Source of the DNA: Oscillospiraceae bacterium | Lineage (GTDB): Bacteria; Bacillota; Clostridia; Oscillospirales; Ruminococcaceae | DNA length: 64,000 bases | NCBI GenBank assembly: GCA_018110905.1 | Contig: JAGBAZ010000046.1 | Location: forward strand, 1-64,000 | Reading direction: 5' to 3' | Part shown: positions 1 through 64,000 of the stretch, one piece after another | Layout: each line of letters opens with the position of its first letter | Numbering within the stretch: position 1 is the first letter of the stretch | Notes under the pieces: generated by a model | The model's database searches: none | Seen by the model: the letters and a program-made list of their open reading frames with translations, nothing else | What the model was told of the DNA's origin: nothing | Made by a program: the position numbers and the translations under genes

Positions 1-264
1 GATAAGATAAAGATTTATATCTCCGCTTTCAGTAAAACTGGAAGGAATTGGCGCATCGTCAATGCAGATAAGGTTTGCCTTGCCCTTATCTTCAAGAGCC
101 GGAGGAAGTTCGGAAGCGTATCCCACATAAAGGCATGCTGGGAAAAAACTCGGCTGACCGGGTTTTATCATCTTATGGGTCTGGATATAAGTCGGCTCCT
201 TGACTTCGGCAACCGCTTTCGGTGAAAAGGAGCTTAGTTTTTCGAGTAGCTTATGTATTTCCAA
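1..264 (-). CDS. PucR-like transcriptional regulator, N-terminal part (truncated by window edge)
   Basis: Eighty-eight codons read without a stop to the window edge from a TTG at 264, which follows a GGAGGTG ribosome site by 6 bases. The product starts LEIHKLLEKLSSFSPKAVAE and contains PACLYVGYASELP and NLICIDDAPIP. This resembles the N-terminal sensory segment of Firmicute PucR-family activators, but the DNA-binding C-terminus lies outside, so the family is tentative. It is divergent from the acyl-carrier/butyrate-kinase operon and is separated from it by an 18-bp palindrome at 280-297, so it is the best local candidate for that operon's regulator. Confidence 0.5.
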   Translation of the reverse strand, partial: MEIHKLLEKLSSFSPKAVAEVKEPTYIQTHKMIKPGQPSFFPACLYVGYASELPPALEDKGKANLICIDDAPIPSSFTESGDINLYLI

Positions 265-279
265 AAAGAACACCTCCGT

Positions 280-297
280 TTTGTGAGCGCTCACAAA
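280..297. promoter_or_regulatory. Perfect 18-bp palindrome, probable operator
   Basis: TTTGTGAGCGCTCACAAA is perfectly self-complementary. It sits just upstream of the ribosome site of the leftward regulator and about 125 bases before the rightward acyl carrier gene. The core TTGTGAGCGCTCACAA equals the symmetric core of the ideal lac operator, which suggests a LacI-type or other dimeric repressor. No LacI gene is present in the window, so the binding protein is unknown. Confidence 0.6.
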
Positions 298-422
298 TTG
301 AAATGCAATTTTACCTTCAAACTTTGTTTTTGGCTACATTGTTTCGGTCAAAAATATTATATACAATATTATTGTCGGTATCAAGGGATACCTGAAAAAA
401 TATTGCAGAGGAGTAATGAAAA

Positions 423-671
423 ATGACTGTACGTGAACAGGCTGTTGAAAAAATCATCGAAAGATGCTGTGTTCTTTTCGGCAAAAAACCCGAAGAAATC
501 AACGAGGATACCCGTTTTATCGAAGATCTTGGCGCAAGATCCGGAAATGTTTCCCAGATGACCAACTTCCTTGAAGATGAGTTTGACGTTGAAATTTCCT
601 TCATGCGCTTCCGTCGCTGCCCTACCATCGGACTTGCAGCAGATTACATCGAAGAGCTTTGTGAAGAATAA
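423..671 (+). CDS. Acyl carrier protein
   Basis: 82 residues, the usual ACP length, mostly acidic and predicted helical. The phosphopantetheine site is read as DLGARSGN at residues 35-42, with Ser40 as the attachment residue. The residue before the serine is Arg where housekeeping ACPs usually have Asp (DLGADS), which points to a specialised carrier rather than the fatty-acid synthesis one. An AGAGGAG ribosome site precedes the ATG at 423. It is the first gene of the operon, 52 bases before the CocE-like hydrolase. A holo-ACP synthase follows later and could load this carrier. No fatty acid synthesis gene is nearby. Confidence 0.85.
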   Translation: MTVREQAVEKIIERCCVLFGKKPEEINEDTRFIEDLGARSGNVSQMTNFLEDEFDVEISFMRFRRCPTIGLAADYIEELCEE

Positions 672-723
672 CATATAAAAGTATATTTATTCATTTCTTT
701 AATATTAAAAGGAGGATTTAATC

Positions 724-2496
724 ATGCCTATGCCCGGAATGCCCGAACCTATCAGATCCACCAAAATTGAAACCTTCAACGGCGTTGAAATGGAAACCAT
801 TTACCGCCAGGGTAAAACCCCCGTTGACCCCAGATCCGAAAACCGCGATGCAGGCGGTCCCGGAATGAACTCCATGGGAATGGGCGTTTGCCCCGACCTC
901 AACCCCAGAACTTATGAATGCGCACCCGGAATCATCTGCGAACAGGACGTTAAAGTTCCGCTCCGCGACGGCGTTAACATTTATATCGATATTTTCCGTC
1001 CGAAAGATAAAGTCGGTATCCCCGCAATCCTTTCCTGGAGCTTCTATGGAAAACGCCCCGGCGAAGGAATGAGCGAATGGCAGATCATGGGTGTTGCACC
1101 CGGAACTGTTTCCAAACTCACCAAATTCGAATCCACCGACCCTCTTTATTGGTGCTATAAAGACTACGCAATCATCAACATTGACCCTCGCGGCGTAGGC
1201 CATTCCGAAGGCGACGTTTGCTGCTTCGGAACTCAGGAAGCCCGTGACGGTTATGACGTAATCGAATGGCTTGCACAGCAGCCCTGGTGCAACGGCAAAA
1301 TCGGTATGGGCGGTAACTCCGCAGTTGCAATGAGCCAGTGGAGAATCGCTGCACAGCAGCCGCCGCACCTTGCATGTATCGCACCCTGGGAAGGAACTTC
1401 CGATATTTACCGTGAATCCATGTTCGAAGGCGGCGTTCCCGCAATCGCATTCAACGAATTCATCGTAAGCTCCATCACCAGCGAAAACAAAGTTGACGAC
1501 ATGGTCGCCATGGCAGAAAGATCTCCCCTTATGAACGCATATTGGGAAGACAAAATTCCGCAGTTCGAAAAAATCAAAATCCCGGTATATTGCACAGCCT
1601 GCTGGAACCACTTCCATCTCCGCGGAGCTTTCCAGGGCTTCAGAAAAATCAAATCCAAGAAAAAATGGATGAGAGCACACCGCGAATTTGAATGGCCGGA
1701 CGGCTATAACAAAGAGCATCTTGCAGAGCTTGAACTCTTCTTCGAGCGTTATCTCAAAGACGTACATAACTGCTGGGAATCCACCCCGAGAGTACGTCTT
1801 GAAGTTCAGGACGCACACGAATTCCTTTATGCAAAAGACCGTCCCGAACAGACCTTCCCGCTCAAACGCACTCAGTATAAGAAACTTTATCTCGATGCCG
1901 CAAACGGCGCACTTTCCTGGAACCCTGTTGAAACCGAAAGCAAAGTCAGCTATGACGGCAATACCGGCGTAACCAACTTCGATATCAAATTCACCAAAGA
2001 CGTTGAAATCACCGGCTATATGAAACTCCATATGTGGGTAACCGCAGAGGAATATAACGACGCCGATATGTTCATCAACATCCAGAAACTCGACACCAAA
2101 GGCGAATGGCTTCCCACCGACGTTCTCGGCGAACCTCATCCCGGCACCTGGGGCAAGATGAGAATTTCCCACCGCGCTCTTGACCCGGATAAATCCACCG
2201 ATTTCCAGCCCATCCAGAGCCATCTTAAAGAAGAAAAAATTCAGCCCGGCGAAGTTGTTCCGGTCGATGTTGAAATCGTTCCTTCCAGCCGCTTCTGGCA
2301 CAAAGGCCAGTCCCTCCGTATCCAGGTTGCAGGTCATTATATCCGCGAAGGCTGGTTCGAACCTCTCTTCTGGGATACCGACAACCACGGCGATACCTCC
2401 ATTTATACCGGCGGAAAATACGATTCTTATCTCCAGATTCCCGTTGTCCCGCCCAAATATGTTGACGGCGATATCGAATACGGCAGATTTGACTGA
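724..2496 (+). CDS. CocE/NonD-type alpha/beta hydrolase with X-Pro dipeptidyl-peptidase C-terminal domain
   Basis: 590 residues starting MPMPGMPEPI after AAAGGAGG. The N-terminal half is an alpha/beta hydrolase with the CocE hallmark DPRGVGHSEG at about 154-163 and nucleophile elbow GMGGNSAV with Ser199. The C-terminal half (about 380-590) is the jelly-roll S15/CocE domain. Family members cleave esters, amides or X-Pro peptides. The usual acid region reads ACWNHFHLRG here with no obvious Asp, so the triad should be checked against a structure. No signal peptide is evident, so it is probably cytoplasmic. Codon use is strongly biased to C-ending codons, as in highly expressed genes. Lying between an ACP gene and a holo-ACP synthase is unusual for this family. 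Confidence 0.8.
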   Translation: MPMPGMPEPIRSTKIETFNGVEMETIYRQGKTPVDPRSENRDAGGPGMNSMGMGVCPDLNPRTYECAPGIICEQDVKVPLRDGVNIYIDIFRPKDKVGIPAILSWSFYGKRPGEGMSEWQIMGVAPGTVSKLTKFESTDPLYWCYKDYAIINIDPRGVGHSEGDVCCFGTQEARDGYDVIEWLAQQPWCNGKIGMGGNSAVAMSQWRIAAQQPPHLACIAPWEGTSDIYRESMFEGGVPAIAFNEFIVSSITSENKVDDMVAMAERSPLMNAYWEDKIPQFEKIKIPVYCTACWNHFHLRGAFQGFRKIKSKKKWMRAHREFEWPDGYNKEHLAELELFFERYLKDVHNCWESTPRVRLEVQDAHEFLYAKDRPEQTFPLKRTQYKKLYLDAANGALSWNPVETESKVSYDGNTGVTNFDIKFTKDVEITGYMKLHMWVTAEEYNDADMFINIQKLDTKGEWLPTDVLGEPHPGTWGKMRISHRALDPDKSTDFQPIQSHLKEEKIQPGEVVPVDVEIVPSSRFWHKGQSLRIQVAGHYIREGWFEPLFWDTDNHGDTSIYTGGKYDSYLQIPVVPPKYVDGDIEYGRFD

Positions 2497-2514
2497 TAAA
2501 TCAGCATAAAAAGG

Positions 2515-2550
2515 TTTGAGCACGGCACGGACCGCTGTGCGGTGCTCAGA
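2515..2550 (+). other. Hairpin built from inverted TGAGCAC/GTGCTCA
   Basis: TGAGCAC at 2517-2523 is answered by GTGCTCA at 2542-2548, and an inner GCAC/GTGC stem lies between them. No T-run follows, so it is not a typical terminator. It may shape the transcript between the hydrolase and acpS genes. The word is the one repeated elsewhere in the window. Confidence 0.6.
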
Positions 2551-2574
2551 CAAAACATAATAATCCCCAACGAG

Positions 2575-2613
2575 AAGGGCAGCGGTCAAAAAAAACTGGC
2601 TGCTGCCCTTTTT
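2575..2613 (+). terminator. Intra-operon terminator or attenuator before acpS
   Basis: AAGGGCAGC at 2575-2583 pairs with GCTGCCCTT at 2602-2610, followed by a short T-run. The loop is long (18 bases). It lies 28 bases before the acpS start, so it may partly uncouple the last four genes from the first two. Confidence 0.55.
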
Positions 2614-2637
2614 GCACCCAAAAAACGAGGTGAAAAA

Positions 2638-3021
2638 ATGATTATCGGTATCGGAACGGATATTTTTGATGTAAAAAGGCTTTCGGAAACCGCAATTTCC
2701 GAAGGCGATCCCTTCCTTCTGCGTGCTTTTACGGAAAAGGAGCGTGCTCAGGGCGATGCTCAAAGCAGAAGACACGAATTTTTTGCAGGGCGCTTTTCCG
2801 CAAAAGAGGCGGTTTATAAATCTATAAGCGCCTGCAAAATTGAATTCCGCCCCGGAGAAATCGAAATTATTGATGACGAAAACGGAAAGCCGTGCTCAAA
2901 ACTCCTCGGCAAAACGAAGGAAGCTTTTGAAGCGGCTTTCGGAACGGATTACGTTATACATATTTCAATTTCTCACGAAACCGAAATCGTTTCCGCATTC
3001 GCGGTCACCGAAAAACTTTAA
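2638..3021 (+). CDS. acpS: Holo-[acyl-carrier-protein] synthase
   Basis: 127 residues, normal AcpS length. It contains the two family signatures: the metal-binding GIGTDIFDV near residue 4 and FAGRFSAKEAVYKS around residue 44. The enzyme transfers 4'-phosphopantetheine from CoA to the serine of an acyl carrier protein. The ATG at 2638 is chosen because GAGGTG precedes it by 4 bases; an upstream extension would run through the hairpins. It may be the only AcpS of the cell or a dedicated copy for the ACP at 423. The gene contains two copies of GTGCTCA in two different reading frames. Confidence 0.92.
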   Translation: MIIGIGTDIFDVKRLSETAISEGDPFLLRAFTEKERAQGDAQSRRHEFFAGRFSAKEAVYKSISACKIEFRPGEIEIIDDENGKPCSKLLGKTKEAFEAAFGTDYVIHISISHETEIVSAFAVTEKL

Positions 3022-3034
3022 GGAGGAAAACAAA

Positions 3035-4033
3035 ATGGATATAATGGAAAAAATTTATGAGCGTGCAAAAGCCGCTCCCCAGAGAGTTGCATTTCCGGAA
3101 GCAACCGAAGAAAAAATCCTTCTTGCCGCAAGAGAATGCGCCGATAAAGGCTACTGCGTTTCCGTTCTTGTCGGCAAAGAAGACGAAATCGTAAACGCCG
3201 CGGAAGAATTCGGCGTTTCCCTCGAAGGTATCACCGTTGTTGATGCTTTCAATGAAGAATGGCTTGAAAAACTTATCGCAAACTACTGTGAAAAATATCC
3301 CCTCAACAGCGCAAAAACCATGAAGCGCAAATCCAAAGATCCCATGTATACCGCCCTTATGATGCAGGCAACCGGAATGGTTGATGTAACCTTTGCGGGT
3401 CTTACCCATTCCACCGGCGATGTTATTATGGCAGGACAGATGGTAGTCGGCCTTCAGGAAGGCGTTTCCACCATTTCCAGCGTAGGTATTTTCAATATTC
3501 CCGGTTATGAAGGCAGCGAAGGCCAGCTTCTCGGCTTCGGCGACAGTGCAGTCTGCACAAACCCGGATGCTGACCAGCTTGCAAGCATTGCAATCGCCGC
3601 CTGCGATACCGTTCATTCCCTTGTTGAATGGGAACCCAGATGCGCGATGCTTTCCTATTCCACCTGCGGAAGCGGCGAAGGTCCCCTTGTTGACAAAGTT
3701 GTTGAAGCGGTAAAAATCGCAAACGAAAGAAGACCCGATCTTGCCATCGACGGCGAATTCCAGTTCGATTCCGCAATCAACCCCAAAGTTGCCGCAAAGA
3801 AAGTCAAAAAGGAAAGCAAAGTTGCCGGCAAGGCAAACATCGTAATCTGGCCCGACCTTAACGTTGGTAACGTCGGTGTAAAACTTGTTCAGCAGTTTGC
3901 ACACGCCGATGCATACGGTCCGATGCTTCAGGGCTTTGCAAAAATTGTCTGCGACTGCTCCAGAGGCGCACCTGTTTCCGAAATGGTCGGCAACATCGCC
4001 ATGAGCTGCGTAAGAGCACAGGGGGTAAAATAA
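3035..4033 (+). CDS. Phosphate acetyl/butyryltransferase family protein
   Basis: 332 residues preceded by AAGGAGGAAAACAAA and ATG at 3035. The sequence (VAFPEATEEKILLAA, THSTGDVIMAG, GKANIVIWPDLNVGNVG) is typical of the PF01515 phosphotransacylase fold. These enzymes convert acyl-CoA plus phosphate to acyl phosphate plus CoA. The directly following butyrate kinase family gene, one base after the stop, suggests a Ptb-Buk type pair that makes ATP, although the acyl group could be acetyl, propionyl, butyryl or branched. Codon bias is strong. Whether it also accepts acyl-ACP, as the operon suggests, is inference. Confidence 0.88.
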   Translation: MDIMEKIYERAKAAPQRVAFPEATEEKILLAARECADKGYCVSVLVGKEDEIVNAAEEFGVSLEGITVVDAFNEEWLEKLIANYCEKYPLNSAKTMKRKSKDPMYTALMMQATGMVDVTFAGLTHSTGDVIMAGQMVVGLQEGVSTISSVGIFNIPGYEGSEGQLLGFGDSAVCTNPDADQLASIAIAACDTVHSLVEWEPRCAMLSYSTCGSGEGPLVDKVVEAVKIANERRPDLAIDGEFQFDSAINPKVAAKKVKKESKVAGKANIVIWPDLNVGNVGVKLVQQFAHADAYGPMLQGFAKIVCDCSRGAPVSEMVGNIAMSCVRAQGVK

Positions 4034-4034
4034 G

Positions 4035-5135
4035 ATGAGCGAATACAAAATCCTTACCATAAACCCCGGTTCCACTTCCACAAAAATCGGTCTTTTTGAA
4101 GGCGAAAAATGCCTTTTTGCCGAAAACGTAGCACATGATGCCGCTGTTCTTAAAGAATACGCAACCATCAGCGACCAGCTCCCTTACAGAAGAGATACCA
4201 TCAACGAGCTTCTTGAAAAGAACAACATCGACCTTTCCGATGTTGACGCATTCGTAGGCAGAGGCGGCGGTCTTATGGCAATGGAAGGCGGCGTTTACGG
4301 CGTTGATGAAACCATTCTTGACCACGCAAGACGCGGCGCGAACGGAGTTCAGCATCCCGCAAACCTCGGAAGCCAGCTTGCAAACGAATTTGCCGCAAAA
4401 TTCGGCAAACCCGCGTTCGTAGTAAACCCTCCGGATACCGATGAACTCTGCGACCTTGCAAGAGTTACCGGCGTTAAAGGCGTTTACAGAAATGTACATC
4501 TCCACGCTCTTAACCTTAAAGAAACCGCAATCCGCCATGCGGCTTCCGAAGGCAAAAAATATGAGGACTGCAACTATATCGTCTGCCATATCGGCGGCGG
4601 AATTTCCGTTTCCGCACATCAGAAAGGCAAAATGATAGACGGCAACGATATCGTCGGCGGCGAAGGCCCAATGGCTCCCACCAGATGCGGCGCTGTTCCG
4701 GTTGCGGAACTTCTCCGCTATGCAAAAGACAAAGACCTTAAAGAAGTAAAATCCCTTTGCACCAGAACCGGCGGATTTGTTTCCCATCTCGGAACCGCCG
4801 ACGCAAGAGAAGTTACTGCTCTTGCCGCTTCCGGCAACAAAACCGCTGAAAGAGTATGGAACGCAATGATCTATCAGATCATCAAATACATCGGTTCCAT
4901 GGCAACCGTTCTTAAAGGCGAAGTTGACGGAATCCTTCTCGGCGGCGGAATGGTTCACAGCGAAGACCTTGTAAATCAGATCACCGAAGCCTGCAAATGG
5001 ATCGCTCCGGTCTATGCATATCCGGGCGAATTTGAACTCGAGGCAATGGCCGCCGGCGCGATTCGCGTTCTTTCCGGCGAAGAGGAAGCGAAAGTTTATA
5101 CCGGAAAACCCCGCTGGGCCGGTTTTGAGGATTAA
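4035..5135 (+). CDS. buk: Butyrate kinase family acyl kinase
   Basis: 366 residues of the acetate/butyrate kinase (ASKHA) family. Seen are the phosphate-1 loop ILTINPGSTSTKIGLF at residues 5-20, VGRGGGL, NVHLHALN, CHIGGGISVSAH and EVDGILLGGGMVH. The pattern and length match butyrate kinase better than acetate kinase (about 400 residues). It converts acyl phosphate plus ADP to acid plus ATP. The start is one base beyond the phosphotransacylase stop, so the two are translationally coupled. Substrate chain length is not readable from sequence; branched-chain acids are possible. Confidence 0.88.
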   Translation: MSEYKILTINPGSTSTKIGLFEGEKCLFAENVAHDAAVLKEYATISDQLPYRRDTINELLEKNNIDLSDVDAFVGRGGGLMAMEGGVYGVDETILDHARRGANGVQHPANLGSQLANEFAAKFGKPAFVVNPPDTDELCDLARVTGVKGVYRNVHLHALNLKETAIRHAASEGKKYEDCNYIVCHIGGGISVSAHQKGKMIDGNDIVGGEGPMAPTRCGAVPVAELLRYAKDKDLKEVKSLCTRTGGFVSHLGTADAREVTALAASGNKTAERVWNAMIYQIIKYIGSMATVLKGEVDGILLGGGMVHSEDLVNQITEACKWIAPVYAYPGEFELEAMAAGAIRVLSGEEEAKVYTGKPRWAGFED

Positions 5136-5138
5136 GCC

Positions 5139-6365
5139 ATGAGCCTTACAAAAAAACGCTGGATAATCCTTGCCGCTTCCTGCCTTATCAATCTTTGCAT
5201 CGGTTCCCTTTATGCTTGGAGCGTTTTTGCAACCCCCATGGCGGCATATCTTTCTTCCGTAACCGGAAGTGAGGTTGCGGGTCTTGCGATAATCTTCACT
5301 ATTGCCAACGCGGTCGGACCAATCACCATGATTTCCGGCGGATTCATCAACGATAAAATCGGCCCGAAATGGGTAATATTTATCGGGGGAATTCTTTTCG
5401 GTCTTGGAATGATTGCTTCCGGCTTTGCAAAAAGCGTTGGAATGCTTCTTCTGACCTATGGACTCGGAGTCGGACTCGGGGTAGGAATGGTTTACGGCTG
5501 CACAGTATCCAACTCCGTAAAATTCTTCCCGGATAAACGGGGACTTGTGGGTGGAATCGCCACCGCTTCCTACGGAATCAGTTCCGTAATTATCCCGATA
5601 GTTGCCAACGCACTTATTGATAATTTTGACGTCACAATGGCATTCAAAATCCTCGGCGCGGCAATGCTTGTTATAATCTGCGTTTCCGCTTTCTTTATAC
5701 AGACCTGCCCGAAAGATTTTAAACCGGAAGGCTGGAATCCTCCCGAACCGAAAGCAGGAGCAAAAGCTCCGGTCGATAAGGACTGGAAGGCGATGCTTAA
5801 AGACCCGATTTTCTATGTGATGATTCTCATGCTCTGCTGCGGAGCTTTTTCCGGACTTATGGTAACTTCCCAGGCTTCTCCCGTTGCACAGAACATGATA
5901 GGAATGACCGCCGCGGAAGCAGCGGTTGCGGTTTCCGTCCTTGCAATGTTCAACACTCTCGGAAGAATCCTTGCGGGATTCATCTCCGATAAAATCGGCT
6001 CCGTCAACACAATTCTCGGAGTATTCCTTGTTTCCGTTCTCGGTCTTGGTCTTCTGTTTATTTCCGGCGAAGGAAGCGTTGCGACTTTCTATATCGGAGT
6101 CTGCATAGTCGGTCTTTGCTTCGGTTCCATTATGGGGATTTATCCCGGATTCACCGCTTCCCAGTTCGGCGCAAGAAATAACAGCGTCAACTACGGAATC
6201 ATGTTCATCGGTTTTGCCGCGGCGGGTTATTTCGGACCCACCATTATGAGCAAAATCTATGCTTCCGCCGGCGCTTATCAGACCGCATTCCTTGCGGCAA
6301 TGGCTCTTGCGATTGCCGGTGCCGTTCTTACTTTTGCTTTCAGAAAGCTTTCAAAAAAAGCCTGA
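5139..6365 (+). CDS. OFA-family MFS transporter (oxalate/formate antiporter-like)
   Basis: 408 residues with about 12 hydrophobic segments. It starts KKRWIILAASCLINLCIGSLYAWSVFA, a characteristic OFA first helix (shown by its key W, L, Y, A, W, S, V, F residues), and has the GGFINDKIGPK-type loop between helices 2 and 3. OFA members exchange small mono- and dicarboxylates across the membrane. It is the last gene of the operon, 3 bases after the kinase, so it plausibly exports the acid product or imports the acid substrate. Codon bias matches the upstream genes. Confidence 0.85.
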   Translation: MSLTKKRWIILAASCLINLCIGSLYAWSVFATPMAAYLSSVTGSEVAGLAIIFTIANAVGPITMISGGFINDKIGPKWVIFIGGILFGLGMIASGFAKSVGMLLLTYGLGVGLGVGMVYGCTVSNSVKFFPDKRGLVGGIATASYGISSVIIPIVANALIDNFDVTMAFKILGAAMLVIICVSAFFIQTCPKDFKPEGWNPPEPKAGAKAPVDKDWKAMLKDPIFYVMILMLCCGAFSGLMVTSQASPVAQNMIGMTAAEAAVAVSVLAMFNTLGRILAGFISDKIGSVNTILGVFLVSVLGLGLLFISGEGSVATFYIGVCIVGLCFGSIMGIYPGFTASQFGARNNSVNYGIMFIGFAAAGYFGPTIMSKIYASAGAYQTAFLAAMALAIAGAVLTFAFRKLSKKA

Positions 6366-6398
6366 CACTCACTTCTTTTTTCTGCAATAAAAATGCTG

Positions 6399-6424
6399 CG
6401 GACAGCTCTTTTCTGGGCTGTCCG
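6399..6424 (+). other. Hairpin without T-run after the transporter gene
   Basis: CGGACAGC at 6399-6406 pairs with GCTGTCCG at 6417-6424. There is no uridine tract, so it may protect or process the operon mRNA rather than terminate it. Confidence 0.4.
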
Positions 6425-6445
6425 TCAGTGCTATGGAGGGATTTT

Positions 6446-7243
6446 ATGTATTCCGAGGGAATTTTTGAAATAAACGGCGCTTTGCTTTTCTGCAAAATCC
6501 GCGGAAAGGGAAAACCGATTTTGTTTATTCACGGAGCGGCTGTTGATTCGGATTTTTTTGATGAAACCGCGGAAATCCTTGCAAGTAACCATAAAGTCAT
6601 AACCTACGACCGCCGGGGTTATTCCAGAAGTTTCGGAGAAATCAAAAACGGCTTCCTTGAAGATTCTGCGGATGATGCGGCGGAAATTATCCGCAGGTTT
6701 TCACCGGAAGAACCGGTAACGGCTATCGGATGCAGCGCCGGCGCGCTTATCGCAATGTGCCTTGCGAGCAAATATCCGGAGCTTGTTTCCCTTGCGATAA
6801 TCCACGAACCGCCGACCATGGCTTTTCTTCCGGAAAACCACGAAGCTTTTGAAATTGCGGATAAGATAAACGCTTTTGTTGCGGCAGGAAAAATCGGCAG
6901 AGGAGCAACAAAATTTTTGCTTCTCCTGGATAACGGCGACGAAAACGCAAAGCCGAAATCCGAAGAAGTGATGCTTCGGGAAGAGGAAAATATGCGTTTT
7001 TTCATCAAAAACGAATTTGCAGAAACTTTTACGAAAGAGCTTCCGCCGGAAATTCCGAAAAATGTTAAAGCCGTTTTCTGCGCAGGAGACGCACACCGGG
7101 AAGATTTTATTTATAAAACAACTCAGATGCTCGCGGAAAATTCATCGTTCCCTTTTATCCGCATCGCCGGAAAACACAACTGTGCCTATGATTTGCCGAT
7201 GGAATTTGCGTCGGCGATGGAAGGGATAATTTCTGTAATGTGA
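6446..7243 (+). CDS. Alpha/beta fold hydrolase
   Basis: 265 residues with the alpha/beta hydrolase core: HGAAVDSDFF (oxyanion region), YDRRGYSRS, nucleophile elbow AIGCSAGA (Ser near residue 98) and a C-terminal GKHNCAYD carrying the likely catalytic His. ATG 6446 follows GGAGGG by 5 bases. Substrate is unknown. It lies 80 bases after the transporter, beyond a hairpin, so it may be in the same operon or separate. Its codons are less biased than those of the upstream genes. It ends at a strong terminator made from the repeated GTGCTCA word. Confidence 0.8.
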   Translation: MYSEGIFEINGALLFCKIRGKGKPILFIHGAAVDSDFFDETAEILASNHKVITYDRRGYSRSFGEIKNGFLEDSADDAAEIIRRFSPEEPVTAIGCSAGALIAMCLASKYPELVSLAIIHEPPTMAFLPENHEAFEIADKINAFVAAGKIGRGATKFLLLLDNGDENAKPKSEEVMLREEENMRFFIKNEFAETFTKELPPEIPKNVKAVFCAGDAHREDFIYKTTQMLAENSSFPFIRIAGKHNCAYDLPMEFASAMEGIISVM

Positions 7244-7250
7244 AAAAGAT

Positions 7251-7285
7251 GCCCGTGCTCAAAATGAGCACGGGCTGTTTTCTTT
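7251..7285 (+). terminator. Terminator made of inverted CCGTGCTCA
   Basis: GCCCGTGCTCA (7251-7261), loop AAA, TGAGCACGGGC (7265-7275), followed by TGTTTTCTTT. This is an 11-bp perfect stem ending the alpha/beta hydrolase transcript. Confidence 0.8.
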
Positions 7286-7302
7286 ATATGCCGGAATATA
7301 AT

Positions 7303-8469
7303 TTATTTTTTTAAAACAACTTTATATTTTACTCTTACCCCGTATTTTGCCGAAGAAAGTAAGCTGAGTTCTTCGAATTTAAGAACAAAACCTCTGATTG
7401 TGGCGTAAGCCGCATCGCCGAAATCTTTTTCAAGCTGTTTGGTTGAGAATTCTTCGGTTCCGTAAAAAGAAAGAACAAACTTCCAGAGCCGGGTTTCTTT
7501 TTCTGTAATTTTTCCGTTTGCAAGAGCATTTTCGTATGCGGACAATGTTTCCGCTACATTGGAATCTTCGCTTATCTTGTTGTAAACTTCATTGATAAAA
7601 TACAGAATAAACGGCGTAGGGTCAACTTTTTCGCAATATTTTTTATTCTCTTCAACCTGCGTAAAAGCATTATAATAAGCTTTTCTGCTTTTCTCAATCT
7701 GGCTGGAAAAAGGAACAAACAGAGTGGAACGATAACCTTTTTGAACAAGGAACCAAAGATGCAGAAGTCTTGCCATACGTCCGTTTCCGTCAAAATAAGG
7801 ATGAACATACGCAAGGTAAAAATGAATGATTGCCGCTTTTATAAGATCATTTATATCGTCATCTGCGTTTATAAAATCAATGAAGTTGGACATGAATTCC
7901 GAAACTTTTTTATGGTCAAGTCCGGAATGTTCAACGTAATCACTTACAACATAAACCGTATCGTGGCGGTAAAGTTTTCCGTCAGCAAGTCTGTCTTCTT
8001 CGGGAAGAAAATCCCCAACGGACATCATATAGAGCTTATAGAGATTTTCTTCCGTTATTTTGTTTTCGGAATCGGAAATAAACTCAAGTCCTTTTTTCAT
8101 TCCGAGAATTCTGTTTTCCTGTTCATCTTTCGGAGCCAGACCTTTGAGGATATTGCGGACGCTGTCACGGCTGAAATCTATATTTTCGATGGCAGAAGTT
8201 GCAATTATTTCTTCCTCCGCGGCTTTGATTCCGTAATTTTTATCCTGCGTTTTTAAAAGCAGCTTTACTGTGTTTTGTTTTATTGACGAATGGTTTTCAA
8301 TATAAACAAGGTTGTTTCCTTCAAAATCAAAAATCGGCAAAGTTTTATGGTAAAGCTCTTCCAATGCTTTTATAAAATCATCGAAACTTTCGCTGTATTT
8401 ATATTTCATTTTTTTATAATCGGTAAAATGCGGATCTTTCAGCATTTTTGTAAAAACTTTAATATCCAT
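7303..8469 (-). CDS. Fic-domain protein (predicted AMP transferase)
   Basis: 388 residues. The Fic catalytic motif HPYFDGNGRMAR lies near residues 221-232 and matches HPFx(D/E)GNGRxxR, with the catalytic His first. An inhibitory-helix motif TSAIEN ((S/T)xxxE(G/N)) lies about 125 residues before it, so this is probably an autoinhibited Fic with an N-terminal Fic_N region. Such enzymes transfer AMP or another nucleotide to target proteins. ATG 8469 follows AGGAGG. Base composition is more AT-rich than the flanking metabolic genes, compatible with accessory origin. No antitoxin gene is adjacent. Confidence 0.85.
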   Translation of the reverse strand: MDIKVFTKMLKDPHFTDYKKMKYKYSESFDDFIKALEELYHKTLPIFDFEGNNLVYIENHSSIKQNTVKLLLKTQDKNYGIKAAEEEIIATSAIENIDFSRDSVRNILKGLAPKDEQENRILGMKKGLEFISDSENKITEENLYKLYMMSVGDFLPEEDRLADGKLYRHDTVYVVSDYVEHSGLDHKKVSEFMSNFIDFINADDDINDLIKAAIIHFYLAYVHPYFDGNGRMARLLHLWFLVQKGYRSTLFVPFSSQIEKSRKAYYNAFTQVEENKKYCEKVDPTPFILYFINEVYNKISEDSNVAETLSAYENALANGKITEKETRLWKFVLSFYGTEEFSTKQLEKDFGDAAYATIRGFVLKFEELSLLSSAKYGVRVKYKVVLKK

Positions 8470-8552
8470 AATTCCTCCTGATAACAATTAGTATCAGTTT
8501 ATATCAGTATATCATTCCGGAATTATTATGTCAATATAATAAAACAATAAGC

Positions 8553-8580
8553 CCGTGCTCAAAATGAGCACGGACTACTT
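8553..8580. other. Inverted CCGTGCTCA hairpin between divergent genes
   Basis: CCGTGCTCA, loop AAA, TGAGCACGG, then ACTACTTTTTT. It has terminator form but lies upstream of both the leftward Fic gene and the rightward AraC gene, so it terminates no visible gene. It copies the hairpin at 7251. Confidence 0.6.
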
Positions 8581-8615
8581 TTTTATTGGGTACCTTACAA
8601 TTATTTTTGTTTCCG

Positions 8616-8644
8616 TTGAAAACAATCATTTTCAATGATATAAT
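8616..8644 (+). promoter_or_regulatory. Sigma-A promoter of AraC gene with inverted repeat
   Basis: TTGAAA (8616-8621), 17-base spacer, TATAAT (8639-8644). The inverted repeat TTGAAAA/TTTTCAA (8616-8622 and 8629-8635) covers the -35 and could bind an autoregulator. Confidence 0.75.
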
Positions 8645-8680
8645 ATTGTCATATCATAACAAGAGGAAAGTGTTGCAAAA

Positions 8681-9580
8681 ATGATTCTGTATCCGGAAGA
8701 ATCAACGATAGATTTCAGCAAAATGGAATATATCCCGGAATGTAAAGACGATTTTCCGGTGGTTTGCTATGGCTATGATCTTCATTCAAGAATGGAACCA
8801 TGGCATTGGCATGATGAGTTTGAAGCGGATATAATCGAAAGCGGAACCGCTGTTTTAAAGCTTGAGGGTGAAGAATACCACCTTAAATCTGGCGACGGTT
8901 ATCTTATAAATTCCGAAACGCTCCATTCTCTTTCAAGCCTCGATAATTCACATTGCAAAATAAAAAGTATGATTTTCAGAAAAGACGTAATCGGTGGAAA
9001 ACCAGGAAGCCTTTTTTGGACAAAATATGTATCTCCGGTTACTGAAAGACGAGATTTTTACGGCTGGGTACTGAAAAAAGATTTGACCTGGCAAAAGGAT
9101 ATTCTTGATTCCCTCAAAAAGATTTTCAGCCTTTTTGAATCGGAAGAAGATGATTTTGAAATTAAAACAAGAGAGTTACTTTCAAAAATTCTTTCTGTTA
9201 CTGTAAAAAATCTTCCTCCGGAAAATCCGGAAAACAAAAAGACAACGCAGAACAACATTTCCAAAATAAAAGTAATGCTTCTTTACATCTGGCAAAATTA
9301 TTCAAAAGCCATAACCCTTTCGGATATAGCAAATGCCGGCGCGGCAAGCAAAAATGACTGTATGCTTTGCTTTGCTGAAACGGTAGGTACTTCACCGATA
9401 CAGTACCTGAAAAACTATCGGCTTGAAAAAGCCGCCGAATATCTTACTTTTTCGGAAAAGAAAGTTTCTGAAATTGCGGAACTTTGCGGATTTCAGGACA
9501 AAAGCTATTTTTCAAAATCGTTTTTTCAAAAATTCGGACAAAAGCCTCTTGACTATCGAAAAACACAAAGAAATAATTAA
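8681..9580 (+). CDS. AraC-family transcriptional regulator with cupin sensor
   Basis: 299 residues. The N-terminal half has a cupin-like sensor (MEPWHWHDEFEADIIESG, SGDGYLINSETLHSL, both typical of AraC ligand domains). The C-terminal 100 residues hold two helix-turn-helix units, including the AraC hallmark KVSEIAELCGFQDKSYFSKSF near residue 265-285 (key residues A, G, F, S, Y, F). The start is ATG 8681 after AGAGGAAAG. Target and ligand are unknown. It is a single-gene unit with its own promoter and terminator; the next gene downstream is a sugar transporter, which it might control. Confidence 0.88.
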   Translation: MILYPEESTIDFSKMEYIPECKDDFPVVCYGYDLHSRMEPWHWHDEFEADIIESGTAVLKLEGEEYHLKSGDGYLINSETLHSLSSLDNSHCKIKSMIFRKDVIGGKPGSLFWTKYVSPVTERRDFYGWVLKKDLTWQKDILDSLKKIFSLFESEEDDFEIKTRELLSKILSVTVKNLPPENPENKKTTQNNISKIKVMLLYIWQNYSKAITLSDIANAGAASKNDCMLCFAETVGTSPIQYLKNYRLEKAAEYLTFSEKKVSEIAELCGFQDKSYFSKSFFQKFGQKPLDYRKTQRNN

Positions 9581-9592
9581 CAAGAAAAGTAT

Positions 9593-9630
9593 AAAAAGCT
9601 CGGTGATTTAATTATCCCCGGGCTTTTTTG
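9593..9630 (+). terminator. Terminator of AraC gene
   Basis: AAAGCTCGG pairs with CCGGGCTTT with one G-T pair, followed by a T-run. Confidence 0.65.
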
Positions 9631-9741
9631 TTTGTATTTCATCAAATATATTTTATGATATTATCGTATTATTTATGTGATATATTCGTATTTATTATGC
9701 TTTTTGGTGATTTTATCATAAAAATATTGTGGTTTTGTCTA

Positions 9742-9770
9742 TTGTTAAAAAACAAACGAAAGACTATACT
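9742..9770 (+). promoter_or_regulatory. Sigma-A promoter of transporter/SDR operon
   Basis: TTGTTA (9742-9747), 17 bases, TATACT (9765-9770). A 10-bp inverted repeat TTTTATGATA (9651-9660)/TATCATAAAA (9714-9723) lies just upstream in a very AT-rich stretch and may be regulatory. The promoter position rules out a translation start before about 9775. Confidence 0.65.
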
Positions 9771-9821
9771 ATGGACTCGAATGGAATTCCAGACAATTTG
9801 TTATTTTTTGAGGAGGAAACT

Positions 9822-10694
9822 ATGGAATTTTTAATTGGTCTTCTTCCGGCGTTCTTTTGGGGATTCACTCCTGTTGTAGTAAACAAGCTCGGCGGTAAAC
9901 CCATCAACCAGCAGCTTGGAACTTCTTTCGGATGCGGAATTCTCGCGCTCGGAATCTTTATTTTTGCAAAACCCGAATTCACCACCCAGGTAATTATCGG
10001 ATGCATCATTTCCGGTCTTGCCTGGTCTGTTGGCCAGCTTTGCCAGTACACTTCCTACGTAATTCTCGGTACTTCCAAAGCGTTTGCGCTTTCAATCAGT
10101 ATTGAAATGGTACTTAACGCAATCGTAGGTGTTCTTATTTTCCATGAATGGAGCACCATGAGCCAGATTGTTCTTGGACTTTCTGCAATTGCCTGCGTAA
10201 TTCTCGGCGGTAACCTTACCTCTTTCACTTCCGAAAAGAGCACCGCAAACAAAGAACAGTTCAAAAAAGGCTTTATCACTCTTTTCATCGGTGCATGCGG
10301 CTTCTGCGTATGGAACTATGCCCTCCGTGTAGCAGGTGCTGACGGAATAGGCGCTCTTTGTCCTCAGGCAATCGGTATGATTATCGGTTCTCTTACCCTC
10401 AGCTGCTTTGTTGGAAAAGATGCAAAGAGATTTGATGTTACCACCTTCAAACAGATCATTCCCGGTCTTATCTATGCCGCAGCAAACGCAACGCTTGTTC
10501 TTTCCAACATGGTAAACGGTGTTGCAGTTGGCTATACTATGGCACAGCTTTGCCTCGTAATCGAAACCCTTCTCGGCTTCGCAATTCTTAAAGAACACAA
10601 ACACAAAACTCCGGCGGAACTCAAACATTCTATTGCCGGCGCAATCTTTATCACCGCAGGCTGCATTATGGTAGGCCTTGTCGGTTATGTTTAA
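9822..10694 (+). CDS. GRP-family sugar transporter (GlcU/RbsU type)
   Basis: 290 residues with about ten membrane segments. The opening MEFLIGLLPAFFWGFTPVVV and GVAVGYTMAQLC are typical of the glucose/ribose porter branch of the DMT superfamily, proton-coupled uptake of monosaccharides. ATG 9822 follows GAGGAGG; the longer reading frame upstream would overlap the promoter. Two dehydrogenases of the glucose 1-dehydrogenase type follow in the same operon, as in the B. subtilis glcU-gdh operon, which supports sugar import coupled to oxidation. Codon bias is strong. Confidence 0.82.
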   Translation: MEFLIGLLPAFFWGFTPVVVNKLGGKPINQQLGTSFGCGILALGIFIFAKPEFTTQVIIGCIISGLAWSVGQLCQYTSYVILGTSKAFALSISIEMVLNAIVGVLIFHEWSTMSQIVLGLSAIACVILGGNLTSFTSEKSTANKEQFKKGFITLFIGACGFCVWNYALRVAGADGIGALCPQAIGMIIGSLTLSCFVGKDAKRFDVTTFKQIIPGLIYAAANATLVLSNMVNGVAVGYTMAQLCLVIETLLGFAILKEHKHKTPAELKHSIAGAIFITAGCIMVGLVGYV

Positions 10695-10718
10695 TCTTGG
10701 AAAAAGGAGAAAAGAAAC

Positions 10719-11477
10719 ATGGATAGAGTTAAAGAAAAAGTTGCAATCGTAACCGGAGCAGGCAGTGGCCTTGGAAGAGCAGAAGCAGTTATGCTTGCAA
10801 AAGAAGGCGCAAAAGTTGCAGTAACCGATATCAACGATGCTTCCGGTATGGAAACCGTTGAAATCATCAGAAACGCCGGCGGCGAAGCAGAATACTGGCA
10901 TCTTGATGCATCCGAAGAAAAAGAATGCAAAGCAGTTATCGACGCTGTTGCAGAAAAATTCGGTAAAATTGATATTCTTGTAAACAATGCAGGTATCACC
11001 GGTCCCGATGTTACCACCGAGGAAATTACCGAGGAAGATTGGGACAGAATGTTCAAAATCAACGTAAAAAGCGTTCTTTTCATGACCAAACACACCATTC
11101 CCTATATGCGTAAAAACGGAAAAGGTTCCATCGTCAATACCTCTTCTCTCTCCGGTATCATCGGCGACACCGAACTTACTCCCTATCACGCAACCAAAGG
11201 TACCATTGTTATTATGTCCCAGAAAGACGCAGTACAGTATGCTCCCGAGCATATCCGCGTAAACTGCATCTGCCCCGGAACAGTTATGACTCCCCTTGTT
11301 CAGGGACTTCTTGATGATGACCCCCACTATCTTGATAACGATATCAAGAGATATCCTATCGGCTATTTCGGCGAACCGGATGACGTTGCATACGCTGTTC
11401 TCTTCCTTGCTTCTGACGAAGGCCGCTTTGTAACCGGCACCAAACTTGTTATCGACGGCGGTTATTCCGCTCAGTAA
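10719..11477 (+). CDS. Short-chain dehydrogenase/reductase (glucose 1-dehydrogenase-like), copy 1
   Basis: 252 residues, classical SDR. The cofactor motif TGAGSGLG (TGxxxGxG) lies near residue 14, NNAG near 88, and the active-site Ser (NTSSLSG) and YHATK (YxxxK) follow. Asp in VTDIND near residue 37-40 suggests NAD preference. AAAGGAG precedes the ATG. It oxidises or reduces a sugar or polyol-like substrate. The next gene is a close paralogue, about two thirds or more identical by eye, 12 bases away. The pairing with a GlcU-like transporter suggests a sugar substrate. Confidence 0.85.
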   Translation: MDRVKEKVAIVTGAGSGLGRAEAVMLAKEGAKVAVTDINDASGMETVEIIRNAGGEAEYWHLDASEEKECKAVIDAVAEKFGKIDILVNNAGITGPDVTTEEITEEDWDRMFKINVKSVLFMTKHTIPYMRKNGKGSIVNTSSLSGIIGDTELTPYHATKGTIVIMSQKDAVQYAPEHIRVNCICPGTVMTPLVQGLLDDDPHYLDNDIKRYPIGYFGEPDDVAYAVLFLASDEGRFVTGTKLVIDGGYSAQ

Positions 11478-11489
11478 AGGAGCAGAAAC

Positions 11490-12248
11490 ATGGACAGAGT
11501 TAAAGACAAAGTTGCCATTGTAACCGGCGCTGCTCTTGGCCTTGGAAGAGGCGAAGCAATCCTTCTCGGAAAAGAAGGCGCAAAAGTTGCCGTTGTTGAT
11601 ATCAATGATGAGGCAGGAAAAGAAACCGTTGAAATCATCAGAAATGCAGGCGGCGAAGCGGAATACTGGCATCTTAACGTTGCAAACGAAGCTGAATGCA
11701 AAACCGTTATTGACTCGGTCGTTGAAAAATGGGGCAAACTCGATATTCTTGTGAACAACGCAGGAATTGTCGGCGAAGATGTTCCCACCGATAAAACCAC
11801 CGAGGAAAACTGGGATAAAGTTTTTGCCGTAAACGTAAAGAGCACTTTCTTTATGACAAAACATTCCATTCCTCATATGCGCAACAACGGAAAAGGCGCA
11901 ATCGTAAACACTTCTTCCATCTGCGGACTTGTTGGCGACGGCGAACTTTCTTCATATCATGCAACCAAAGGCGCGATTCTTCAGATGACAAAACAGGATG
12001 CGGTACAATATGCGCCGGAACACATTCGCGTAAACTGCGTATGTCCCGGTTCAATCATGACTCCTCTTATGCATGACCGCCTCAAAGTTGATCCTCAGTA
12101 TTTTGAAAAGGATCTTCAGAGATATCCTCTCGGATATTTCGGCGAACCGGAAGACGTTGCATACGGCGTTCTTTTCCTTGCTTCTGATGAAGGAAGATTT
12201 GTAACCGGTGCCGCACTTCCTATTGACGGCGGATATACCGCACAATAA
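11490..12248 (+). CDS. Short-chain dehydrogenase/reductase, copy 2
   Basis: 252 residues, same length as the preceding paralogue and starting with the same MDRVK-KVAIVTGA pattern. It keeps TGAALGLG, NNAG, NTSSICG and YHATK. It most differs in the substrate loop after the active site (SIMTPLMHDRLKVD versus TVMTPLVQGLLDDD). A recent tandem duplication with divergence of the substrate loop is the simplest reading. The two may form a mixed tetramer or act on two sugars or two epimers. Confidence 0.85.
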   Translation: MDRVKDKVAIVTGAALGLGRGEAILLGKEGAKVAVVDINDEAGKETVEIIRNAGGEAEYWHLNVANEAECKTVIDSVVEKWGKLDILVNNAGIVGEDVPTDKTTEENWDKVFAVNVKSTFFMTKHSIPHMRNNGKGAIVNTSSICGLVGDGELSSYHATKGAILQMTKQDAVQYAPEHIRVNCVCPGSIMTPLMHDRLKVDPQYFEKDLQRYPLGYFGEPEDVAYGVLFLASDEGRFVTGAALPIDGGYTAQ

Positions 12249-12295
12249 TCTTGCAAGTTTCCATAACAAAATACCCCCAAAGGACAAAAACCACA

Positions 12296-12345
12296 AAAGC
12301 AAAAACAGCATCTGCCTACCGCGGCGGATGCTGTTTTTGCTTTAT
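12296..12345 (+). terminator. Strong terminator of the transporter/SDR operon
   Basis: AAAGCAAAAACAGCATC (12296-12312) is exactly complementary to GATGCTGTTTTTGCTTT (12327-12343). Confidence 0.8.
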
Positions 12346-12367
12346 ACAAATGTTTTAAATATATCCG

Positions 12368-12425
12368 TTATCGGCAAAAATTACGCATTTTGTCGCCGTT
12401 TCATTAATTGATATTTTGCCGATAA
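12368..12425. promoter_or_regulatory. 12-bp inverted repeat flanking and entering the Fic promoter
   Basis: TTATCGGCAAAA (12368-12379) and TTTTGCCGATAA (12414-12425) are exact reverse complements. The right arm lies between the -35 and -10 boxes. It is a candidate operator for the helix-turn-helix domain of the Fic protein itself. Confidence 0.55.
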
Positions 12426-12436
12426 AGTGATATAAT
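12408..12436 (+). promoter_or_regulatory. Sigma-A promoter of HTH-Fic gene
   Basis: TTGATA (12408-12413), 17 bases, TATAAT (12431-12436), 31 bases before the ATG at 12467. Confidence 0.8.
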
Positions 12437-12466
12437 ATATACAGATTGATTTTTGGAGTGAATGTT

Positions 12467-13357
12467 ATGAACTACATTTCCGTTGCAAAAATGGCTGAAA
12501 AATGGGGAATTTCCGAAAGAAGCGTAAGGAATTACTGCGCAGAGGGAAGAATCCCCGGAGCATTTATTACCGGCAAAACATGGAATATTCCGGAAAACGC
12601 AGAAAAACCGGAACGTGCTAACAAGAAGAGCGACCGTCCGAAGACTTTGCTCGGTATTCTTAAAGTGGAAAAGGATTCTCATGTTTCCGGAGGAATTTAT
12701 CACAAGGTGCAGATAGACCTTACTTATAACTCCAATCATATTGAAGGAAGCAGACTTACCCACGACCAGACAAGATATATTTTTGAAACCAACACCATCG
12801 GAATTACCGATAAAAGCGTAAACGTGGACGATATTATTGAAACCTCCAATCATTTCCGCTGTATCGACATGATTATCGACAGCGCAAAACAGCAGCTTTC
12901 GGAGAAGTTTATAAAAGAACTTCATCTCGTTCTCAAAACCGGGACCAGCGACAGCAGAAAGGATTGGTTTGCGGTTGGGGATTACAAACGCTTTCCTAAC
13001 GAGATCGGCGGAAGAGCCACAGCAGCTCCGGAAGAAGTTTCTGAAAAGCTGCGTGAACTTCTTACAAAATATAACGCCATTGAAAAGAAAACTATTGAGG
13101 ATATTATTTCGTTCCATGTTGAATTTGAACGCATTCATCCTTTCCAGGACGGCAACGGAAGAGTCGGCAGACTTATTCTTTTCAAGGAATGCCTCAAACA
13201 CGGAATCGTTCCTTTCATAATTGAGGACGACATAAAGATGTTCTATTATCGCGGACTTAATGAATGGAACAACGAGAAAGGCTATCTTATGGATACCTGC
13301 CTTACGGCGCAGGACAGATTTAAAAAGTTTCTTGAGTATTTTAGAATCGACTGTTAA
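12467..13357 (+). CDS. Fic-family protein with N-terminal helix-turn-helix
   Basis: 296 residues. Residues 1-45 form an excisionase/MerR-like winged helix-turn-helix (ISVAKMAEKWGISERSVRNY, GKTWNIPE). The inhibitory motif SNHIEG lies near residue 88-93, and the Fic motif HPFQDGNGRVGR near 224-235 is complete, so nucleotidyl transfer should be possible. ATG 12467 is chosen because GGAG precedes it by 8 bases. The fusion of DNA-binding and Fic domains and the exact inverted repeat over its own promoter suggest autoregulation. Targets are unknown. It differs from the Fic protein at 7303. Confidence 0.85.
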   Translation: MNYISVAKMAEKWGISERSVRNYCAEGRIPGAFITGKTWNIPENAEKPERANKKSDRPKTLLGILKVEKDSHVSGGIYHKVQIDLTYNSNHIEGSRLTHDQTRYIFETNTIGITDKSVNVDDIIETSNHFRCIDMIIDSAKQQLSEKFIKELHLVLKTGTSDSRKDWFAVGDYKRFPNEIGGRATAAPEEVSEKLRELLTKYNAIEKKTIEDIISFHVEFERIHPFQDGNGRVGRLILFKECLKHGIVPFIIEDDIKMFYYRGLNEWNNEKGYLMDTCLTAQDRFKKFLEYFRIDC

Positions 13358-13396
13358 ATAAAATTATATTTTCCAATTTCCGCCTGTTTTTAAATT

Positions 13397-13426
13397 TGAA
13401 TATACAAAAATCTCCTGCAAATAATA
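13397..13426 (+). promoter_or_regulatory. Possible sigma-G-type promoter of spoVT
   Basis: TGAATA at 13397-13402 resembles the sigma-G -35 box, with AAATAATA-like sequence about 16 bases later. In B. subtilis spoVT is sigma-G dependent. The match is partial. Confidence 0.3.
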
Positions 13427-13465
13427 TGGAAGTAAAAGCAAGATTTAACAGGAGGTTTTTATAAT

Positions 13466-14008
13466 ATGAAAGCAACGGGAATTGTGCGGCGCATTGATGA
13501 CCTTGGTCGTGTTGTCATTCCGAAAGAAATCCGAAGAACAATGAGAATTCGCGAGGGCGACCCTCTCGAAATATTCACTGACAATGAAGGCGGAGTGATT
13601 TTTAAAAAATATTCACCCATTGGCGAGCTTTCTTCTTTCGCAGGGGAATATGCGGAAGTGCTTTATAAAGTCGGCGGCTGCCCGGTTCTTATCTGTGACA
13701 GGGACAGCGTTGTTTCCGCTTCCGGGATACCCAAAAAAGAAGTTCTTGAACGAAGGGTCACACCAATGCTGGAAGATCTTATGGAACGCAGAGCGGTTTA
13801 CAGCAGAACCGGCGTTTCCGGAGAAAGCCTTCTTTTCCCTGTGGAGGGAATCGATAAAGCGGCTCTTTCCGCGGCCGCAATTATAGCCGCCGGCGACGTT
13901 TGCGGTGCGGTTGTTTATCTTTCCGACGGAAGAGAAAAAGCCGGAGAAGCAGAAACAAAACTTGTTTCCGCCGCGGCAAATTTCCTTGGGAAACAGCTTG
14001 AAGAGTGA
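13466..14008 (+). CDS. spoVT: Stage V sporulation protein T
   Basis: 180 residues. The N-terminal AbrB-type DNA-binding domain begins MKATGIVRRIDDLGRVVIPK and continues RTMRIREGDPLEIF, nearly identical to B. subtilis SpoVT. The C-terminal GAF-like domain spans about residues 55-178. It is a late forespore regulator of sigma-G genes. ACAGGAGG precedes the ATG. Its presence indicates that the organism, or its recent ancestor, forms endospores. It is a single-gene unit; no other sporulation gene is in the window. Confidence 0.95.
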   Translation: MKATGIVRRIDDLGRVVIPKEIRRTMRIREGDPLEIFTDNEGGVIFKKYSPIGELSSFAGEYAEVLYKVGGCPVLICDRDSVVSASGIPKKEVLERRVTPMLEDLMERRAVYSRTGVSGESLLFPVEGIDKAALSAAAIIAAGDVCGAVVYLSDGREKAGEAETKLVSAAANFLGKQLEE

Positions 14009-14090
14009 TTTTTATTCTAAAGTATTATAATTATAAATATATAAATTGTGATATGAAAGTGCAAAAAATGGCTTAATAATGCGAAAAACA

Positions 14091-14125
14091 AAAAAGCGGA
14101 GGGCTATGCCTTCCGCTTTTTTCTT
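14091..14125. terminator. Bidirectional terminator between spoVT and a small gene
   Basis: AAAAAGCGGA pairs with TCCGCTTTTT around a GG-CTATG-CC loop, with A-run and T-run on either side. Confidence 0.75.
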
Positions 14126-14142
14126 TCGTTTTTAATTTCGAA

Positions 14143-14370
14143 TTAAAGAAAACCTTCGGTTTTGCTGTAAGGGCACCAGGCTCTTACTTCGATGATGTTG
14201 TTGCAGTCCTCGTCGGTTGCGCGAACATAAAAACTGTTCTGCCAGCCAAAAGGATCCGGCTGTTCAAGAGGATCATAAGCATGAACAACGTAATAGCCGT
14301 TGTCGTCTTTATAAGCTCCGTCTTCGATCATGTTATATTTTTTTCCCTGAAATGTAATTTCTCTGCGCAT
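14143..14370 (-). CDS. Small hypothetical protein
   Basis: 75 residues from ATG 14370 (MRREITFQGKKYNMIEDGAY). The upstream ATG at 14379 is only one base from the GGAGG ribosome site and so less likely. Rich in aromatic and acidic residues with no signal peptide or membrane segment. No family recognised. It has its own terminator and lies divergent from the MarR gene. Confidence 0.6.
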   Translation of the reverse strand: MRREITFQGKKYNMIEDGAYKDDNGYYVVHAYDPLEQPDPFGWQNSFYVRATDEDCNNIIEVRAWCPYSKTEGFL

Positions 14371-14476
14371 TTTTATCATGCCTCCGATAATTTTCTAATG
14401 ATAGAATACTATAAAATTAAAATTAAATCAATAGTTTTTCAATTTTTTACAAAAGTGTTAATTTTTATGACAGCTA

Positions 14477-14527
14477 TTGAATAGTTTTGGAATATGATTT
14501 ATAATTGTTGAATCTGAAACAGTTTCA
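14477..14527 (+). promoter_or_regulatory. MarR promoter with 13-bp palindromic operator
   Basis: TTGAAT (14477-14482), 17 bases, TATAAT (14500-14505). TGAAACAGTTTCA (14515-14527) is a perfect palindrome at the expected transcription start, the usual position of a MarR autorepressor site. Confidence 0.7.
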
Positions 14528-14558
14528 AGTCAAACATCTTTATAATGGAGGAAGCCCA

Positions 14559-15008
14559 ATGTGTGAAAGATATTATATCAATACCGAACTTCGAATTCTT
14601 TCAAGAAACATAAACAATTATTTTATCAATTACGGGAATAATAAGCGCGTTGATAAAATGACCGGTTCCGGTGCATGGATAATCGCTTATATTGCGGAAA
14701 ACGGCCATAGGGATGTTTTCCAGCGCGATCTTGAAAAAGAGTTTGATATAACCCGCTCCACCGCTTCTAAAAACGTTGACCTTCTTGTTGCCAACGATTT
14801 TATTACAAGAAAACCGGTGGATTATGACGCCCGCCTTAAAAAGCTTGTTCTTACCAAAAAGGCAAAAGAGGTTTTTAAAATTATGAGGAACGACCGCGCT
14901 GCCCTTGAAGAGCAGATGCTCCGCGGTTTTTCCGACGAAGAGAAAAAACAGCTTCGCGGTTTTTTAAAACGCCTTGCTTTAAATATTGAACCCGGGGAGG
15001 AGATTTGA
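14559..15008 (+). CDS. MarR-family transcriptional regulator
   Basis: 149 residues. The winged helix reads DVFQRDLEKEFDITRSTASKNVDLL, followed by the wing DYDARLKKLVLTKKA (conserved D-x-R). ATG 14559 follows GGAGG. The stop overlaps the start of the first ABC exporter gene (TGATG), so the three genes form one operon. Such regulators typically repress their exporter until a drug-like ligand binds. The palindrome at 14515 is the likely site. Confidence 0.88.
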   Translation: MCERYYINTELRILSRNINNYFINYGNNKRVDKMTGSGAWIIAYIAENGHRDVFQRDLEKEFDITRSTASKNVDLLVANDFITRKPVDYDARLKKLVLTKKAKEVFKIMRNDRAALEEQMLRGFSDEEKKQLRGFLKRLALNIEPGEEI

Positions 15009-16759
15009 TGATAAAACGCCTTGCGAAAAGTATTCGCGAATATAAACTTCCGTCATTTCTTTCCGCGCTTTTTGTAAGCCTTGAAGTCGTAATGGAAGTT
15101 CTTATCCCCTTTGAAATGGCAGATATGCTCGACCACGGAATCAACGCCGGAAACATGGATTTTGTCCTTCAAAGCGGAATAAAACTTGTGATATATGCCT
15201 GCCTTGTAATTCTTTTCGGAAACCTTGCGGGAAAAGCCGCTTCCACGGCCGCCTGCGGTTTCGGAAAAAACCTTCGCCATGACATGTATTATAATATCCA
15301 GAATTTTTCCTTTTCAAACATAGATAAATTTTCCACCTCAAGCCTTATAACAAGAATGACCACCGACGTTCAGAACGTCCAGCAGGCTTATCTTATGCTT
15401 GTAAGAACCGCTTTCCGTTCGCCGATAATGATGGTTTTCTCCACCGTTTTCGCTTTCAGAATCTATCCGAAACTGGCCCTTGTTTTCGTGGCATGTCTTC
15501 CGGTACTTATGGGCGGACTTTATCTTATAATGACCAAGACCCACCCGATTTTCAAAAGGGTTTTCAAAACTTATGACCGCCTTAACAGAACGGTTCAGGA
15601 GAACCTCCGCGGAATCCGCGTTGTAAAATCTTTTATCCGCGAAGATCATGAATCCGAAAAATTCGACGAAACTTCCGAATCCATCCGCCGGGATTTTACC
15701 CACGCGGAAAGAAACATCGCCTGGAACGCACCGCTTATGCAGGGCTGTTCCTATACCTGTATGCTTCTTGTTTCCTGGCTTGGCGTAAAGGCGATAATCG
15801 CTTCCGGAAACAATCCTGATCTCGGTCTTACCACCGGTATGCTCATGAGCCTTATCACCTATTCAATGCAGATTCTTATGAGCGTAATGATGCTTTCGTT
15901 CATCTTTGTTATGATCACCATTTCCCGTGAAAGTGCCGAGCGAATCTGCGAAGTTCTTGGTGAAGAAAGCGACCTTAAAAACAATTCCGATCCGATTTTT
16001 AATGTTCCGGACGGAAGCATCAGATTTGATCACGTAACCTTCCGTTATTCCGAAAAGGCAGATAAAAACGTTCTTGATGACGTTTGCCTTGAAATAAAAT
16101 CCGGCGAAACCATCGGCATACTCGGCGGAACCGGTTCCTCAAAATCCACCCTTGTCCAGATGATTCCGCGTCTTTATGATGCAACCGAAGGTTCTGTTCT
16201 TGTTGGCGGAAAAAACGTCCGCGAATATGACCTTAAAACTCTTCGCGACAGCGTTGCAATGGTCCTCCAGAAGAATGTTCTCTTCTCCGGAACAGTTAGA
16301 GAAAACCTTCTTTGGGGCAACGAAAATGCGACACAGGAAGAAATCGAACATGCCTGCGAACTTGCACAGGCCGCTCCTTTTATAAACGAAATGCCCGAAA
16401 AATATGAAACATATATTGAACAGGGCGGCGCAAACGTTTCCGGCGGACAGAAACAGCGTCTTTGCATTGCAAGGGCTCTTCTTAAAAAACCGAAGGTTCT
16501 TATCCTTGATGACTCCACCAGCGCGGTGGATACCAAAACCGATGCCCTTATCAGAAAAGCTTTTGCGGAGGAAATTCCCGATACCACAAAAATAATTATA
16601 GCCCAGCGTGTTTCTTCCGTTATGGAAGCGGATAAAATCATAATTCTTGATGCCGGAAAAATCGTTGCAATGGGAACCCATGAAGAGCTTCTTGAAACAA
16701 GCGAAATTTACCGCGAAACCTATGAATCTCAGATGAAAGGAGGACTTTCCGATGAATGA
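15008..16759 (+). CDS. ABC exporter half-transporter, degenerate-site subunit
   Basis: 583 residues: a six-helix exporter membrane domain (about 1-320) and a nucleotide-binding domain (about 335-583). Walker A reads GGTGSSKST near 374 with Ser where Gly is usual. The signature is VSGGQKQRL near 477. Walker B is VLILDDSTSAVD near 497, with Asp in place of the catalytic Glu. These changes mark the non-hydrolysing site of heterodimeric exporters such as BmrCD or TM287/288. It overlaps the MarR stop by one base and the partner gene by eight. Confidence 0.9.
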   Translation: MIKRLAKSIREYKLPSFLSALFVSLEVVMEVLIPFEMADMLDHGINAGNMDFVLQSGIKLVIYACLVILFGNLAGKAASTAACGFGKNLRHDMYYNIQNFSFSNIDKFSTSSLITRMTTDVQNVQQAYLMLVRTAFRSPIMMVFSTVFAFRIYPKLALVFVACLPVLMGGLYLIMTKTHPIFKRVFKTYDRLNRTVQENLRGIRVVKSFIREDHESEKFDETSESIRRDFTHAERNIAWNAPLMQGCSYTCMLLVSWLGVKAIIASGNNPDLGLTTGMLMSLITYSMQILMSVMMLSFIFVMITISRESAERICEVLGEESDLKNNSDPIFNVPDGSIRFDHVTFRYSEKADKNVLDDVCLEIKSGETIGILGGTGSSKSTLVQMIPRLYDATEGSVLVGGKNVREYDLKTLRDSVAMVLQKNVLFSGTVRENLLWGNENATQEEIEHACELAQAAPFINEMPEKYETYIEQGGANVSGGQKQRLCIARALLKKPKVLILDDSTSAVDTKTDALIRKAFAEEIPDTTKIIIAQRVSSVMEADKIIILDAGKIVAMGTHEELLETSEIYRETYESQMKGGLSDE

Positions 16760-18659
16760 TAAAAAAATCCCCGGCAAAAAACCTTCTCTGGATATGATCA
16801 CCATAAAAAGACTTCTTTCATATTTCAGAAACTACCGCCTTTCGATGGTTTTTGTCTTCATTTGCATAATCCTTTCAACCGCCGCAAGCGTTGCTTCCTC
16901 TCTTTTCATCAAAACCCTTATCGATGATTATATCACTCCGCTTGTTGGGGTTCAGAACCCGGATTTTTCCTCTCTTATCGCCGCAATTTTCGGAATGGCA
17001 ATGCTCTATCTTACCGGAATCCTTTCTTCTCTTTTCTATAACCGCACCATGGCAAAAGTTTCCCAGAACATTCTTAAAGATATCCGTTCTTCGATGTTCC
17101 GCCATATGCAGCGTCTGCCTATAAAATATTTTGACACACACAGCCACGGCGACGTTATGAGTTATTATACAAACGATGCGGACGCACTTCGACAGATGCT
17201 TTCCCAAAGCATTCCCCAGGTAATCCAGTCCATTCTTTCCATAACCTTTGTTTTTGTTTCAATGCTTATACAAAGCGTCTGGCTCACTGTTTTTGTCCTT
17301 ATCTTCACCTTCTTCATGATGAAGCTCCTTGGAAAAATAACCGGAAAATCCGGACACTATTTTATGGAAGCTCAGCGTTCCATTGCCGGAATGAACGGTT
17401 ACATCGAAGAAATGATAAACGGACAGAAAGTTGTTAAGGTTTTTAACCACGAAGAGAAAGCCAAAAAGGCTTTTGACATCAAAAACACCGACCTTTGCGA
17501 CAACGCGACCAGCGCCAATAAACTGGCAAACACCCTTATGCCTCTTATGAACGGCCTTGGTTATTTCCTTTACGTAATAATCGCCATTGCGGGCGGATAT
17601 CTTGCCCTTTCCGGTTTCCCTAACCTCACTCTTTTCGGAATGGGAACCCTTACCCTTGGTACGATTGCTTCTTTCCTTCAGCTTTCAAGAAGCTTCTGCC
17701 AGCCCATAGGCAACGTTTCCAACCAGATAAACTCCGTTATAATGGCAGTTGCCGGTGCAAAACGAATTTTCGAATTCATTGATGAGCCCATTGAAGAAAA
17801 CAACGGCAAAGTAACCCTTGTCAACATGACCATGAAAAACGGCGTTATTGAAGAAACCGATGAGCGTACCGAACAATGGGCATGGAAAATCCCCCATGAA
17901 GACGGAACCTTTGAATACCGTGAACTTCAGGGCGGCGTTCGCCTTGAAAATGTCGATTTTTCCTATGTGGAGGGAAAACGCGTTCTCCACGATGTTTCCT
18001 TCTATGCGGAACCGGGACAGAAAGTTGCCCTTGTTGGTGCAACCGGCGCAGGAAAAACCACCATTACAAACCTTATCAACCATTTTTACGATATTGAAAA
18101 CGGCGTTATCACCTATGACGGGATCAATATCCGCGATATCAACAAAGATGACCTTCGCCGTTCCATGGGCGTTGTTCTCCAGGACGTAAACCTCTTTACC
18201 GGAACAGTCATGGAAAACCTTCGCTATGGAAGACCGGACGCCACCTACGAAGAGTGTATTGCGGCGGCGGAACTTGCGGACGCAGATTCCTTTATCCGTA
18301 TGCTTCCGGAAGGTTACAACACGGTTCTTAATGGTGACGGAAGCGGACTTTCTCAAGGTCAGCGCCAGCTTATTTCCATCGCCAGAGCAGCCGTTGCAGA
18401 CCCGCCTGTTATGATCCTTGATGAAGCCACATCTTCGATAGATACCCGAACCGAAGCCATTGTACAGCGCGGTATGGACGCTCTTATGTACGGAAGAACC
18501 GTTTTTGTAATTGCCCACCGCCTTTCCACCGTTCAGAACTCCGATGTTATCATGGTTCTTGACCACGGAAAAATCATTGAACGCGGAAGCCACGATAAAC
18601 TTATAGAACAAAAAGGCACTTATTACAGACTTTATACCGGTGCTTTTGAACTTGACTGA
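16752..18659 (+). CDS. ABC exporter half-transporter, catalytically complete subunit
   Basis: 635 residues. Membrane domain about 25-350, nucleotide-binding domain about 395-635. Walker A GATGAGKTT near 427, signature LSQGQRQL near 533 and Walker B VMILDEATSSID near 553 with the catalytic Glu present. An insertion of about 40 charged residues (ETDERTEQWAWKIPHEDG region) precedes the first strand of the nucleotide domain. Together with the preceding gene it makes an asymmetric multidrug or lipid exporter. Confidence 0.9.
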   Translation: MNDKKIPGKKPSLDMITIKRLLSYFRNYRLSMVFVFICIILSTAASVASSLFIKTLIDDYITPLVGVQNPDFSSLIAAIFGMAMLYLTGILSSLFYNRTMAKVSQNILKDIRSSMFRHMQRLPIKYFDTHSHGDVMSYYTNDADALRQMLSQSIPQVIQSILSITFVFVSMLIQSVWLTVFVLIFTFFMMKLLGKITGKSGHYFMEAQRSIAGMNGYIEEMINGQKVVKVFNHEEKAKKAFDIKNTDLCDNATSANKLANTLMPLMNGLGYFLYVIIAIAGGYLALSGFPNLTLFGMGTLTLGTIASFLQLSRSFCQPIGNVSNQINSVIMAVAGAKRIFEFIDEPIEENNGKVTLVNMTMKNGVIEETDERTEQWAWKIPHEDGTFEYRELQGGVRLENVDFSYVEGKRVLHDVSFYAEPGQKVALVGATGAGKTTITNLINHFYDIENGVITYDGINIRDINKDDLRRSMGVVLQDVNLFTGTVMENLRYGRPDATYEECIAAAELADADSFIRMLPEGYNTVLNGDGSGLSQGQRQLISIARAAVADPPVMILDEATSSIDTRTEAIVQRGMDALMYGRTVFVIAHRLSTVQNSDVIMVLDHGKIIERGSHDKLIEQKGTYYRLYTGAFELD

Positions 18660-18690
18660 TAAGAACAAATTTAAAAACACCTGCCTTTTG

Positions 18691-18725
18691 GGAGTACTTT
18701 GCAAAAGAAGTACTCCTTTTTCTTT
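18691..18725 (+). terminator. Terminator of the MarR-ABC operon
   Basis: GGAGTACTT pairs with AAGTACTCC, followed by TTTTTCTTTT. The 165 bases from here to the next hairpin hold nothing recognisable. Confidence 0.75.
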
Positions 18726-18892
18726 TAATTTTGTACTATAAAAATGGAAAAGAGCCATTGATAAAAACGGATTCCTTGCTCAGAATGAAAGCGGTTTTCC
18801 ACTTCGAATCCGTTTCCTCTTTTGTAACGCGGGTAATATTCCCCGCTGCATTCCGGTTCACGGATTTTGGACGCAAAATTTTTTGGACAAAA

Positions 18893-18924
18893 AAAGAGGC
18901 GCTTCATTACGAAGCGCCTTTTTT
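18893..18924. terminator. Bidirectional terminator after the surface protein gene
   Basis: GGCGCTTC, loop ATTAC, GAAGCGCC, with an A-run before and T-run after. Confidence 0.75.
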
Positions 18925-18953
18925 CAGCAGGTGTTTTTTTATTATTTTAACGA

Positions 18954-20594
18954 TTATTCGTCGTCATCATCAAAGCCGGTTATTCCGGAAGAGAAACTTT
19001 CTCCTGCAGAACGTCTTTCATAAGAGCGGCTTTCTTTATTCTGGCTGTTTTTGTTTACCATGAAAAGAACAACCAAGATTGCCATAATAAGAACAACGGC
19101 AGCAATCACGATCCATACCCAAACAGGAATTCCGCCGGAAGCTTTTGCTCCGCCGACTTCGATCTGAACAAGAAGGATTGGAGAAAGAGAAGCTACGCCG
19201 ATAGAAGCGGATTCTGCATCTCTGCTGGGAATAAGTTTAACTTCAACAATGGTGTTGTCAGAAGCTTTGTACGCAAAGGAAGAAAGTCCGGTTACGTCTT
19301 TGATAACAAGGCGGTAAACTCCATCCTCTTCAACAAGCCCAACATTTGCAACAGCGGATTTAAAATCGGTTTCCGGGGTGTAAAGATAGGTATTTTCACC
19401 GTCGGTCATATAATAATCGCCGTCAAATTTTCCGATGTTAACGGTATGTACCATCGCAAGAACATAGCTGTCATAATTGGATTCTGCATTTGCCTGGGTT
19501 CCGTTGAGGTTGAATCTTACGGTTCCCAATGCGGAGCCTTCGTAAGCTTTTCCTTCTGCAAGGAGGGAAAGATCAAAAGCTGCAAGTGCGTCGCCGTCTG
19601 CAATGAATTTTTCTGCGGCGTCATCGGTTACGCTGTATCCGTCGATGGGAATGATATTAAGGGTGGGGTTTTCACCGATATCCTCTTCAAGAACAAATTC
19701 GATTTTGGTTACCGGAATATCACCATCAATGCTGAAAGCAAGGGTTACGGGTTCAAACACATCCGGAACGGTTTCTTCAGCAACGGAGCTGCTTTCGGAA
19801 GATTCCGGTACGGAACTTTCCTCACTGGAAGAAACAGAACTTGAAGGTGCGGAACTTGAAACCGGTTTGGAGGAAGAAGCAGAGCTTGACGGTGCGCTTG
19901 AGGAAGAGCTGCTGGAAGAACTGGTACTGGAACTGGAGCTCGAGCTGGAGCTGGAACTGGAGGAGCTGGAACTGGAAGAACTGGAAGAGCTGGAAGAACT
20001 TCCGTCAACAATTTCAATTCCGGTGCTTTTCCATGTTGCAGTAAAGCTTACGTTTTCATCAGGAGCATATACCTCTGTTCCTTCATCATAAACTTTTCCG
20101 TTGGTATATTCCCAACCGGCAAATTTGTGGTTTTTATATTCGAACGGGCAGGAAATAAGGAAGAAAGTATCATCATCTTCATAGCTGTAAGTTTTTACAA
20201 CTTTGCTGCCTTCCGCGTCACCGGGATAATAAGTTACCTTATAGGTTCCCTCTCCGGAAGCAGAAGAACCTTCTTTTTCCCACTGTGCGGTTGCGGTATA
20301 ATCTCCTTCTCCTGCAAAGGAATCGCCTGCATCATAAATTCTGGAACCTATTTTCCAGCCGGCGAATTCATAGCCTTTTTTCTTGAATCCAAGAGAAGAT
20401 GCGGATTTAAGGACGGCTTCTTCGTCATCATAAAAATAAAAAGTATCAGAAGTACCCGAACCTGAACCCGGCTTATAAGTTATGCTGAATGTTTCTTCTT
20501 CCTGCATAAAATCAGCAAATGCTTCCGTTCCCATGAACGGGATGGCAGTAATTGCAATGACCATAGCAAGAAAAATTGAAAAAATACGTTTCAA
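18954..20594 (-). CDS. Membrane-anchored surface protein with InlB-type repeats and Ser-rich stalk
   Basis: 546 residues starting at TTG 20594, preceded by GGAGG at 11 bases. Signal peptide about 1-28. Two InlB/Listeria-Bacteroides type repeats (YKPG...GYEFAGW, YYPG...NHKFAGW) lie at about 35-190. A stalk of some 45 consecutive serines and a Ser/Ala/Pro/Glu tract follow to about 290, then a globular region of about 200 residues. The C-terminus has GGIPVWVWIVIAAVV, one transmembrane helix, and an acidic tail ending DDDDE. There is no LPXTG signal, so it is membrane-anchored rather than sortase-linked. The protein at 51081 shares the anchor and the upstream box. Confidence 0.8.
   Translation of the reverse strand: MKRIFSIFLAMVIAITAIPFMGTEAFADFMQEEETFSITYKPGSGSGTSDTFYFYDDEEAVLKSASSLGFKKKGYEFAGWKIGSRIYDAGDSFAGEGDYTATAQWEKEGSSASGEGTYKVTYYPGDAEGSKVVKTYSYEDDDTFFLISCPFEYKNHKFAGWEYTNGKVYDEGTEVYAPDENVSFTATWKSTGIEIVDGSSSSSSSSSSSSSSSSSSSSSSSSSTSSSSSSSSSAPSSSASSSKPVSSSAPSSSVSSSEESSVPESSESSSVAEETVPDVFEPVTLAFSIDGDIPVTKIEFVLEEDIGENPTLNIIPIDGYSVTDDAAEKFIADGDALAAFDLSLLAEGKAYEGSALGTVRFNLNGTQANAESNYDSYVLAMVHTVNIGKFDGDYYMTDGENTYLYTPETDFKSAVANVGLVEEDGVYRLVIKDVTGLSSFAYKASDNTIVEVKLIPSRDAESASIGVASLSPILLVQIEVGGAKASGGIPVWVWIVIAAVVLIMAILVVLFMVNKNSQNKESRSYERRSAGESFSSGITGFDDDDE
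19900..20010. repeat. Low-complexity serine-codon repeat
   Basis: Short tandem units related to GAGCTGGAACTGG encode the serine stalk on the minus strand. Slippage could change the stalk length between strains. Confidence 0.7.
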
Positions 20595-20647
20595 ATTGTG
20601 AAACCTCCTTTGGTCTTTTTGGTAAAAGACAAATTTCTACATATATG

Positions 20648-20676
20648 AGTATAGCACAAGTGTTATGATTTGTCAT
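20648..20676 (-). promoter_or_regulatory. Promoter of surface protein gene
   Basis: On the minus strand ATGACA (20676-20671), 17 bases, TATACT (20653-20648). It lies 54 bases before the TTG start. Confidence 0.6.
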
Positions 20677-20697
20677 GTCTTTTCAGCATAATTTCCG

Positions 20698-20718
20698 TAA
20701 TATGGCAATTTGGAATAA
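20698..20718 (-). promoter_or_regulatory. Conserved upstream box shared by two surface protein genes
   Basis: TATGGCAATTTGGAATAA here and TATGGCTAATTTGGAATAA at 52453 differ by a single base insertion. The box sits 21 bases upstream of the -35 here and 25 bases there, the place of an activator site. Confidence 0.55.
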
Positions 20719-20723
20719 AATAC

Positions 20724-20752
20724 TTGTAAAGCCGCGCCGATTTTGTTATAAT
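20724..20752 (+). promoter_or_regulatory. Promoter of tRNA-Leu
   Basis: TTGTAA (20724-20729), 17 bases, TATAAT (20747-20752), 15 bases before the mature tRNA. Confidence 0.75.
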
Positions 20753-20767
20753 ATATTTTACACAAAA

Positions 20768-20853
20768 GCCGCCGTGGTGGAATGGCAGACACAAGGGACT
20801 TAAAATCCCTCGCCCTTAAAGGCGTACGAGTTCGAGTCTCGTTGGCGGCACCA
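20768..20853 (+). tRNA. tRNA-Leu (anticodon TAA)
   Basis: The acceptor stem GCCGCCG pairs with TGGCGGC with one wobble. The anticodon loop is CTTAAAA between GGGA and TCCC, giving TAA. A long variable arm CGCCCTTAAAGGCG identifies a class II leucine tRNA, and GTTCGAGTC is the T loop. The CCA end is encoded. It reads UUA codons. Confidence 0.95.
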
Positions 20854-20896
20854 AACACGAAGTTTTCTTTTTTTAAGAAAGCTTCGTGTTTTTTTA
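20854..20896 (+). terminator. Terminator after tRNA-Leu
   Basis: AACACGAAG pairs with CTTCGTGTT, followed by seven T. Confidence 0.8.
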
Positions 20897-20973
20897 TTGC
20901 TGTTGAAAAAACTTTTTCGGTATGATAATATTTTAATAAAATCAGACATTTCTTTCTGAAAGGAGTTTTATAT

Positions 20974-21432
20974 ATGCTTGAAAAAGGAACAAAAGCGCCG
21001 GATTTTACCCTTTTCGACAAAGACGGAAACGAAGTTTCCCTTTCCGATTTTTCCGGTAAAAAAATCGTGCTCTATTTTTATCCAAAGGACAATACCCCCG
21101 GCTGCACCCGCCAGGCCTGTGCCTTTGCGGAATCTTTTGAAAAATTCAAAGAACTCGATGCTGCCGTAATCGGAATAAGCAAAGATTCGGTTTCTTCCCA
21201 CGTTAAATTTGCGGAAAAATATTCTCTTCCGTTTGTTCTGCTTTCCGACCCGGAACACAAAGTTATCGAAGCTTTCGGCGCATGGCAGGAAAAGAAAAAT
21301 TACGGAAAAACTTATTTTGGAACAGTCCGTTCCACTTTCATCATTGATGAAAACGGAATAATAGAAAAAGTTATGCCGAAAGTAAAACCGGATACCAACG
21401 CCGCCGAAATTCTTGAATATCTTGAAAAATAA
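20974..21432 (+). CDS. bcp: Thioredoxin-dependent thiol peroxidase (Bcp/PrxQ)
   Basis: 152 residues. The peroxidatic motif DNTPGCTRQACAF has Cys44, with a resolving Cys49 five residues later as in E. coli Bcp. The Arg of the active site is in TVRSTFIID. It reduces hydrogen and organic peroxides using thioredoxin in the cytoplasm. AAGGAG precedes the ATG. It is a single-gene unit ended by a GAGCCC/GGGCTC terminator. It fits an anaerobe's protection against oxygen exposure. Confidence 0.93.
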   Translation: MLEKGTKAPDFTLFDKDGNEVSLSDFSGKKIVLYFYPKDNTPGCTRQACAFAESFEKFKELDAAVIGISKDSVSSHVKFAEKYSLPFVLLSDPEHKVIEAFGAWQEKKNYGKTYFGTVRSTFIIDENGIIEKVMPKVKPDTNAAEILEYLEK

Positions 21433-21438
21433 AAAAAA

Positions 21439-21460
21439 GAGCCCGACGGGCTCTTTTTTT
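21439..21460 (+). terminator. Terminator of bcp
   Basis: GAGCCC, loop GAC, GGGCTC, then seven T. Confidence 0.8.
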
Positions 21461-21461
21461 G

Positions 21462-21489
21462 TTGACAATTCATTTTTAAAAGCTATAAT
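21462..21489 (+). promoter_or_regulatory. Promoter of csoR-like/EamA operon
   Basis: TTGACA (21462-21467), 16 bases, TATAAT (21484-21489). Confidence 0.85.
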
Positions 21490-21491
21490 TT

Positions 21492-21514
21492 AAAATACCC
21501 CCAGGGGGTATTTT
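21492..21514. promoter_or_regulatory. CsoR-type operator
   Basis: ATACCCCCAGGGGGTAT (21495-21511) is a perfect palindrome around a central A and extends by three A/T pairs on each side. G/C-tract palindromes flanked by TA are the known class of CsoR/RcnR operators. It lies just after the -10 box, fitting repression by the first gene product. Confidence 0.85.
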
Positions 21515-21537
21515 TAATTAGTCAGGAGATGCAAATT

Positions 21538-21801
21538 TTGAGCGAACACAAACACACCAAAGCCGTAATAAACAGGCTTGCCCGTTCTGCGGGTCATCTT
21601 TCCGCTGTCAAGAAAATGGTCGAAGAAGGGAGAGATTGCAGCGAGGTCCTTATCCAGCTTTCCGCAGTTAAAGCGGAAATTGCCGCCGTGGAAAAGGTTA
21701 TCCTTAAAGATCATCTTGAACACTGCATTGCGGACGCAGTTCTTGAAAACGATGAGGAAACCATTAAAAAACTCATGTCTGCAATTGATAAAATAATATG
21801 A
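21538..21801 (+). CDS. CsoR/RcnR-family metal- or thiol-sensing repressor
   Basis: 87 residues, all-helical DUF156 fold (HTKAVINRLARSAGHLSAVKKM). Cys in GRDC, and His and Cys four apart in KDHLEHC, give the Cys-His-Cys set of copper CsoR; persulfide sensors (CstR) lack the His. TTG 21538 is preferred because AGGAG lies 9 bases before it; an in-frame ATG at 21529 directly abuts AGGAG. It probably represses its own operon from the palindrome at 21495. It overlaps the transporter gene by four bases. Confidence 0.85.
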   Translation: MSEHKHTKAVINRLARSAGHLSAVKKMVEEGRDCSEVLIQLSAVKAEIAAVEKVILKDHLEHCIADAVLENDEETIKKLMSAIDKII

Positions 21802-22697
21802 AAAACGATTCTGTAAAAAAAGGGATTTTCTTTGCCCTTCTTTCCGCTTTGCTTTATGCGTTAAGCGTTCCTTTTTCGAAGGTTTTGCTCGAATTTGTTC
21901 CTTCAACAATGATGGCCGGGCTTCTTTATATCGGTGCCGGTCTCGGAATGGGCGTTGTGGCAATTTTCAGAAAAGGTACAGGTAACTTTTCTTCGGAAGA
22001 AAAGTTTACAAAATCGGATCTTCCCTATGTTTTCGGAATGATCATACTTGATATCGCCGCACCCATAAGCCTTATGTTCGGCCTTGATATAACTTCCGCG
22101 GCAAACGCTTCTTTGCTCAACAATTTTGAATATGCCGCAACGGCTCTTATCGCATTTTTCATCTTCAGAGAAAAAATAAGCCCAAGGCTGTGGCTTGGAA
22201 TATGCCTCACCTGTTTTTCCTGCGTACTTCTTTCCGTGGAAGATTTTTCCGCATTCCGCTTTTCCGCAGGTTCGGCTCTTGTTCTTCTTTCCGCGGTCCT
22301 TTGGGGAATTGAAAACAACTGCACCGGCGCCCTTTCCAAAAAAGATCCGCTGATAATCGTTGTCCTTAAAGGGATTTTTTGTGGCGGAACAAGTTTTCTG
22401 CTTGCGCTTTCCCTTGGCGAAAAGCCGGAAAATCTTTTGAGCATCGCGGCTGTGCTCGTTCTCGGGCTGTTTTCTTACGGTCTGAGCATCTTTGTTTTTG
22501 TGTATGCTCAAAGGTATCTCGGCGCCGCAAGGACAAGTGTTTATTCCGCTCTTACTCCGTTTTTCGGAACGGCTCTTTCGCTGATAATCTTCCGCGAAAG
22601 CCCGGGGGTAAAATATTTTTCCGCACTTGTGCTCATGATCGCAAGCGCATGGCTTTCCTCTTCCGACAAACCGCTTTTCAAAAAAAGAAAAGATTAA
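21798..22697 (+). CDS. EamA/DMT-family transporter under CsoR-type control
   Basis: 299 residues with about ten helices in two EamA halves. The start GIFFALLSALLYALSVPFSK is typical of the family. The ATGA overlap with the repressor indicates translational coupling. CsoR partners are usually copper ATPases or copper chaperones, so an EamA permease is less expected. It may export a metal chelate, thiol or sulfur compound. It ends in a GCACCGC/GCGGTGC terminator. Confidence 0.82.
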   Translation: MKNDSVKKGIFFALLSALLYALSVPFSKVLLEFVPSTMMAGLLYIGAGLGMGVVAIFRKGTGNFSSEEKFTKSDLPYVFGMIILDIAAPISLMFGLDITSAANASLLNNFEYAATALIAFFIFREKISPRLWLGICLTCFSCVLLSVEDFSAFRFSAGSALVLLSAVLWGIENNCTGALSKKDPLIIVVLKGIFCGGTSFLLALSLGEKPENLLSIAAVLVLGLFSYGLSIFVFVYAQRYLGAARTSVYSALTPFFGTALSLIIFRESPGVKYFSALVLMIASAWLSSSDKPLFKKRKD

Positions 22698-22700
22698 AAA

Positions 22701-22726
22701 AAGCACCGCTTGCGGTGCTTTTTTTA
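22701..22726 (+). terminator. Terminator of csoR-like/EamA operon
   Basis: AAGCACCGC, loop TT, GCGGTGCTT, then T-run. Convergent with the deaminase gene. Confidence 0.8.
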
Positions 22727-22730
22727 TCTT

Positions 22731-23225
22731 TTAATATCCAAGAGTATCATCGAGTGAATCGTCATTATAGATCCAATCATCAACGCTTACTATACGGAAG
22801 TTTTTTCGGTCATCGCGGATAACTACGTTTTTGATTCCCGCATTTATAACCATTCTTTTGCACATGCTGCAGCAGCTTCCGTTCTTTACGTAATCGCCGG
22901 TTTCGCATTCCTTTCCGACAAGATAAAGGGTTGAACCTATCATATTTTCCCTTGATGCGCTTATGATCGCATTTGCTTCAGCGTGAACGCTTCTGCAAAG
23001 TTCATATCTTTCGCCACGGGGAACGTTAAGTTTTTCTCTTCTGCACCAGCCAAGGTCGCTGCAGTTTTTTCTTCCGCGGGGTGCTCCGGCATATCCGGTG
23101 GAAATTATCTGGTCGTTTTTTACAATTATTGCCCCATATTTTCTGCGAAGGCAGGTTCCGCGTTCAAGAACGCTTTCTGCAATATCAAGGTAATAATTAT
23201 GTTTGTCGCGTCTTTCTTCAGCCAT
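22731..23225 (-). CDS. dCMP deaminase family protein (ComEB-like)
   Basis: 164 residues. Zinc-site motifs HAEANAI near residue 81 and CCSMCKRM near 117 (PCxxC-like) are present, with the catalytic Glu in HAE. Extra Cys/His in the N-terminal half (CSDLGWC) resemble the second zinc site of dCMP deaminases. It makes dUMP from dCMP for thymidylate synthesis. In Bacillus the homologue comEB sits in the late competence operon, but no comE neighbours are here. Its start is 11 bases from the end of the preceding minus-strand gene, so they may be co-transcribed. Confidence 0.85.
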   Translation of the reverse strand: MAEERRDKHNYYLDIAESVLERGTCLRRKYGAIIVKNDQIISTGYAGAPRGRKNCSDLGWCRREKLNVPRGERYELCRSVHAEANAIISASRENMIGSTLYLVGKECETGDYVKNGSCCSMCKRMVINAGIKNVVIRDDRKNFRIVSVDDWIYNDDSLDDTLGY

Positions 23226-23236
23226 GTTTTCCTCCG

Positions 23237-24097
23237 TTATTCGGCAATTTCCGCCGGTGCGTTTTTACGGACGGATTCGATTCCGTTTTCGCAGGAAGCT
23301 TTTGTTTTATAGCCTTCGGAAGCAAGGATTATCTCGCCGTTGCGTGCTTTAAGGCGGAAACGGAATTCGCCTGCTTTGTCGTTATAGATTTCGAATTTCG
23401 GGCAGGTTGCCGGAACAACCGGTTCTGCTGTCTGGTCTTCAATGTTTGCGATCGGAGCATTCTTTCTTACGGAGTCGATGCCTTTTTCCATTGCGGCACG
23501 CCCGGAATAAACTTCGGAAACACCGATAACCTGATTATTTCCGGCGGCAAGGCGGAAGCTGATTCCGCTTGCGGTTTCTTTTACGATATATTTTCCGCTG
23601 CAAACAGGTTCTTCTTCTGCGGGTTCTTCTTCAGCTGTTTCTTCGGGTTCTTTCTCTTCGGCTTCATCTTTAAGAAGTCCGCAATAAACCGCTTTGAAAA
23701 ATTCAGCGGCTTCTTCTGCTTTTTCTTCGTCCGGTTCTTCCATTTCTTCGCAGGCTGCTGCGGTTATTTTGGAAACATATTTGAAAACATCTTCGTCAAA
23801 ATCCTCTTCGGAAGCGAGAGGTGAAATTTTACTATAAACGATTTCGAAGAATTTTGCGGCGGTTTTTCCGCAGGGATCTTCCATTTCTTCACATGCGGCC
23901 GCGGTTATTTTTCCGGCAGCTTTAAAAGCATCTTTTACACAGTTTTCGTCTTCTTTTATCGGAAGAATTGCGCCGTAAACGGTTTTAAGAAAATCAACGG
24001 TTTTTTCTGCGTTTTCAATTCCGAATTTTCCGCTTTCGGAAAGAGTTGCCGCGGTGATTTTTGCCGCGGTTTTAAGTACCTTTTTATTATATTCCAT
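23237..24097 (-). CDS. Protein with three N-terminal helical repeats and two YegP (DUF1508) domains
   Basis: 286 residues. Three repeats of about 45-50 residues cover positions 7-145, each with a K-ITAA motif (AAKITAATLSES, AGKITAAACEEM, VSKITAAACEEM) followed by a helix with VY. An acidic Glu/Pro linker (about 146-165) leads to two YegP units, YIVKETASGISFRLAAGNN and FEIYNDKAGEFRFRLKARNG, each ending GI-SVRKNAP. YegP domains are of unknown biochemical role. No signal peptide or membrane segment is visible, so it is cytoplasmic. I know of no named family with this architecture. Confidence 0.7.
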   Translation of the reverse strand: MEYNKKVLKTAAKITAATLSESGKFGIENAEKTVDFLKTVYGAILPIKEDENCVKDAFKAAGKITAAACEEMEDPCGKTAAKFFEIVYSKISPLASEEDFDEDVFKYVSKITAAACEEMEEPDEEKAEEAAEFFKAVYCGLLKDEAEEKEPEETAEEEPAEEEPVCSGKYIVKETASGISFRLAAGNNQVIGVSEVYSGRAAMEKGIDSVRKNAPIANIEDQTAEPVVPATCPKFEIYNDKAGEFRFRLKARNGEIILASEGYKTKASCENGIESVRKNAPAEIAE

Positions 24098-24182
24098 TCA
24101 AAAAACCTCCCTGATAAAATTACTATAAAATAATTATATCCTTTTACACAAAATATGTAAAGATTTTGTTTTTTCATTCAGC

Positions 24183-24213
24183 AAAAAAGCCCGCTTAAAA
24201 GCGGGCTTTTTTT
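24183..24213 (-). terminator. Terminator of rsmI
   Basis: GCCCGCTT, loop AA, AAGCGGGC with A-run on the left, reading as T-run on the minus strand. Confidence 0.8.
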
Positions 24214-24217
24214 AATT

Positions 24218-25051
24218 TTATTCTTCATTTTCGATAAGGCGTTTATAAACTTCGCCTTTGGTCTGTCCGGTAAGTTTTGCGGCTTCCTTTGCGGCCATGG
24301 AAGCGGGTTTTCCTTTTTCCATAAGTTCCTTTGCAATGGAAATCGCTTCCTCCATCGGGTCGCGCATTTCTTCTTTTTCAACCTGTTCCCCTTCAAGAAC
24401 AAGAACATATTCGCCCTTGGGCGGGTTTTCGGTATGATATTTCACCGCTTCGGAAAGGGTTCCTCTCCAGGAAGTTTCGTGGATTTTTGTAAGTTCCTTT
24501 ACGACAACAATGTTTCTTTCGCCGAAAACGGAATTCATATCTTTAAGAGTGCTGAGAAGTTTATGGGGCGCTTCATAGAAAACCATGGTTCTGCGTTCGT
24601 GGCGAAGCTCCATAAGATGTTCCATTCTGGAGGTGCGTTTTACGCTGAGAAAACCTTCGAAAGTCCAGCGGGAAACGGAAAGCCCGGAAACAGCAAGAGC
24701 GGAAACAACCGCGGAAGGACCGGGAACAACTTCCACTTTAACGTCCGCTTTGATGCAAAGTTTAACAAGGGTCTCGCCCGGATCGCTTATGCAGGGCATT
24801 CCCGCATCGGTAACGATCGCGCAGCTTTCGCCGTTCTGAAGGCGGGAAACGATGATATCTCCCTGCTCATATTCGTTGAATTTCTGGTAAATCACCATCG
24901 GTTTTTTTATTCCGAAATGGTTAAGAAGCTTTACGGTAACGCGGGTGTCCTCCGCCGCAATAAAATCAACTTTTTCAAGGGTTTCAACCGCCCTCGGCGA
25001 AAAATCTCCGAGGTTTCCGATCGGTGTTCCCACAACATAAAGAATTCCCAT
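24218..25051 (-). CDS. rsmI: 16S rRNA (cytidine1402-2'-O)-methyltransferase
   Basis: 277 residues of the tetrapyrrole-methylase-like SAM fold. The start GILYVVGTPIGNLGDFSPRA, AAEDTR, TDAGMPCISDPG and VPGPSAV are RsmI signatures. It methylates the ribose of C1402 in 16S rRNA. It follows trmN6 by 6 bases, as yabC follows yabB in B. subtilis (yazA missing here). The C-terminal 40 residues are a helical tail with repeated KE-A motifs. Confidence 0.95.
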   Translation of the reverse strand: MGILYVVGTPIGNLGDFSPRAVETLEKVDFIAAEDTRVTVKLLNHFGIKKPMVIYQKFNEYEQGDIIVSRLQNGESCAIVTDAGMPCISDPGETLVKLCIKADVKVEVVPGPSAVVSALAVSGLSVSRWTFEGFLSVKRTSRMEHLMELRHERRTMVFYEAPHKLLSTLKDMNSVFGERNIVVVKELTKIHETSWRGTLSEAVKYHTENPPKGEYVLVLEGEQVEKEEMRDPMEEAISIAKELMEKGKPASMAAKEAAKLTGQTKGEVYKRLIENEE

Positions 25052-25057
25052 AATATT

Positions 25058-25717
25058 TTATCTTCCGTTCTGAATATAGTTTATTTTAAGTCCGGCGTGG
25101 CCGCCTTTTTTGCCTTCTATAAGAATAAGCCAGGGTTCTGCGGAATCCGTTGCGTTGTTGACAAAAGTAAGACGCTTCGGTTCGATTTTGTTTTTGCGCA
25201 TTTCAAAAATAACGTCTGCAAGACGTTCCGGCCTGTGGCACATGCAGAATCTTCCGCCGTATTTAAGAAGCCTTCCGGCAGCTTTTGTAACCTGCGCAAG
25301 GGTACAGCCGCTTTCGCGCCTTGCAAGATCCCTTGATGTGGTTCCGTTTTCCTTTCCGGAACCTGTTACAAAATAAGGCGGGTTGACCGTTATAAGGCTG
25401 AAACTTTCCGCCGGCCAATCAAGTTCGTTAAGATCCGCAAGAACCGGAAAGAATCTGTCCTCAATCCCGTTTTTCTCGGCGGTCCATCTGCAAAGTTCAA
25501 TTGCACCGGGCTGGATATCAACGGCGGTGACCCTTCCTTTAAAGCCGTTTGCCATCATCATAACCGGAACAACTCCGCATCCGGTACAAAGATCAAGCAC
25601 CACGTCTTTGAATTTCGGCTTTGCAAATTCCGCAAGCAAAAGAGCATCGCCGCCAAAGCCATATTCTTTTGTCGTGGCCATATCAAGGCCGTAAAAATCG
25701 TTTACGATTATATCCAT
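25058..25717 (-). CDS. trmN6: tRNA1(Val) (adenine37-N6)-methyltransferase-like enzyme
   Basis: 219 residues, YabB/TrmN6 family. The SAM-binding motif is VLDLCTGCGVVPVMM near residue 38 and the catalytic NPPY motif is in VNPPYF near 109. The ATG at 25717 is chosen because AGAGGA precedes it and IIVNDFYGLDM is the conserved N-terminus; longer forms are spurious. It methylates an adenine at N6 in tRNA or a related RNA. It belongs to the conserved ricT-trmN6-rsmI neighbourhood. Confidence 0.9.
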   Translation of the reverse strand: MDIIVNDFYGLDMATTKEYGFGGDALLLAEFAKPKFKDVVLDLCTGCGVVPVMMMANGFKGRVTAVDIQPGAIELCRWTAEKNGIEDRFFPVLADLNELDWPAESFSLITVNPPYFVTGSGKENGTTSRDLARRESGCTLAQVTKAAGRLLKYGGRFCMCHRPERLADVIFEMRKNKIEPKRLTFVNNATDSAEPWLILIEGKKGGHAGLKINYIQNGR

Positions 25718-25744
25718 AAAAATCCTCTTGCAAAATATAAAAAA

Positions 25745-25766
25745 CGGGAAGGGATTTCCCTTCCCG
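25745..25766 (-). terminator. Terminator after ferredoxin 1
   Basis: CGGGAAGGG, loop ATTT, CCCTTCCCG with A-run on the left (minus-strand T-run). Confidence 0.75.
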
Positions 25767-25772
25767 CAAAAA

Positions 25773-25952
25773 TCATTTTTTCTCTTTCTTAACGGGCGCA
25801 CCGACGGGACAAACCTTTGCGCATTTTCCGCATTCGATACATCTTCTCGGAATTACCGCATACTGTCCGCAGCTTGGATAGATTGCTTCCTTAGGACATT
25901 CTTTTTCGCATTTTCCGCATTCAATGCAGGCGCTTGTTATAACGTATGCCAT
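25773..25952 (-). CDS. 2[4Fe-4S] ferredoxin 1
   Basis: 59 residues from ATG 25952 (MAYVITSACIECGKC), the same N-terminus as the two paralogues nearby. Two CxxCxxCxxxC(P) motifs, CIECGKCEKECP and CIECGKCAKVCP, each bind a 4Fe-4S cluster. A basic tail VKKEKK is unlike the acidic paralogues, so the electron partner may differ. Confidence 0.92.
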   Translation of the reverse strand: MAYVITSACIECGKCEKECPKEAIYPSCGQYAVIPRRCIECGKCAKVCPVGAPVKKEKK

Positions 25953-26030
25953 AAGCTTTCGGCCGCCCCCTTTCATTATATTTTAATTTTATCACATATT
26001 TTATAAAAATCAATATTAAAGCAAAAAAAC

Positions 26031-26060
26031 AAACGGAAAGGCTGTTTTGCCTTTCCGTTT
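26031..26060 (-). terminator. Terminator after ferredoxin 2
   Basis: AAACGGAAAGGC pairs with GCCTTTCCGTTT; A-run on the left gives a minus-strand T-run. Confidence 0.75.
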
Positions 26061-26076
26061 GAAATTACTTTTTTAA

Positions 26077-26247
26077 TTATGCTTCTTCGGGAGCACCAAC
26101 AGGGCATTCGCCTGCGCAAGCGCCGCATTCGATGCATTTGTCAGGATCGATAACGTATTTGCCGTCACCTTCGGAAATTGCTTCAACAGGGCAAGCATCT
26201 GCGCAAGCGCCGCACATGATGCAAGCATCGGAAATTTTGTATGCCAT
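26077..26247 (-). CDS. 2[4Fe-4S] ferredoxin 2
   Basis: 56 residues from ATG 26247, preceded by AAGGAGG. The start is MAYKISDACIMCGACADACP and the second cluster motif is CIECGACAGECPVGAP. It is acidic, typical of clostridial ferredoxins that carry electrons for hydrogenase, pyruvate:ferredoxin oxidoreductase or Rnf. It has its own terminator and strongly biased codons, so it is probably the main housekeeping ferredoxin of the three. Confidence 0.95.
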   Translation of the reverse strand: MAYKISDACIMCGACADACPVEAISEGDGKYVIDPDKCIECGACAGECPVGAPEEA

Positions 26248-26347
26248 AATCAAAAAACCTCCTTTTAAAAGATATTTTTATTCTATCACATATTTTTAAA
26301 AAATCAATAGCACTCTTGTTAATATGTTGTATAAATAACAAACAGCG

Positions 26348-26992
26348 TCAGTTCTTTTCGTTAAAGGAATTTATAATTTCCTGGACCTCATTGAAAAATC
26401 TCGAAAGATGAAAACCGTCCGCCACCGCATGATTTATGTTCATGGAAAGCGGCATCATAAGTTTCCCGTTTTCCTCCTCATATTTTCCCCAGGTAACAAC
26501 CGGCGCAAGAAATTTTCCTTCATCGAAAACATGCATATCAAAATGTTTATATTTTACCCAGGGCAGGCAGGAAACATCGAAAAAATTTGCCGGGTGGTTT
26601 TTAACGATTGCCCGCTCGTTTTCGTGTTCCTTTCTGTCCTTATCAACTCTTTTGCAAAATTCAAAAATATCATCGGAATATTCCGTAAGCATCTTCGTGA
26701 AATTTTCGTCTTCTTTATGAAAAACCGTGTATGATGGCGAAACAAAATCCCATTTTATAAGTTCGCCCTTTTCGTTCCAGCCGAATTTGAATTCATCGTG
26801 GGAATTTATAACCTTCGAAACCGCCCATATCATAAGCGGGTAAAAACCCAGACCGGTTTTCCCTGAATATTTTTTAAGCGGAGTTACGTCAATTTCCACC
26901 GTTAAGCTCAGAACTATCCGCATATAATCCATATAATGACTGAAAAGCTTTCCTCTGCTCCAGTTTTCAATATCAACAACCTGATAATCCAT
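26348..26992 (-). CDS. Chloramphenicol acetyltransferase-like protein
   Basis: 214 residues, close to the CAT length. The catalytic motif is NINHAVADGFH with His188 (HxxxDG). The N-terminal WSRGKLFSHYMDY and FYPLMIWAVSKVIN also match the CatA fold. Many such genomic copies acetylate unknown substrates, so drug resistance should not be assumed. It lies alone among ferredoxin genes inside an otherwise conserved housekeeping cluster, suggesting local insertion. GGAGG precedes the start. Confidence 0.82.
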   Translation of the reverse strand: MDYQVVDIENWSRGKLFSHYMDYMRIVLSLTVEIDVTPLKKYSGKTGLGFYPLMIWAVSKVINSHDEFKFGWNEKGELIKWDFVSPSYTVFHKEDENFTKMLTEYSDDIFEFCKRVDKDRKEHENERAIVKNHPANFFDVSCLPWVKYKHFDMHVFDEGKFLAPVVTWGKYEEENGKLMMPLSMNINHAVADGFHLSRFFNEVQEIINSFNEKN

Positions 26993-27034
26993 TTTTTATC
27001 CTCCGTTTTTAAAAATTCATCAAAAACAAAAAAA

Positions 27035-27053
27035 GAACGCCGCTCCGGCGTTC
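27035..27053 (-). terminator. Terminator of the ricT-ferredoxin 3 transcript
   Basis: GAACGCCG, loop CTC, CGGCGTTC with A-run on the left side. Confidence 0.75.
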
Positions 27054-27066
27054 TTTTCGGATAAGA

Positions 27067-27246
27067 TTATAAATCGTCCCCGGGCTGTGCCGCACCAACA
27101 GGGCAGGAATAGGAACAGGTTCCGCAATCGATACATTTTGCGGGGTTGATAACGTATTTTCCGTCGCCGGGTTCAATTGCTCCAACGGGGCAGTTTTCCG
27201 CGCAGGTTCCGCATTCGATACACATATCGGAAATTTTATAGGCCAT
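27067..27246 (-). CDS. 2[4Fe-4S] ferredoxin 3
   Basis: 59 residues from ATG 27246 with AGGAGG 6 bases before it. MAYKISDMCIECGTCAENCP and CIDCGTCSYSCPVGA bind two 4Fe-4S clusters. It begins 35 bases after ricT, so it is probably co-transcribed with it. In B. subtilis RicT works in the RicAFT complex that itself carries 4Fe-4S clusters, which makes the adjacency worth noting, although a functional link is inference. Confidence 0.92.
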   Translation of the reverse strand: MAYKISDMCIECGTCAENCPVGAIEPGDGKYVINPAKCIDCGTCSYSCPVGAAQPGDDL

Positions 27247-27281
27247 GGTAAGATCCTCCTGAAAATTTTATTAAAAAGGAA

Positions 27282-28136
27282 TTACTCTTCCTCTTCGGTT
27301 CTGATTTCTTCTCTTTCGCCGCGAATTCGTTTTACGAAAGATTTGTGGAAAGATTTGGGTGCACCGTCCGGTGCATCGTCCATTTTTACCGTAAGCATTC
27401 CGGTCATAAGGTTAAGGTCAACAACAACGCCGTTTCCGTCCGGGGTTCTGACCGCGGCACCGATTCTCGGCATTGTTCTGATAAGTTCCTCGTAACCTTC
27501 CTGTTCATATTTAAGGCAGCACATAAGCCTTCCGCAGGTTCCGGAAATTTTTGTGGGGTTAAGGGAAAGGCCCTGTTCCTTTGCCATTTTTACGGAAACC
27601 GGCGCAAATTCCCCAAGGAACTGGGAACAGCAGAAAGGTCTTCCGCAAATTCCAAGTCCGCCAAGCATTTTTGCTTCGTCGCGAACACCGATCTGGCGAA
27701 GTTCGATTCTTGTTCTGAAGATTGCCGCAAGATCTTTTACAAGTTCGCGGAAGTCGATCCTTCCGTCGGCAGTAAAATAGAAAATTATCTTGCTGTTGTC
27801 AAAAGTATATTCAACATCAACAAGTTTCATATCAAGACCGTGGTCCGCAATTTTAACAAGGCATTTTTCAAAAGCCTGTTTTTCAAGCATGTTATTTTCT
27901 TCAACATGCTTAAGATCTTCCGCTGTTGCAAAGCGAAGAACTTTTTTAAGAGGCATAACAACTTTTTCTTCGGAAACAAAGCGGTTGTCTGCCGCAACCT
28001 CGCCGCATTCTGTTCCGCGGCTTGTTTCAACAATAACTCTGTCGCCGATGGAAAAACGTTCGCCTTCCGGGTCAAAATAATAGACTTTGCCGACTTCTTT
28101 AAAGCGGACGCCTATAACTTCGATCTTTTCGCTCAT
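27282..28136 (-). CDS. ricT: PSP1-domain protein RicT (YaaT)
   Basis: 284 residues of the PSP1/YaaT family: KVYYFDPEG, conserved Cys-rich GLGICGRPFCC and SGTCGRLMCCLKYE. The C-terminal end is acidic. In B. subtilis RicT (with RicA and RicF) promotes RNase Y-dependent mRNA maturation and sporulation phosphorelay activity. ATG 28136 overlaps the holB stop by four bases (ATGA), so it is translationally coupled. Gene order holB-ricT-(yabA)-trmN6-rsmI is conserved in Firmicutes; yabA is missing here. Confidence 0.93.
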   Translation of the reverse strand: MSEKIEVIGVRFKEVGKVYYFDPEGERFSIGDRVIVETSRGTECGEVAADNRFVSEEKVVMPLKKVLRFATAEDLKHVEENNMLEKQAFEKCLVKIADHGLDMKLVDVEYTFDNSKIIFYFTADGRIDFRELVKDLAAIFRTRIELRQIGVRDEAKMLGGLGICGRPFCCSQFLGEFAPVSVKMAKEQGLSLNPTKISGTCGRLMCCLKYEQEGYEELIRTMPRIGAAVRTPDGNGVVVDLNLMTGMLTVKMDDAPDGAPKSFHKSFVKRIRGEREEIRTEEEE

Positions 28137-29074
28137 AAATTTCCTCCGAAAACGCGTGAAAGTTCCATGCAAAGCCAGCTTTCGATAAGTTCAAGAGAAC
28201 AGTTCTGCAAAACGGAAGTTTTTCCGCGTTCAATAATTTCTGATGTTTTAACTGCTTCGGCGGGGCTTACCCTCACCGGTGCTTTTTTTCCGGCGGCGCG
28301 GTCGATCCCGCAACGTCCGGTTATATTAAGAAGCCTTTCGAGAAATTCCAGAAGGTCCGCCCTTGTTTTGCATTTTGCGGAAAGTTCCGCAGCAAGAACA
28401 TAGCTGCTGCCGTTTTTCAGGAGTTCCGGAACTTTTGCCGCAAGAAAAACAATTTCGCTTTTTCCTTCGGAAAAACCTTCGCTTGCCGCTCCGAAATTTC
28501 CGCCGTAGGCGATTGCAAAAAGCTCCGCTTCCTTTTCGGAAATTTCCCCGAATTTTTCCCGCAAAGCCGCCGCGCATTCCTCTCTGGTTGGCGGTTCAAG
28601 GGAATAAACAGTTGAGCGGCTTATAATGGTATCCAAAAGGCTTTTGCGGTTGTCACAGGTAAGAATGAACCTTGCGTGTGCCGGCGGTTCCTCAAGGGAT
28701 TTAAGAAGGGCGTTCTGAGCTTCCTGGGTCATATCCTCGATGTTGAGAAGGATATAGACTTTTTGTTCCGATTCGTTTGGCGCAAGCCAAAGGGAATTTT
28801 TGATTTCCCTTATGCTTTCAATATGGAAACTTCTTGCTCCGCCGCTTCCGCCGTAAATTTCAACGTCCGGGTGGTTTCCGCTTTCGATTTTTCTGCAAAC
28901 GGAACAGTTTTCGCAAGGTCTGTTTTCACTTCTGCAAAGAATAGCCTTTGCAAGCCATAGTGAAAGTTCTTTTTTTCCGCTTCCTTTTTCACCTTCAATA
29001 AGAACCGCATGGGAAAGAATACCTTCGCGCAAGGCTGCGGAAAGCGTCCTTTTAAGCTCTTTTGCTCCGGGCAT
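28133..29074 (-). CDS. holB: DNA polymerase III delta' subunit
   Basis: 313 residues of the clamp-loader AAA+ family. The Walker A-like loop is GEKGSGKKELS near residue 28. A zinc-binding Cys set (CRSENRPCENCSVC) follows near 47-60. ALLKSLEEPP and the SRC-like ISRSTVY are present. The loop ends with KK instead of KS/KT, so it may not bind ATP productively, as is common for delta'. It starts 2 bases after darA ends. Confidence 0.9.
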   Translation of the reverse strand: MPGAKELKRTLSAALREGILSHAVLIEGEKGSGKKELSLWLAKAILCRSENRPCENCSVCRKIESGNHPDVEIYGGSGGARSFHIESIREIKNSLWLAPNESEQKVYILLNIEDMTQEAQNALLKSLEEPPAHARFILTCDNRKSLLDTIISRSTVYSLEPPTREECAAALREKFGEISEKEAELFAIAYGGNFGAASEGFSEGKSEIVFLAAKVPELLKNGSSYVLAAELSAKCKTRADLLEFLERLLNITGRCGIDRAAGKKAPVRVSPAEAVKTSEIIERGKTSVLQNCSLELIESWLCMELSRVFGGNL

Positions 29075-29076
29075 TT

Positions 29077-29397
29077 TTAAACCTTCTCGAAATGTTCAAC
29101 GTTCATTACAAAAACGGTTGCGCCGCCAACGGTAACTTCGACCGGGAATGCGGAATACATACCGACGTCAAAGCTGTTGTTGGGAACCATCTGTTTGCGC
29201 TTTTTGCTGTGTTTTGCAATGATTGCGATAACGTCCTCAACCTGGTCATCATTTACACCGATGAGGAAGGTGGTGTTTCCGCTCATAAGAAAACCGCCGG
29301 TGGTTGCAAGTTTTGTTACGGAATATCTTGCTTTGGTAAGTGCTGCGGAAACAGCGCTGCTGTCATCGCCGGAGACGATTGCCATTATCATTTTCAT
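29077..29397 (-). CDS. darA: Cyclic-di-AMP receptor DarA (YaaQ, PII-like)
   Basis: 106 residues, PII-like fold. The c-di-AMP family signatures are MAIVSGDDS, TTGGFLMSGNTTFLIGV and the T-loop region with FPVEVTVGGATVFV. It binds cyclic di-AMP and links it to osmolyte and metabolic control; its partners are unknown. Between yaaO and holB it keeps the B. subtilis order, although tmk and yaaR are missing. AAGGAGG precedes the ATG. Confidence 0.93.
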   Translation of the reverse strand: MKMIMAIVSGDDSSAVSAALTKARYSVTKLATTGGFLMSGNTTFLIGVNDDQVEDVIAIIAKHSKKRKQMVPNNSFDVGMYSAFPVEVTVGGATVFVMNVEHFEKV

Positions 29398-29456
29398 ATT
29401 ATTGTTCCTCCTTGGGAAGATTATGTAATATTTGACCGCAAACGCGGAAAAAAACT

Positions 29457-30743
29457 TTATTTAACAACGTTTATCCTTTTGATTCCGTACTTCAGAAGCA
29501 GTTCGGCGATTTTTTCACCGATTATTTCTCCCGGAACCGCAAGAGCAATACATGGCGGGCACGGAAGATCAAGCCTTGCGGCAATTCTTCCGACGGCCTT
29601 TTCGGTTTCGATTTCCTCCGTTTCGGCAAAAACCGCTTTTCTTACGCTCATCGCTTTTGCCGGCATTTCCGAAAGTTTTTCTTCAAAAGCGGAAAAACCG
29701 TTTCCGAAAGTTTCTTCGATGAATTTTGCGACCCTTTCAAAATCCCTTTCGGTATTGAAAGGCGAAGCCATGAGCACCGCCCATTCATCGTTCACATATT
29801 CCGGTTCAATTCCGTGCTCACGGAGTTTTCTTCCAAATTCCTCTCCGGTCATTTCGGTGGATTTTACCGAAAGAGTAAGCCTTGCGGGTTCAACGTTTCT
29901 TGTTTTTGGCGCAAGCCCGTGCTCAAAAGCTTTATAGCGAAGGTTTGCCACTTTTCCATTGAGCATGGCAAAATCGTATTTCGCCTTTGTTTCAAGATAT
30001 TCCGCACATTTATCAGCGGAAAGCATTATAAGATAGCTTGGGCTTGTTGAGCCGAAAAGGCGCATTTTCTGTTTTGCGGTTTCTCTGAGAGCACCGTCTT
30101 TAAGATGAAGAAGCGCTCCTCCGGTAAGTACCGGAAGGCTTTTGTGAAGAGAATCCGCGCACATATCCGCGCCGAGAGAAATGGGATGCATCTCCGTCGG
30201 GAAAAAGTGAAGATGTGCTCCGTGGGCGTTATCCACCAAAAGCTTTGCTCCCTTTTCATGCGCAAGTTTCGCAAAAGCTTCGATATCGCTGATAACCCCG
30301 AAATAATCCGGCGAAGTAAGATAAACCGCTTTTGCCTCCGGATTTTCCGAAAAAGCCGCTTCTGCGCCTTTTAAATCTCTCGGATTTATCCAAATCGGTT
30401 CAAGGTCGAGCAGAGCGATTGTGTTCACTGCGGAAGCATGGCAGTTTCTTGCAATGATCAGTTTATCCCCCGGATTCAAAGCTGTCGCAAGCATCGCCTG
30501 AATACAAAGGGTTGAACCGCCGGCGGAAAGAAGGCTTGCTCCGCTTCCGTAAATTTTTGCAAAGCGTTTTTCCGTTTCAAAAATCGCTTCGGAAGCTTCA
30601 AAAAGGCTGTCCGTTCCTTCAACCTCGGTCACATCAAATTTATAATATTCCGGAAAACTTTCCGCACCCTTATGCCCGGGCATATGGAATCGGGAAAGAT
30701 CTTTTCCGATATATTCATTCAAAGCATTTTCAAGCGGGTTCAT
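29457..30743 (-). CDS. Orn/Lys/Arg decarboxylase-family PLP enzyme (YaaO-like)
   Basis: 428 residues. RFHMPGHKGA at about 18 and TDSL near 44 are family signatures. The PLP lysine is in DSLHKSLPVLTGG near residue 195-207, and the aspartate in VDNAHGAH near 170. The C-terminal domain (about 340-428) is the short decarboxylase C-domain. Products could be cadaverine, agmatine or putrescine; the substrate is not readable. It overlaps the FemAB-type gene by four bases. It contains three GTGCTCA/TGAGCAC words. Confidence 0.87.
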   Translation of the reverse strand: MNPLENALNEYIGKDLSRFHMPGHKGAESFPEYYKFDVTEVEGTDSLFEASEAIFETEKRFAKIYGSGASLLSAGGSTLCIQAMLATALNPGDKLIIARNCHASAVNTIALLDLEPIWINPRDLKGAEAAFSENPEAKAVYLTSPDYFGVISDIEAFAKLAHEKGAKLLVDNAHGAHLHFFPTEMHPISLGADMCADSLHKSLPVLTGGALLHLKDGALRETAKQKMRLFGSTSPSYLIMLSADKCAEYLETKAKYDFAMLNGKVANLRYKAFEHGLAPKTRNVEPARLTLSVKSTEMTGEEFGRKLREHGIEPEYVNDEWAVLMASPFNTERDFERVAKFIEETFGNGFSAFEEKLSEMPAKAMSVRKAVFAETEEIETEKAVGRIAARLDLPCPPCIALAVPGEIIGEKIAELLLKYGIKRINVVK

Positions 30744-31792
30744 TTTCTGAACCTCTTTTTAAGTTTATGAAGCTTTCCGTTGAGTTTTATGGCGTGTTTT
30801 ACCATTTTCGCCGCAAGGGGTTTATAGGTTATATCAAACTCACCGGGAAGTTCGTCCACCTGGCCGTTGAATCCGCGTTTGAAACGGTAAAGACCGTAGA
30901 GGTGGTCGCTTTCGTCCTCAAGGTTACCGGAAATTCCCTGGAAGTCATAAACTTCGCATCCGGTCTCGATAGCCCATTTTATCATTTCCCACTGGATAAG
31001 ATAGTTGGGCATAACGTTGCGGTAGGCGTTGTCGGAAGCGCCATATACATAACAGCATTTTCCGGCATAGTTTGTGGTGATGGTTCCGCAAACCGCCTGA
31101 CCGTTATAAAATCCCATATAAAGGCGGACGTGTTCGCCGAGGGAATCGAGCATTCTCTCGAAATATTCCTTCGGACGGATATTAAAGCCGTCCCTTTCGC
31201 CGGTAGTCTGCATTATGCGCATGAATTCATCAAGATATTCCTTGCCGACAACCTTTATTTCAACGCCGTGTTTTATCGCAACGCGGACATTATAGCGGCA
31301 TTTCTGGGTAAGGTTCATGAAAACCTCGTCCTCGGTGCGGTCCTTTATATAAAGGCGGTAGTTGAAACGGCACTGAATGGTTTCAAAACCGGTAGGACCG
31401 AATTTTCTTTTGAAGCCAAGTTCATCGGCAATTTTAAGAAATTCCTCATCGGAAGCAAGAACGTCCGGGTCCATTTTGAAGTTATGGGCGTTATGCTTTT
31501 TCGCAAGAACTTTTGCACCGTTCATAAGGTCTTTAAGAACGGATTTATCGTGAAGGTTGCAAACCGGACCTCTCGGTGCATAGAGAAAACTTGTTCCGAT
31601 AAGCGGGATTTTTTGTATCAAAACAGACATTCCGCCGACGATTTCGCCGGTTTCGTTTCTGGAAACAACAACTTCGTGGCCCCAATTGTTTTTAACGCCG
31701 TACCAATGGGTAGACTGAGTGAATCCGCCCTGGGGGTGGCTTTGGCAAAAAGCTTCGTATTCGGGGTATTGTTCCTTTTTAAGGATCTCCAT
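30740..31792 (-). CDS. FemAB-family aminoacyltransferase (peptidoglycan bridge formation)
   Basis: 350 residues. Two GNAT-like domains with the Fem signature region THWYGVKNNWGHEVVV, NFKMDPDV, QCRYNVRVAIKHGVEI (about 165-185) and NYLIQWEMIKWA. Fem enzymes add amino acids from aminoacyl-tRNA to the lipid II side chain. The C-terminus is strongly basic (KLNGKLHKLKKRFRK), suggesting membrane association. It overlaps the decarboxylase gene by four bases, and a link between diamine supply and cell wall bridge is possible but speculative. Confidence 0.87.
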   Translation of the reverse strand: MEILKKEQYPEYEAFCQSHPQGGFTQSTHWYGVKNNWGHEVVVSRNETGEIVGGMSVLIQKIPLIGTSFLYAPRGPVCNLHDKSVLKDLMNGAKVLAKKHNAHNFKMDPDVLASDEEFLKIADELGFKRKFGPTGFETIQCRFNYRLYIKDRTEDEVFMNLTQKCRYNVRVAIKHGVEIKVVGKEYLDEFMRIMQTTGERDGFNIRPKEYFERMLDSLGEHVRLYMGFYNGQAVCGTITTNYAGKCCYVYGASDNAYRNVMPNYLIQWEMIKWAIETGCEVYDFQGISGNLEDESDHLYGLYRFKRGFNGQVDELPGEFDITYKPLAAKMVKHAIKLNGKLHKLKKRFRK

Positions 31793-31793
31793 T

Positions 31794-32573
31794 TTAATCC
31801 TCCGTGATTATTTTATAATTGCGCTCAACGTTTGCCGGCTTCCAGCCATAGGAGCGGTCGGAAAGATCCATTCCCGGGGTGTAAACCGGTTTTGCGCTCT
31901 CTTTGAATTCTTTAAGTCCGGTGCCGTCCGCGTGTCTGTTCATGGGACAGCAATCGGTGCAGCAGTCGCAACCGCAGATGAATCCTACTTTTTTGATAAG
32001 AGCCTCGTCTTCCGGAGTAAGTTCCTTTTTCATCTGGTTTATATATGCGACGCATTTTTCCTTTTCATATCCTTTTTCGGAAAGTGCGCCTGCGGGACAT
32101 TCGCGGATGCATTTTCCGCAGTCGAAACAGGTTCCGACGGATTTTTTGGATTTTGCAAATTTTCTGGTGGTTATGATTTCGCCTATGGCACAGCGGGTAC
32201 CATATTCCTTGCTGATGAGAAGGTTGTTCTTTCCGCGGACGCCGAGTCCCGCAAGAACAGCCGCTCTGACTTCGGCAATGGGAGAGGAATCCACAAAAAA
32301 CTTGAAAGTCTCTTCCGGAAAAGCTCTGCGCAGAATTTCGGTTGCAACGGAAAGATGCTCCGCCGCAACGTCATGATAATTTCTGCCGACGGCATATCTT
32401 GCCATATTTCTGCCTTCGTTCATGCCGGTATCCCAGGGGATAAGGCATACTATTACGGACTGGATTCCGTCGAACATTTCTCTCTGTTTGAATCCGGTTC
32501 CGGGAAGGGTTTCGTTATAATCCGCAACGCCGAAAACTTCGATTCCGGCAGCTTTCATGATTTCTTCAAGCAT
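31794..32573 (-). CDS. Short QueG-like iron-sulfur protein
   Basis: 259 residues from ATG 32573, against about 380 in epoxyqueuosine reductase QueG. It keeps YAVGRNYHDV, the conserved VDSSPIAEVRAAVLAGLGVRG region with the Asp, and two cluster motifs CFDCGKCIRECP and CGCDCCTDCCPMN. The HEAT-like C-terminal region of full QueG is absent. It may be a reduced QueG or a related corrinoid-iron-sulfur reductase without the tRNA-binding part. GGGGGAA from the end of comM is the only ribosome site. A queT gene with a preQ1 switch at 57 kb suggests the cell does make or salvage queuosine. Confidence 0.75.
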   Translation of the reverse strand: MLEEIMKAAGIEVFGVADYNETLPGTGFKQREMFDGIQSVIVCLIPWDTGMNEGRNMARYAVGRNYHDVAAEHLSVATEILRRAFPEETFKFFVDSSPIAEVRAAVLAGLGVRGKNNLLISKEYGTRCAIGEIITTRKFAKSKKSVGTCFDCGKCIRECPAGALSEKGYEKEKCVAYINQMKKELTPEDEALIKKVGFICGCDCCTDCCPMNRHADGTGLKEFKESAKPVYTPGMDLSDRSYGWKPANVERNYKIITED

Positions 32574-32578
32574 TTTTA

Positions 32579-34108
32579 TCAGTTCCCCCAATATTTTCTG
32601 TCAAGGCTTCTGTATTGCAGAGCTTCCGCAATATGCTGAACGTCTATATCCTCACTGCCGTCAAGATCGGCAATGGTTCTTGCAACTTTCAAAATTCTGT
32701 CATATGCCCTTGCGGAAAGACCCATTCGCTCAAAAGCGGTTTTAAGCATATTCTGCGCGCCTTCGGTAAGAACACAGAACTGATGCAGAAAAGCCGGCGT
32801 AAGCATTGCGTTGCAGTTTATTCCGGTTCCTTTATAGCGCTCGTTCTGTATCCTTCTTGCGGCGTTTACTCTTTCGCGGATAGCGGAAGAGGGTTCCGCT
32901 TTTGTTCTGTCGCTAAGGTCGGAAAATTCAACCGGCATAACTTCAACATGAAGGTCTATCCTGTCGAGAAGCGGACCGGAAACTTTTGAAAGATATCTCT
33001 GGACCGAACCTTCGGAACAGGTGCATTTTCTGGTCGGGTGTCCGTAATATCCGCAGGGACAAGGGTTCATTGCCGCAACAAGCATAATGGAGCAGGGATA
33101 GGTAAGCCTTCCCGCCGCCCTTGAAATTGTAACGGTTCCGTCTTCAAGCGGCTGGCGAAGAACTTCCATTGCGGTGCGGTTATATTCCGGAAGTTCATCA
33201 AGGAAAAGAACTCCGTTATGGGCAAGGGAAATTTCGCCCGGTCTTGGAATCGTTCCGCCGCCGGTAAGACCCGCGGGCGAAACTGTGTGGTGCGGGGCGC
33301 GGAAAGGACGTTTTTTAACAAGTCCCGTTCCTTCCGGCAAAGTTCCGCAGATGGAATGGATTTTTGTTGTTTCAATGGATTCTTCAAAGGTCATTTCCGG
33401 AAGAATTGAGGGAAGGCGCTTTGCAAGCATGCTTTTTCCCGCGCCGGGAGGACCTATCAGAAGAATGTTATGGAAACCGGCCGCGGCAATTTCAAGGGCA
33501 CGTTTTGCCTCATACTGACCTTTAACGTCCTCAAAATCCGCTTCATAAAAATCAGAGTGATTGTTTATGAATTCCACCGGTTTAAGCGGTTCGATAACTT
33601 CATCGCCCCGAAGATGTGAAACAACTTCTGAAACGGAACCGACAGCATAAACTTCGATCCCTTCAACAACGCTTCCTTCCGAAGCGTTTCCCTCCGGAAT
33701 GAAAATTTTTTCAATACCGAGTTTTTTTGCTTCAAGAACCATCGGCAAAATTCCGGTGACCGGTTTTATGGTTCCTTCAAGGGAAAGTTCGCCTATAAAC
33801 GCACAGCCGCGGAAATCTCCTTCGATTTGTCCGTCGGCTTTTAAAATTCCGATAAGTATCGGAAGGTCATAAAGCGAACCGGCTTTTTTGATATCGCTTG
33901 GGGCAAGGTTCACAACGATTTTTCCTATCGGAAAATCAAAACCGCTGTTGATGATAGCCGTGCGGACTCTGTCGCGGGATTCCTTTACCGCAACGTCCGG
34001 GAGGCCAACAATATCAAAACCCGGAAAGGATTCGGAAAGGTCCACCTCCACGGCAACCTTATATGCGTTTATTCCAAGAAGACCCATGCTTGTGCAGGTA
34101 CAGAACAT
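32579..34108 (-). CDS. comM: ComM/YifB-family Mg-chelatase-like AAA+ ATPase
   Basis: 509 residues. N-terminal Lon-like substrate domain (EVDLSESFPGFDIVGLPDVA), Walker A GPPGAGKSMLAKR near residue 218, Walker B-like VLFLDELPEYNR near 295, zinc-like Cys set CPCGYYGHPTRKCTC near 350 and the C-terminal Mg_chelatase_C. In Haemophilus and Vibrio ComM is a branch-migration helicase for integration of transforming DNA. ATG 34108 follows AAGGGGAG. It heads a long minus-strand operon. Confidence 0.93.
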   Translation of the reverse strand: MFCTCTSMGLLGINAYKVAVEVDLSESFPGFDIVGLPDVAVKESRDRVRTAIINSGFDFPIGKIVVNLAPSDIKKAGSLYDLPILIGILKADGQIEGDFRGCAFIGELSLEGTIKPVTGILPMVLEAKKLGIEKIFIPEGNASEGSVVEGIEVYAVGSVSEVVSHLRGDEVIEPLKPVEFINNHSDFYEADFEDVKGQYEAKRALEIAAAGFHNILLIGPPGAGKSMLAKRLPSILPEMTFEESIETTKIHSICGTLPEGTGLVKKRPFRAPHHTVSPAGLTGGGTIPRPGEISLAHNGVLFLDELPEYNRTAMEVLRQPLEDGTVTISRAAGRLTYPCSIMLVAAMNPCPCGYYGHPTRKCTCSEGSVQRYLSKVSGPLLDRIDLHVEVMPVEFSDLSDRTKAEPSSAIRERVNAARRIQNERYKGTGINCNAMLTPAFLHQFCVLTEGAQNMLKTAFERMGLSARAYDRILKVARTIADLDGSEDIDVQHIAEALQYRSLDRKYWGN

Positions 34109-34210
34109 TCGCAGCTCCCCTTTCCGAAAAAAAGACAGATATAATCAATTTATTATATAACATATTAAGGCTTAAATACAAGCCCATTTTAAAAACTCCG
34201 CTTTTTTATA

Positions 34211-34239
34211 AAAAAATCCGCCGTTTCCGGCGGATTTTT
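34211..34239. terminator. Bidirectional terminator after the GNAT gene
   Basis: AAAAAATCCGCCG, loop TTTC, CGGCGGATTTTT. Confidence 0.75.
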
Positions 34240-34721
34240 CAAACGCTGAATTCAATTTTAACGCTGTTTTCGTTGTTGTTTTCATGTCCTTCGTCCCTTG
34301 CGGTAATAATTCCGCCCATTTTTTCATAAAAACCAAGGGCATTTTTGTTCTCCGGGTGACAGCCAAGATAAAATTTATCGATTCCGCTTTCCCGGCAGCG
34401 GGTACGGATAAATTCAAAAACCTTTCTTCCAATCCCTTTTCCTCTGGATTTTTCAAGAAGATAGAGCGATTGGACATAAAGCGGACTTTTATGCTGAATA
34501 ATAAGATACCCGATTTTTTCTTCTTTTTCGGAAATAAAATAAACCGAAAATTCTTCCGAATTTATCATGGAAAGATTTTTGTTATCATGGAATTCATAGT
34601 CAAATTCATCAAGCATTTTGTCCGGATATATTCCCCGGTAAGTGGTAAGCCAGACTTTTCTGCGCATTTCGGAAAGAAAGCGTGCATCTTCCGGTTTGGC
34701 AGGAACAAATTCAATTTCCAT
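34239..34721 (-). CDS. GNAT-family N-acetyltransferase
   Basis: 160 residues. Acetyl-CoA loop motif SRGKGIGRKVFEF near residue 92, and ENKNALGFYEKMGG. ATG 34721 is preferred over a GTG nine bases upstream because GGAGGG lies at a better distance from it. The start overlaps the end of the TIGR03915 gene by 11 bases, so the three genes from 36854 down form one operon. Substrate is unknown. Confidence 0.85.
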   Translation of the reverse strand: MEIEFVPAKPEDARFLSEMRRKVWLTTYRGIYPDKMLDEFDYEFHDNKNLSMINSEEFSVYFISEKEEKIGYLIIQHKSPLYVQSLYLLEKSRGKGIGRKVFEFIRTRCRESGIDKFYLGCHPENKNALGFYEKMGGIITARDEGHENNNENSVKIEFSV

Positions 34722-35571
34722 CCGTTTCACCCTCCAAAAGTCTGTTCTTAAAATCGTTCCTTATGCCCGCCGCAATTTCTTCGGCTGTTCCGAAAGAAAG
34801 CTTTGGAACAAAACCTTCTTCAAGTTCTTCCCGGACTTCCGGAAGATATTCCCAGAATCTTTTCGGCATATGTGCCCGGCGGCATGTTGGGTTATAACGG
34901 CTTGCAATGGCGATATGGCGGTAATAATTCTTCCAAAGGCCGCTGTAAAAACGATCCTCCGAACAATCCGGAATCTCAAGATTTTCCACCGGAATAATTG
35001 CTGTGCGCTTTGGAGTATGGATAAGCGCGGCCCCGTGCTCAGCATCGAAAATCATAAAAGTTTCGTTTTTCATTCTTGCGCAAAAGAAGTTTTTTATAAG
35101 CGGAAGAACAAAATGTTTCGGATGTATAACTGAAATAAGCGCGCCTTTCGAATCCGAAAAACGGGCGAATTGGCGGTGTCTTTCGGCTTCATTGCCGACC
35201 GCAACGCACATTTTATAAACGGTGCTCACCGTTTCGTCGCCGATCCTGCTTCCAATGCTTCTTCCCTCCGAAAAAGCCTTGTGGATAAAGCGTAAAATCG
35301 CTGTTTCTTTTCCTTCTTCGTCAAAAAGAAATGCCTTTTCCACCATGTTGAGCACGGTATATCCCAGTTTGTTTTCAATTCCGGTTCTCACCCGTTTCGC
35401 GTGCTCAAAATCTGTTTCGATGTAGTGGATTTTGAGCAGAGAAGGCTCCATATCATCAAAAACAACAATATCCGCGGGAATCGTTTTCATTGAAAAAGAA
35501 TCGAAAACCGCCGAAAGAAAGCCTTCGAATGTACCGTCATAAGCAAAAATCAAAATTCCCCTGTCAGGCAT
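34711..35571 (-). CDS. TIGR03915-type DNA metabolism protein (DUF4130)
   Basis: 286 residues. The N-terminus ILIFAYDGTFEGFLSAVFDSF and C-terminal HMPKRFWEYLPE match the TIGR03915/DUF4130 family, always found next to the radical SAM partner encoded upstream. Some homologues carry a uracil-DNA glycosylase-like domain, hence the proposal of DNA repair. It overlaps its radical SAM partner by 22 bases. It contains four or more GTGCTCA/TGAGCAC words in different frames. Confidence 0.82.
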   Translation of the reverse strand: MPDRGILIFAYDGTFEGFLSAVFDSFSMKTIPADIVVFDDMEPSLLKIHYIETDFEHAKRVRTGIENKLGYTVLNMVEKAFLFDEEGKETAILRFIHKAFSEGRSIGSRIGDETVSTVYKMCVAVGNEAERHRQFARFSDSKGALISVIHPKHFVLPLIKNFFCARMKNETFMIFDAEHGAALIHTPKRTAIIPVENLEIPDCSEDRFYSGLWKNYYRHIAIASRYNPTCRRAHMPKRFWEYLPEVREELEEGFVPKLSFGTAEEIAAGIRNDFKNRLLEGETDGN

Positions 35572-36854
35572 TCCCTTACCACCTCTCCCGTGAGCACCGG
35601 TTCAAAAAGCGAAAGCTGTTCCATTCCGTAATCGGTAAAACCGCCCATTCTGTTGGGCGAAGTTATCGCCCAAAGCATGCTTTCCGTTGTTTCCGGAAGC
35701 TTTTGCAAAGTTTTCCCGCTGCAGGTAATAAAAAACTTTGCTCTTTTGAGCACGATGCCGAGCCGCTTGAGCGAATCAAAATCAAGTTTCTGGCTTCTGC
35801 GGGCGCGCACTATCCTTTTTGCGCCCGTAACGCCGATTCCCGGAACGCGCAGAAGCATTTCATAATCCGCCGTGTTCACCTCGACCGGAAAATCGTCGAG
35901 ATGGTTGACCGCCCATGAGCATTTCGGATCCACCTCCGGGTGAAGCATCGGCTTTTTTGGATCTATTATTTCACTTGCCTCGAAGCCATAGAACCGCAAA
36001 AGCCAGTCCGCCTGATAAAGCCGGTGCTCACGAAGAAGCGGCGGCCTTGTATCAAGGCTTGGCAAAAGCGCATCTTCCTGGAGCGGAACATAGGCGGAAT
36101 AATAAACGCGTTTGAGTCCGTATTTTTTATACAAACTTTCTGTCAGATGAAGAATATGATAATCCGTTTCCGGGGAAGCGCCGACTATCATCTGGGTGCT
36201 TTGCCCCGCCGGAACAAATTTCGGAGTATGGCGATATTTTACAAGGTCTTCACAGTTTTCCTCAATACCGGTTTTGATAAGTCCCATAGGTTCAAGAATG
36301 TTGTGTTTCGTTTTATCCGGTGCAAGGCTCACCAAAGATTTTTCCGAAGGAAGTTCGATGTTTACGCTTACCCTGTCCGCAAGAAGACCGAGCCGATGCG
36401 TAAGAACGGGGTCTGCTCCGGGAATCGCCTTTGCATGGATATAGCCCGCAAAACCGTATTCCTCACGCAAAAGACGCAGGGCTTCTATCATATGTTCCAT
36501 GGTCCAATCCGGCGTTCCGACCACCGCGGAAGAAAGAAAAAGCCCTTCGATATAGTTTCTTCGGTAAAATTCTATCGTAAGCTCCGCGATTTCCCGGGGA
36601 GTAAAAGTTGCCCGCGGAAAATCGTTGCTTCTTCGGCTGATGCAATATTTACAGTCATAGACGCAGGCATTTGACATCAGGATTTTAAGAAGACTTACGC
36701 ATCTTCCGTCCGCGGTAAAAGAATGGCAGCAGCCGGAAGGGGTCGCTGCCCCTATCATTCCTTCGGAAGAAGAACGTCCGCTTCCGCTTGAAGAGCAGGA
36801 AGCATCATATTTTGCGGCTTCCGCAAGAATTTCAAGTTTTTCGTACATGTCCAT
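35550..36854 (-). CDS. Radical SAM protein of the putative DNA modification/repair pair (TIGR03916)
   Basis: 434 residues. The radical SAM cluster motif is CVYDCKYC with Cys64, Cys68 and Cys71; a nearby CC at 42-43 and CVS may bind another cluster. The C-terminal part holds a helix-hairpin-helix DNA-binding unit VPGIGVTGAKRIVRAR near residue 345-360. The pairing with the TIGR03915 gene is conserved across bacteria, but the reaction is unknown. The first about 35 residues are Ser/Gly-rich. AAGAGGCGG precedes the ATG. Confidence 0.88.
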   Translation of the reverse strand: MDMYEKLEILAEAAKYDASCSSSGSGRSSSEGMIGAATPSGCCHSFTADGRCVSLLKILMSNACVYDCKYCISRRSNDFPRATFTPREIAELTIEFYRRNYIEGLFLSSAVVGTPDWTMEHMIEALRLLREEYGFAGYIHAKAIPGADPVLTHRLGLLADRVSVNIELPSEKSLVSLAPDKTKHNILEPMGLIKTGIEENCEDLVKYRHTPKFVPAGQSTQMIVGASPETDYHILHLTESLYKKYGLKRVYYSAYVPLQEDALLPSLDTRPPLLREHRLYQADWLLRFYGFEASEIIDPKKPMLHPEVDPKCSWAVNHLDDFPVEVNTADYEMLLRVPGIGVTGAKRIVRARRSQKLDFDSLKRLGIVLKRAKFFITCSGKTLQKLPETTESMLWAITSPNRMGGFTDYGMEQLSLFEPVLTGEVVRECLTGEF

Positions 36855-36875
36855 AAAAGCCGCCTCTTTTATAAA

Positions 36876-37508
36876 TCAAATCTTTTTTATCGGGTGTCTT
36901 ACAACCGTTCTGCATTTTTCCGGAGAAGTTTTTCGGGGATCGGAAAGATAAATTTCGTGATGAAGTCTTTCCTCGGAAAAATCGTTTTCAAAACCGTTTT
37001 CTTCAAGAAAAGTTTCCATTTTAAGAACGCTTTCCGGTTCGGAGTCATAAGTACCGGTGTGCATTATCTGGACACAAAGCCCTTCTTCAAGCGAAAAAAA
37101 TTCCACCGCCGAACAATCGATTTTCTTTTTCTTTCCCGCTTCGGCTTTTGCCCAGTCAAATTCCTCTTCCGTAACAAAATCCGGAAGCCTTATGACCGAA
37201 ATCCATTCAAAACTGTCTTTATCGGAATAATCAACTCCGTCAACGCCTTCCTGCTTCCAAAATCCTTCCAGCGGCGGAACAACATAATCAAAATATCCGG
37301 CAATCGTGTGGCTGCCTTTATAACTCATTTTCACCGTATATGAAACTGCATAAAGAAGCCCTATGGCGTCTTTGTATCCGCTTTCAGCTTTGTTCGGGTC
37401 GCCTTTTCCACGCACCGCTGCAAAATTCATTTTAGGAATTTCCACTATCTGCGGTTTTCCTTTAGGAAGGTAAAAGTCCTTATATTCTTTTTTATAATCA
37501 AACGGCAA
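36876..37508 (-). CDS. GyrI-like small-molecule-binding protein
   Basis: 210 residues from TTG 37508, with GGAGGTG 7 bases before it; a longer frame is possible but lacks a ribosome site. The sequence MNFAAVRGKGDPN, YPL-less VSYTVKMSYKG and LHHEIYLSDPRKTSPEKCRT match the stand-alone GyrI-like/AraC effector-binding family. Such proteins bind drug-like ligands; some hydrolyse cyclopropanoid natural products. It could be part of the operon below (21 bases to the radical SAM gene). Confidence 0.8.
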   Translation of the reverse strand: MPFDYKKEYKDFYLPKGKPQIVEIPKMNFAAVRGKGDPNKAESGYKDAIGLLYAVSYTVKMSYKGSHTIAGYFDYVVPPLEGFWKQEGVDGVDYSDKDSFEWISVIRLPDFVTEEEFDWAKAEAGKKKKIDCSAVEFFSLEEGLCVQIMHTGTYDSEPESVLKMETFLEENGFENDFSEERLHHEIYLSDPRKTSPEKCRTVVRHPIKKI

Positions 37509-37657
37509 AAGAAACACCTCCGGCAGAAAATCGAACAAATGTTCTTTTTATATATTACATTTTTATCTCTTAATTGTCAATGGAAACTTATACCGAAAAC
37601 GGTACATCAAAAAATTTTTATTCTTTCAATACGCATGTTTAAAAAACGCTTTTTCCC

Positions 37658-37686
37658 TTGTAATAATGCGGTTTTTGTGGTAGAAT
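37658..37686 (+). promoter_or_regulatory. Promoter of prfC
   Basis: TTGTAA (37658-37663), 17 bases, TAGAAT (37681-37686), 36 bases before the ATG. Confidence 0.7.
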
Positions 37687-37722
37687 AATAAATTGTCTTA
37701 AATTACAATTGGAGGAATATCA

Positions 37723-39303
37723 ATGCCCAGTTTAAAAGAAGAAATTTCACGCAGAAGAACTTTTGCGATTATATCCCACCCCGACGCAGGTAAAACCACC
37801 CTTACCGAAAAATTCCTGCTCTATGGCGGTGCAATTGCCCAGGCAGGCGAAGTTAAAGGCAAAAAAGCCAAAGCCGCAACCTCCGACTGGATGGAAATTG
37901 AAAAGCAACGCGGAATTTCCGTAACTTCCTCCGTAATGCAGTTCCAGCACAGCGGTTTTTGCATCAACATTCTTGATACCCCCGGACACCAGGACTTCTC
38001 CGAAGATACTTACAGAACCCTTATGGCGGCGGACTCCGCAGTAATGGTAATCGACGGAGCAAAGGGCGTTGAGCCCCAGACCAGAAAACTTTTCAAAGTC
38101 TGCTCCATGCGCCACATTCCGATTTTTACCTTTATCAACAAAATGGACCGCGAAACCAAGGATCCTTTCGATCTTTGCGAAGAAGTTGAACGCGAACTCG
38201 GAATCGACACCTACGCAATGAACTGGCCCATCGGCTGCGGAAAAGAATTCCAGGGCGTTTATGACCGCGAAAAGAAAAGCATTCTTTTCTTCGGCGATGA
38301 AGGAAAAGGCAGAAAATCTTCCTCCGTTGAAATCGAACTCGACAACCCGGAAGTTGCGGATTACCTCGGAGAAAAAGGCTGGGAACAGATCCGCGATGAC
38401 GTTGAACTCCTCGGCGCCGGAAGAGATTTTGATATGGAAGCCGTTCAGAACGGAACCCTCAGCCCCGTTTTCTTCGGTTCCGCTTTAACGACCTTTGGCG
38501 TTGAACCTTTCCTCGAAGCCTTCCTTAAAATGACAACTCCCCCCCTTGCAAGAACTTCCGACGAAGGCGTTATCGACCCCATTGAAGAAGGTTTTTCCGC
38601 TTTCGTTTTCAAAATCCAGGCAAACATGAACAAGGCCCACCGCGACCGCCTTGCTTTTATGCGAATCTGCTCCGGCAAATTCGAGCGCGACGCGGAAGTT
38701 TATCACGTTCAGGGCGGAAAGAAAATGCGTCTTTCCCAGCCGCAGCAGATCATGGCTGCTGAACGCGAAATTGTTGAGGAAGCTTACGCCGGCGACATCA
38801 TCGGCGTTTTCGATCCGGGCGTTTTCTCCATCGGCGATACAATCACCATGCCCGGCAGAAAATTCCGCTATTCCGGAATCCCGACCTTTGAGCCGGAACA
38901 CTTCATGTCCGTCCGCCCGAAGGACACCATGAAACGCAAACAGTTTATCAAAGGCATCGAACAGATTGCCCAGGAAGGTGCGATCCAGATTTTCAAGATC
39001 CCCGGCTACGGCCTTGAGGAAGCAATCATCGGCGTTGTCGGTACTCTTCAGTTCGACGTTTTCCGTTACAGAATGCAGAGCGAATACGGCGTCGAACTTT
39101 ATATGAGCCCGCTGCCCTATGAGCATCTCCGCTTCATTCTTGAATGTCCCGTTCCCGTTAACCAGCTTGATCTTGCAAACGGAACCAAGGTCCTTGAAGA
39201 TTACCGCGGCAACCATGTTCTTGTCTTCAGCGGAATCTGGGCGCTCAATTACATGATGAAAATGAACCCGGGTCTTGTTGTTTCCGACGAACTCCGCGTT
39301 TGA
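37723..39303 (+). CDS. prfC: Peptide chain release factor 3
   Basis: 526 residues, the normal RF3 length. G1 motif SHPDAGKTT at 18-26, switch region EKQRGISVTSS, G3 DTPGHQDF and G4 NKMD mark the translational GTPase. RF3 recycles RF1/RF2 from the ribosome after termination. TGGAGG precedes the ATG. Codon bias is strong. It is a single-gene unit with its own promoter and terminator. Confidence 0.97.
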   Translation: MPSLKEEISRRRTFAIISHPDAGKTTLTEKFLLYGGAIAQAGEVKGKKAKAATSDWMEIEKQRGISVTSSVMQFQHSGFCINILDTPGHQDFSEDTYRTLMAADSAVMVIDGAKGVEPQTRKLFKVCSMRHIPIFTFINKMDRETKDPFDLCEEVERELGIDTYAMNWPIGCGKEFQGVYDREKKSILFFGDEGKGRKSSSVEIELDNPEVADYLGEKGWEQIRDDVELLGAGRDFDMEAVQNGTLSPVFFGSALTTFGVEPFLEAFLKMTTPPLARTSDEGVIDPIEEGFSAFVFKIQANMNKAHRDRLAFMRICSGKFERDAEVYHVQGGKKMRLSQPQQIMAAEREIVEEAYAGDIIGVFDPGVFSIGDTITMPGRKFRYSGIPTFEPEHFMSVRPKDTMKRKQFIKGIEQIAQEGAIQIFKIPGYGLEEAIIGVVGTLQFDVFRYRMQSEYGVELYMSPLPYEHLRFILECPVPVNQLDLANGTKVLEDYRGNHVLVFSGIWALNYMMKMNPGLVVSDELRV

Positions 39304-39314
39304 TTTTAAAAAAG

Positions 39315-39345
39315 AAAAACCGCCTGAAATGGCGGTTTTTTTGTT
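39315..39345 (+). terminator. Terminator of prfC
   Basis: AAAAACCGCC, loop, GGCGGTTTTT then TTG. Confidence 0.8.
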
Positions 39346-39454
39346 GAATTTCTTCAGTTTTATTTTATAGTATAATACTTAAAATTATATAAATAGCAAA
39401 ATTAAAATATGATAAAACGCTTAAATTCGGCTTAATTATGCGGTTTAATGAAGA

Positions 39455-39486
39455 AAACGGGTGGATATCGATCCACCCGTTTTTGC
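39455..39486. terminator. Bidirectional terminator of the XRE/zinc-ribbon unit
   Basis: AACGGGTGGAT, loop ATCG, ATCCACCCGTT with A-run and T-run at the two sides. Confidence 0.75.
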
Positions 39487-39493
39487 TGTTTTG

Positions 39494-39733
39494 TTATTCA
39501 TCAACTTTCTTTCCGCATTTCGGACAAAAATCCGGTTCTGCTGCTCTTGGATTGAACCATTCGCCGCAATGGAGACATCTGTCAAAAGCATTCTGCTGCA
39601 TAAGATTAAGAACAAGAAGCCCGACACAGAGCCAAAGGAGCCAGACTTTCATAAAAATTCCGCCGAGCAAGGCAACCGCAACAGCAGCCAAAAGACCGAT
39701 GTTAAAAATCTTTCTGCTGAGTTTATGATTCAT
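39494..39733 (-). CDS. Small membrane protein with C-terminal zinc ribbon
   Basis: 79 residues from ATG 39733 with AGGAGG before it. Two hydrophobic segments (IGLLAAVAVALLGGIFM and WLLWLCVGLLVL) are followed by CLHCGEWFNPRAAEPDFCPKCGKK, a CxxC-CxxC zinc ribbon facing the cytoplasm. It lies 16 bases after the XRE membrane regulator and is probably co-expressed. Function unknown. Confidence 0.75.
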   Translation of the reverse strand: MNHKLSRKIFNIGLLAAVAVALLGGIFMKVWLLWLCVGLLVLNLMQQNAFDRCLHCGEWFNPRAAEPDFCPKCGKKVDE

Positions 39734-39749
39734 AAAAAAGCCTCCTTTG

Positions 39750-40694
39750 TTACAATACCGCCATCGCAAAAATCGCGGCAACCGCAAGAACATTACAAAT
39801 AATAAAAGATTTTCCGAAAAAGGGTTTCGGGTTTTCTTCTCTTTTAAGTCTTCTGCTTTCCGCAAGATATCCGCCGAGGGAAAGACCGACTGAAACGAAC
39901 ATCATTCCGAGCATCGGGAAAGGTTTTGCGGTGTTGTTCTGATATCCTTTAAGCTCGAAGAAAAGCACAAAAGCCGCTATTGCTGAAAAAATCATCACCA
40001 TAAGGATAATTTCCGAAGGAAAAGCGCGTTTTGCTTTTTCCGCGTCCTTCGGATCAAGATAAATTTTATCGCCGAATTTATAACCCATAAAGAAAATTCC
40101 GGCAACGAAGGAAATTATGTATCCGAAAAGAAGAAAATATTGGATTTCAAATTCCGGAACGATCAGCGCCGTTGTCACCATTAAAAAAAGATAAGATACG
40201 GTTTCAAATCCAAGCATAAAATCAAGACCGGAAACGTACCGTTTAAGATTTTCCGTATCGTACTTTATTTCGGAATCGTATCCGGCAAGCATTGAAAACT
40301 CGCCGCTTTTGACCATTCCCCAAAACATAAGGTGGGTGAAACAATGCATCGGAATCGCAAGGATAATAAGCATTATCAGCGTTTCACCATCGAAATTTTT
40401 CGTAATTCCGCCGATAACGCAGTAAGCTGTTACAACAAGAATCGAGATAAGACAAAGAAGATGTCCGCCCGGGTGGATTTTTGCCTTCGGCTTTTCCGTT
40501 TCTTTTCCGCAAAGTTCGTCCAGAGAAACCCCGAAAATTTCCGAAAGGCGGATAAGGTTTTCCGTATCCGGGTTGCCTTTTCCGCTTTCCCATTTTGTAA
40601 CAGCCTGGCGTGAAATATCAAGAAGCTCCGCCAGCTTTTCCTGGGAAATTCCCTTTCTCTTTCTTAAATCCGAAATTTTTTCTCCAAGGGTCAT
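39750..40694 (-). CDS. XRE-family regulator fused to a membrane domain
   Basis: 314 residues. Residues 1-65 are an XRE helix-turn-helix (ISDLRKRKGISQEKLAELLD, SRQAVTKWE). About six to seven hydrophobic segments follow from residue 78 to the end. Such membrane-tethered XRE proteins sense membrane or envelope stress. ATG 40694 follows AAGGGGG at 11 bases. Divergent from the glpA-like operon, which it might control. Confidence 0.8.
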   Translation of the reverse strand: MTLGEKISDLRKRKGISQEKLAELLDISRQAVTKWESGKGNPDTENLIRLSEIFGVSLDELCGKETEKPKAKIHPGGHLLCLISILVVTAYCVIGGITKNFDGETLIMLIILAIPMHCFTHLMFWGMVKSGEFSMLAGYDSEIKYDTENLKRYVSGLDFMLGFETVSYLFLMVTTALIVPEFEIQYFLLFGYIISFVAGIFFMGYKFGDKIYLDPKDAEKAKRAFPSEIILMVMIFSAIAAFVLFFELKGYQNNTAKPFPMLGMMFVSVGLSLGGYLAESRRLKREENPKPFFGKSFIICNVLAVAAIFAMAVL

Positions 40695-40760
40695 AAAAAA
40701 TCCGCCCCCTTTCATACTTTCAGTTTACAGTATTTTACGAATTATTACAAGCAACAAAGT

Positions 40761-40789
40761 CGGCAACTTTTGGTTGCCGCCGGTTTTTT
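40761..40789 (+). terminator. Hairpin with T-run between divergent genes
   Basis: CGGCAAC (40761-40767) pairs with GTTGCCG (40773-40779), then CCGGTTTTTTT. It lies in front of the glpA-like promoter and may insulate it from upstream transcription. Confidence 0.5.
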
Positions 40790-40837
40790 TATGAAAAACA
40801 AACATAATGCGATGTTAAATATTTATAAAATTATATA

Positions 40838-40865
40838 TTGAATATTCCGTCGTTTTTGGTATAAT
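40838..40865 (+). promoter_or_regulatory. Promoter of the glpA-like operon
   Basis: TTGAAT (40838-40843), 16 bases, TATAAT (40860-40865). The leader of about 105 bases contains a full terminator. Confidence 0.75.
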
Positions 40866-40892
40866 TATGGTGTTAGAATATGCGCAACTTTT

Positions 40893-40958
40893 AAAAGCAC
40901 GAAAGGAGGCATCTGGAAAGCGTTTCGCCCGGCTGTCTTTCCTGCGTGCTTTTTTGTT
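40893..40958 (+). promoter_or_regulatory. Leader terminator (attenuator) before the glpA-like gene
   Basis: AAAAGCACG (40893-40901) pairs with CGTGCTTTT (40945-40953), with an inner GGAAAG (40915-40920)/CTTTCC (40937-40942) stem and a T-run to 40955. It lies between promoter and start codon, so readthrough must be controlled. In B. subtilis glpD is controlled by GlpP antitermination at a leader terminator, which is the closest precedent. Confidence 0.7.
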
Positions 40959-40979
40959 GCCTGAAAGGGGATTTTTTAA

Positions 40980-42428
40980 TTGGTCTATGACGTTGCCGTG
41001 ATCGGCGCCGGCATTATTGGTTGCGGAGTTGCAAGAGAACTCTCCCGCTATAACTGCAAGGCTGTTCTGATCGAAAAAGAAAACGACGTGGCGATGGGCA
41101 CCACCCGTGCAAACAGCGCCATTATCCACGCAGGCTATGACCCGGAACCCGGAACTCTTATGGCAAAATATAATGCTCCGGGCAACAGGATGGCCGGTGA
41201 AATCTGTGAGGAACTTGATGTTCCTTTCAAACGCTGCGGTTCCTTTGTTCTTGCTTTCAGCGAAGAAGAAATGGAAACCGTAAAAAAACTTTATGCCAGA
41301 GGCGTTGAAAACGGCGTTCCGGATCAGCAGATCCTTTCCGGCGAAGAAGTTCGCAAAATGGAACCCAACGTTTCCGAAAACTGCGTGGGCGCTCTTTTTG
41401 CTCCTTCCGCAGGCATTGTAAACCCCTGGGAATTTGCTCTTGCAATGGGCGAACAGGCCGTTGAAAACGGCGTTGAACTCAAACTTTGCTGGGAAGCTGC
41501 TTCCATCGAAAAAGAAAACGGAAACTTTGTTATCACCGGCAAAAACGGCGAAAAAATCGAAGCAAAATTCGTAGTTAACGCCGCAGGCGTTTACAGCGAC
41601 ACCGTTGCAAACATGATCGGTGACGAAAGCTTTTCCATCGATTCTTCCAGAGGTCAGTATTATCTTCTCGATAAATCCCAGGGCGAACTTTTTAACCACG
41701 TAATGTTCCAGTGCCCCGGTCCTCTCGGAAAAGGCGTTCTTGTTGCGCCCACCGTTCACGGAAACCTTATCGTAGGTCCCGACGCAAACCCCGGCTGTGA
41801 AAAAGACGATGTTTCCACCGACAGAAACGGCCTTGCAAACGTTGCCGCAACCAGCAAAAAGACCACCACCGCTGTAAATTTCCGCGAATGCATCCGTAAC
41901 TTCGCAGGTCTTCGAAGCGAACCTTCCACCCACGATTTCATCGTAGGTTTTTCCGAAAAAGACGACCACTTTATGAACATCGCCGGAATCAAATCTCCCG
42001 GTCTTTCCGCAGCTCCCGCAATTGCGGAAGACGCAGTAAGAATGCTTCTTGAAGCGGGCGTTCCTTCCGAAAAGAAAGAAAACTTCATCGGCGGACACAA
42101 ACACCTTCGCTTCAAGGAACTTTCCGACGAAGAAAAAGCCGCCGCAATCGCAAAAAATCCGCTTTACGGCCGTGTAATCTGCCGCTGTGAAACCATCACC
42201 GAGGGCGAAATCGTCGATGCGCTCCACGGAGTTATCGTTCCCAGAACCCTTGACGGAATCAAACGCCGCTGCAACGCGGGCATGGGCAGATGCCAGAGCG
42301 GTTTCTGCGGACCGAAAGTCCTCGAAATCATCGCCCGCGAACTTGATATGGACCCTGTTGACGTTCTTCTTGACAAAGACGGTTCCTACATACTCACCGG
42401 AAAAACCACGAAGGGAGGCTGCCGTTAA
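40980..42428 (+). CDS. GlpA-like FAD-dependent glycerol-3-phosphate dehydrogenase with [2Fe-2S] domain
   Basis: 482 residues from TTG 40980, with AAAGGGG 9 bases before it. FAD motif VIGAGIIGCGVAREL at 6-20, DAO domain to about 365, then a BFD-like cluster domain with CRCE (about residue 401) and RCNAGMGRCQSGFC near 431-444. It oxidises glycerol 3-phosphate or a similar hydroxy acid and passes electrons to its partner. The next two genes overlap it in TAATG steps. The three-gene set matches the Thermotoga TM1432-1434 type and clostridial glpO operons. Confidence 0.87.
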   Translation: MVYDVAVIGAGIIGCGVARELSRYNCKAVLIEKENDVAMGTTRANSAIIHAGYDPEPGTLMAKYNAPGNRMAGEICEELDVPFKRCGSFVLAFSEEEMETVKKLYARGVENGVPDQQILSGEEVRKMEPNVSENCVGALFAPSAGIVNPWEFALAMGEQAVENGVELKLCWEAASIEKENGNFVITGKNGEKIEAKFVVNAAGVYSDTVANMIGDESFSIDSSRGQYYLLDKSQGELFNHVMFQCPGPLGKGVLVAPTVHGNLIVGPDANPGCEKDDVSTDRNGLANVAATSKKTTTAVNFRECIRNFAGLRSEPSTHDFIVGFSEKDDHFMNIAGIKSPGLSAAPAIAEDAVRMLLEAGVPSEKKENFIGGHKHLRFKELSDEEKAAAIAKNPLYGRVICRCETITEGEIVDALHGVIVPRTLDGIKRRCNAGMGRCQSGFCGPKVLEIIARELDMDPVDVLLDKDGSYILTGKTTKGGCR

Positions 42429-43708
42429 TGTATTATGATTTAGTTGTTGTCGGCGGAGGCCCCGCAGGTCTTGCTGCCGCAGAAGAAGCAAAACGTAACG
42501 GAGCAGGCTCCGTTCTCATTATCGAACGCGATAAGGAGCTCGGCGGAATCCTTAACCAGTGCATCCATTCCGGTTTCGGCCTTCATGTTTTTAAAGAACA
42601 GCTTTCCGGCCCGGAATATGCCCAGCGTTTTATCGACCGTCTTGAAGGAACCGGAATCGAAGTAAAAACCGATACCATGGTTCTTGCAATCACCCCGGAA
42701 AAATCCGTTTACGCAATCAACTCCAACGAAGGCTACATGAAAATAGATGCCGGCGCAATCGTTCTTGCAATGGGCTGCCGCGAAAGAACCCGCGGAGCAA
42801 TTTCCATTCCCGGCGAAAGACCTTCCGGAATTTTCACCGCCGGCGCCGCCCAGAAATATATCAACATGGACGGCTATATGTGCGGTAAAAAAGTCCTTAT
42901 CCTCGGTTCCGGCGATATCGGCCTTATCATGGCAAGAAGAATGACCCTTGAAGGCGCCGAAGTAAAAGCAGTCGTTGAACTTATGCCCTATTCCAACGGC
43001 CTTAAACGTAACATTGCCCAGTGCCTTGATGACTATGGCATTCCGCTTTATCTCAGCCACACCGTAACCGACATCAAAGGTGAAAACGGCCGTCTTTCCA
43101 AAGTCATCGTCAGCAAAGTAAACGGTTATGATCCCATTCCCGGAACCGAAATTGAATTTGACGTAGATACCCTTCTTCTTTCCGTCGGTCTTGTTCCGGA
43201 AAACGAACTTTCCCGTTCCGCCGGTGTTGTTCTCGATAAACGCACCAACGGCGCGATCGTTGACGAAACCATGATGACTTCCATTCCCGGAATCTTCGCC
43301 TGCGGCAACGTTCTTCACGTTCATGACCTTGTTGACTTCGTAACTCACGAATCCGAAAGAGCCGGCAAAGCCGCCGCTGAATATCTTAAAGCACAGCGCG
43401 AAGGTGCTTCTTCCGAAGAAGTGGAAGCTCCCATCGAACTCCATAACGGCGATTTTATCGGCTACACCGTTCCCCAGAAAGTAACCGTTTCCAAGGTCGA
43501 TAAATTCATCGAAGTTCTGTTCCGCGTCCGCGCGGTCCTCAACAACGCAACCGTTGTTGTAAAAGCCGGCGACAAAGTTCTTATGAGCAAAAAACACGAA
43601 CAGATGCTTCCCGCAGAAATGGAAAAACTTATTATCCCGAAAAAGATGCTTGAAATGGCAAACGGCCAGGATATTGAAATTGCAGTTGTTAAGGAGGGCG
43701 AAGAATAA
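42428..43708 (+). CDS. FAD/NAD(P)-binding oxidoreductase, partner of GlpA-like protein
   Basis: 426 residues. FAD motif VVVGGGPAGLAAAEEA at 6-21 and NAD motif ILGSGDIGLIMARR near 155. Conserved Cys in NQCIHSGFG near residue 47. The last about 95 residues are a small extra domain found in this operon type. It probably passes electrons between the GlpA-like subunit and NAD or a quinone pool. The start overlaps the previous stop by one base. Confidence 0.87.
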   Translation: MYYDLVVVGGGPAGLAAAEEAKRNGAGSVLIIERDKELGGILNQCIHSGFGLHVFKEQLSGPEYAQRFIDRLEGTGIEVKTDTMVLAITPEKSVYAINSNEGYMKIDAGAIVLAMGCRERTRGAISIPGERPSGIFTAGAAQKYINMDGYMCGKKVLILGSGDIGLIMARRMTLEGAEVKAVVELMPYSNGLKRNIAQCLDDYGIPLYLSHTVTDIKGENGRLSKVIVSKVNGYDPIPGTEIEFDVDTLLLSVGLVPENELSRSAGVVLDKRTNGAIVDETMMTSIPGIFACGNVLHVHDLVDFVTHESERAGKAAAEYLKAQREGASSEEVEAPIELHNGDFIGYTVPQKVTVSKVDKFIEVLFRVRAVLNNATVVVKAGDKVLMSKKHEQMLPAEMEKLIIPKKMLEMANGQDIEIAVVKEGEE

Positions 43709-44058
43709 TGCTTAAGACCATAACCTGTATCTGCTGCCCCAAAGGCTGCCTTGTTACCCTCGATACCGAAAACCCGGAAGAAACCGCAAAAGGCTTTAAC
43801 TGCCCCCAGGGAAAAGAATATGCCATCGGCGAACTTACCCACCCCATGAGAACCATTTCCTCCACCGTTGAAATCAAAGGCGGACTTCATCCGAGAATCC
43901 CCGTTAAAACCAACGGCAACATTCCGAAGGAAAAGATTTTCGAAGTAATGGACGAAATCAACAAAATTTCCGTCGAAAGCCCGGTTAAATGCGGAGATAT
44001 CCTTCTCGAAGATGTACTCGGAACCGGCGTTAACATCGTCGCCTGCAGAAACATGTAA
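43708..44058 (+). CDS. DUF1667 protein of the GlpA-like complex
   Basis: 116 residues. Cysteines in ITCICCPKGCLV and GFNCPQG, plus a C-terminal CGDILL and VACRNM, form the conserved Cys set of DUF1667, probably an iron-sulfur site. It always follows the two flavoproteins in this operon type, so it is likely the third subunit. One-base overlap with the preceding stop. Confidence 0.85.
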   Translation: MLKTITCICCPKGCLVTLDTENPEETAKGFNCPQGKEYAIGELTHPMRTISSTVEIKGGLHPRIPVKTNGNIPKEKIFEVMDEINKISVESPVKCGDILLEDVLGTGVNIVACRNM

Positions 44059-44063
44059 GCTCC

Positions 44064-44117
44064 GTGCTCAAAAGTTTATAAAAGCAAAACTCCCGTGCTC
44101 GTTTGAGCACGGGAGCT
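44064..44117 (+). terminator. Terminator of glpA-like operon made of CCGTGCTC repeats
   Basis: CTCCCGTGCTC (44090-44100) pairs with GAGCACGGGAG (44105-44115) around GTTT, followed by CTTTTAT. A further CCGTGCTCAAAA lies at 44062-44073. Confidence 0.75.
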
Positions 44118-44121
44118 TTTA

Positions 44122-44178
44122 TAAGCCTTCCCAGAGGGGAAGGTGGCGCCGCGAAGCGATGACGAAAGAGGGACTTTT
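44122..44178. repeat. Dispersed intergenic repeat fragment
   Basis: GCCTTCCCAGAGGGGAAGGT followed by GGCGCCGCGAAGCG and GACGAAAGAGGG. CTTCCC/GGGGAAGG and other short inverted repeats, with no coding capacity, resemble small dispersed elements of clostridial genomes. The remainder to 44256 is AT-rich leader with a weak TATAAT at about 44216. Confidence 0.5.
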
Positions 44179-44256
44179 GAATTACTACTGATTAATTTAC
44201 TTCTTTTTAAAATTGTACTATAATTAAATCATGCAAAAACAGGGAGCTGACAGCAT

Positions 44257-45072
44257 ATGATTGACATTTGTTTTTCGGATACTTTTTCGGGATTACTTAA
44301 AATTTCAACAAAAAGCGACGGTGCGTTTTGCCTTCTGAAGGGTTTGAATTATGGCAAGATTGACTGTGACGACCTAATCGAACAGAACGCAAGAAAAGAA
44401 GCAGAATATTTGAAATCTTTTTATAAAGATGTTACCGAAGAAGAAATCGAAGAAGAATATGAAAATTTAAAAGAAGAAATAATAAAAAAATTCAATATTT
44501 TCAAAAACTTTTTGGAGAAAGGCCACGAAATAAGGCTTTGGGTTAGCAACTGTGCAGAAGATCGATGCGGTCTTTTCTGGCTTTGCAAATATCTCGAAAA
44601 CTATTCAAACAAACTTTATATTGTAACTTGTCCGGGATTTGAATATGATCCAAATGAAGATAAACTGGTGGAAAACAGAAATTGGGCGGCTTTTGGCAAT
44701 CCGTATTTTGTTGATGAATGTTCCAAAGACGCCATGTTTGTTTATGATGATGAACGAAAATTGTATGCAGAGCTTTGGGATAAGATTATTGATGAAAACG
44801 CTCCGTTGAGAATTCTCGTGAACGATATAATCGTTGGTGTCGAAGAAGATTTTTTCGATGATATTATATTGGATTTCGTTGACAATATCCCGAAAACTCA
44901 AAGAGCAGTAATGGGAAAATTTCTTGGAAAATGGTTCGGGCTGAATGTATCTTTTGTTTCAAAACGAATCGAACATCTGATTTCAGAAAACAAAATTAAA
45001 GTATGCGAAGATATTGTTGATGATTATGGCTGTTATTGGGTAAGAAAAATTGTACGGTCACAATTTCCTTAA
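44257..45072 (+). CDS. DUF1835/DUF3658 domain protein
   Basis: 271 residues. The N-terminal MIDICFSDTFSGLLK and the LWVSNCAEDRCGLFWLC stretch (about 93-109) match DUF1835; LWDKIIDENAPLRILVN and VEEDFFDDIILDF match DUF3658. A Glu-rich coiled region spans about 45-75. Function is unknown. It is markedly more AT-rich than its neighbours (many AAT, TTT, ATA, GAA codons) and lies between a dispersed repeat and a terminator, compatible with recent acquisition. Confidence 0.75.
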   Translation: MIDICFSDTFSGLLKISTKSDGAFCLLKGLNYGKIDCDDLIEQNARKEAEYLKSFYKDVTEEEIEEEYENLKEEIIKKFNIFKNFLEKGHEIRLWVSNCAEDRCGLFWLCKYLENYSNKLYIVTCPGFEYDPNEDKLVENRNWAAFGNPYFVDECSKDAMFVYDDERKLYAELWDKIIDENAPLRILVNDIIVGVEEDFFDDIILDFVDNIPKTQRAVMGKFLGKWFGLNVSFVSKRIEHLISENKIKVCEDIVDDYGCYWVRKIVRSQFP

Positions 45073-45084
45073 TTTGATTTATAA

Positions 45085-45115
45085 TAAAAAAGCGGCTTTA
45101 AAGCCGCTTTTTTAT
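45085..45115. terminator. Bidirectional terminator between convergent genes
   Basis: AAAAAGCGGCTTT/AAAGCCGCTTTTT is nearly perfectly palindromic. Confidence 0.8.
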
Positions 45116-46185
45116 TATACTATAAGTTCGTATTCGCCGGTGCCGTCGTCGCCGTTGTAATAATCCCAAAGTTTGTCGCCGTCATAGATGCCTTTGTCGG
45201 TGACAAAGCCGGTTACGAGTTCCGGAGGGGTTTTGTCGAATGCGGGATAGAATCCGTTTACGCCTTCAACGGCGGTGCGGGTTCCGAGAGCTTCAAGAAC
45301 AAGGTTCGGGTCGCGCTCTTCGATCTTGACGTCTTTTGCGAAGGGGTGGCATTTATCGGGAGTTCCGGTTACATAGAAGGGGATTCCCCAATATTTTGCC
45401 GCAAGAGCGATCTGGAAAGTTCCGACTTTGTTGATAACAACGCCGTCCATTGTGATTGCGTCGGCGGCGCAGGTGAAAACGTCAACTTTCTTTTCATGCA
45501 TGGTCCAGCCGGGCATGTTATCGGTGATAACGGTTACGTCAAATCCCATGTCGTGAAGAACAGAAGCGGTAAGTCTTGCGCCCTGGAAATAAGGTCTGGT
45601 TTCGGGGCAGACAAATTTGATCTTTTTGCCCTGTGCTTTGATTTCCTTGCACATGAAACCGAGAATGGTTTCCGCATAGCACTGGGTCATAACGGTACCC
45701 TCGTCCGGGAATTTGGAAACAAGGTGTTTTGCAACTTCGCCGATTTTGTTATAGCGGTTGTCGGTAAGAGCAATAATGCGGTCGAAAGTTGCCTGGATAG
45801 CGTCTTTTTCGCCGGCGGCAAAAGCTTCTTCTGCTGCTGCAACACAGGAATCGGTGATGATCTTAATGCGCTTTGCAGTGGTAGGTCTTGCGTTCACGAT
45901 AAGATCCTGTGCGTGGCGGATATGTGCCATTGCTTTGTCATAAGGCATGTCCTTTGCTTCGTAAGCCGCAAGAACGATTCCCATTCCGCATGCAAGATAA
46001 GGTCCTGCACTCTGAACGATCATATCTCTCATGGCGTTTGCAACTTCTTCGGAAGTGTTGCAGGTAACAAATTTAATGGGGTGGGGATAGCAGCGGCGGT
46101 CGAGAATACGGACTTTTCCGTTCTCGTACCAGGCGACATTCTCATAACGGAGAAGGAAAGCAAGTCCTTCGTCTGCTCTGGGCAT
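45115..46185 (-). CDS. MtnA-like isomerase (eIF2B-alpha/MtnA family)
   Basis: 356 residues of the MtnA/eIF2B fold. NARPTTAKR near residue 98, catalytic-type Cys169 in MTQCYAET and Asp247 in DAITMDGVVINKVGTF match the MtnA pair Cys160/Asp240. The usual substrate loop VRGAPAIG reads VQSAGPYLACGMG here, so the substrate may not be methylthioribose 1-phosphate; another ribose 1-phosphate or ribose 1,5-bisphosphate is possible. No other methionine salvage gene is nearby. AAAGGAG precedes the ATG. Confidence 0.78.
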   Translation of the reverse strand: MPRADEGLAFLLRYENVAWYENGKVRILDRRCYPHPIKFVTCNTSEEVANAMRDMIVQSAGPYLACGMGIVLAAYEAKDMPYDKAMAHIRHAQDLIVNARPTTAKRIKIITDSCVAAAEEAFAAGEKDAIQATFDRIIALTDNRYNKIGEVAKHLVSKFPDEGTVMTQCYAETILGFMCKEIKAQGKKIKFVCPETRPYFQGARLTASVLHDMGFDVTVITDNMPGWTMHEKKVDVFTCAADAITMDGVVINKVGTFQIALAAKYWGIPFYVTGTPDKCHPFAKDVKIEERDPNLVLEALGTRTAVEGVNGFYPAFDKTPPELVTGFVTDKGIYDGDKLWDYYNGDDGTGEYELIV

Positions 46186-46219
46186 TATAAAAACTCCTTT
46201 CGGACATATATTTTATTGT

Positions 46220-46248
46220 ATTATACACTTTCCTTGCCGAAGTTACAA
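46220..46248 (-). promoter_or_regulatory. Promoter of MtnA-like gene
   Basis: On the minus strand TTGTAA (46248-46243), 17 bases, TATAAT (46225-46220), 35 bases before the ATG. Confidence 0.75.
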
Positions 46249-46330
46249 GTTCTGCGCCGAATTTTGCAATTTACCTTTTTCTCTTTTTATGGTATATTAA
46301 AGCCATGATTTTAAGAAAGCCGGAAAAACA

Positions 46331-47230
46331 ATGAAAATTTTTGCCCCAGATTATTATAAAGATTTCCGCTGCATTGCGGGCAGCTGCCAGCACAGCTGCT
46401 GCATCGGCTGGGAAATAGATATCGACCGTAAAACCGCCGATTTTTATAAAAATGTTCCAGAAAATTTTGGAAAAAGACTTTGCGAAAACATCGATTTCCA
46501 TGAGGAAGGCGGAACTTTCCGCCTTTGCGAAAACGAACGCTGTCCTTTTCTTAATGAAAAAGGTCTTTGCGATATCATAATCAACCTTGGCGAAAGCGCC
46601 CTTGGTCAGGTTTGCGACGATCACCCCCGTTTCCGGAATTTTTATGAAAGCCGCACGGAAATCGGCCTTGGGCTTTGCTGCGAAGCCGCCGCAAAACTTA
46701 TCCTTGAAAAACAAAGCCCTTTTTCCGTTTCCGAAATCGAAGATGACAGCGAATTTACCGAAACCGTTCCCGAAGAAGAACGTTTTTTTGCTTTCCGCGA
46801 AAAAGCTTTCCGGACCGTTCAAAACCGGAACCTGCCGATGGAAAGACGCATTGAAAACCTTCTTGAACTTTGCGAAACCTCCCTTCCGGAAAAAACATTT
46901 TCCGAATGGGCGGAAATTTATCTTGGTCTTGAACGCCTTGACAAAAAATGGACGGAAGTGCTTGAATATATGGCGAAAAATCCTTCTCCGCCGAAAATTC
47001 CGGATGAAGTTTCCGCCGAACAGCTTTTGTGTTATTATCTTTTCCGCCATTTTTCCATTGAAGAACCGGAACTTTCCTGTGCTTTTGCGGTTTTGAATTT
47101 TTATATCACCGAAAAAGCCGCGGAATATACCGGGCTTTTGGAAAGCGCAAGGCTTTATTCTTCGGAAATCGAATATTCCGACGAAAACAAAGAAAAACTT
47201 TTGGATATCATATATGAAACCGAGGTATGA
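46331..47230 (+). CDS. FliB-like lysine N-methylase / YkgJ-type Cys-rich protein
   Basis: 299 residues. The cysteine pattern CxxxCxxxCC (FRCIAGSCQHSCCIGWEIDI, residues 13-32), CENERCPFLNEKGLCDI near 66-82 and CDDHPR near 95 match the flagellin lysine-N-methylase family and the YkgJ Cys cluster. In Salmonella FliB methylates flagellin lysines. No flagellar gene is in the window, so the target may be another protein. The first gene of a two-gene unit; its stop overlaps the next start (ATGA). Confidence 0.78.
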   Translation: MKIFAPDYYKDFRCIAGSCQHSCCIGWEIDIDRKTADFYKNVPENFGKRLCENIDFHEEGGTFRLCENERCPFLNEKGLCDIIINLGESALGQVCDDHPRFRNFYESRTEIGLGLCCEAAAKLILEKQSPFSVSEIEDDSEFTETVPEEERFFAFREKAFRTVQNRNLPMERRIENLLELCETSLPEKTFSEWAEIYLGLERLDKKWTEVLEYMAKNPSPPKIPDEVSAEQLLCYYLFRHFSIEEPELSCAFAVLNFYITEKAAEYTGLLESARLYSSEIEYSDENKEKLLDIIYETEV

Positions 47231-47568
47231 AAATGAAACAGGAAACTATCGATATGGTTCTTAAATTCCGCGATGACCGTAACTGGAAACAGTTCCACAA
47301 CCCAAAGGATCTTGCAATTTCGATTTCGCTCGAAGCAGCCGAACTTCTTGAAGTTTTTCAATGGAGCGCGGACGACCTTTGCTGTGAAAACAAAAAGGAT
47401 AAAATAAAGGAAGAACTTGCGGACGTTGTCAACTACTGCATTCTTATGGCAGATGCCTGCGGTCTTGATCTTGACGAGATCGTTTCCGAAAAGGTAAAAC
47501 GCAACAGCGAAAAATATCCCGTTGAACTTGCTTTCGGAAACAAAGCAAAATATACCGAACTTAAATAA
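47227..47568 (+). CDS. MazG-like nucleotide pyrophosphohydrolase
   Basis: 113 residues, single MazG domain. Metal-binding residues are in LEAAELLEVFQW and EELADVVNY (ExxE and ExxD). The length and KQFHNPKDLAISISLEAAEL match the RS21-C6/MazG-like group that removes non-canonical dNTPs such as modified dCTP. It overlaps the FliB-like gene by four bases. It ends at a GGGACACGG/CCGTGTCCC terminator. Confidence 0.87.
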   Translation: MKMKQETIDMVLKFRDDRNWKQFHNPKDLAISISLEAAELLEVFQWSADDLCCENKKDKIKEELADVVNYCILMADACGLDLDEIVSEKVKRNSEKYPVELAFGNKAKYTELK

Positions 47569-47569
47569 A

Positions 47570-47600
47570 AAAGGGACACGGAAAATCCGTGTCCCTTTTT
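47570..47600 (+). terminator. Terminator of FliB-like/MazG unit
   Basis: GGGACACGG, loop AAAAT, CCGTGTCCC, then T-run. The next 140 bases contain short GC-rich inverted segments and nothing coding. Confidence 0.8.
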
Positions 47601-47746
47601 TATATCAGCAAACCATACCGCGGCATGCCGGGAACGGCCGGACAAAGTTTGCCGCAGACATGTCGCGCTTTTGAATAGATTTCTCGCCGTAAAATTAAAG
47701 TGCAAATCAAAAACAAATTTTCCGCTGTTTCTTTTTAATACAAACA

Positions 47747-47775
47747 TTGACATCGCTTTTTTTCAAAACTATAAT
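47747..47775 (+). promoter_or_regulatory. Consensus sigma-A promoter
   Basis: TTGACA (47747-47752), 17 bases, TATAAT (47770-47775), both boxes perfect. It drives the small zinc-ribbon gene and probably the MATE exporter. Confidence 0.88.
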
Positions 47776-47809
47776 TGCATTTATAAAGTTATTTAAAAGA
47801 GGCGTTTTT

Positions 47810-47992
47810 ATGGAATGTATCAGATGCAAAAACGAAATGACAAAAGCAAAACTTTTTATGTTTGGCGGAATTCAAATTCAAAGTGAAACAAAATCGCTTT
47901 TTGAAACTCCCGAAACAAGCAACATCGAAGTTTATGTCTGCAATAAATGCGGACATGTTGAATTAAAAGCCACCGATTATAAAAAGTTCTGA
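47810..47992 (+). CDS. Small zinc-ribbon protein
   Basis: 60 residues: CIRCKNEM at the start and CNKCGHVELKA near the end form a two-knuckle zinc ribbon around a beta-rich middle. AAGAGG precedes ATG 47810. Its consensus promoter suggests high expression. It lies 6 bases before the MATE gene. Function unknown. Confidence 0.75.
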   Translation: MECIRCKNEMTKAKLFMFGGIQIQSETKSLFETPETSNIEVYVCNKCGHVELKATDYKKF

Positions 47993-47998
47993 GGTAAT

Positions 47999-49381
47999 AT
48001 GTTTAAGGATTATTTTAAAAAACTCAACCCGGCAATGATCGCCGTAATTTGGTCCCTTGCCTGGCCGACAATGCTCGAACAGGCAATGCAAACCGCCGTT
48101 CAGTATATCGACACTGCCATGGTTGGTACCCTTGGAACAGCCGCAACGGCCGCAGTCGGTTCGACGAGCACCGTTAACTGGCTCATAAGCAGCAGTATTT
48201 CCGCCATGAGCATCGGTTTTCTTGCGTTTATTGCAAAGGCACGCGGCGCCGGCGAAGAGGAAAAAGCAAGGCGCGCAGTCGGTCAATCGGTTCTTGCCGT
48301 ACTTGTTTTCGGAACGTTTTTTACCGTTCTTGCCCTTTCATTAAGCGGTCTTGTTCCGGTCTGGATGCAGGTTGACGAAGGTATCCGCGAAGTTGCTTCA
48401 AAATATTTCTTCATCGTATATATTCCGATGCTTCCGCGAACCGCAAGCATAATTTTCGGAACGGTCCTTCGTGCTTCCGGCGATACAAAAACGCCAATGA
48501 AAATCGGCGTTATAATGAACCTTACCAACATCGTGCTCAACTTCCTGCTCATTTACGAAACCCGCGTGCTCAAAATTTTCGGAACGGAATTTACGATGTT
48601 CGGTGCGGGACTTGGGGTAATCGGCGCCGCCATTGCAAGCGCAGCTGCCTTTACCGTCGGCGGAATTCTTATTACAATTGTCCTTTGGAAACATCCTTTT
48701 CTTTCCCCGAAAGGCCAAAAAATCTCTCCGGATGCGGAAATCCTTCGCCCCTGCTTAAAAGTTGCGTTCCCCAATATGCTCCAGCGTTTCGGAACTTCCC
48801 TTGGTTTTGTTGCTTTTGCTTCCATGATAAACTCCCTTGGCGAAGTTTCCACTGCGGCGCACACCATTGCCAACACCGTTGAATCCGCTTTTTATATCCC
48901 CGGTTTCGGAATGCAGACCGCCGCCGCGACCCTTAACGGAAACGCTTTCGGCGCAAAGGACAAGCAGCGCATGCACGACCTTGCGAATATGTTTATCCCG
49001 ATAGAACTTGTTCTTATGACCATTTCCGGCGCAAGTCTTTTCGCTCTTGCACCCGCTCTGATGGATATTTTCTCCGACAGTCCGGAAGTAATCCTTCTTG
49101 GTTCAACCGTTCTCCGCATGGTTGCGGTTTCGGAACCTTTCTATGGTTTCTCTATCATAATCGAGGGACTTATGCAGGGCGTCGGAAGGACGAAGGAACC
49201 TTTTGTTTATAACATAATGGGAATGTGGGGTATCCGTATCCTCGGAACTTTTATCTTCACCCAGCTTCTTGATATGACACTCGTTGCCGCCTGGGGCTGC
49301 ATGATTGCCCACAACATGTTCCTTTTCACAATGTTCCTGAGATGCTTTATAAAGAAAAAATGGAACCCTCTTGAAGAATAA
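47999..49381 (+). CDS. MATE-family multidrug/sodium exporter
   Basis: 460 residues with twelve predicted helices in two halves. The opening IWSLAWPTMLEQAMQTAVQYIDTAMVG and RASGDTKTPMKI and GVGRTKEP motifs are typical MATE. It exports cationic compounds with Na+ or H+ entry. GAGGT precedes the ATG. Two GTGCTCA words occur in it, both as Val-Leu codons. Convergent with the anti-sigma gene at a strong shared terminator. Confidence 0.92.
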   Translation: MFKDYFKKLNPAMIAVIWSLAWPTMLEQAMQTAVQYIDTAMVGTLGTAATAAVGSTSTVNWLISSSISAMSIGFLAFIAKARGAGEEEKARRAVGQSVLAVLVFGTFFTVLALSLSGLVPVWMQVDEGIREVASKYFFIVYIPMLPRTASIIFGTVLRASGDTKTPMKIGVIMNLTNIVLNFLLIYETRVLKIFGTEFTMFGAGLGVIGAAIASAAAFTVGGILITIVLWKHPFLSPKGQKISPDAEILRPCLKVAFPNMLQRFGTSLGFVAFASMINSLGEVSTAAHTIANTVESAFYIPGFGMQTAAATLNGNAFGAKDKQRMHDLANMFIPIELVLMTISGASLFALAPALMDIFSDSPEVILLGSTVLRMVAVSEPFYGFSIIIEGLMQGVGRTKEPFVYNIMGMWGIRILGTFIFTQLLDMTLVAAWGCMIAHNMFLFTMFLRCFIKKKWNPLEE

Positions 49382-49383
49382 CA

Positions 49384-49420
49384 AAAGACCTGCTGATTAC
49401 GAATCAGCAGGTCTTTCTTT
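49384..49420. terminator. Bidirectional terminator
   Basis: AAAGACCTGCTGATT, loop ACG, AATCAGCAGGTCTTT, a 15-bp perfect stem. Confidence 0.85.
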
Positions 49421-49421
49421 T

Positions 49422-50396
49422 TTATTCAAGTTTAAAAATTTTGTTCAATGTTTCCGTTTCGGCTTCCGAAAGGGAAAAATAACCCCTTGCCCAGAACATT
49501 TCAACAGCCGGGTAATAGCTGATATAAAGCTCAAAACCGTTTTCGGAAACAAGAATTATCGAACAGCTTTTTTCAAGGAAAAGTTTTCTTGCAAGGACCG
49601 AGGGAGAACCGCCGGAAACTTTTTTGCCGTTTTGGTCAATATAGGAAACCGGACCTTTTACTTTTTCGACACATTCTCCTTCCTTTTCATCGAAAACGTA
49701 GTCCTCGTTTTTGTAAGTTTCGAAGAAAAGCTCCGCTTTTCTTCTGCTTTCTTCTTCCGGACCAAGATTTTCCTTTCCGGAAAGGATTTCAAAAACCTGT
49801 TTTCTTTCTTCCCCGTTTATTTCAAAAACCGTTTTTCCCCAGGAATAGCGAACTTCCATTTTTTCAAGGCCCTCCGGGAATCCGAAAATTTCAAAAACCA
49901 AATCGGAACTTTCGCCGATTTCAAGCTGAACCGGAATATATCCCACATAAAATTCAAAGCCTTTTGGTGTTTCGATTATGCATATCCTGTCGGAATCCGG
50001 ATATTTACTGAAATGATAAACCTTGCTTCCGATTATATCCTCTCTGCCTTCAACAACCGTTCCCATAAATTCACCGATATCCTTTTCGGTGATTTTATAG
50101 CGGTTTTCTTCCGTAAGGCCGATTTCATCTTCGCCGAGGATTCCGAATTCCTTACGCTCATTGCCTAAAATCGGGCCGTACATAACGTTTTCAAAGCCTT
50201 CGATTTTTGCAGGAATTTCCGATTGAACCTCATATTCAAGCGGTTTAACTTCTGCGCCGAAAATTATAACCGCGAATATGGCGGCGACCGCTGCCCATTT
50301 GATAAGTGGAAACTTTTTTCTTTTGCCTTTTTCCGCAGCAAAAACAAGTTCCTCATCAATTTTTCCTATTGCATCGAGAAGAATTTCGCTTTTCAT
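49422..50396 (-). CDS. Putative anti-sigma factor / membrane sensor
   Basis: 324 residues. The N-terminus MKSEILLDAIGKIDEELV is cytoplasmic, followed by one transmembrane helix (IKWAAVAAIFAVIIFGA, about 33-50) and a large outside domain of about 270 residues. This is the topology of anti-sigma partners, and the gene overlaps the sigma gene by four bases. No family with known ligand recognised; the outside domain holds repeated I-GFE-Y-P motifs (FEFYVGYIPV, FELYISYYPA) suggesting two related halves. Confidence 0.65.
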   Translation of the reverse strand: MKSEILLDAIGKIDEELVFAAEKGKRKKFPLIKWAAVAAIFAVIIFGAEVKPLEYEVQSEIPAKIEGFENVMYGPILGNERKEFGILGEDEIGLTEENRYKITEKDIGEFMGTVVEGREDIIGSKVYHFSKYPDSDRICIIETPKGFEFYVGYIPVQLEIGESSDLVFEIFGFPEGLEKMEVRYSWGKTVFEINGEERKQVFEILSGKENLGPEEESRRKAELFFETYKNEDYVFDEKEGECVEKVKGPVSYIDQNGKKVSGGSPSVLARKLFLEKSCSIILVSENGFELYISYYPAVEMFWARGYFSLSEAETETLNKIFKLE

Positions 50397-50953
50397 AAAG
50401 CCGCGCCCTCCTTTTCAAGGAAATTTTTGAGTTCGTTTCTCATTCTGAAAAGGACCGAAGCGGTTTTGCTTTCGCTTATTCCGTAAATTTCGGCAATCTC
50501 CTTTACCGTATAAAGATGCCAGTACCGGCGGATAAAAATATTCCGTTTTTCTTCCGGCTGTTTCCGGAGAAATTTTTCAATGGCGGAAACAAGTTCCGCC
50601 TCCTCGACAGAAGTTTCAACATTTTCCGGCGAGGAAACGCATTCCGAAAGTTCCGAAAGAACAAGTTCCGTTTGTCCTCCGCCGCGTTTTTCCGCCTTTT
50701 TGTTCCGGAAAATATTAAGCGAAAGATTCCGCGTTATTTTTCCGAGATAGGTCGAAAGCCGGTTCGGTTTTTTAGGCGGAATTGTTTTCCAGGCGCAGAG
50801 CCATGTATCGTTAAGGCATTCTTCTTCGTCTTCTTCATTCCAAAGAATGTTCCTTGCGATTTTTCGGCAATATGGACCGTATTTTACGGAAGTTTCCGAA
50901 ATCGCGTTTTCGTCCCTTTTCCAAAAAAGGCCGATTATATCTTCATCTTTCAT
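50393..50953 (-). CDS. ECF-like RNA polymerase sigma factor
   Basis: 186 residues. Region 2 (RKIARNILWNEEDEEECLNDTW, with NRLSTYLGKITRNLSLN) and region 4 (YTVKEIAEIYGISESKTASVLFRMRNEL) are recognisable. ATG 50953 follows AGGAGG; a longer upstream frame is unlikely. It probably directs its own operon and stress genes under control of the adjacent membrane partner. Confidence 0.87.
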   Translation of the reverse strand: MKDEDIIGLFWKRDENAISETSVKYGPYCRKIARNILWNEEDEEECLNDTWLCAWKTIPPKKPNRLSTYLGKITRNLSLNIFRNKKAEKRGGGQTELVLSELSECVSSPENVETSVEEAELVSAIEKFLRKQPEEKRNIFIRRYWHLYTVKEIAEIYGISESKTASVLFRMRNELKNFLEKEGAAL

Positions 50954-51040
50954 AAGGTTTCCTCCTTTCCGGCGTGCAAAAAACCTTTTCACCTATATAC
51001 ACACCAAATTTCGGAAAAAATTGCATTTTTATATAAAAAA

Positions 51041-51070
51041 GGCACCGTTTTTTCAGCGGTGCCGGTTTTT
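51041..51070 (-). terminator. Terminator of second surface protein gene
   Basis: GGCACCG pairs with CGGTGCC; A-run to the left gives a minus-strand T-run. Confidence 0.75.
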
Positions 51071-51080
51071 ATTTTTTCTA

Positions 51081-52349
51081 TTATTCTTCGTCGTCAAGGC
51101 GTCTTCTTCCGATAAGGAAAAGAGCAACAGCTGCAGCAACAAGAATTACAAGAAGTGCAATAATGATCCATACCCAGAAAGGAATTCCGCCTTTGTTATC
51201 GTCATCGTCTTCGGGTTCTTCAACTTCTCCGCTGATTACCTCAACTTCAGGTTCGGATTCCGATTCGGAAGGAACTTCCGGTTCGGAGGGAACTTCCGGC
51301 TCGGAAGGAACTTCCGGTTCGGAAGGAACTTCCGGCTCGGATTCAGAAGGAACTTCCGGTTCGGAAGATTCGGGCTGAGAGGAAACCTCCGGTTCGGAAG
51401 AGGAGCTGGAACTGGAAGCAGGTTCTTCAACTTTTTCAGTTACGGTAACATCAAAAGTTGCGGTGTTGACCTCTTCGCCTTCGCCATGGCTTACGGTAAC
51501 GGTCTGGGTTCCAACAGTATCAAGAGTGGTAACGTCGGTTTTAAAGCCTTCGGTAATATCTTCTGCGCTGCCGTCGCCTTTATGAAGACGGACGGTCATT
51601 CCGGTGGTATCAAGAGTTTCGCCAACGGTGTAGGTGAGTTTGGAAGGTTTTTCGTAAACTTCAATTCTGAGAACATCATCGGGATCTGCATATTTGAAGG
51701 TTACGCGGAAGGAATCTTCGAAAAGTTTAAGGTTTCCGTTGGAATCTCCGGGAAGCTTTGCATAAACGCTTACGCTCTGTGCTTCATCGTTGGTGAAAAT
51801 TGCGGGATCGACCCAGCAATATTCGGTTATTTCGATTTCTTCAGGTTCATAAGCTTCAAGGTTCTTATTATAAGTAAAAGCAACTGCTGTTACTTTCATT
51901 CCGGTAAGGTCAACTTCATCGCCGAGATAATAAACGGTTTTGTCCGGCCATTTGTCAAGGAAAATTGAACCAATGTAATCGAACGGTGCTTTTTCGCCGA
52001 CGGTTATGGTGTAATCCACTTTGGAAACAAGGGTTTTTCCGTCTTCCTTTTTATAACTTACGGAAAAATTGTATGTACCTGCTTTGGTAGGGGTTCCTTC
52101 AAGAACCATTTTGAAAACATAATCGCCGAATTTGCTTTTGTAAGCCCAGCTTCCGGAAAGGGACATACCGTCCGGAACAGAACCGCTTTTGCTGTAAGTT
52201 TTTGCACCTACTACGTTTGCGATTACAGAATCAAAAGCTATATCAACATATGCACCTTTTATCTCTTCCGTTGCAGCAAATGCCTGTACCGGAAGGATAA
52301 GAATTACCATAACAACAGCAAGCAAAGCGCTGAGTATTCTTTTTTTCAT
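51081..52349 (-). CDS. Membrane-anchored surface protein with Ig-like domains and PEVPSE stalk
   Basis: 422 residues. Signal peptide about 1-25 (ILSALLAVVMVILILPVQAFA). Two to three bacterial Ig-like (Big_3 type) domains follow: YYLGDEVDLTGMKVTA and TYTVGETLDTTGMTV mark them. A Ser/Pro/Glu stalk with tandem PEVPSE units spans about 315-370. GGIPFWVWIIIALLV starts the single C-terminal transmembrane helix, with a short tail RRRLDDEE. No LPXTG. It shares the anchor GGIP-WVWI and the upstream box with the protein at 18954. Confidence 0.8.
   Translation of the reverse strand: MKKRILSALLAVVMVILILPVQAFAATEEIKGAYVDIAFDSVIANVVGAKTYSKSGSVPDGMSLSGSWAYKSKFGDYVFKMVLEGTPTKAGTYNFSVSYKKEDGKTLVSKVDYTITVGEKAPFDYIGSIFLDKWPDKTVYYLGDEVDLTGMKVTAVAFTYNKNLEAYEPEEIEITEYCWVDPAIFTNDEAQSVSVYAKLPGDSNGNLKLFEDSFRVTFKYADPDDVLRIEVYEKPSKLTYTVGETLDTTGMTVRLHKGDGSAEDITEGFKTDVTTLDTVGTQTVTVSHGEGEEVNTATFDVTVTEKVEEPASSSSSSSEPEVSSQPESSEPEVPSESEPEVPSEPEVPSEPEVPSEPEVPSESESEPEVEVISGEVEEPEDDDDNKGGIPFWVWIIIALLVILVAAAVALFLIGRRRLDDEE
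51248..51375. repeat. Tandem repeat encoding PEVPSE
   Basis: Units related to GGAACTTCCGGTTCGGAA repeat in tandem on the plus strand and encode (PEVPSE)n on the minus strand, with occasional SES insertions. Copy number may vary between strains. Confidence 0.75.
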
Positions 52350-52395
52350 TTAATATCCTCCTTAAAAATTAAAAGGCATAATTTTATACGATACT

Positions 52396-52424
52396 ATTTT
52401 ACGACAAATCACAAAATACTTCAA
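52396..52424 (-). promoter_or_regulatory. Promoter of second surface protein gene
   Basis: On the minus strand TTGAAG (52424-52419), 17 bases, TAAAAT (52401-52396), 47 bases before the ATG. Confidence 0.6.
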
Positions 52425-52449
52425 GTTCTTTTTGGCAATTATATGCCCA

Positions 52450-52471
52450 TAATATGGCTAATTTGGAATAA
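52450..52471 (-). promoter_or_regulatory. Conserved upstream box, second copy
   Basis: TATGGCTAATTTGGAATAA differs from the box at 20698 only by one inserted T. It is 25 bases upstream of the -35. Confidence 0.55.
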
Positions 52472-52518
52472 TTAAAGTAAATTTTTTGTTAACATAAGGT
52501 TTTTATTGCAATAAGCAC

Positions 52519-52551
52519 AAAAAAAGCAGCCCGGAAACTTCGGGCTGCTTT
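52519..52551 (-). terminator. Terminator of the pyrR-uracil permease operon
   Basis: AAGCAGCCCG, loop, CGGGCTGCTT with A-run on the left side. Confidence 0.78.
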
Positions 52552-52570
52552 AAACATTTAAAATCCTGTT

Positions 52571-53923
52571 TTATGCTTCTTTATCTTTGAGAAGCTGGTT
52601 TACAAGAATACCGACAATAAGAGAAGCGGCGATTGAAGTGATCTGGAGTGCGCCGAAATCAAGCATAAATCCGCCGATACCGAGAACAAGAATTGAACTT
52701 ACAACAAAGAGGTTGTGTTCTTTGTTAAGGTCAACGGTCTGGATCATTTTAAGACCGGAAACAGCGATGAAACCATAAAGAGCGGTGCAGATTCCGCCGA
52801 GAACGCAGCTGGGAATTGTGTTGACAAAAGCTACGAAGGGGCTGAAGAAAGCAAGAAGAATAGAAAGAAGAGCCGCGGTTCTTATGGTTACAACAGAAGC
52901 GTTTTTGGTAATTGCAACGCAGCCGACGGATTCGCCGTAGGTGGTGTTGGGGCAGCATCCGAAAAATGCGCCCGCCATGGAACCGACACCGTCGCCGAGA
53001 AGGGTTTTATCAAGACCGGGATCCGCAAGAAGGTCGTGTTCGATAATGGAAGAAATGTTCTTGTGGTCAGCAACATGTTCCGCAAAAACAACAAATGCAA
53101 CGGGAGCATAGAGAAGAGTAAGGGTTCCGAAATCCGCAAGGGTCATTGCGAAGTTTCCGCCGGTAATTTCTTTAAATGCTTCAACAAATGCAAACTTCGG
53201 CATATGGAAGAAGGTTCCGAGAGAAAGGGTGCTGAAGTTGTTTACAAGGGCGGAATAATCGATGATTTTGAGGGCTTCAATATTTGCAACGCTGCCGATA
53301 ACGGTGAAAACGGAAGCAAGAACATAGCCGGCAAGAACACCGATGATGAAGGGGATAAGTTTTGCAAAACCTTTTCCTTTGGTGGAAACCCAGATGGTCA
53401 CGCCGAAAGTGAAAAGTCCGCAAACGATTGCCGCAAGGCTATAGGTCGCGCCGGTTGCGGAAGCTTTGGTAAGGTCGCCAACGGCATTTCCCGCAAGAGA
53501 AAGACCGATAAGAGCAACGGTGGGTCCGATTACAACGGTGGGCATAAGTTTGTTGAGCCAGCCGGAACCGACTGCTTTAACAAGAAGAGCAATAACAACA
53601 TAAACTGCCCCTGCAAAAACTGCGCCGAGGATTATTCCGAAATAACCGAAGACGGTTGCGGAATACATGGAAGAAAGGAAAGCAAAGGAGCTTCCGAGGA
53701 AAACCGGGCTTTTCTTTTTGGTGAAGAACTGATAAACAAGGGTTCCGACACCTGCACCGAGAAGTGCTGCGGCAGGGTCCATTTCAAGGTTAACCGCACC
53801 ATAGGCATTAACAAGAATCGGGACTACGATGGTTGCGGTGATAATTGCCAAAAGCTGCTGGAATGCGAAGACGATAAGCTGGCTGAACTTCGGTTTGTCT
53901 TCAACGTTGTAGATGAGTTTCAT
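52571..53923 (-). CDS. uraA: Uracil permease (NCS2 family)
   Basis: 450 residues with about 14 membrane segments. SQLIVFAFQQLLAIITATIVVP is the first helix; FAEHVADHKN and PNTTYGESVGC carry the conserved substrate and proton residues (the E of FAEH and the E of YGES). It imports uracil with protons. Co-transcribed with pyrR just upstream and thus under the PyrR attenuator. Confidence 0.93.
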   Translation of the reverse strand: MKLIYNVEDKPKFSQLIVFAFQQLLAIITATIVVPILVNAYGAVNLEMDPAAALLGAGVGTLVYQFFTKKKSPVFLGSSFAFLSSMYSATVFGYFGIILGAVFAGAVYVVIALLVKAVGSGWLNKLMPTVVIGPTVALIGLSLAGNAVGDLTKASATGATYSLAAIVCGLFTFGVTIWVSTKGKGFAKLIPFIIGVLAGYVLASVFTVIGSVANIEALKIIDYSALVNNFSTLSLGTFFHMPKFAFVEAFKEITGGNFAMTLADFGTLTLLYAPVAFVVFAEHVADHKNISSIIEHDLLADPGLDKTLLGDGVGSMAGAFFGCCPNTTYGESVGCVAITKNASVVTIRTAALLSILLAFFSPFVAFVNTIPSCVLGGICTALYGFIAVSGLKMIQTVDLNKEHNLFVVSSILVLGIGGFMLDFGALQITSIAASLIVGILVNQLLKDKEA

Positions 53924-53955
53924 CTTGGGGTTTCCTCCTTTTAAAAAAGGTTTTT

Positions 53956-54492
53956 TTATTTTGCAAAAAGCTTGACTCCGTATTCGCCGTCCACGGAAGG
54001 AACGCGAACCGAAATAAGCTCTTCACGCGAAGTTGGAATGTTTTTGCCCACAAAATCCGGGCGGATAGGAAGTTCGCGGTGGCCGCGGTCAATAACCGCA
54101 GCAAGCTGTATGAACGCGGGCCTTCCTTGCTTTAAAAGACAGTCGATCGCCGCACGGGTTGTCCTTCCGGTGTGGATAACATCGTCCACGAGGACAATCG
54201 TTTTTCCGGTTACATCAAAGGGAAGATCCGCACCCGTTATGGTCGGATCATGGTGGGAATGGTCAATGTCGTCACGGTAAAAACTGATGTCGATGGTCCC
54301 TACCGGAACTTCCCTGCCTTCAATGGAAAAAATGTTGTCACGGATTATCTCCGCAATAGGAACACCGCGGGTTTTTATTCCCACAAGACAAAGATTTTCC
54401 GTTCCACCGTTGCGTTCAAGAATCTGGTGCGAAATTCTTATAAGGCAGCGCTTAAGTGCGTCAGAATCCATAAGATCGGATTTGAATTCCAT
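53956..54492 (-). CDS. pyrR: Pyrimidine operon attenuator / uracil phosphoribosyltransferase
   Basis: 178 residues. The PRPP loop VLVDDVIHTGRTTRAA lies near residue 98, and the basic RNA-binding surface residues (GIKTRG, RGHRELPIRPDFVG) are conserved. It binds pyr leader RNA when UMP is high and causes termination; many have weak UPRT activity. ATG 54492 follows AAGGTGG. The leader site of PyrR is directly upstream. Confidence 0.95.
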   Translation of the reverse strand: MEFKSDLMDSDALKRCLIRISHQILERNGGTENLCLVGIKTRGVPIAEIIRDNIFSIEGREVPVGTIDISFYRDDIDHSHHDPTITGADLPFDVTGKTIVLVDDVIHTGRTTRAAIDCLLKQGRPAFIQLAAVIDRGHRELPIRPDFVGKNIPTSREELISVRVPSVDGEYGVKLFAK

Positions 54493-54512
54493 TTTGATTC
54501 CACCTTTCGAAA

Positions 54513-54617
54513 AAACAAAAAGCGGTTCTGCCAAAGAGTGGCAGAACCGCAAAACTCCAATTTTTGCCGTGGTTTTCGGGGTTTCGATCTTGCCGGTCTC
54601 TCTGTACCGTCTTTAAA
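54513..54617 (-). promoter_or_regulatory. PyrR attenuator: binding loop plus terminator
   Basis: In the transcript sense the PyrR-binding loop ACAGAGAGACCGGCAAG (54605-54589) in a TTTAAAGACGG context matches the pyr consensus (AGAGAGGC...GCAAG). It is followed by the terminator GCGGTTCTGCCA/TGGCAGAACCGC (54550-54522) and TTTTTGTTTTTT. This sits between promoter and pyrR. Confidence 0.9.
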
Positions 54618-54631
54618 GATCTGTTTTTTTA

Positions 54632-54660
54632 ATGATACCACCGAAAGGGCGAAAATGCAA
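54632..54660 (-). promoter_or_regulatory. Promoter of pyrR operon
   Basis: On the minus strand TTGCAT (54660-54655), 17 bases, TATCAT (54637-54632). Transcription would begin just before the PyrR loop. Confidence 0.75.
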
Positions 54661-54723
54661 GTTTTTTATCGGTAAAGTGCAAAAATTATCGAAACACGTT
54701 ATATTAAATAATCTTTCACCCTC

Positions 54724-54752
54724 TTGTTTTAAAACATGATGAAGATTATAAT
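54724..54752 (+). promoter_or_regulatory. Promoter of CBS protein gene
   Basis: TTGTTT (54724-54729), 17 bases, TATAAT (54747-54752). It lies inside an apparent longer reading frame and so supports the TTG start at 54787. Confidence 0.65.
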
Positions 54753-54786
54753 ATTTTTATCAGATTCCGGAAAGGAAGTGTTCCGT

Positions 54787-55485
54787 TTGACAAACGCAGA
54801 TGAATATATCCAAAAATTCAAAGAACTTGAAGCAATTGTTAAAGAAACTTTCGGTCTTAACGATTGGGATTCCGTAACAAATTTTCTTTCCAAACGCGAC
54901 GAATACCGTCCTTTCCGGGAAGAAATAAAATATTGCCAGGAGGTCAGGAACCTTCTTCAGCACAAACAGAAAATAGGCGGGGAATATCCCGTTGAACCCA
55001 CAAGAGAAATGATAAATTTCCTTGAAAGAACAATCGATTCTCTTAAAAACCGTAAAAAATGCGGTGAAATAATGATACCGATGAACCGTCTTTTCTTCCG
55101 GAGAGAAGCGGACAGCGTCCACGAAACGCTTTTTAAGATGAGAGAAATACCTTCCGGCCATGTTCCGGTACTTGATGAAAACGGAAAAGTTTCCGGAGTT
55201 TTCACCCCGGTTTCTTTCCTCAACATCATGGCGGACAGAAAAGGCGAACCCCTTGAAAAAAACTCGGATTTCAGCTCAATTAAAAAATATATTTCGTTTG
55301 ATCACCACGACAGCGAAGTGTACCGCTTTGTAAAAGAGTCCCTTTATGTTGACGAACTTAAGGATATTTTTGAACACACTTATTCCGGCGGAAAACGCCT
55401 TGCCATGGTCTTTGTTACTTCAAACGGAAAAGCCGACGGCAAACTCCTCGGAACAATTTCCCCCTGGGACGTTCTTGGAAAATAA
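54787..55485 (+). CDS. CBS-domain protein
   Basis: 232 residues from TTG 54787, with AGGAAG 8 bases before it. The N-terminal about 95 residues (NADEYIQKFKELEAIVKETF) are helical, with CQEVRNLLQHKQK. A CBS pair follows (IMIPMNRLFFRREADSVHET, GHVPVLDENGKVSGVFT, LGTISPWDVLGK). CBS pairs bind adenosine nucleotides. The N-terminal part resembles a small partner-binding module rather than an enzyme. Monocistronic. Confidence 0.8.
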   Translation: MTNADEYIQKFKELEAIVKETFGLNDWDSVTNFLSKRDEYRPFREEIKYCQEVRNLLQHKQKIGGEYPVEPTREMINFLERTIDSLKNRKKCGEIMIPMNRLFFRREADSVHETLFKMREIPSGHVPVLDENGKVSGVFTPVSFLNIMADRKGEPLEKNSDFSSIKKYISFDHHDSEVYRFVKESLYVDELKDIFEHTYSGGKRLAMVFVTSNGKADGKLLGTISPWDVLGK

Positions 55486-55637
55486 AATTTATAAAAATTT
55501 TTTATTTTGTGCAACAAAACCGGCAAAAATTAACACTTATTTAATAGTATTTCCGCTGCTATCGACTTGTTTTTAAGCTGATATAATGTTATTATTGTAT
55601 TTGTAAAAGATTGCTCATCCAGAAAGGAATGATATAT

Positions 55638-57113
55638 TTGTCTGAAGAATTCAAAAAAGACGAAAACACCGTTACTGAACAACCTTCGAAAAAACCGTTT
55701 TCCGTAACTATTCCCGAAGACGATTTTGTAAACGATATCCCTGCACCGGAAAGCGATGTCCCGGCCGGCGAAAGACCTCATAAAGTTGTGCGCTATGTCG
55801 AAAGCGAACCCAAAAAAGAAAAACCGAAAAAGACCGAAAAAAAGAAAAACGGTATTGTCGGCGAATTCTTTGCAGGTGCCGCAGCAGGCGCAAAAACTGT
55901 TGGCGAAGGAATTTCCGCAGGAATCAAAACCGTTTCCGAAAAGAAACCCAAGGCCGAAAAACCGGTTAAAGAACCCAAACCCATCAAAGAAAAACCCGCC
56001 AAACCCGTCGAGGTTGACGAAACCCAGTTCCCCAAGGACGACAAAAAATCTTCCGGTTCTCCCCTTGACGGAATTATGAAAAAACTCAACGCTCTTCCCA
56101 CAAAAGCAGTTATCGGCGGAGCCGCAGTTCTTCTTGTTGTAATCATTGCAATCATTCTTCTTGCCGCAACAAGCTGCTCTTCCGGAAGCGAAACCCCCGA
56201 AGGTCCTTCTTCTCCGCAGCAGGGCGGAATCACCATCGACCCGCTCAACCCCGGAACATCCGAAACTGTTCCCGAAGGCGATACCGTTGTCGAAGTTCCT
56301 TCAAGAAAAGAACAGTTTGCAGAAGCTTTCAACATCAACAATGATGTTGTCGGCTGGCTTTATATTCCCGGCCTTTCCGATGTCGATTCCGGCGTTTGCT
56401 TCAGCTATGACAGTTCTTATCCTTACGATAAACGCGACATTACCGGCAAAAGAGTTCCCAGCAGCTTCTGGATAAACGGTGCTTATTACACTCATTACCG
56501 CGGAATTTTCGGCAACTCTGCTTCCGAACTTTCTGCAAACACCGTAATTTTCGGCCACAGCGACCTTGGTGTAACAAACCTCAACTATACAAACGATGAC
56601 CCCACCGGTCCTCTTTTCTCCCAGCTCTTTAACTTCAAGGATCCTTCCTTTGCCGAAAAGACCCCTTACATTTATCTTACCCTTCCCGGTGAAGATTCTG
56701 TTTGGGAAGTTTTCTCCGTTTTCTATAACGACGCAAAAGAACTTAACAGCACTTTCTATCCGTACTATAAAAAATACAACAACGGCGGCGATATCTGGTA
56801 TATCGAACCCAACCCCACCGAAGATGAATATCAGCTTATGCTCGATACCATTGTTGACCGTTCTCTTTACGATTACGGCATCGAAGTTACCACCGATGAC
56901 CAGATTCTTACCCTTTCCACCTGCACAGTCGGTTACGGATACGCCCAGAAAAACAACCACCGTTTTGTAATCGTCGCAAAACTTGTTGCAGACCCTGCAA
57001 CCGAACATATGAACAAAACCGCTTCCTTCACCATCAACGAAGATGCACCTATCCCTTCTTCTTATAAAGAAGAATTCGAAGGTTACATAAAAAGCTGGAA
57101 ACCTTCCAAATAA
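55638..57113 (+). CDS. Class B-like sortase with long cytoplasmic N-terminal region
   Basis: 491 residues from TTG 55638, with AAAGGA 9 bases before it. Residues 1-155 are hydrophilic, Lys/Pro/Glu-rich and cytoplasmic; a transmembrane helix (AVIGGAAVLLVVIIAIILLA) follows near 160-180; a Pro/Gly linker precedes the sortase fold. Catalytic set: His307 in VIFGHSD, Cys429 in LSTCTVGYG and Arg442 in NHRFVIV. Sortases cross-link surface proteins. No LPXTG or NPQTN-type substrate was seen in the window. Codon bias is strong. Confidence 0.88.
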   Translation: MSEEFKKDENTVTEQPSKKPFSVTIPEDDFVNDIPAPESDVPAGERPHKVVRYVESEPKKEKPKKTEKKKNGIVGEFFAGAAAGAKTVGEGISAGIKTVSEKKPKAEKPVKEPKPIKEKPAKPVEVDETQFPKDDKKSSGSPLDGIMKKLNALPTKAVIGGAAVLLVVIIAIILLAATSCSSGSETPEGPSSPQQGGITIDPLNPGTSETVPEGDTVVEVPSRKEQFAEAFNINNDVVGWLYIPGLSDVDSGVCFSYDSSYPYDKRDITGKRVPSSFWINGAYYTHYRGIFGNSASELSANTVIFGHSDLGVTNLNYTNDDPTGPLFSQLFNFKDPSFAEKTPYIYLTLPGEDSVWEVFSVFYNDAKELNSTFYPYYKKYNNGGDIWYIEPNPTEDEYQLMLDTIVDRSLYDYGIEVTTDDQILTLSTCTVGYGYAQKNNHRFVIVAKLVADPATEHMNKTASFTINEDAPIPSSYKEEFEGYIKSWKPSK

Positions 57114-57126
57114 CAGATAATTCAGT

Positions 57127-57157
57127 AAAAAAGAGCGGCATCTGCCGCTCTTTTTTG
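57127..57157 (+). terminator. Terminator of sortase gene
   Basis: GAGCGGCA, loop TC, TGCCGCTC with T-run. Confidence 0.8.
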
Positions 57158-57186
57158 TTGCAACGGAAAAGAGAAAGTGATATAAT
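57158..57186 (+). promoter_or_regulatory. Promoter of queT
   Basis: TTGCAA (57158-57163), 17 bases, TATAAT (57181-57186). Confidence 0.8.
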
Positions 57187-57194
57187 ATCAAAAT

Positions 57195-57236
57195 TGTGAG
57201 TTCGAAGCCTTCCTCACATAAAACAAAACCAAAGGA
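57195..57236 (+). promoter_or_regulatory. preQ1-I riboswitch
   Basis: Stem TGTGAG (57195-57200)/CTCACA (57213-57218), loop TTCGAAGCCTTC, then A-rich tail TAAAACAAAACC that folds back on the loop, and the ribosome site AAGGAG at its 3' end. This matches the small class I preQ1 aptamer and precedes a queuosine-precursor transporter. The ribosome site inside the pseudoknot implies control of translation. Confidence 0.88.
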
Positions 57237-57247
57237 GATTTTGAAAA

Positions 57248-57736
57248 ATGAATACCAGAAAAAGCAAAACCGCTTTTTTAACAAAAAGCGCCGTTATCGC
57301 CGCACTTTACGTTGTTTTTACGGAAATTTCCGCCGTTCTCGGAATTTCAAGCGGCGTTATCCAGTTCCGTCTTTCTGAAATGTTTGCCGTCCTTCCAATT
57401 TTCACTCCGGCTGCAATTCCCGGCGTTTTTATCGGCTGCCTTATTTCCAATATTATTACCGGCGGAGTAATCTGGGACGTTGTTTTCGGAAGCCTTGCAA
57501 GCCTTATCGGTGCTCTGGGAGCATGGTTCCTCCGTAAAAAAAGCGTTTATCTTGCGCCCGTTCCGACCGTTGCGGCAAATATGCTCATTGTACCTTTTGT
57601 TCTTCGCTATGCTTACGGAGCGGAAGGTTCCATTCCGTTTTTTATGCTTACCGTCGGCCTCGGCGAATTTGTCTGCGCAGGGCTCCTCGGCGTTTTCCTT
57701 GCAAAAACTCTTAAAAAATATAAGATAATTTTCTAA
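57248..57736 (+). CDS. queT: QueT-family queuosine precursor transporter
   Basis: 162 residues, about five membrane segments. The start RKSKTAFLTKSAVIAALYVVFTEIS and QFRLSEMFAVLPIFTPAAIPG are typical of the QueT S-component family of energy-coupling-factor transporters. It imports preQ1 or a related base. The preQ1 riboswitch directly upstream supports this strongly. The shared ECF module must lie elsewhere. Confidence 0.92.
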   Translation: MNTRKSKTAFLTKSAVIAALYVVFTEISAVLGISSGVIQFRLSEMFAVLPIFTPAAIPGVFIGCLISNIITGGVIWDVVFGSLASLIGALGAWFLRKKSVYLAPVPTVAANMLIVPFVLRYAYGAEGSIPFFMLTVGLGEFVCAGLLGVFLAKTLKKYKIIF

Positions 57737-57742
57737 AGAAAA

Positions 57743-57768
57743 GCCTCTGCAGTGCAGAGGCTTTTTGT
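57743..57768 (+). terminator. Terminator of queT
   Basis: GCCTCTGC, loop AGT, GCAGAGGC, then TTTTTG. Confidence 0.8.
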
Positions 57769-57796
57769 TGACTAACTTTATTTTTTGCTATATCAT
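57768..57796 (+). promoter_or_regulatory. Promoter of DUF523 gene
   Basis: TTGACT (57768-57773), 17 bases, TATCAT (57791-57796). Confidence 0.65.
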
Positions 57797-57832
57797 TAAA
57801 TACAGATAAAATCTGATCAAAAGGAGAAAACA

Positions 57833-58264
57833 ATGGAAAAACTTCTGATAAGCGCATGCCTTCTGGGTGTTTCCTGCCGTTATGACGGAAAAAGCAAACC
57901 CCTTTCGGGAATTGAAAAACTTTTTGAAAAATATGAGCTTGTTCCCGTCTGCGCGGAAATTTTCGGCGGACTTCCGACCCCAAGAGTTCCCGCGGAAATT
58001 TCCGGAGAAAAAGTTATCACAAGCGACGGCCGCGATGTTACCGCCGAATATCTTAAAGGTGCAAAAGAAGTCCTTCGGCTCGGAAAACTTTTCGGTGCAA
58101 AAAAGGCTCTTCTTAAAGAGCGCAGTCCTTCCTGCGGAAGCGGAACCATACATAACGGAAAATTTGACGGCGGGCTTGTTCCCGGCTTTGGCAAAACCGC
58201 CGCGCTTCTTATTGAAAACGGTTTTGAAGTTTTCGGCGAATCGGAAATTGAAAAACTTTTATAA
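57833..58264 (+). CDS. DUF523 protein (YbbK-like)
   Basis: 143 residues. Conserved SACLLGVSCRYDG at 7-19 and LKERSPSCGSGTIHNG near 93-108 define DUF523, with Cys residues that may bind a metal cluster. The middle VCAEIFGGLPTPRVPAEI is also hallmark. Function unknown. GGAG precedes the ATG. Confidence 0.88.
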   Translation: MEKLLISACLLGVSCRYDGKSKPLSGIEKLFEKYELVPVCAEIFGGLPTPRVPAEISGEKVITSDGRDVTAEYLKGAKEVLRLGKLFGAKKALLKERSPSCGSGTIHNGKFDGGLVPGFGKTAALLIENGFEVFGESEIEKLL

Positions 58265-58272
58265 AAAGAACA

Positions 58273-58310
58273 AAACGCAGAAACGAAAGACGTTCCTGCG
58301 TTTTTTGTTT
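58273..58310. terminator. Terminator between convergent genes
   Basis: AACGCAG-AACG pairs with CGTT-CTGCGTT with one internal mismatch, then TTTTTTG. Confidence 0.7.
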
Positions 58311-58317
58311 TTTTCGT

Positions 58318-60237
58318 TTATCCCTGAGTCTTCGGAATTGTTATGGTAACTTTATAAAGATCACCGTCAAGGGTCAGTTCAAAAACTCCTCCGCAAAGTT
58401 CCGTAAGGGATTTTGCAATTGAAAGGCCAAGACCGTTTCCTTCGCTGTTTCGGGAAACATCTCCCCTTACAAAACGTTCCATAAGCGCTTCCGCGGTCAT
58501 GTTAAGGGGTTCCTTCGAAATATTCTTAATTGTAAGAACGGCGTTGTTTTCCGCCTCTGTAAGGTCGAAATAGGCTCTTGTTCCCGGTTGGGCATATTTT
58601 ATTATGTTCTGAATAAGGTTATCAAAAACGCGCCAGAGAAGCCTTCCGTCGGTGCAAACCATGATTTCTTCCTCCGGAAGATTAATGACCGGGGTTATTT
58701 CCGCCGCTTCAAGCTTTTCGGAAAATTCGCCGACGGATTGGTTGATAAGTTCCCCGATATTCAGGATCTCTTTGTTCACGCTGACCGCCCCGCTGGAAGC
58801 TTTTGAAGCTTCCACAAGGTCTTCCGTAAGTTTTTTAAGCTTTGCGCTCTGGCGGTCGATAACATCTATATATCCAAGGGCGGTTTCGTTTTCGATGTTC
58901 TCTTTTTTAAGAAGGTCAACGTAGGAAACTATTGAAGTGAGCGGTGTTTTTAAATCGTGGCTGACGTTTGTAATAAGTTCCGTTCTGAAACGTTCGCTCT
59001 TCATTCTGTCGTCAACTGCTTTGGACATTCCCATGGCGGCGCTGTTGAGGTTATAAGCATGACCGCGCAAAGCCGGCCAGAGTTCCCTTGAATTTATGCG
59101 GTAATCAAAATCTCCGTTCGCAATTGCTTCGCCGCCGCGTTTTATTTTTCGAAGCTGGGAACCGAACCAGATTACAATGCAGATTCCCGCAACGATTGTG
59201 AAAAGCGCAAGCAAAACCGCAAAAGCTCCAAGGTTATACCCCGTTGAAAGAATTCCGAAAAAATAGACAACAAAGCTGTATCCGGCAGCGGCAAGAGCAA
59301 GTTTCCAGGTTATTCCGATGTTGCGCATAAACCAGCGGAAAAATTTCAAAAAGACGCTTCCGATCTGATATAAAAAAGTATGTTCCAAAATCTTTTCGGT
59401 TTTAAGATGGGCGGAGATGCTCATAATTGCGGCAAGGGTAAGGAATGTAAGCGCCGCAAAGCAAATTCCGAAAGACAGATATTTATAAACATCGTCATAA
59501 GCCCAGCGCAGATTGTCCATAAGGCTCACAACCGCTCCGATCCCAAAGCCAACAAGCAGAAGCAGAATATCAAAATCAATTGCGTTAAGACCGCGGAGAT
59601 CAAGATTTCCTCTTCCGTCGTAACCGGAAGCTGCGATCAGATAGATGCAGAGCACCACGTTTGCAACAAAGCAGATTATTCCGTATCTTATGAATTCAAA
59701 ACAGTATTTTGCGGTAAAGTTAAATTTTTCATATTGAGAATAACCGTCGCCGTTCGGGTCCATAGGCATTTTAAGATAGCCGTTTATGGTATATTCAGCA
59801 ATAGGTTTTCCCTCTTCGGTAACCTCTTTTGCGGGATAATCGCTTACCATAAGGATATATCCCCTTGAACCGCTTTCTTCCGGAAGATGGGTTTCCGGTT
59901 TTCCGGTAATTCCGGCTTTAAGGGTCGAAAGAACAGTTTTCCCTTCGGAATCAAAAATTTCGAAAGCGAAGTTTTTTTCGTTGAAATAATATTCGTTTTC
60001 GATAAGCCCGGTCATATCATTCCAATAGATATATTCGTGGATATCGATAAGTTTTCCTGCAACAAAACTTTCCGCAGAAAAGGTCTGTTCAAATTCCGGA
60101 GTTTTTCCGGAAACATACATTTCGTCATCATAAGCTTCCGCCGCAAACCAGGCACAGCCGATAAGTATCGGGGTGATTATACAGACCGCGGCGATTGCAA
60201 GGAGTTTTAAAAACAAACTTCCGTAAAGTTTTTTCAT
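58318..60237 (-). CDS. Sensor histidine kinase with large outside domain and many membrane segments
   Basis: 639 residues. One transmembrane helix near 10-30, an outside sensor domain of about 150 residues, then about six more hydrophobic segments between 185 and 370. HAMP-like region, then HisKA with NVSHDLKTPLTS (His near 425) and HATPase with NLIQNIIKYA, EGNGLGLSIAK. It overlaps the response regulator by four bases. The multi-helix middle is unusual for an OmpR-class kinase and may be a second sensor. Confidence 0.88.
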   Translation of the reverse strand: MKKLYGSLFLKLLAIAAVCIITPILIGCAWFAAEAYDDEMYVSGKTPEFEQTFSAESFVAGKLIDIHEYIYWNDMTGLIENEYYFNEKNFAFEIFDSEGKTVLSTLKAGITGKPETHLPEESGSRGYILMVSDYPAKEVTEEGKPIAEYTINGYLKMPMDPNGDGYSQYEKFNFTAKYCFEFIRYGIICFVANVVLCIYLIAASGYDGRGNLDLRGLNAIDFDILLLLVGFGIGAVVSLMDNLRWAYDDVYKYLSFGICFAALTFLTLAAIMSISAHLKTEKILEHTFLYQIGSVFLKFFRWFMRNIGITWKLALAAAGYSFVVYFFGILSTGYNLGAFAVLLALFTIVAGICIVIWFGSQLRKIKRGGEAIANGDFDYRINSRELWPALRGHAYNLNSAAMGMSKAVDDRMKSERFRTELITNVSHDLKTPLTSIVSYVDLLKKENIENETALGYIDVIDRQSAKLKKLTEDLVEASKASSGAVSVNKEILNIGELINQSVGEFSEKLEAAEITPVINLPEEEIMVCTDGRLLWRVFDNLIQNIIKYAQPGTRAYFDLTEAENNAVLTIKNISKEPLNMTAEALMERFVRGDVSRNSEGNGLGLSIAKSLTELCGGVFELTLDGDLYKVTITIPKTQG

Positions 60238-60926
60238 TTTTTCCCCTCCAGTTTATAACCTTTTCCCCAGACAACTTTGAGATACCGGGGGTTTGCGGGA
60301 TCTATCTCAAGTTTTTCTCTTAGATGGCGTATGTGCACAGCAATGGTGCCTTCCGCACCCAAAGGGTCGCTGCTCCAGACTGCGGAATAAATTTCCTTTG
60401 AAGAAAAAACCTTTCCCGGATTTTTGATAAAAAGCTCGAGAATATCATATTCCGTGGGAGTAAGCGAAACCGGGTCGCCGTTAAGGGTAACGCTTTTTCC
60501 CTTTTCATCAAGTTCAATTCCGCCGACGGAAAGGGTATCTTCCTTTTTTTCCATTCCGCCGAAATATGCGTAGCGGCGAAGCTGGGCTTTTACCCTTGCA
60601 ATAACTTCAAGCGGATTGAAAGGTTTTGTGATATAATCGTCCGCGCCTGCGGTAAGGCCGAGGATCTTGTCGCTGTCCTCGCTTTTTGCAGTAAGGAAAA
60701 TAACCGGCGCATTGCAGTTTTCCCGAAGTTTCATGGTTGCGGAAACTCCGTCCATCTTCGGCATCATTATATCCATAAGGATAAGGTGAATTTCTTTTTC
60801 GGAAACGATTTCAAGGGCTTCGCTTCCGTTTTCCGCTTCAAAAATTTTATAGCCTTCACCTGCAAGATATATTTTAAGGGCATTTCGGATATCCCTGTCG
60901 TCATCACAAATCAAAAGATTATACAA
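60234..60926 (-). CDS. OmpR/PhoB-family response regulator
   Basis: 230 residues from TTG 60926. Receiver domain with acidic pocket CDDD at 7-10, phospho-site Asp52 in LMDIMMPKMDG and Lys in ITKPFNPLEV; C-terminal winged helix with LTPTEYDILELFIKNPGKVFS. It partners with the kinase downstream. Upstream direct repeats TTAAGATTA may be its binding site. Confidence 0.92.
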   Translation of the reverse strand: MYNLLICDDDRDIRNALKIYLAGEGYKIFEAENGSEALEIVSEKEIHLILMDIMMPKMDGVSATMKLRENCNAPVIFLTAKSEDSDKILGLTAGADDYITKPFNPLEVIARVKAQLRRYAYFGGMEKKEDTLSVGGIELDEKGKSVTLNGDPVSLTPTEYDILELFIKNPGKVFSSKEIYSAVWSSDPLGAEGTIAVHIRHLREKLEIDPANPRYLKVVWGKGYKLEGKK

Positions 60927-60967
60927 AATCCTCGCCTCCTCTTTTCTATATAATAGCAGTTTAAACC

Positions 60968-61010
60968 TTAAGATTAAAGTGGGGAAATTCTTAACATTTT
61001 ATTAAGATTA
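60968..61010. promoter_or_regulatory. Repeated TTAAGATTA boxes upstream of the response regulator
   Basis: TTAAGATTA occurs at 60968-60976 and 61002-61010 with a related CTTAACATTTT between. Direct repeats in this place suggest autoregulation by the OmpR-type protein. Confidence 0.4.
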
Positions 61011-61017
61011 TAAAAAA

Positions 61018-61048
61018 CTGCTCTTTTTTCGCAAAGAGCAGTTTTTTA
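61018..61048 (-). terminator. Terminator upstream of the two-component genes
   Basis: CTGCTCTTT pairs with AAAGAGCAG; A and T runs on both sides. It would end leftward transcripts from the ATPase-acetyltransferase unit. Confidence 0.65.
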
Positions 61049-61059
61049 TAAAATATTAC

Positions 61060-61376
61060 CACCCCATTTCTTTTGTAACCAAAAGAAACCGAGCAAAGCT
61101 TGCGAAGCGCGCCCAGTGGGCGAAACAGCGAGCAAGGTTTGGCGCCGCGGTCAAAATATTCAAGGCGTTATGCCGCAGAATATTTTGGGTACCGCAAGAG
61201 CAGGTTCCTGAAAGAAAAGTTCAAACCCCCAACCGCTTGCTCCCGCAAGCGATTCCCCCTTTGGAAAAGGGGGAATAAACCCACCACCGGCAGATAAAGT
61301 TTCCCAATCTCAACCGCCATCGTTCAGGTCGACGGCGGATTTTCATTATAAATCGGTGGCTCGACTAATATTTCGG
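61060..61376. repeat. Repeat-rich non-coding spacer
   Basis: No credible gene in this stretch. It is a mosaic of short inverted repeats: TTTCTTTTG/CAAAAGAAA (61067-61088), GCGCCCAGTGGGCG, AAAATATTC/GAATATTTT (around 61155-61194), CGCTTGCTCCCGCAAGCG and CCCCCTTTGGAAAAGGGGG. GGCGCCGCG is also present in the element at 44122. It looks like fused remains of small dispersed elements. Confidence 0.6.
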
Positions 61377-61377
61377 G

Positions 61378-61400
61378 CGGATTTCATCCGCTTTTTTAAA
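61378..61400 (+). terminator. Hairpin with T-run
   Basis: GCGGAT, loop TTC, ATCCGC, then TTTTTT on the plus strand. Confidence 0.5.
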
Positions 61401-61947
61401 ATTCATATTCAAGTTCCCCGATGGGAATAACCGGTTTTGGCGGAACGGAAGGTGCGTTAAGCTGTTTTTCCATAATCACAATGCTGTGCCATTTTCCGTG
61501 TTTATATCCGCAGTTTTTCCGGAAACCGTTTTTTGTGAACCCGTATTTTTCGTGCATTTTTATAGATGCCTCGTTGTCGTCGTTTATTAGAACATAGCAA
61601 AGGCAAAAATTCTGTTTTTTAAGGATATCAAGAATTTTTTCGTAAAGAGCGGTTCCGATTCCCTTTCCTCTTGCATCCTCATCAAGATAAACGGAAGTTT
61701 CAACGGTCCATTGGTAAGCTGCCCTTGTATATTCCGGTCCGCCATAGGCATAGCCAAGGATTTTTCCGTTTTCTTCATAAACTATCCAGGGATATTTCTT
61801 TTGGATTTCGGAAATTCTTTCGGAAAATTCCGAAAGGGAAGGGACGTCATATTCAAAGGTTATGGCGGTTTTTTCGATATAGGGCGCATAGATTCTGAGA
61901 ATTGCTTCCGCGTCTTTTTCGGTTGCAAAACGAATTTTTCCGGTCAT
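61396..61947 (-). CDS. GNAT acetyltransferase, phosphinothricin acetyltransferase (PAT/YncA) type
   Basis: 183 residues. The start IRFATEKDAEAILRIYAPYI, ITFEYDVPSLSEF and acetyl-CoA loop ARGKGIGTALYEK match the PAT/YncA group. Homologues acetylate methionine sulfone, phosphinothricin or related amino acids. A C-terminal proline-rich extension PSVPPKPVIPIGELEYEF is additional. It overlaps the P-type ATPase stop by four bases, so they share an operon. Confidence 0.88.
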   Translation of the reverse strand: MTGKIRFATEKDAEAILRIYAPYIEKTAITFEYDVPSLSEFSERISEIQKKYPWIVYEENGKILGYAYGGPEYTRAAYQWTVETSVYLDEDARGKGIGTALYEKILDILKKQNFCLCYVLINDDNEASIKMHEKYGFTKNGFRKNCGYKHGKWHSIVIMEKQLNAPSVPPKPVIPIGELEYEF

Positions 61948-64000
61948 TGGTTCTCCTTTTTAAGCTGAAAATTTCTTACGACAAACTGAATCAAAGTTAA
62001 GGGCAAAAGGCAAAGCAAAATTGTCCTTCCGGAAGCGGAAAGAGGAACAAGCATAAACAGTTCCGCGAAAAGATTGATCGCGGCGGAAAATATAACCGTG
62101 CTTCCGATAACGATTGCCGCTTTGAATTTGTTGAGCGGAAGGCAGGTTGTGAGAAGCATCATAAGGCTTGCCGCCCCGGTATAAACGGTGCAGATAGTTG
62201 AAACTTCATCAAGGGAAAGTTTCACCGACATTCCAAGATTTTCGTTGATTATGAGCACCGCCATAATACCGAAGAAAACCGTTGCCGCTCCTAAAAGTGC
62301 CCTTTTGAGCACCGTTTTCATAAATTCCTTCGGAACTCTTTTAAAGTTTGGTTCAAGAGCGAGGAAAATTCCCGGAATTCCGGAAGCAACCGCACCGATA
62401 AGGGTCATCTGGATAGGAACAAAAGGATAGGCAAAGGGCGCGAAAAGAAGCGTTGCGGTAAGGGCAAAGGTATAAATCGTTTTCATAAGAAAAATCGAAG
62501 CCGCACGCTGGATATTGTTGATAACTCTTCTTCCTTCGAGCACAACTTCCGGCATTGCGGAAAAATCCGAATCCAAAAGAACAAGCTGGGCGGCATGACT
62601 TGCCGCCTGGGCACCGCTTGCCATTGCAACAGAGCAGTCCGCATCTTTAAGCGCGAGCACGTCGTTAACTCCGTCGCCGGTCATTGCAACGGTGTGTCCG
62701 TTTTTCTGGAGAGATTTTATTATAACGCGTTTTTGTTCCGGGCTTACCCTTCCGAAAACAACGGTTTTTTCCGCAAGGGCAAAAAGTTCCTCATCGGAAA
62801 GAACAGAGGCATCCGCAAAATTTTCTGCGCCGGGTACCCCGGCTTTTTTCGCAATTGCGGAAACCGCCGCCGGGTTATCTCCGCTTATAACTTTTATCGA
62901 AACGTCGTTTTTGCGGAAATATTCAAAAGTTTCTGCAACATTTGAACGAATTTCATCTTCAATCAGTATAAAACCAAGCGGTTTTTCCGCTTTGTATAAT
63001 TTTCCATCAAATTTTCCCTTGCAGAGCGCCAGAACCCTTGTTCCGTCCGCGGAATACTCCGCCGCTTTCTGAACGATTTCCGGAAAATTTCCGCCGATAA
63101 CAAATTCCGGTGCGCCAAGCATAAAGCAGCCTTCCTCACCGAAATCCGCCGCGACATATTTAAGTGCAGAAGAAAAAGGAAGGATATTTTCCGCCGGTTT
63201 TTCAATGGGGTTCCGGCTTCCGAAGGCTTCAACAATTGCTTTTGCGGTGGCATTATCCGCCGGAACGGCGGAATAAATTTCCGCCGCAAGGGCGCCGATA
63301 TCGTCACCATCAAAACTGACTGTTCCTTTTATCTTCATATTACCGCTGGTTATGGTGCCGGTTTTATCAAGGCAGAGCACGTCCGCCCTTGCAAGAGATT
63401 CCAAAGAATAAAGCTGCTGGGTAAGGGTTCGCTTTTGAGCAAGGCGCACAACGCCCACCGCAAAGCTCATGCTCGTGAGCAGATAAAGCCCATCTGGAAT
63501 CATTCCGACCATTGCCGCAACGGTCGGAATCATGGAATCGGTATAGGAAAGCCCCTGGTCAACAAAGTGGTTCCAAAAAGTGAGCACGCCCATTGGAACA
63601 ATAAAAACCGTAACGGTTTTTATTATGTTCATCATGGTGTTTTTGAGCACGGATTTTGCCGTTTTAAGTTTTTTCGCTTCCGCGGTAAGGCGCTCCGCAT
63701 AGCTTTCCGCGCCGACAGCTGTCAGAACAACTGCGGCTTCGCCGCTTATCATAAAGCTTCCGGAAAAAAGTTTATCCCCTTTTGTTTTGATGATAGCATC
63801 GCTTTCGCCGGTTATAAGGCTTTCGTTAAGTCTTGCCTCTCCTCCGAGCACGGTTCCGTCGGCTGTAAGCTGGTCGCCGGCTCCTATGAGCACCACATCT
63901 CCGAGAACAAGTTCCTTGCAAGGCAAAACAACCTCTTTCCCGTCGCGGATAACCCTTGCAGTCGGCGCCGTGAGCACCGAAAGACTGTCAACGGTTTTCT
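61944..64000 (-). CDS. Cation-transporting P-type ATPase (5' end beyond window)
   Basis: About 685 codons visible and open at the window edge. Actuator motif SLITGESDA, phosphorylation site LCLDKTGTITSG, nucleotide-domain and hinge TGDGVNDVLALKDADCS. The membrane motif VGMIPDGLYLLTSMSF places it near the CtpE-like/YfgQ-like group of HAD-IC P-type ATPases, which move Ca2+, Mg2+ or related cations. The missing part should hold the first two membrane helices. Six GTGCTCA/TGAGCAC words occur in it. Confidence 0.88.
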   Translation of the reverse strand, partial: KTVDSLSVLTAPTARVIRDGKEVVLPCKELVLGDVVLIGAGDQLTADGTVLGGEARLNESLITGESDAIIKTKGDKLFSGSFMISGEAAVVLTAVGAESYAERLTAEAKKLKTAKSVLKNTMMNIIKTVTVFIVPMGVLTFWNHFVDQGLSYTDSMIPTVAAMVGMIPDGLYLLTSMSFAVGVVRLAQKRTLTQQLYSLESLARADVLCLDKTGTITSGNMKIKGTVSFDGDDIGALAAEIYSAVPADNATAKAIVEAFGSRNPIEKPAENILPFSSALKYVAADFGEEGCFMLGAPEFVIGGNFPEIVQKAAEYSADGTRVLALCKGKFDGKLYKAEKPLGFILIEDEIRSNVAETFEYFRKNDVSIKVISGDNPAAVSAIAKKAGVPGAENFADASVLSDEELFALAEKTVVFGRVSPEQKRVIIKSLQKNGHTVAMTGDGVNDVLALKDADCSVAMASGAQAASHAAQLVLLDSDFSAMPEVVLEGRRVINNIQRAASIFLMKTIYTFALTATLLFAPFAYPFVPIQMTLIGAVASGIPGIFLALEPNFKRVPKEFMKTVLKRALLGAATVFFGIMAVLIINENLGMSVKLSLDEVSTICTVYTGAASLMMLLTTCLPLNKFKAAIVIGSTVIFSAAINLFAELFMLVPLSASGRTILLCLLPLTLIQFVVRNFQLKKENQ

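Follow-up and report, generated by a model that had tools for sequence, protein, structure and literature searches.

What would an acyl carrier protein (ACP), a CocE-type hydrolase, an AcpS-type phosphopantetheinyl transferase, a phosphotransacylase (PTA), a butyrate kinase-type enzyme and an MFS transporter accomplish together? The question is raised by six co-directional genes at positions 423–6365 of the 64,000-nucleotide stretch of DNA from a gut member of the Oscillospiraceae analyzed here (the window). Pfam and NCBIfam profile matches recover all six on the plus strand, each in the family named by an initial annotation made from the sequence alone. The features of the locus are:

1–294, minus strand: 5′ part of a divergent PucR-type regulator gene (remainder on another contig)
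280–297, no strand: perfect 18-bp palindrome TTTGTGAGCGCTCACAAA, putative operator (palindrome scan of the window)
423–671, plus strand: dedicated ACP, 82 aa (PF00550, PP-binding, 7.7e-08)
724–2496, plus strand: CocE/NonD (S15) family acyl hydrolase, proposed acyl-cleaving front end (TIGR00976, 205.6 bits, cut-off 66.3; PF02129 and PF08530)
2514–2551 and 2571–2614, plus strand: two strong RNA hairpins in the hydrolase–AcpS gap (fold calculation)
2638–3021, plus strand: AcpS-type phosphopantetheinyl transferase (PF01648, 1.2e-13; GTDIFDVKRL and FSAKEAVYK motifs)
3035–4033, plus strand: Pta-class PTA (PF01515, 4.1e-91)
4035–5135, plus strand: butyrate kinase family acyl kinase (TIGR02707, 395.9 bits, cut-off 289.1)
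5139–6365, plus strand: MFS transporter of the lactate/monocarboxylate (OFA-related) type (NF049980, 435.2 bits, cut-off 320)
6446–7243, plus strand: alpha/beta hydrolase after the operon (PF00561, 2e-15)

The true start of AcpS is at 2638 (127 aa), the 159-aa open reading frame beginning upstream. Strong codon bias, claimed earlier for the genes as a group, is found in the ACP, hydrolase, PTA and kinase genes (effective codon number of 32–33) but not in that of AcpS (51.5). On balance, we favor the view that the operon is a self-contained catabolic module in which the energy stored in an acyl bond is conserved independently of coenzyme A, and an energy-yielding function is the best reading of its sequences. 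The module also looks undescribed in the open-access literature: targeted searches of an open-access library, with subscription papers outside it, for an ACP with butyrate kinase, CocE/NonD or polyphenol cleavage returned nothing matching, and the suggestion that no described pathway has these six parts stands within that literature.

The gene set recurs. Outside the genus of the window, 18 loci in the Bacillota, Actinomycetota and Chloroflexota carry an ACP gene adjoining that of the hydrolase, giving a conserved set at 19 loci when the genus is entered once. PTA and a butyrate-type kinase are encoded at nearly all of the 18 (PTA is missing within the stretch examined of L022), and AcpS, the transporter and a divergent PucR-type regulator are frequent among them. 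Among the operon carriers is a strain in culture, Slackia equolifaciens DSM 24851. The set is kept but the order of the genes varies, and the refuting outcome named in the initial annotation, an order that relatives do not share, thus applies in part: in the Dehalococcoidia it is AcpS–PTA–kinase–ACP–hydrolase, and in L073 the ACP gene lies apart from the hydrolase gene. Because of this conservation in three phyla and of the strong purifying selection acting on the coding genes of the operon (dN/dS of 0.00–0.11), chance assembly is excluded. Moreover, ACP-linked hydrolases group together in the hydrolase tree (3 label changes vs. 14.5 in shuffles); next to some hydrolases of the clade (L024, L072) an ACP was not detected. 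Within the genus, a cassette of about 8.7 kb is conserved from the PucR-type regulator through the downstream alpha/beta hydrolase, which is co-conserved only in L010, L011, L012 and L016 and for which no counterpart was found in other lineages.

The ACP of the operon does not score as the AcpP of fatty acid synthesis (40.7 bits against the TIGR00517 cut-off of 70.45), and in its motif, ARSGN, the D-S-L signature is replaced. Ser40 is invariant across 17 operon ACPs and directly preceded by Lys or Arg, where housekeeping ACPs have DSLD; a separate ACP of the fatty acid synthesis type is encoded elsewhere in the genome of the window (G000:C44). The AcpS of the operon is the second phosphopantetheinyl transferase of that genome, and two congeners without the operon carry one. 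Likewise, the PTA is the sole PTA/Ptb of the genome, and none was found in the same two congeners.

The PTA has the PTA_PTB fold (nearest structures 1vmi, 3e-61, and 1qzt, 1.4e-59), yet falls below every curated cut-off. It is nearer to phosphate acetyltransferases (TIGR00651, 265.9 vs. 311 bits; PRK09653, 281.4 vs. 310 bits) than to phosphate butyryltransferases (80–83 bits; TIGR02706 cut-off, 410.5). In the Pta of Methanosarcina thermophila (MtPta), Arg87 and Arg133 touch acetyl-CoA and influence Km, and the Ser/Arg pair of site 1 is catalytic; the two arginines belong to the lower-affinity CoA site 2 and are non-essential there (PMC6461089). The PTA of the window has Met132 in place of Arg133, lacks the Arg87 segment and retains the Ser–Arg pair (Ser309/Arg310 in M. 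thermophila numbers). All the operon-type PTAs lack equivalents of Arg133 and of the Arg87 motif, and keep Asp-x-Ser-Arg. In contrast, Arg133 is present in nine of ten housekeeping Ptas from operon genomes, the exception being a Slackia enzyme with His at this position; the Arg87 segment is also missing from the Pta homologue 1vmi. The nearest solved structures of the kinase are 1x9j/1saz.

The front end of the module varies. In L151 and L153 a thiolase and a DUF35 protein, kin of PhlC/PhlB and BbsB, stand in for the hydrolase ahead of the ACP–PTA–kinase set; the front end is interchangeable before a common back end. Together with the loss of the CoA-contact arginines, this replacement favors an ACP-to-phosphate route over one through CoA, and the sequence evidence points away from acyl-CoA as the acyl donor. 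The CocE-type hydrolase itself is closest to 3ib3, a structure annotated merely as a CocE/NonD family hydrolase. The triad of the family is Ser–His–Asp, with Asp in a GWYD-type motif; Ser (GNSxVAM) and His (RAHREFEW) are kept, and at the presumed position of Asp the whole subfamily has Asn or Ser (W-[NS]-HFH). N198–S199, H296-F-H298 and H319 are invariant. The AlphaFold model of the enzyme (pLDDT of 49) is too poor for use.

At the other end of the proposed pathway, the transporter does not bear out its designation as an OFA carboxylate antiporter: it scores below the oxalate/formate antiporter cut-offs (TIGR04259, 179.7 vs. 335 bits; TIGR00890, 245.1 vs. 374.85 bits) and passes the L-lactate MFS model. 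Neither was an oxalate-metabolism gene recognized beside the operon at those loci that were read by eye, and an oxalate/formate system was rejected; AbgT-type transport, for which we also looked, is absent. Since the protein resembles lactate/monocarboxylate carriers and is missing at many loci, import of the substrate through it, as first proposed, is not indicated.

As to the substrate, about two-thirds of the loci outside the genus adjoin genes for flavin reductases, C-glycoside deglycosidases or the phloroglucinol pathway. A gene for the C-glycoside deglycosidase beta subunit lies near L020, L073 and L150, and flavin ene-reductase-type enzymes are encoded near L018–L022, L070, L071, L073–L075, L150 and L152; the neighbors of L021 are phloroglucinol-pathway genes (NF053538-like, 409 bits; cyclase; HAD). 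No polyphenol genes lie beside the operon in the genus of the window or in Slackia. By analogy with the gene context of its relatives, the substrate probably belongs to the aromatic (polyphenol) acyl compounds; the same neighbors disfavor the peptide-like substrate suggested earlier. A general tie to the full phloroglucinol pathway was looked for and not found: of 25 genomes searched, only that of a member of the Dehalococcoidia encodes a TAL-like enzyme that comes near the model in NCBIfam. The phloretin hydrolase family is found in just two of 17 operon genomes, and PF18089 (phloretin/DAPG hydrolase) is absent from the Pfam matches of the operon proteins and from the genome of the window; absence from 15 of the 17 fits the idea that the operon replaces phloretin hydrolase and does not decide it.

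The first bases of the window lie inside the divergent regulator gene, of which relatives have a full-length version. Over 98 aa, the fragment has 95% identity with the regulator of L010, a full-length protein bearing PF13556 (HTH_30) and PF17853 (GGDEF_2), and a divergent PucR-type regulator occupies the equivalent place at 13 of the 19 loci. Between regulator and operon, the palindrome TTTGTGAGCGCTCACAAA, of the form TTGTG-N6-CACAA, is the sole match in the window allowing up to two mismatches (0 expected). It is present as a single copy in each operon-bearing genome of the genus searched and absent from two genomes without the operon; palindromes of this type also occur in L013, L015, L017, L020, L151 and L153. 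An apparent second copy in the genome of the window was discounted: it lies at a contig end bearing the same regulator locus, matches at 94.8% identity across 368 bp and probably represents a strain variant. The palindrome is likely to be an operator. Within the operon, the hydrolase and AcpS genes are separated by about 140 bp of strongly structured sequence (2497–2640 folds at −62.9 kcal/mol, z of −8.33), and the second hairpin terminates in a U-run. The two hairpins were not among the terminators called by a consensus scan; possibly, they form a partial terminator or a processing site, and because of them the ACP and the hydrolase may be expressed above the remaining genes.

From these sequences we infer the catalytic steps, the direction of flux, the substrate class, binding by the regulator and transfer to the ACP as follows. 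The CocE-type enzyme would split an activated acyl compound, most likely a plant aromatic such as a dihydrochalcone at its C-acyl or phenol-ester/lactone bond, and would thereby become an acyl-Ser enzyme. From the serine, the acyl group would move to the dedicated ACP, onto the thiol of the phosphopantetheine arm with which the AcpS of the operon loads it, and the PTA would transfer the acyl group from the ACP to phosphate. The kinase would then yield ATP and the free acid, which would exit via the MFS carrier. The PucR-type regulator would bind the palindrome, probably turning the operon on with the substrate. The acyl–ACP–phosphate–ATP sequence, as outlined in the initial annotation, fits the conservation of the set, the arginine loss of the PTA and the thiolase swap; flux direction and ACP dependence are its presumptive parts. 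Only tentatively do we extend it to substrate-level phosphorylation in which ACP, not CoA, takes the acyl group from an interchangeable enzyme cleaving plant polyphenols, with a specialized PTA and kinase harvesting ATP, so that the hydrolytic energy loss of flavonoid breakdown would be avoided.

The reactions of PTA and kinase are reversible, as is every step of the scheme, and flux could run the other way: the carrier would import a carboxylic acid, in keeping with its match to lactate/monocarboxylate carriers, the kinase and PTA would spend ATP loading the ACP, and a CocE-type acyltransferase would acylate an acceptor in detoxification or conjugation. Exogenous fatty acids are indeed activated by just such a combination of kinase, phosphate acyltransferase and ACP (FakAB and PlsX). 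However, in many relatives the genes next to the operon serve degradation (C-deglycosidases, ene-reductase-type flavoproteins, phloroglucinol pathway), the variant thiolase/DUF35 front end belongs to a class that forms or cleaves C–C bonds, no acceptor-supplying gene is conserved, and the codon usage suggests high expression, commoner in catabolism. We regard reverse flux as unlikely.

Ptb–Buk and Pta–Ack are standard fermentative pairs, and from family membership the PTA and kinase could be an acid-forming branch working on ordinary acyl-CoA, with ACP, AcpS and hydrolase serving a separate purpose; that Arg87 and Arg133 are dispensable for catalysis in MtPta (PMC6461089) agrees with this. Yet the conserved core has no CoA-transferase, CoA ligase or thiolase, ACP and PTA remain paired where the hydrolase is replaced, and the operon PTAs as a class lack the CoA-contact arginines that housekeeping Ptas of the same genomes, one excepted, retain. 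Such a branch seems to us decidedly unlikely, and the standard butyrate branch was rejected as the best reading (PTA at 80 vs. 410 bits for Ptb; no CoA-generating core genes). A further reading, with the hydrolase no more than an esterase/peptidase, secreted or cytosolic, the ACP in a small biosynthetic or signaling role (e.g., metabolite acylation) and no energy conservation, is highly improbable: broad similarity to the CocE/NonD and X-Pro peptidase families and the ACP-less homologues of the hydrolase in Eggerthellaceae and Proteobacteria speak for it, but conservation of the kinase and PTA equals that of the ACP, and the core includes no biosynthetic enzymes (KS, AT, adenylation).

The energy-conserving module that we favor shares parts with several known systems. 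Like Ptb–Buk and Pta–Ack, it would pass an acyl group to phosphate and then form ATP through an ASKHA acyl kinase, here of the butyrate kinase family; unlike them, it has a dedicated ACP and AcpS and a PTA without CoA-contact arginines, and a hydrolase or thiolase, rather than acyl-CoA, is the proposed source of its acyl group. As in FakAB–PlsX, a kinase, a phosphate acyltransferase and an ACP would interchange acyl-phosphate and acyl-ACP, but the families differ (Pta-type, butyrate kinase), an acyl-cleaving enzyme is added, the context is catabolic and the proposed direction opposite. Phloretin hydrolase, of the unrelated DAPG hydrolase family, resembles it in the proposed cleavage of a C-acyl phenol to an arylpropionic acid, but frees the acid hydrolytically, without ATP. 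The thiolase and DUF35 pair of L151 and L153 recalls PhlACB and benzoylsuccinyl-CoA thiolase; the known pairs use CoA or small acyl donors, whereas this one adjoins an ACP gene, and the operon of the window is of the CocE type. Citrate lyase and malonate decarboxylase also devote a small carrier protein to catabolic cleavage; however, their carriers bear a special group derived from dephospho-CoA, and acyl phosphate is not formed, in contrast to the ordinary AcpS and PTA/kinase of the operon.

If the proposal is correct, cleavage of just one acyl bond in a plant compound would allow anaerobes to gain ATP, with a carrier protein holding the acyl group in its activated state. Substrate-level phosphorylation would then have an ACP-based branch, and this would account for the benefit that gut bacteria draw from polyphenols that seemingly yield no energy. 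A group of CocE/NonD proteins now lacking an assignment would acquire a function, and the gene set would be a marker of the trait in gut genomes of herbivores and humans.

The operon at the start of contig C30 of this 2.07 Mb genome consists, as the initial annotation had it, of six genes on one strand, confirmed by reading and by family scans. That gene list was incomplete, however, as a regulator and a predicted operator are also part of the system:

280-297, between the regulator and the ACP gene: perfect palindrome TTTGTGAGCGCTCACAAA
423-6365, forward strand, all in one direction: genes, in order, for ACP, a CocE/NonD hydrolase, AcpS, a Pta-type phosphotransacylase (PTA), a butyrate-kinase family kinase and an MFS transporter

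The regulator, divergent and truncated by the window edge, is of the PucR type (its full-length homologue carries PucR HTH_30 and GGDEF_2 domains). Palindromes of the TTGTG-N6-CACAA type also lie upstream of the related loci in Angelakisella (L013), Erysipelotrichaceae (L015; TTTGTGAGATCTCACAAA) and Lachnospiraceae (L017 and L020; TTGTGCGTTCGCACAA); none was found upstream in L014, L070 or L071. Within the genus, every searched genome bearing the operon has one copy, and the palindrome is missing from two searched congeners without the operon. An extra match in the window's own genome falls at a contig end (G000:C39:32579-32945, the end of L149) that carries the same regulator, whole, and matches the window start at 94.8% identity over 368 bp; it reflects either an assembly drawn from heterogeneous strains or a second copy. 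Effective codon numbers are 32-33 for ACP, hydrolase, PTA and kinase as against 51.5 for AcpS, consistent with the metabolic parts being highly expressed and the loading enzyme little needed. Two strong and very stable hairpins (2514-2614) in the folded gap between hydrolase and AcpS suggest differential expression inside the operon. Elsewhere in the window (10719-12248), a tandem SDR gene pair lies 3' of an EamA-like transporter, the first SDR being strongly codon-biased (effective codon number 32.1).

Of 15 genus members, 6 have the hydrolase, which was absent from all sampled other genera of the family. The block common to the genus, about 8.7 kb in L010 with 94-95% DNA identity, extends from the regulator through an alpha/beta hydrolase 3' of the operon; dN/dS across its coding genes is 0.00-0.11. 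Its flanks vary from genome to genome; genes assigned by eye as serine recombinases, a relaxase, or HipA- or Fic-like occur in some of them. Counting the genus once, a single genome-contig scan and searches centred on relatives gave 19 loci in which an ACP adjoins the hydrolase, in Oscillospiraceae, Erysipelotrichaceae, Lachnospiraceae, other Clostridia, Slackia equolifaciens (Actinomycetota) and a Dehalococcoidia bacterium (Chloroflexota). PTA adjoins the pair everywhere except L022, and the kinase everywhere except L074; AcpS and the MFS carrier are common, yet not universal. Gene order is not fixed, L021 reading AcpS-PTA-kinase-ACP-hydrolase. When 46 hydrolases are placed on a tree, the ACP-linked enzymes group together (3 label changes versus 14.5 with shuffled labels), and phyla are intermixed, pointing to probable horizontal transfer. 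Relatives in Eggerthellaceae and some Lachnospiraceae (53-58% identity), and more distant ones in Proteobacteria, are without the ACP set. Molybdopterin oxidoreductases resembling, by eye, polyphenol dehydroxylases are encoded about 10 kb or less from the ACP-less homologues at L025 and L027 (Coriobacteriaceae/Eggerthellaceae). At L033 and L034 (Alcaligenaceae, Pigmentiphaga and a relative), two CocE-type homologues sit side by side, with FAD-dependent monooxygenase-like genes among the other members of the cluster.

The attachment serine is kept in 17 operon ACPs, always preceded by Lys/Arg, and these share a later FM-x-F-[RK]-[RK]-type stretch; the housekeeping ACPs of the genus, in contrast, have a DSLD motif. 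The window's genome encodes one additional PPTase and, elsewhere, a second, FAS-type ACP; its sole PTA is that of the operon. Two operon-less congeners each have a single PPTase, and no PTA/Ptb was found in them. Aligned with Methanosarcina thermophila Pta, the operon PTA retains Ser309-Arg310, has Met for Arg133 and lacks the Arg87 segment. No operon-type PTA examined has Arg at the Arg133 position, which is occupied by M, L, I, F or some other residue; Arg is present there in 9 of 10 housekeeping Ptas of the same genomes, and His in the remaining one, from Slackia. In the P. gingivalis and M. thermophila enzymes the Ser/Arg pair is catalytic, and these arginines contact CoA with a moderate effect on Km or activity (PMC6461089). 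ACP rather than CoA is thus the predicted acyl partner; the PTA residues give a sequence-based prediction and not proof, because the CoA site concerned is the weaker one and its arginines are non-essential.

A search for further operon-type PTAs in the same genomes revealed a variant module, in which a thiolase plus ChsH2/DUF35 protein stands in for the CocE-type hydrolase and kinase, ACP and PTA remain of the same types:

L151:6607-10888: variant module
L153:8426-12566: variant module

Both have a palindrome of the TTGTG-N6-CACAA type upstream, and no CocE-type enzyme was found at either. Their kinases are 69-71% and their PTAs 62% identical to those of the window. The thiolase-like protein is kin of PhlC and of the benzoylsuccinyl-CoA thiolase subunit BbsB, and the zinc-ribbon ChsH2/DUF35 protein of PhlB; a Cys of the thiolase SEACCTGY motif may be the nucleophile.

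Gene content, conservation, the palindrome, the residue changes, the front-end exchange and the genomic context are observations; the route, with all its catalytic steps, its direction and its substrate, is inferred. In it the substrate would acylate the hydrolase serine, releasing a leaving group; the acyl group would pass to ACP as a thioester, phosphate would convert acyl-ACP to acyl phosphate, and ADP would yield acid and ATP, the acid then being exported. The reverse direction is a serious rival: an acid would be activated onto ACP, as in FakAB-PlsX, opposite to the ATP-forming flux proposed here. A constant ACP-PTA-kinase set with two alternative acyl-cleaving enzymes is expected if the cleaving enzyme feeds the acyl group to ACP. 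Searches of an open-access paper library turned up no description of this gene combination. The transporter, first taken for an oxalate/formate antiporter, is instead lactate-like and frequently missing from the loci. A membrane protein of the DUF1097 type, about 180 aa long and possibly a transport component, adjoins the module at L020 (13932-14474), L017, L070 and L153, and a similar-looking small membrane protein lies 5' of ACP-less hydrolases in Gordonibacter and Eggerthellaceae (L028-L030).

The window-genus operon stands alone; by raw count, aromatic or glycoside catabolic genes lie near about 13 of 18 non-genus loci. At L021 the neighbours include a phloroglucinol-type cluster that matches the C. 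scatologenes pathway (PMC10470551); its triacetate-cleaving enzyme scores 409 of 430 bits, and a cyclase, an HAD protein and an SDR accompany it. L021, L074 and L075 have flavoenzymes resembling BaiCD/2-naphthoyl-CoA-reductase. Fumarate-reductase-like flavoproteins closest to vinylphenol reductase, mostly paired with a NuoG-like partner, lie beside the module at L018, L019/L086, L020/L087, L070, L073, L150 and L152; FMN reductases are also among the neighbours. A C-glycoside deglycosidase beta subunit (PF19906) is encoded at L020, with BLAST-level relatives at L073 and L150. Of 17 operon genomes, 2 carry genes of the phloretin-hydrolase family. A peptide substrate, among those first suggested, is therefore unlikely, and this non-genus context favours an aromatic acyl compound whose cleavage would, on general energetic considerations, be as exergonic as that of a thioester; candidates are C-acyl phenols such as dihydrochalcones, and phenol esters or lactones.
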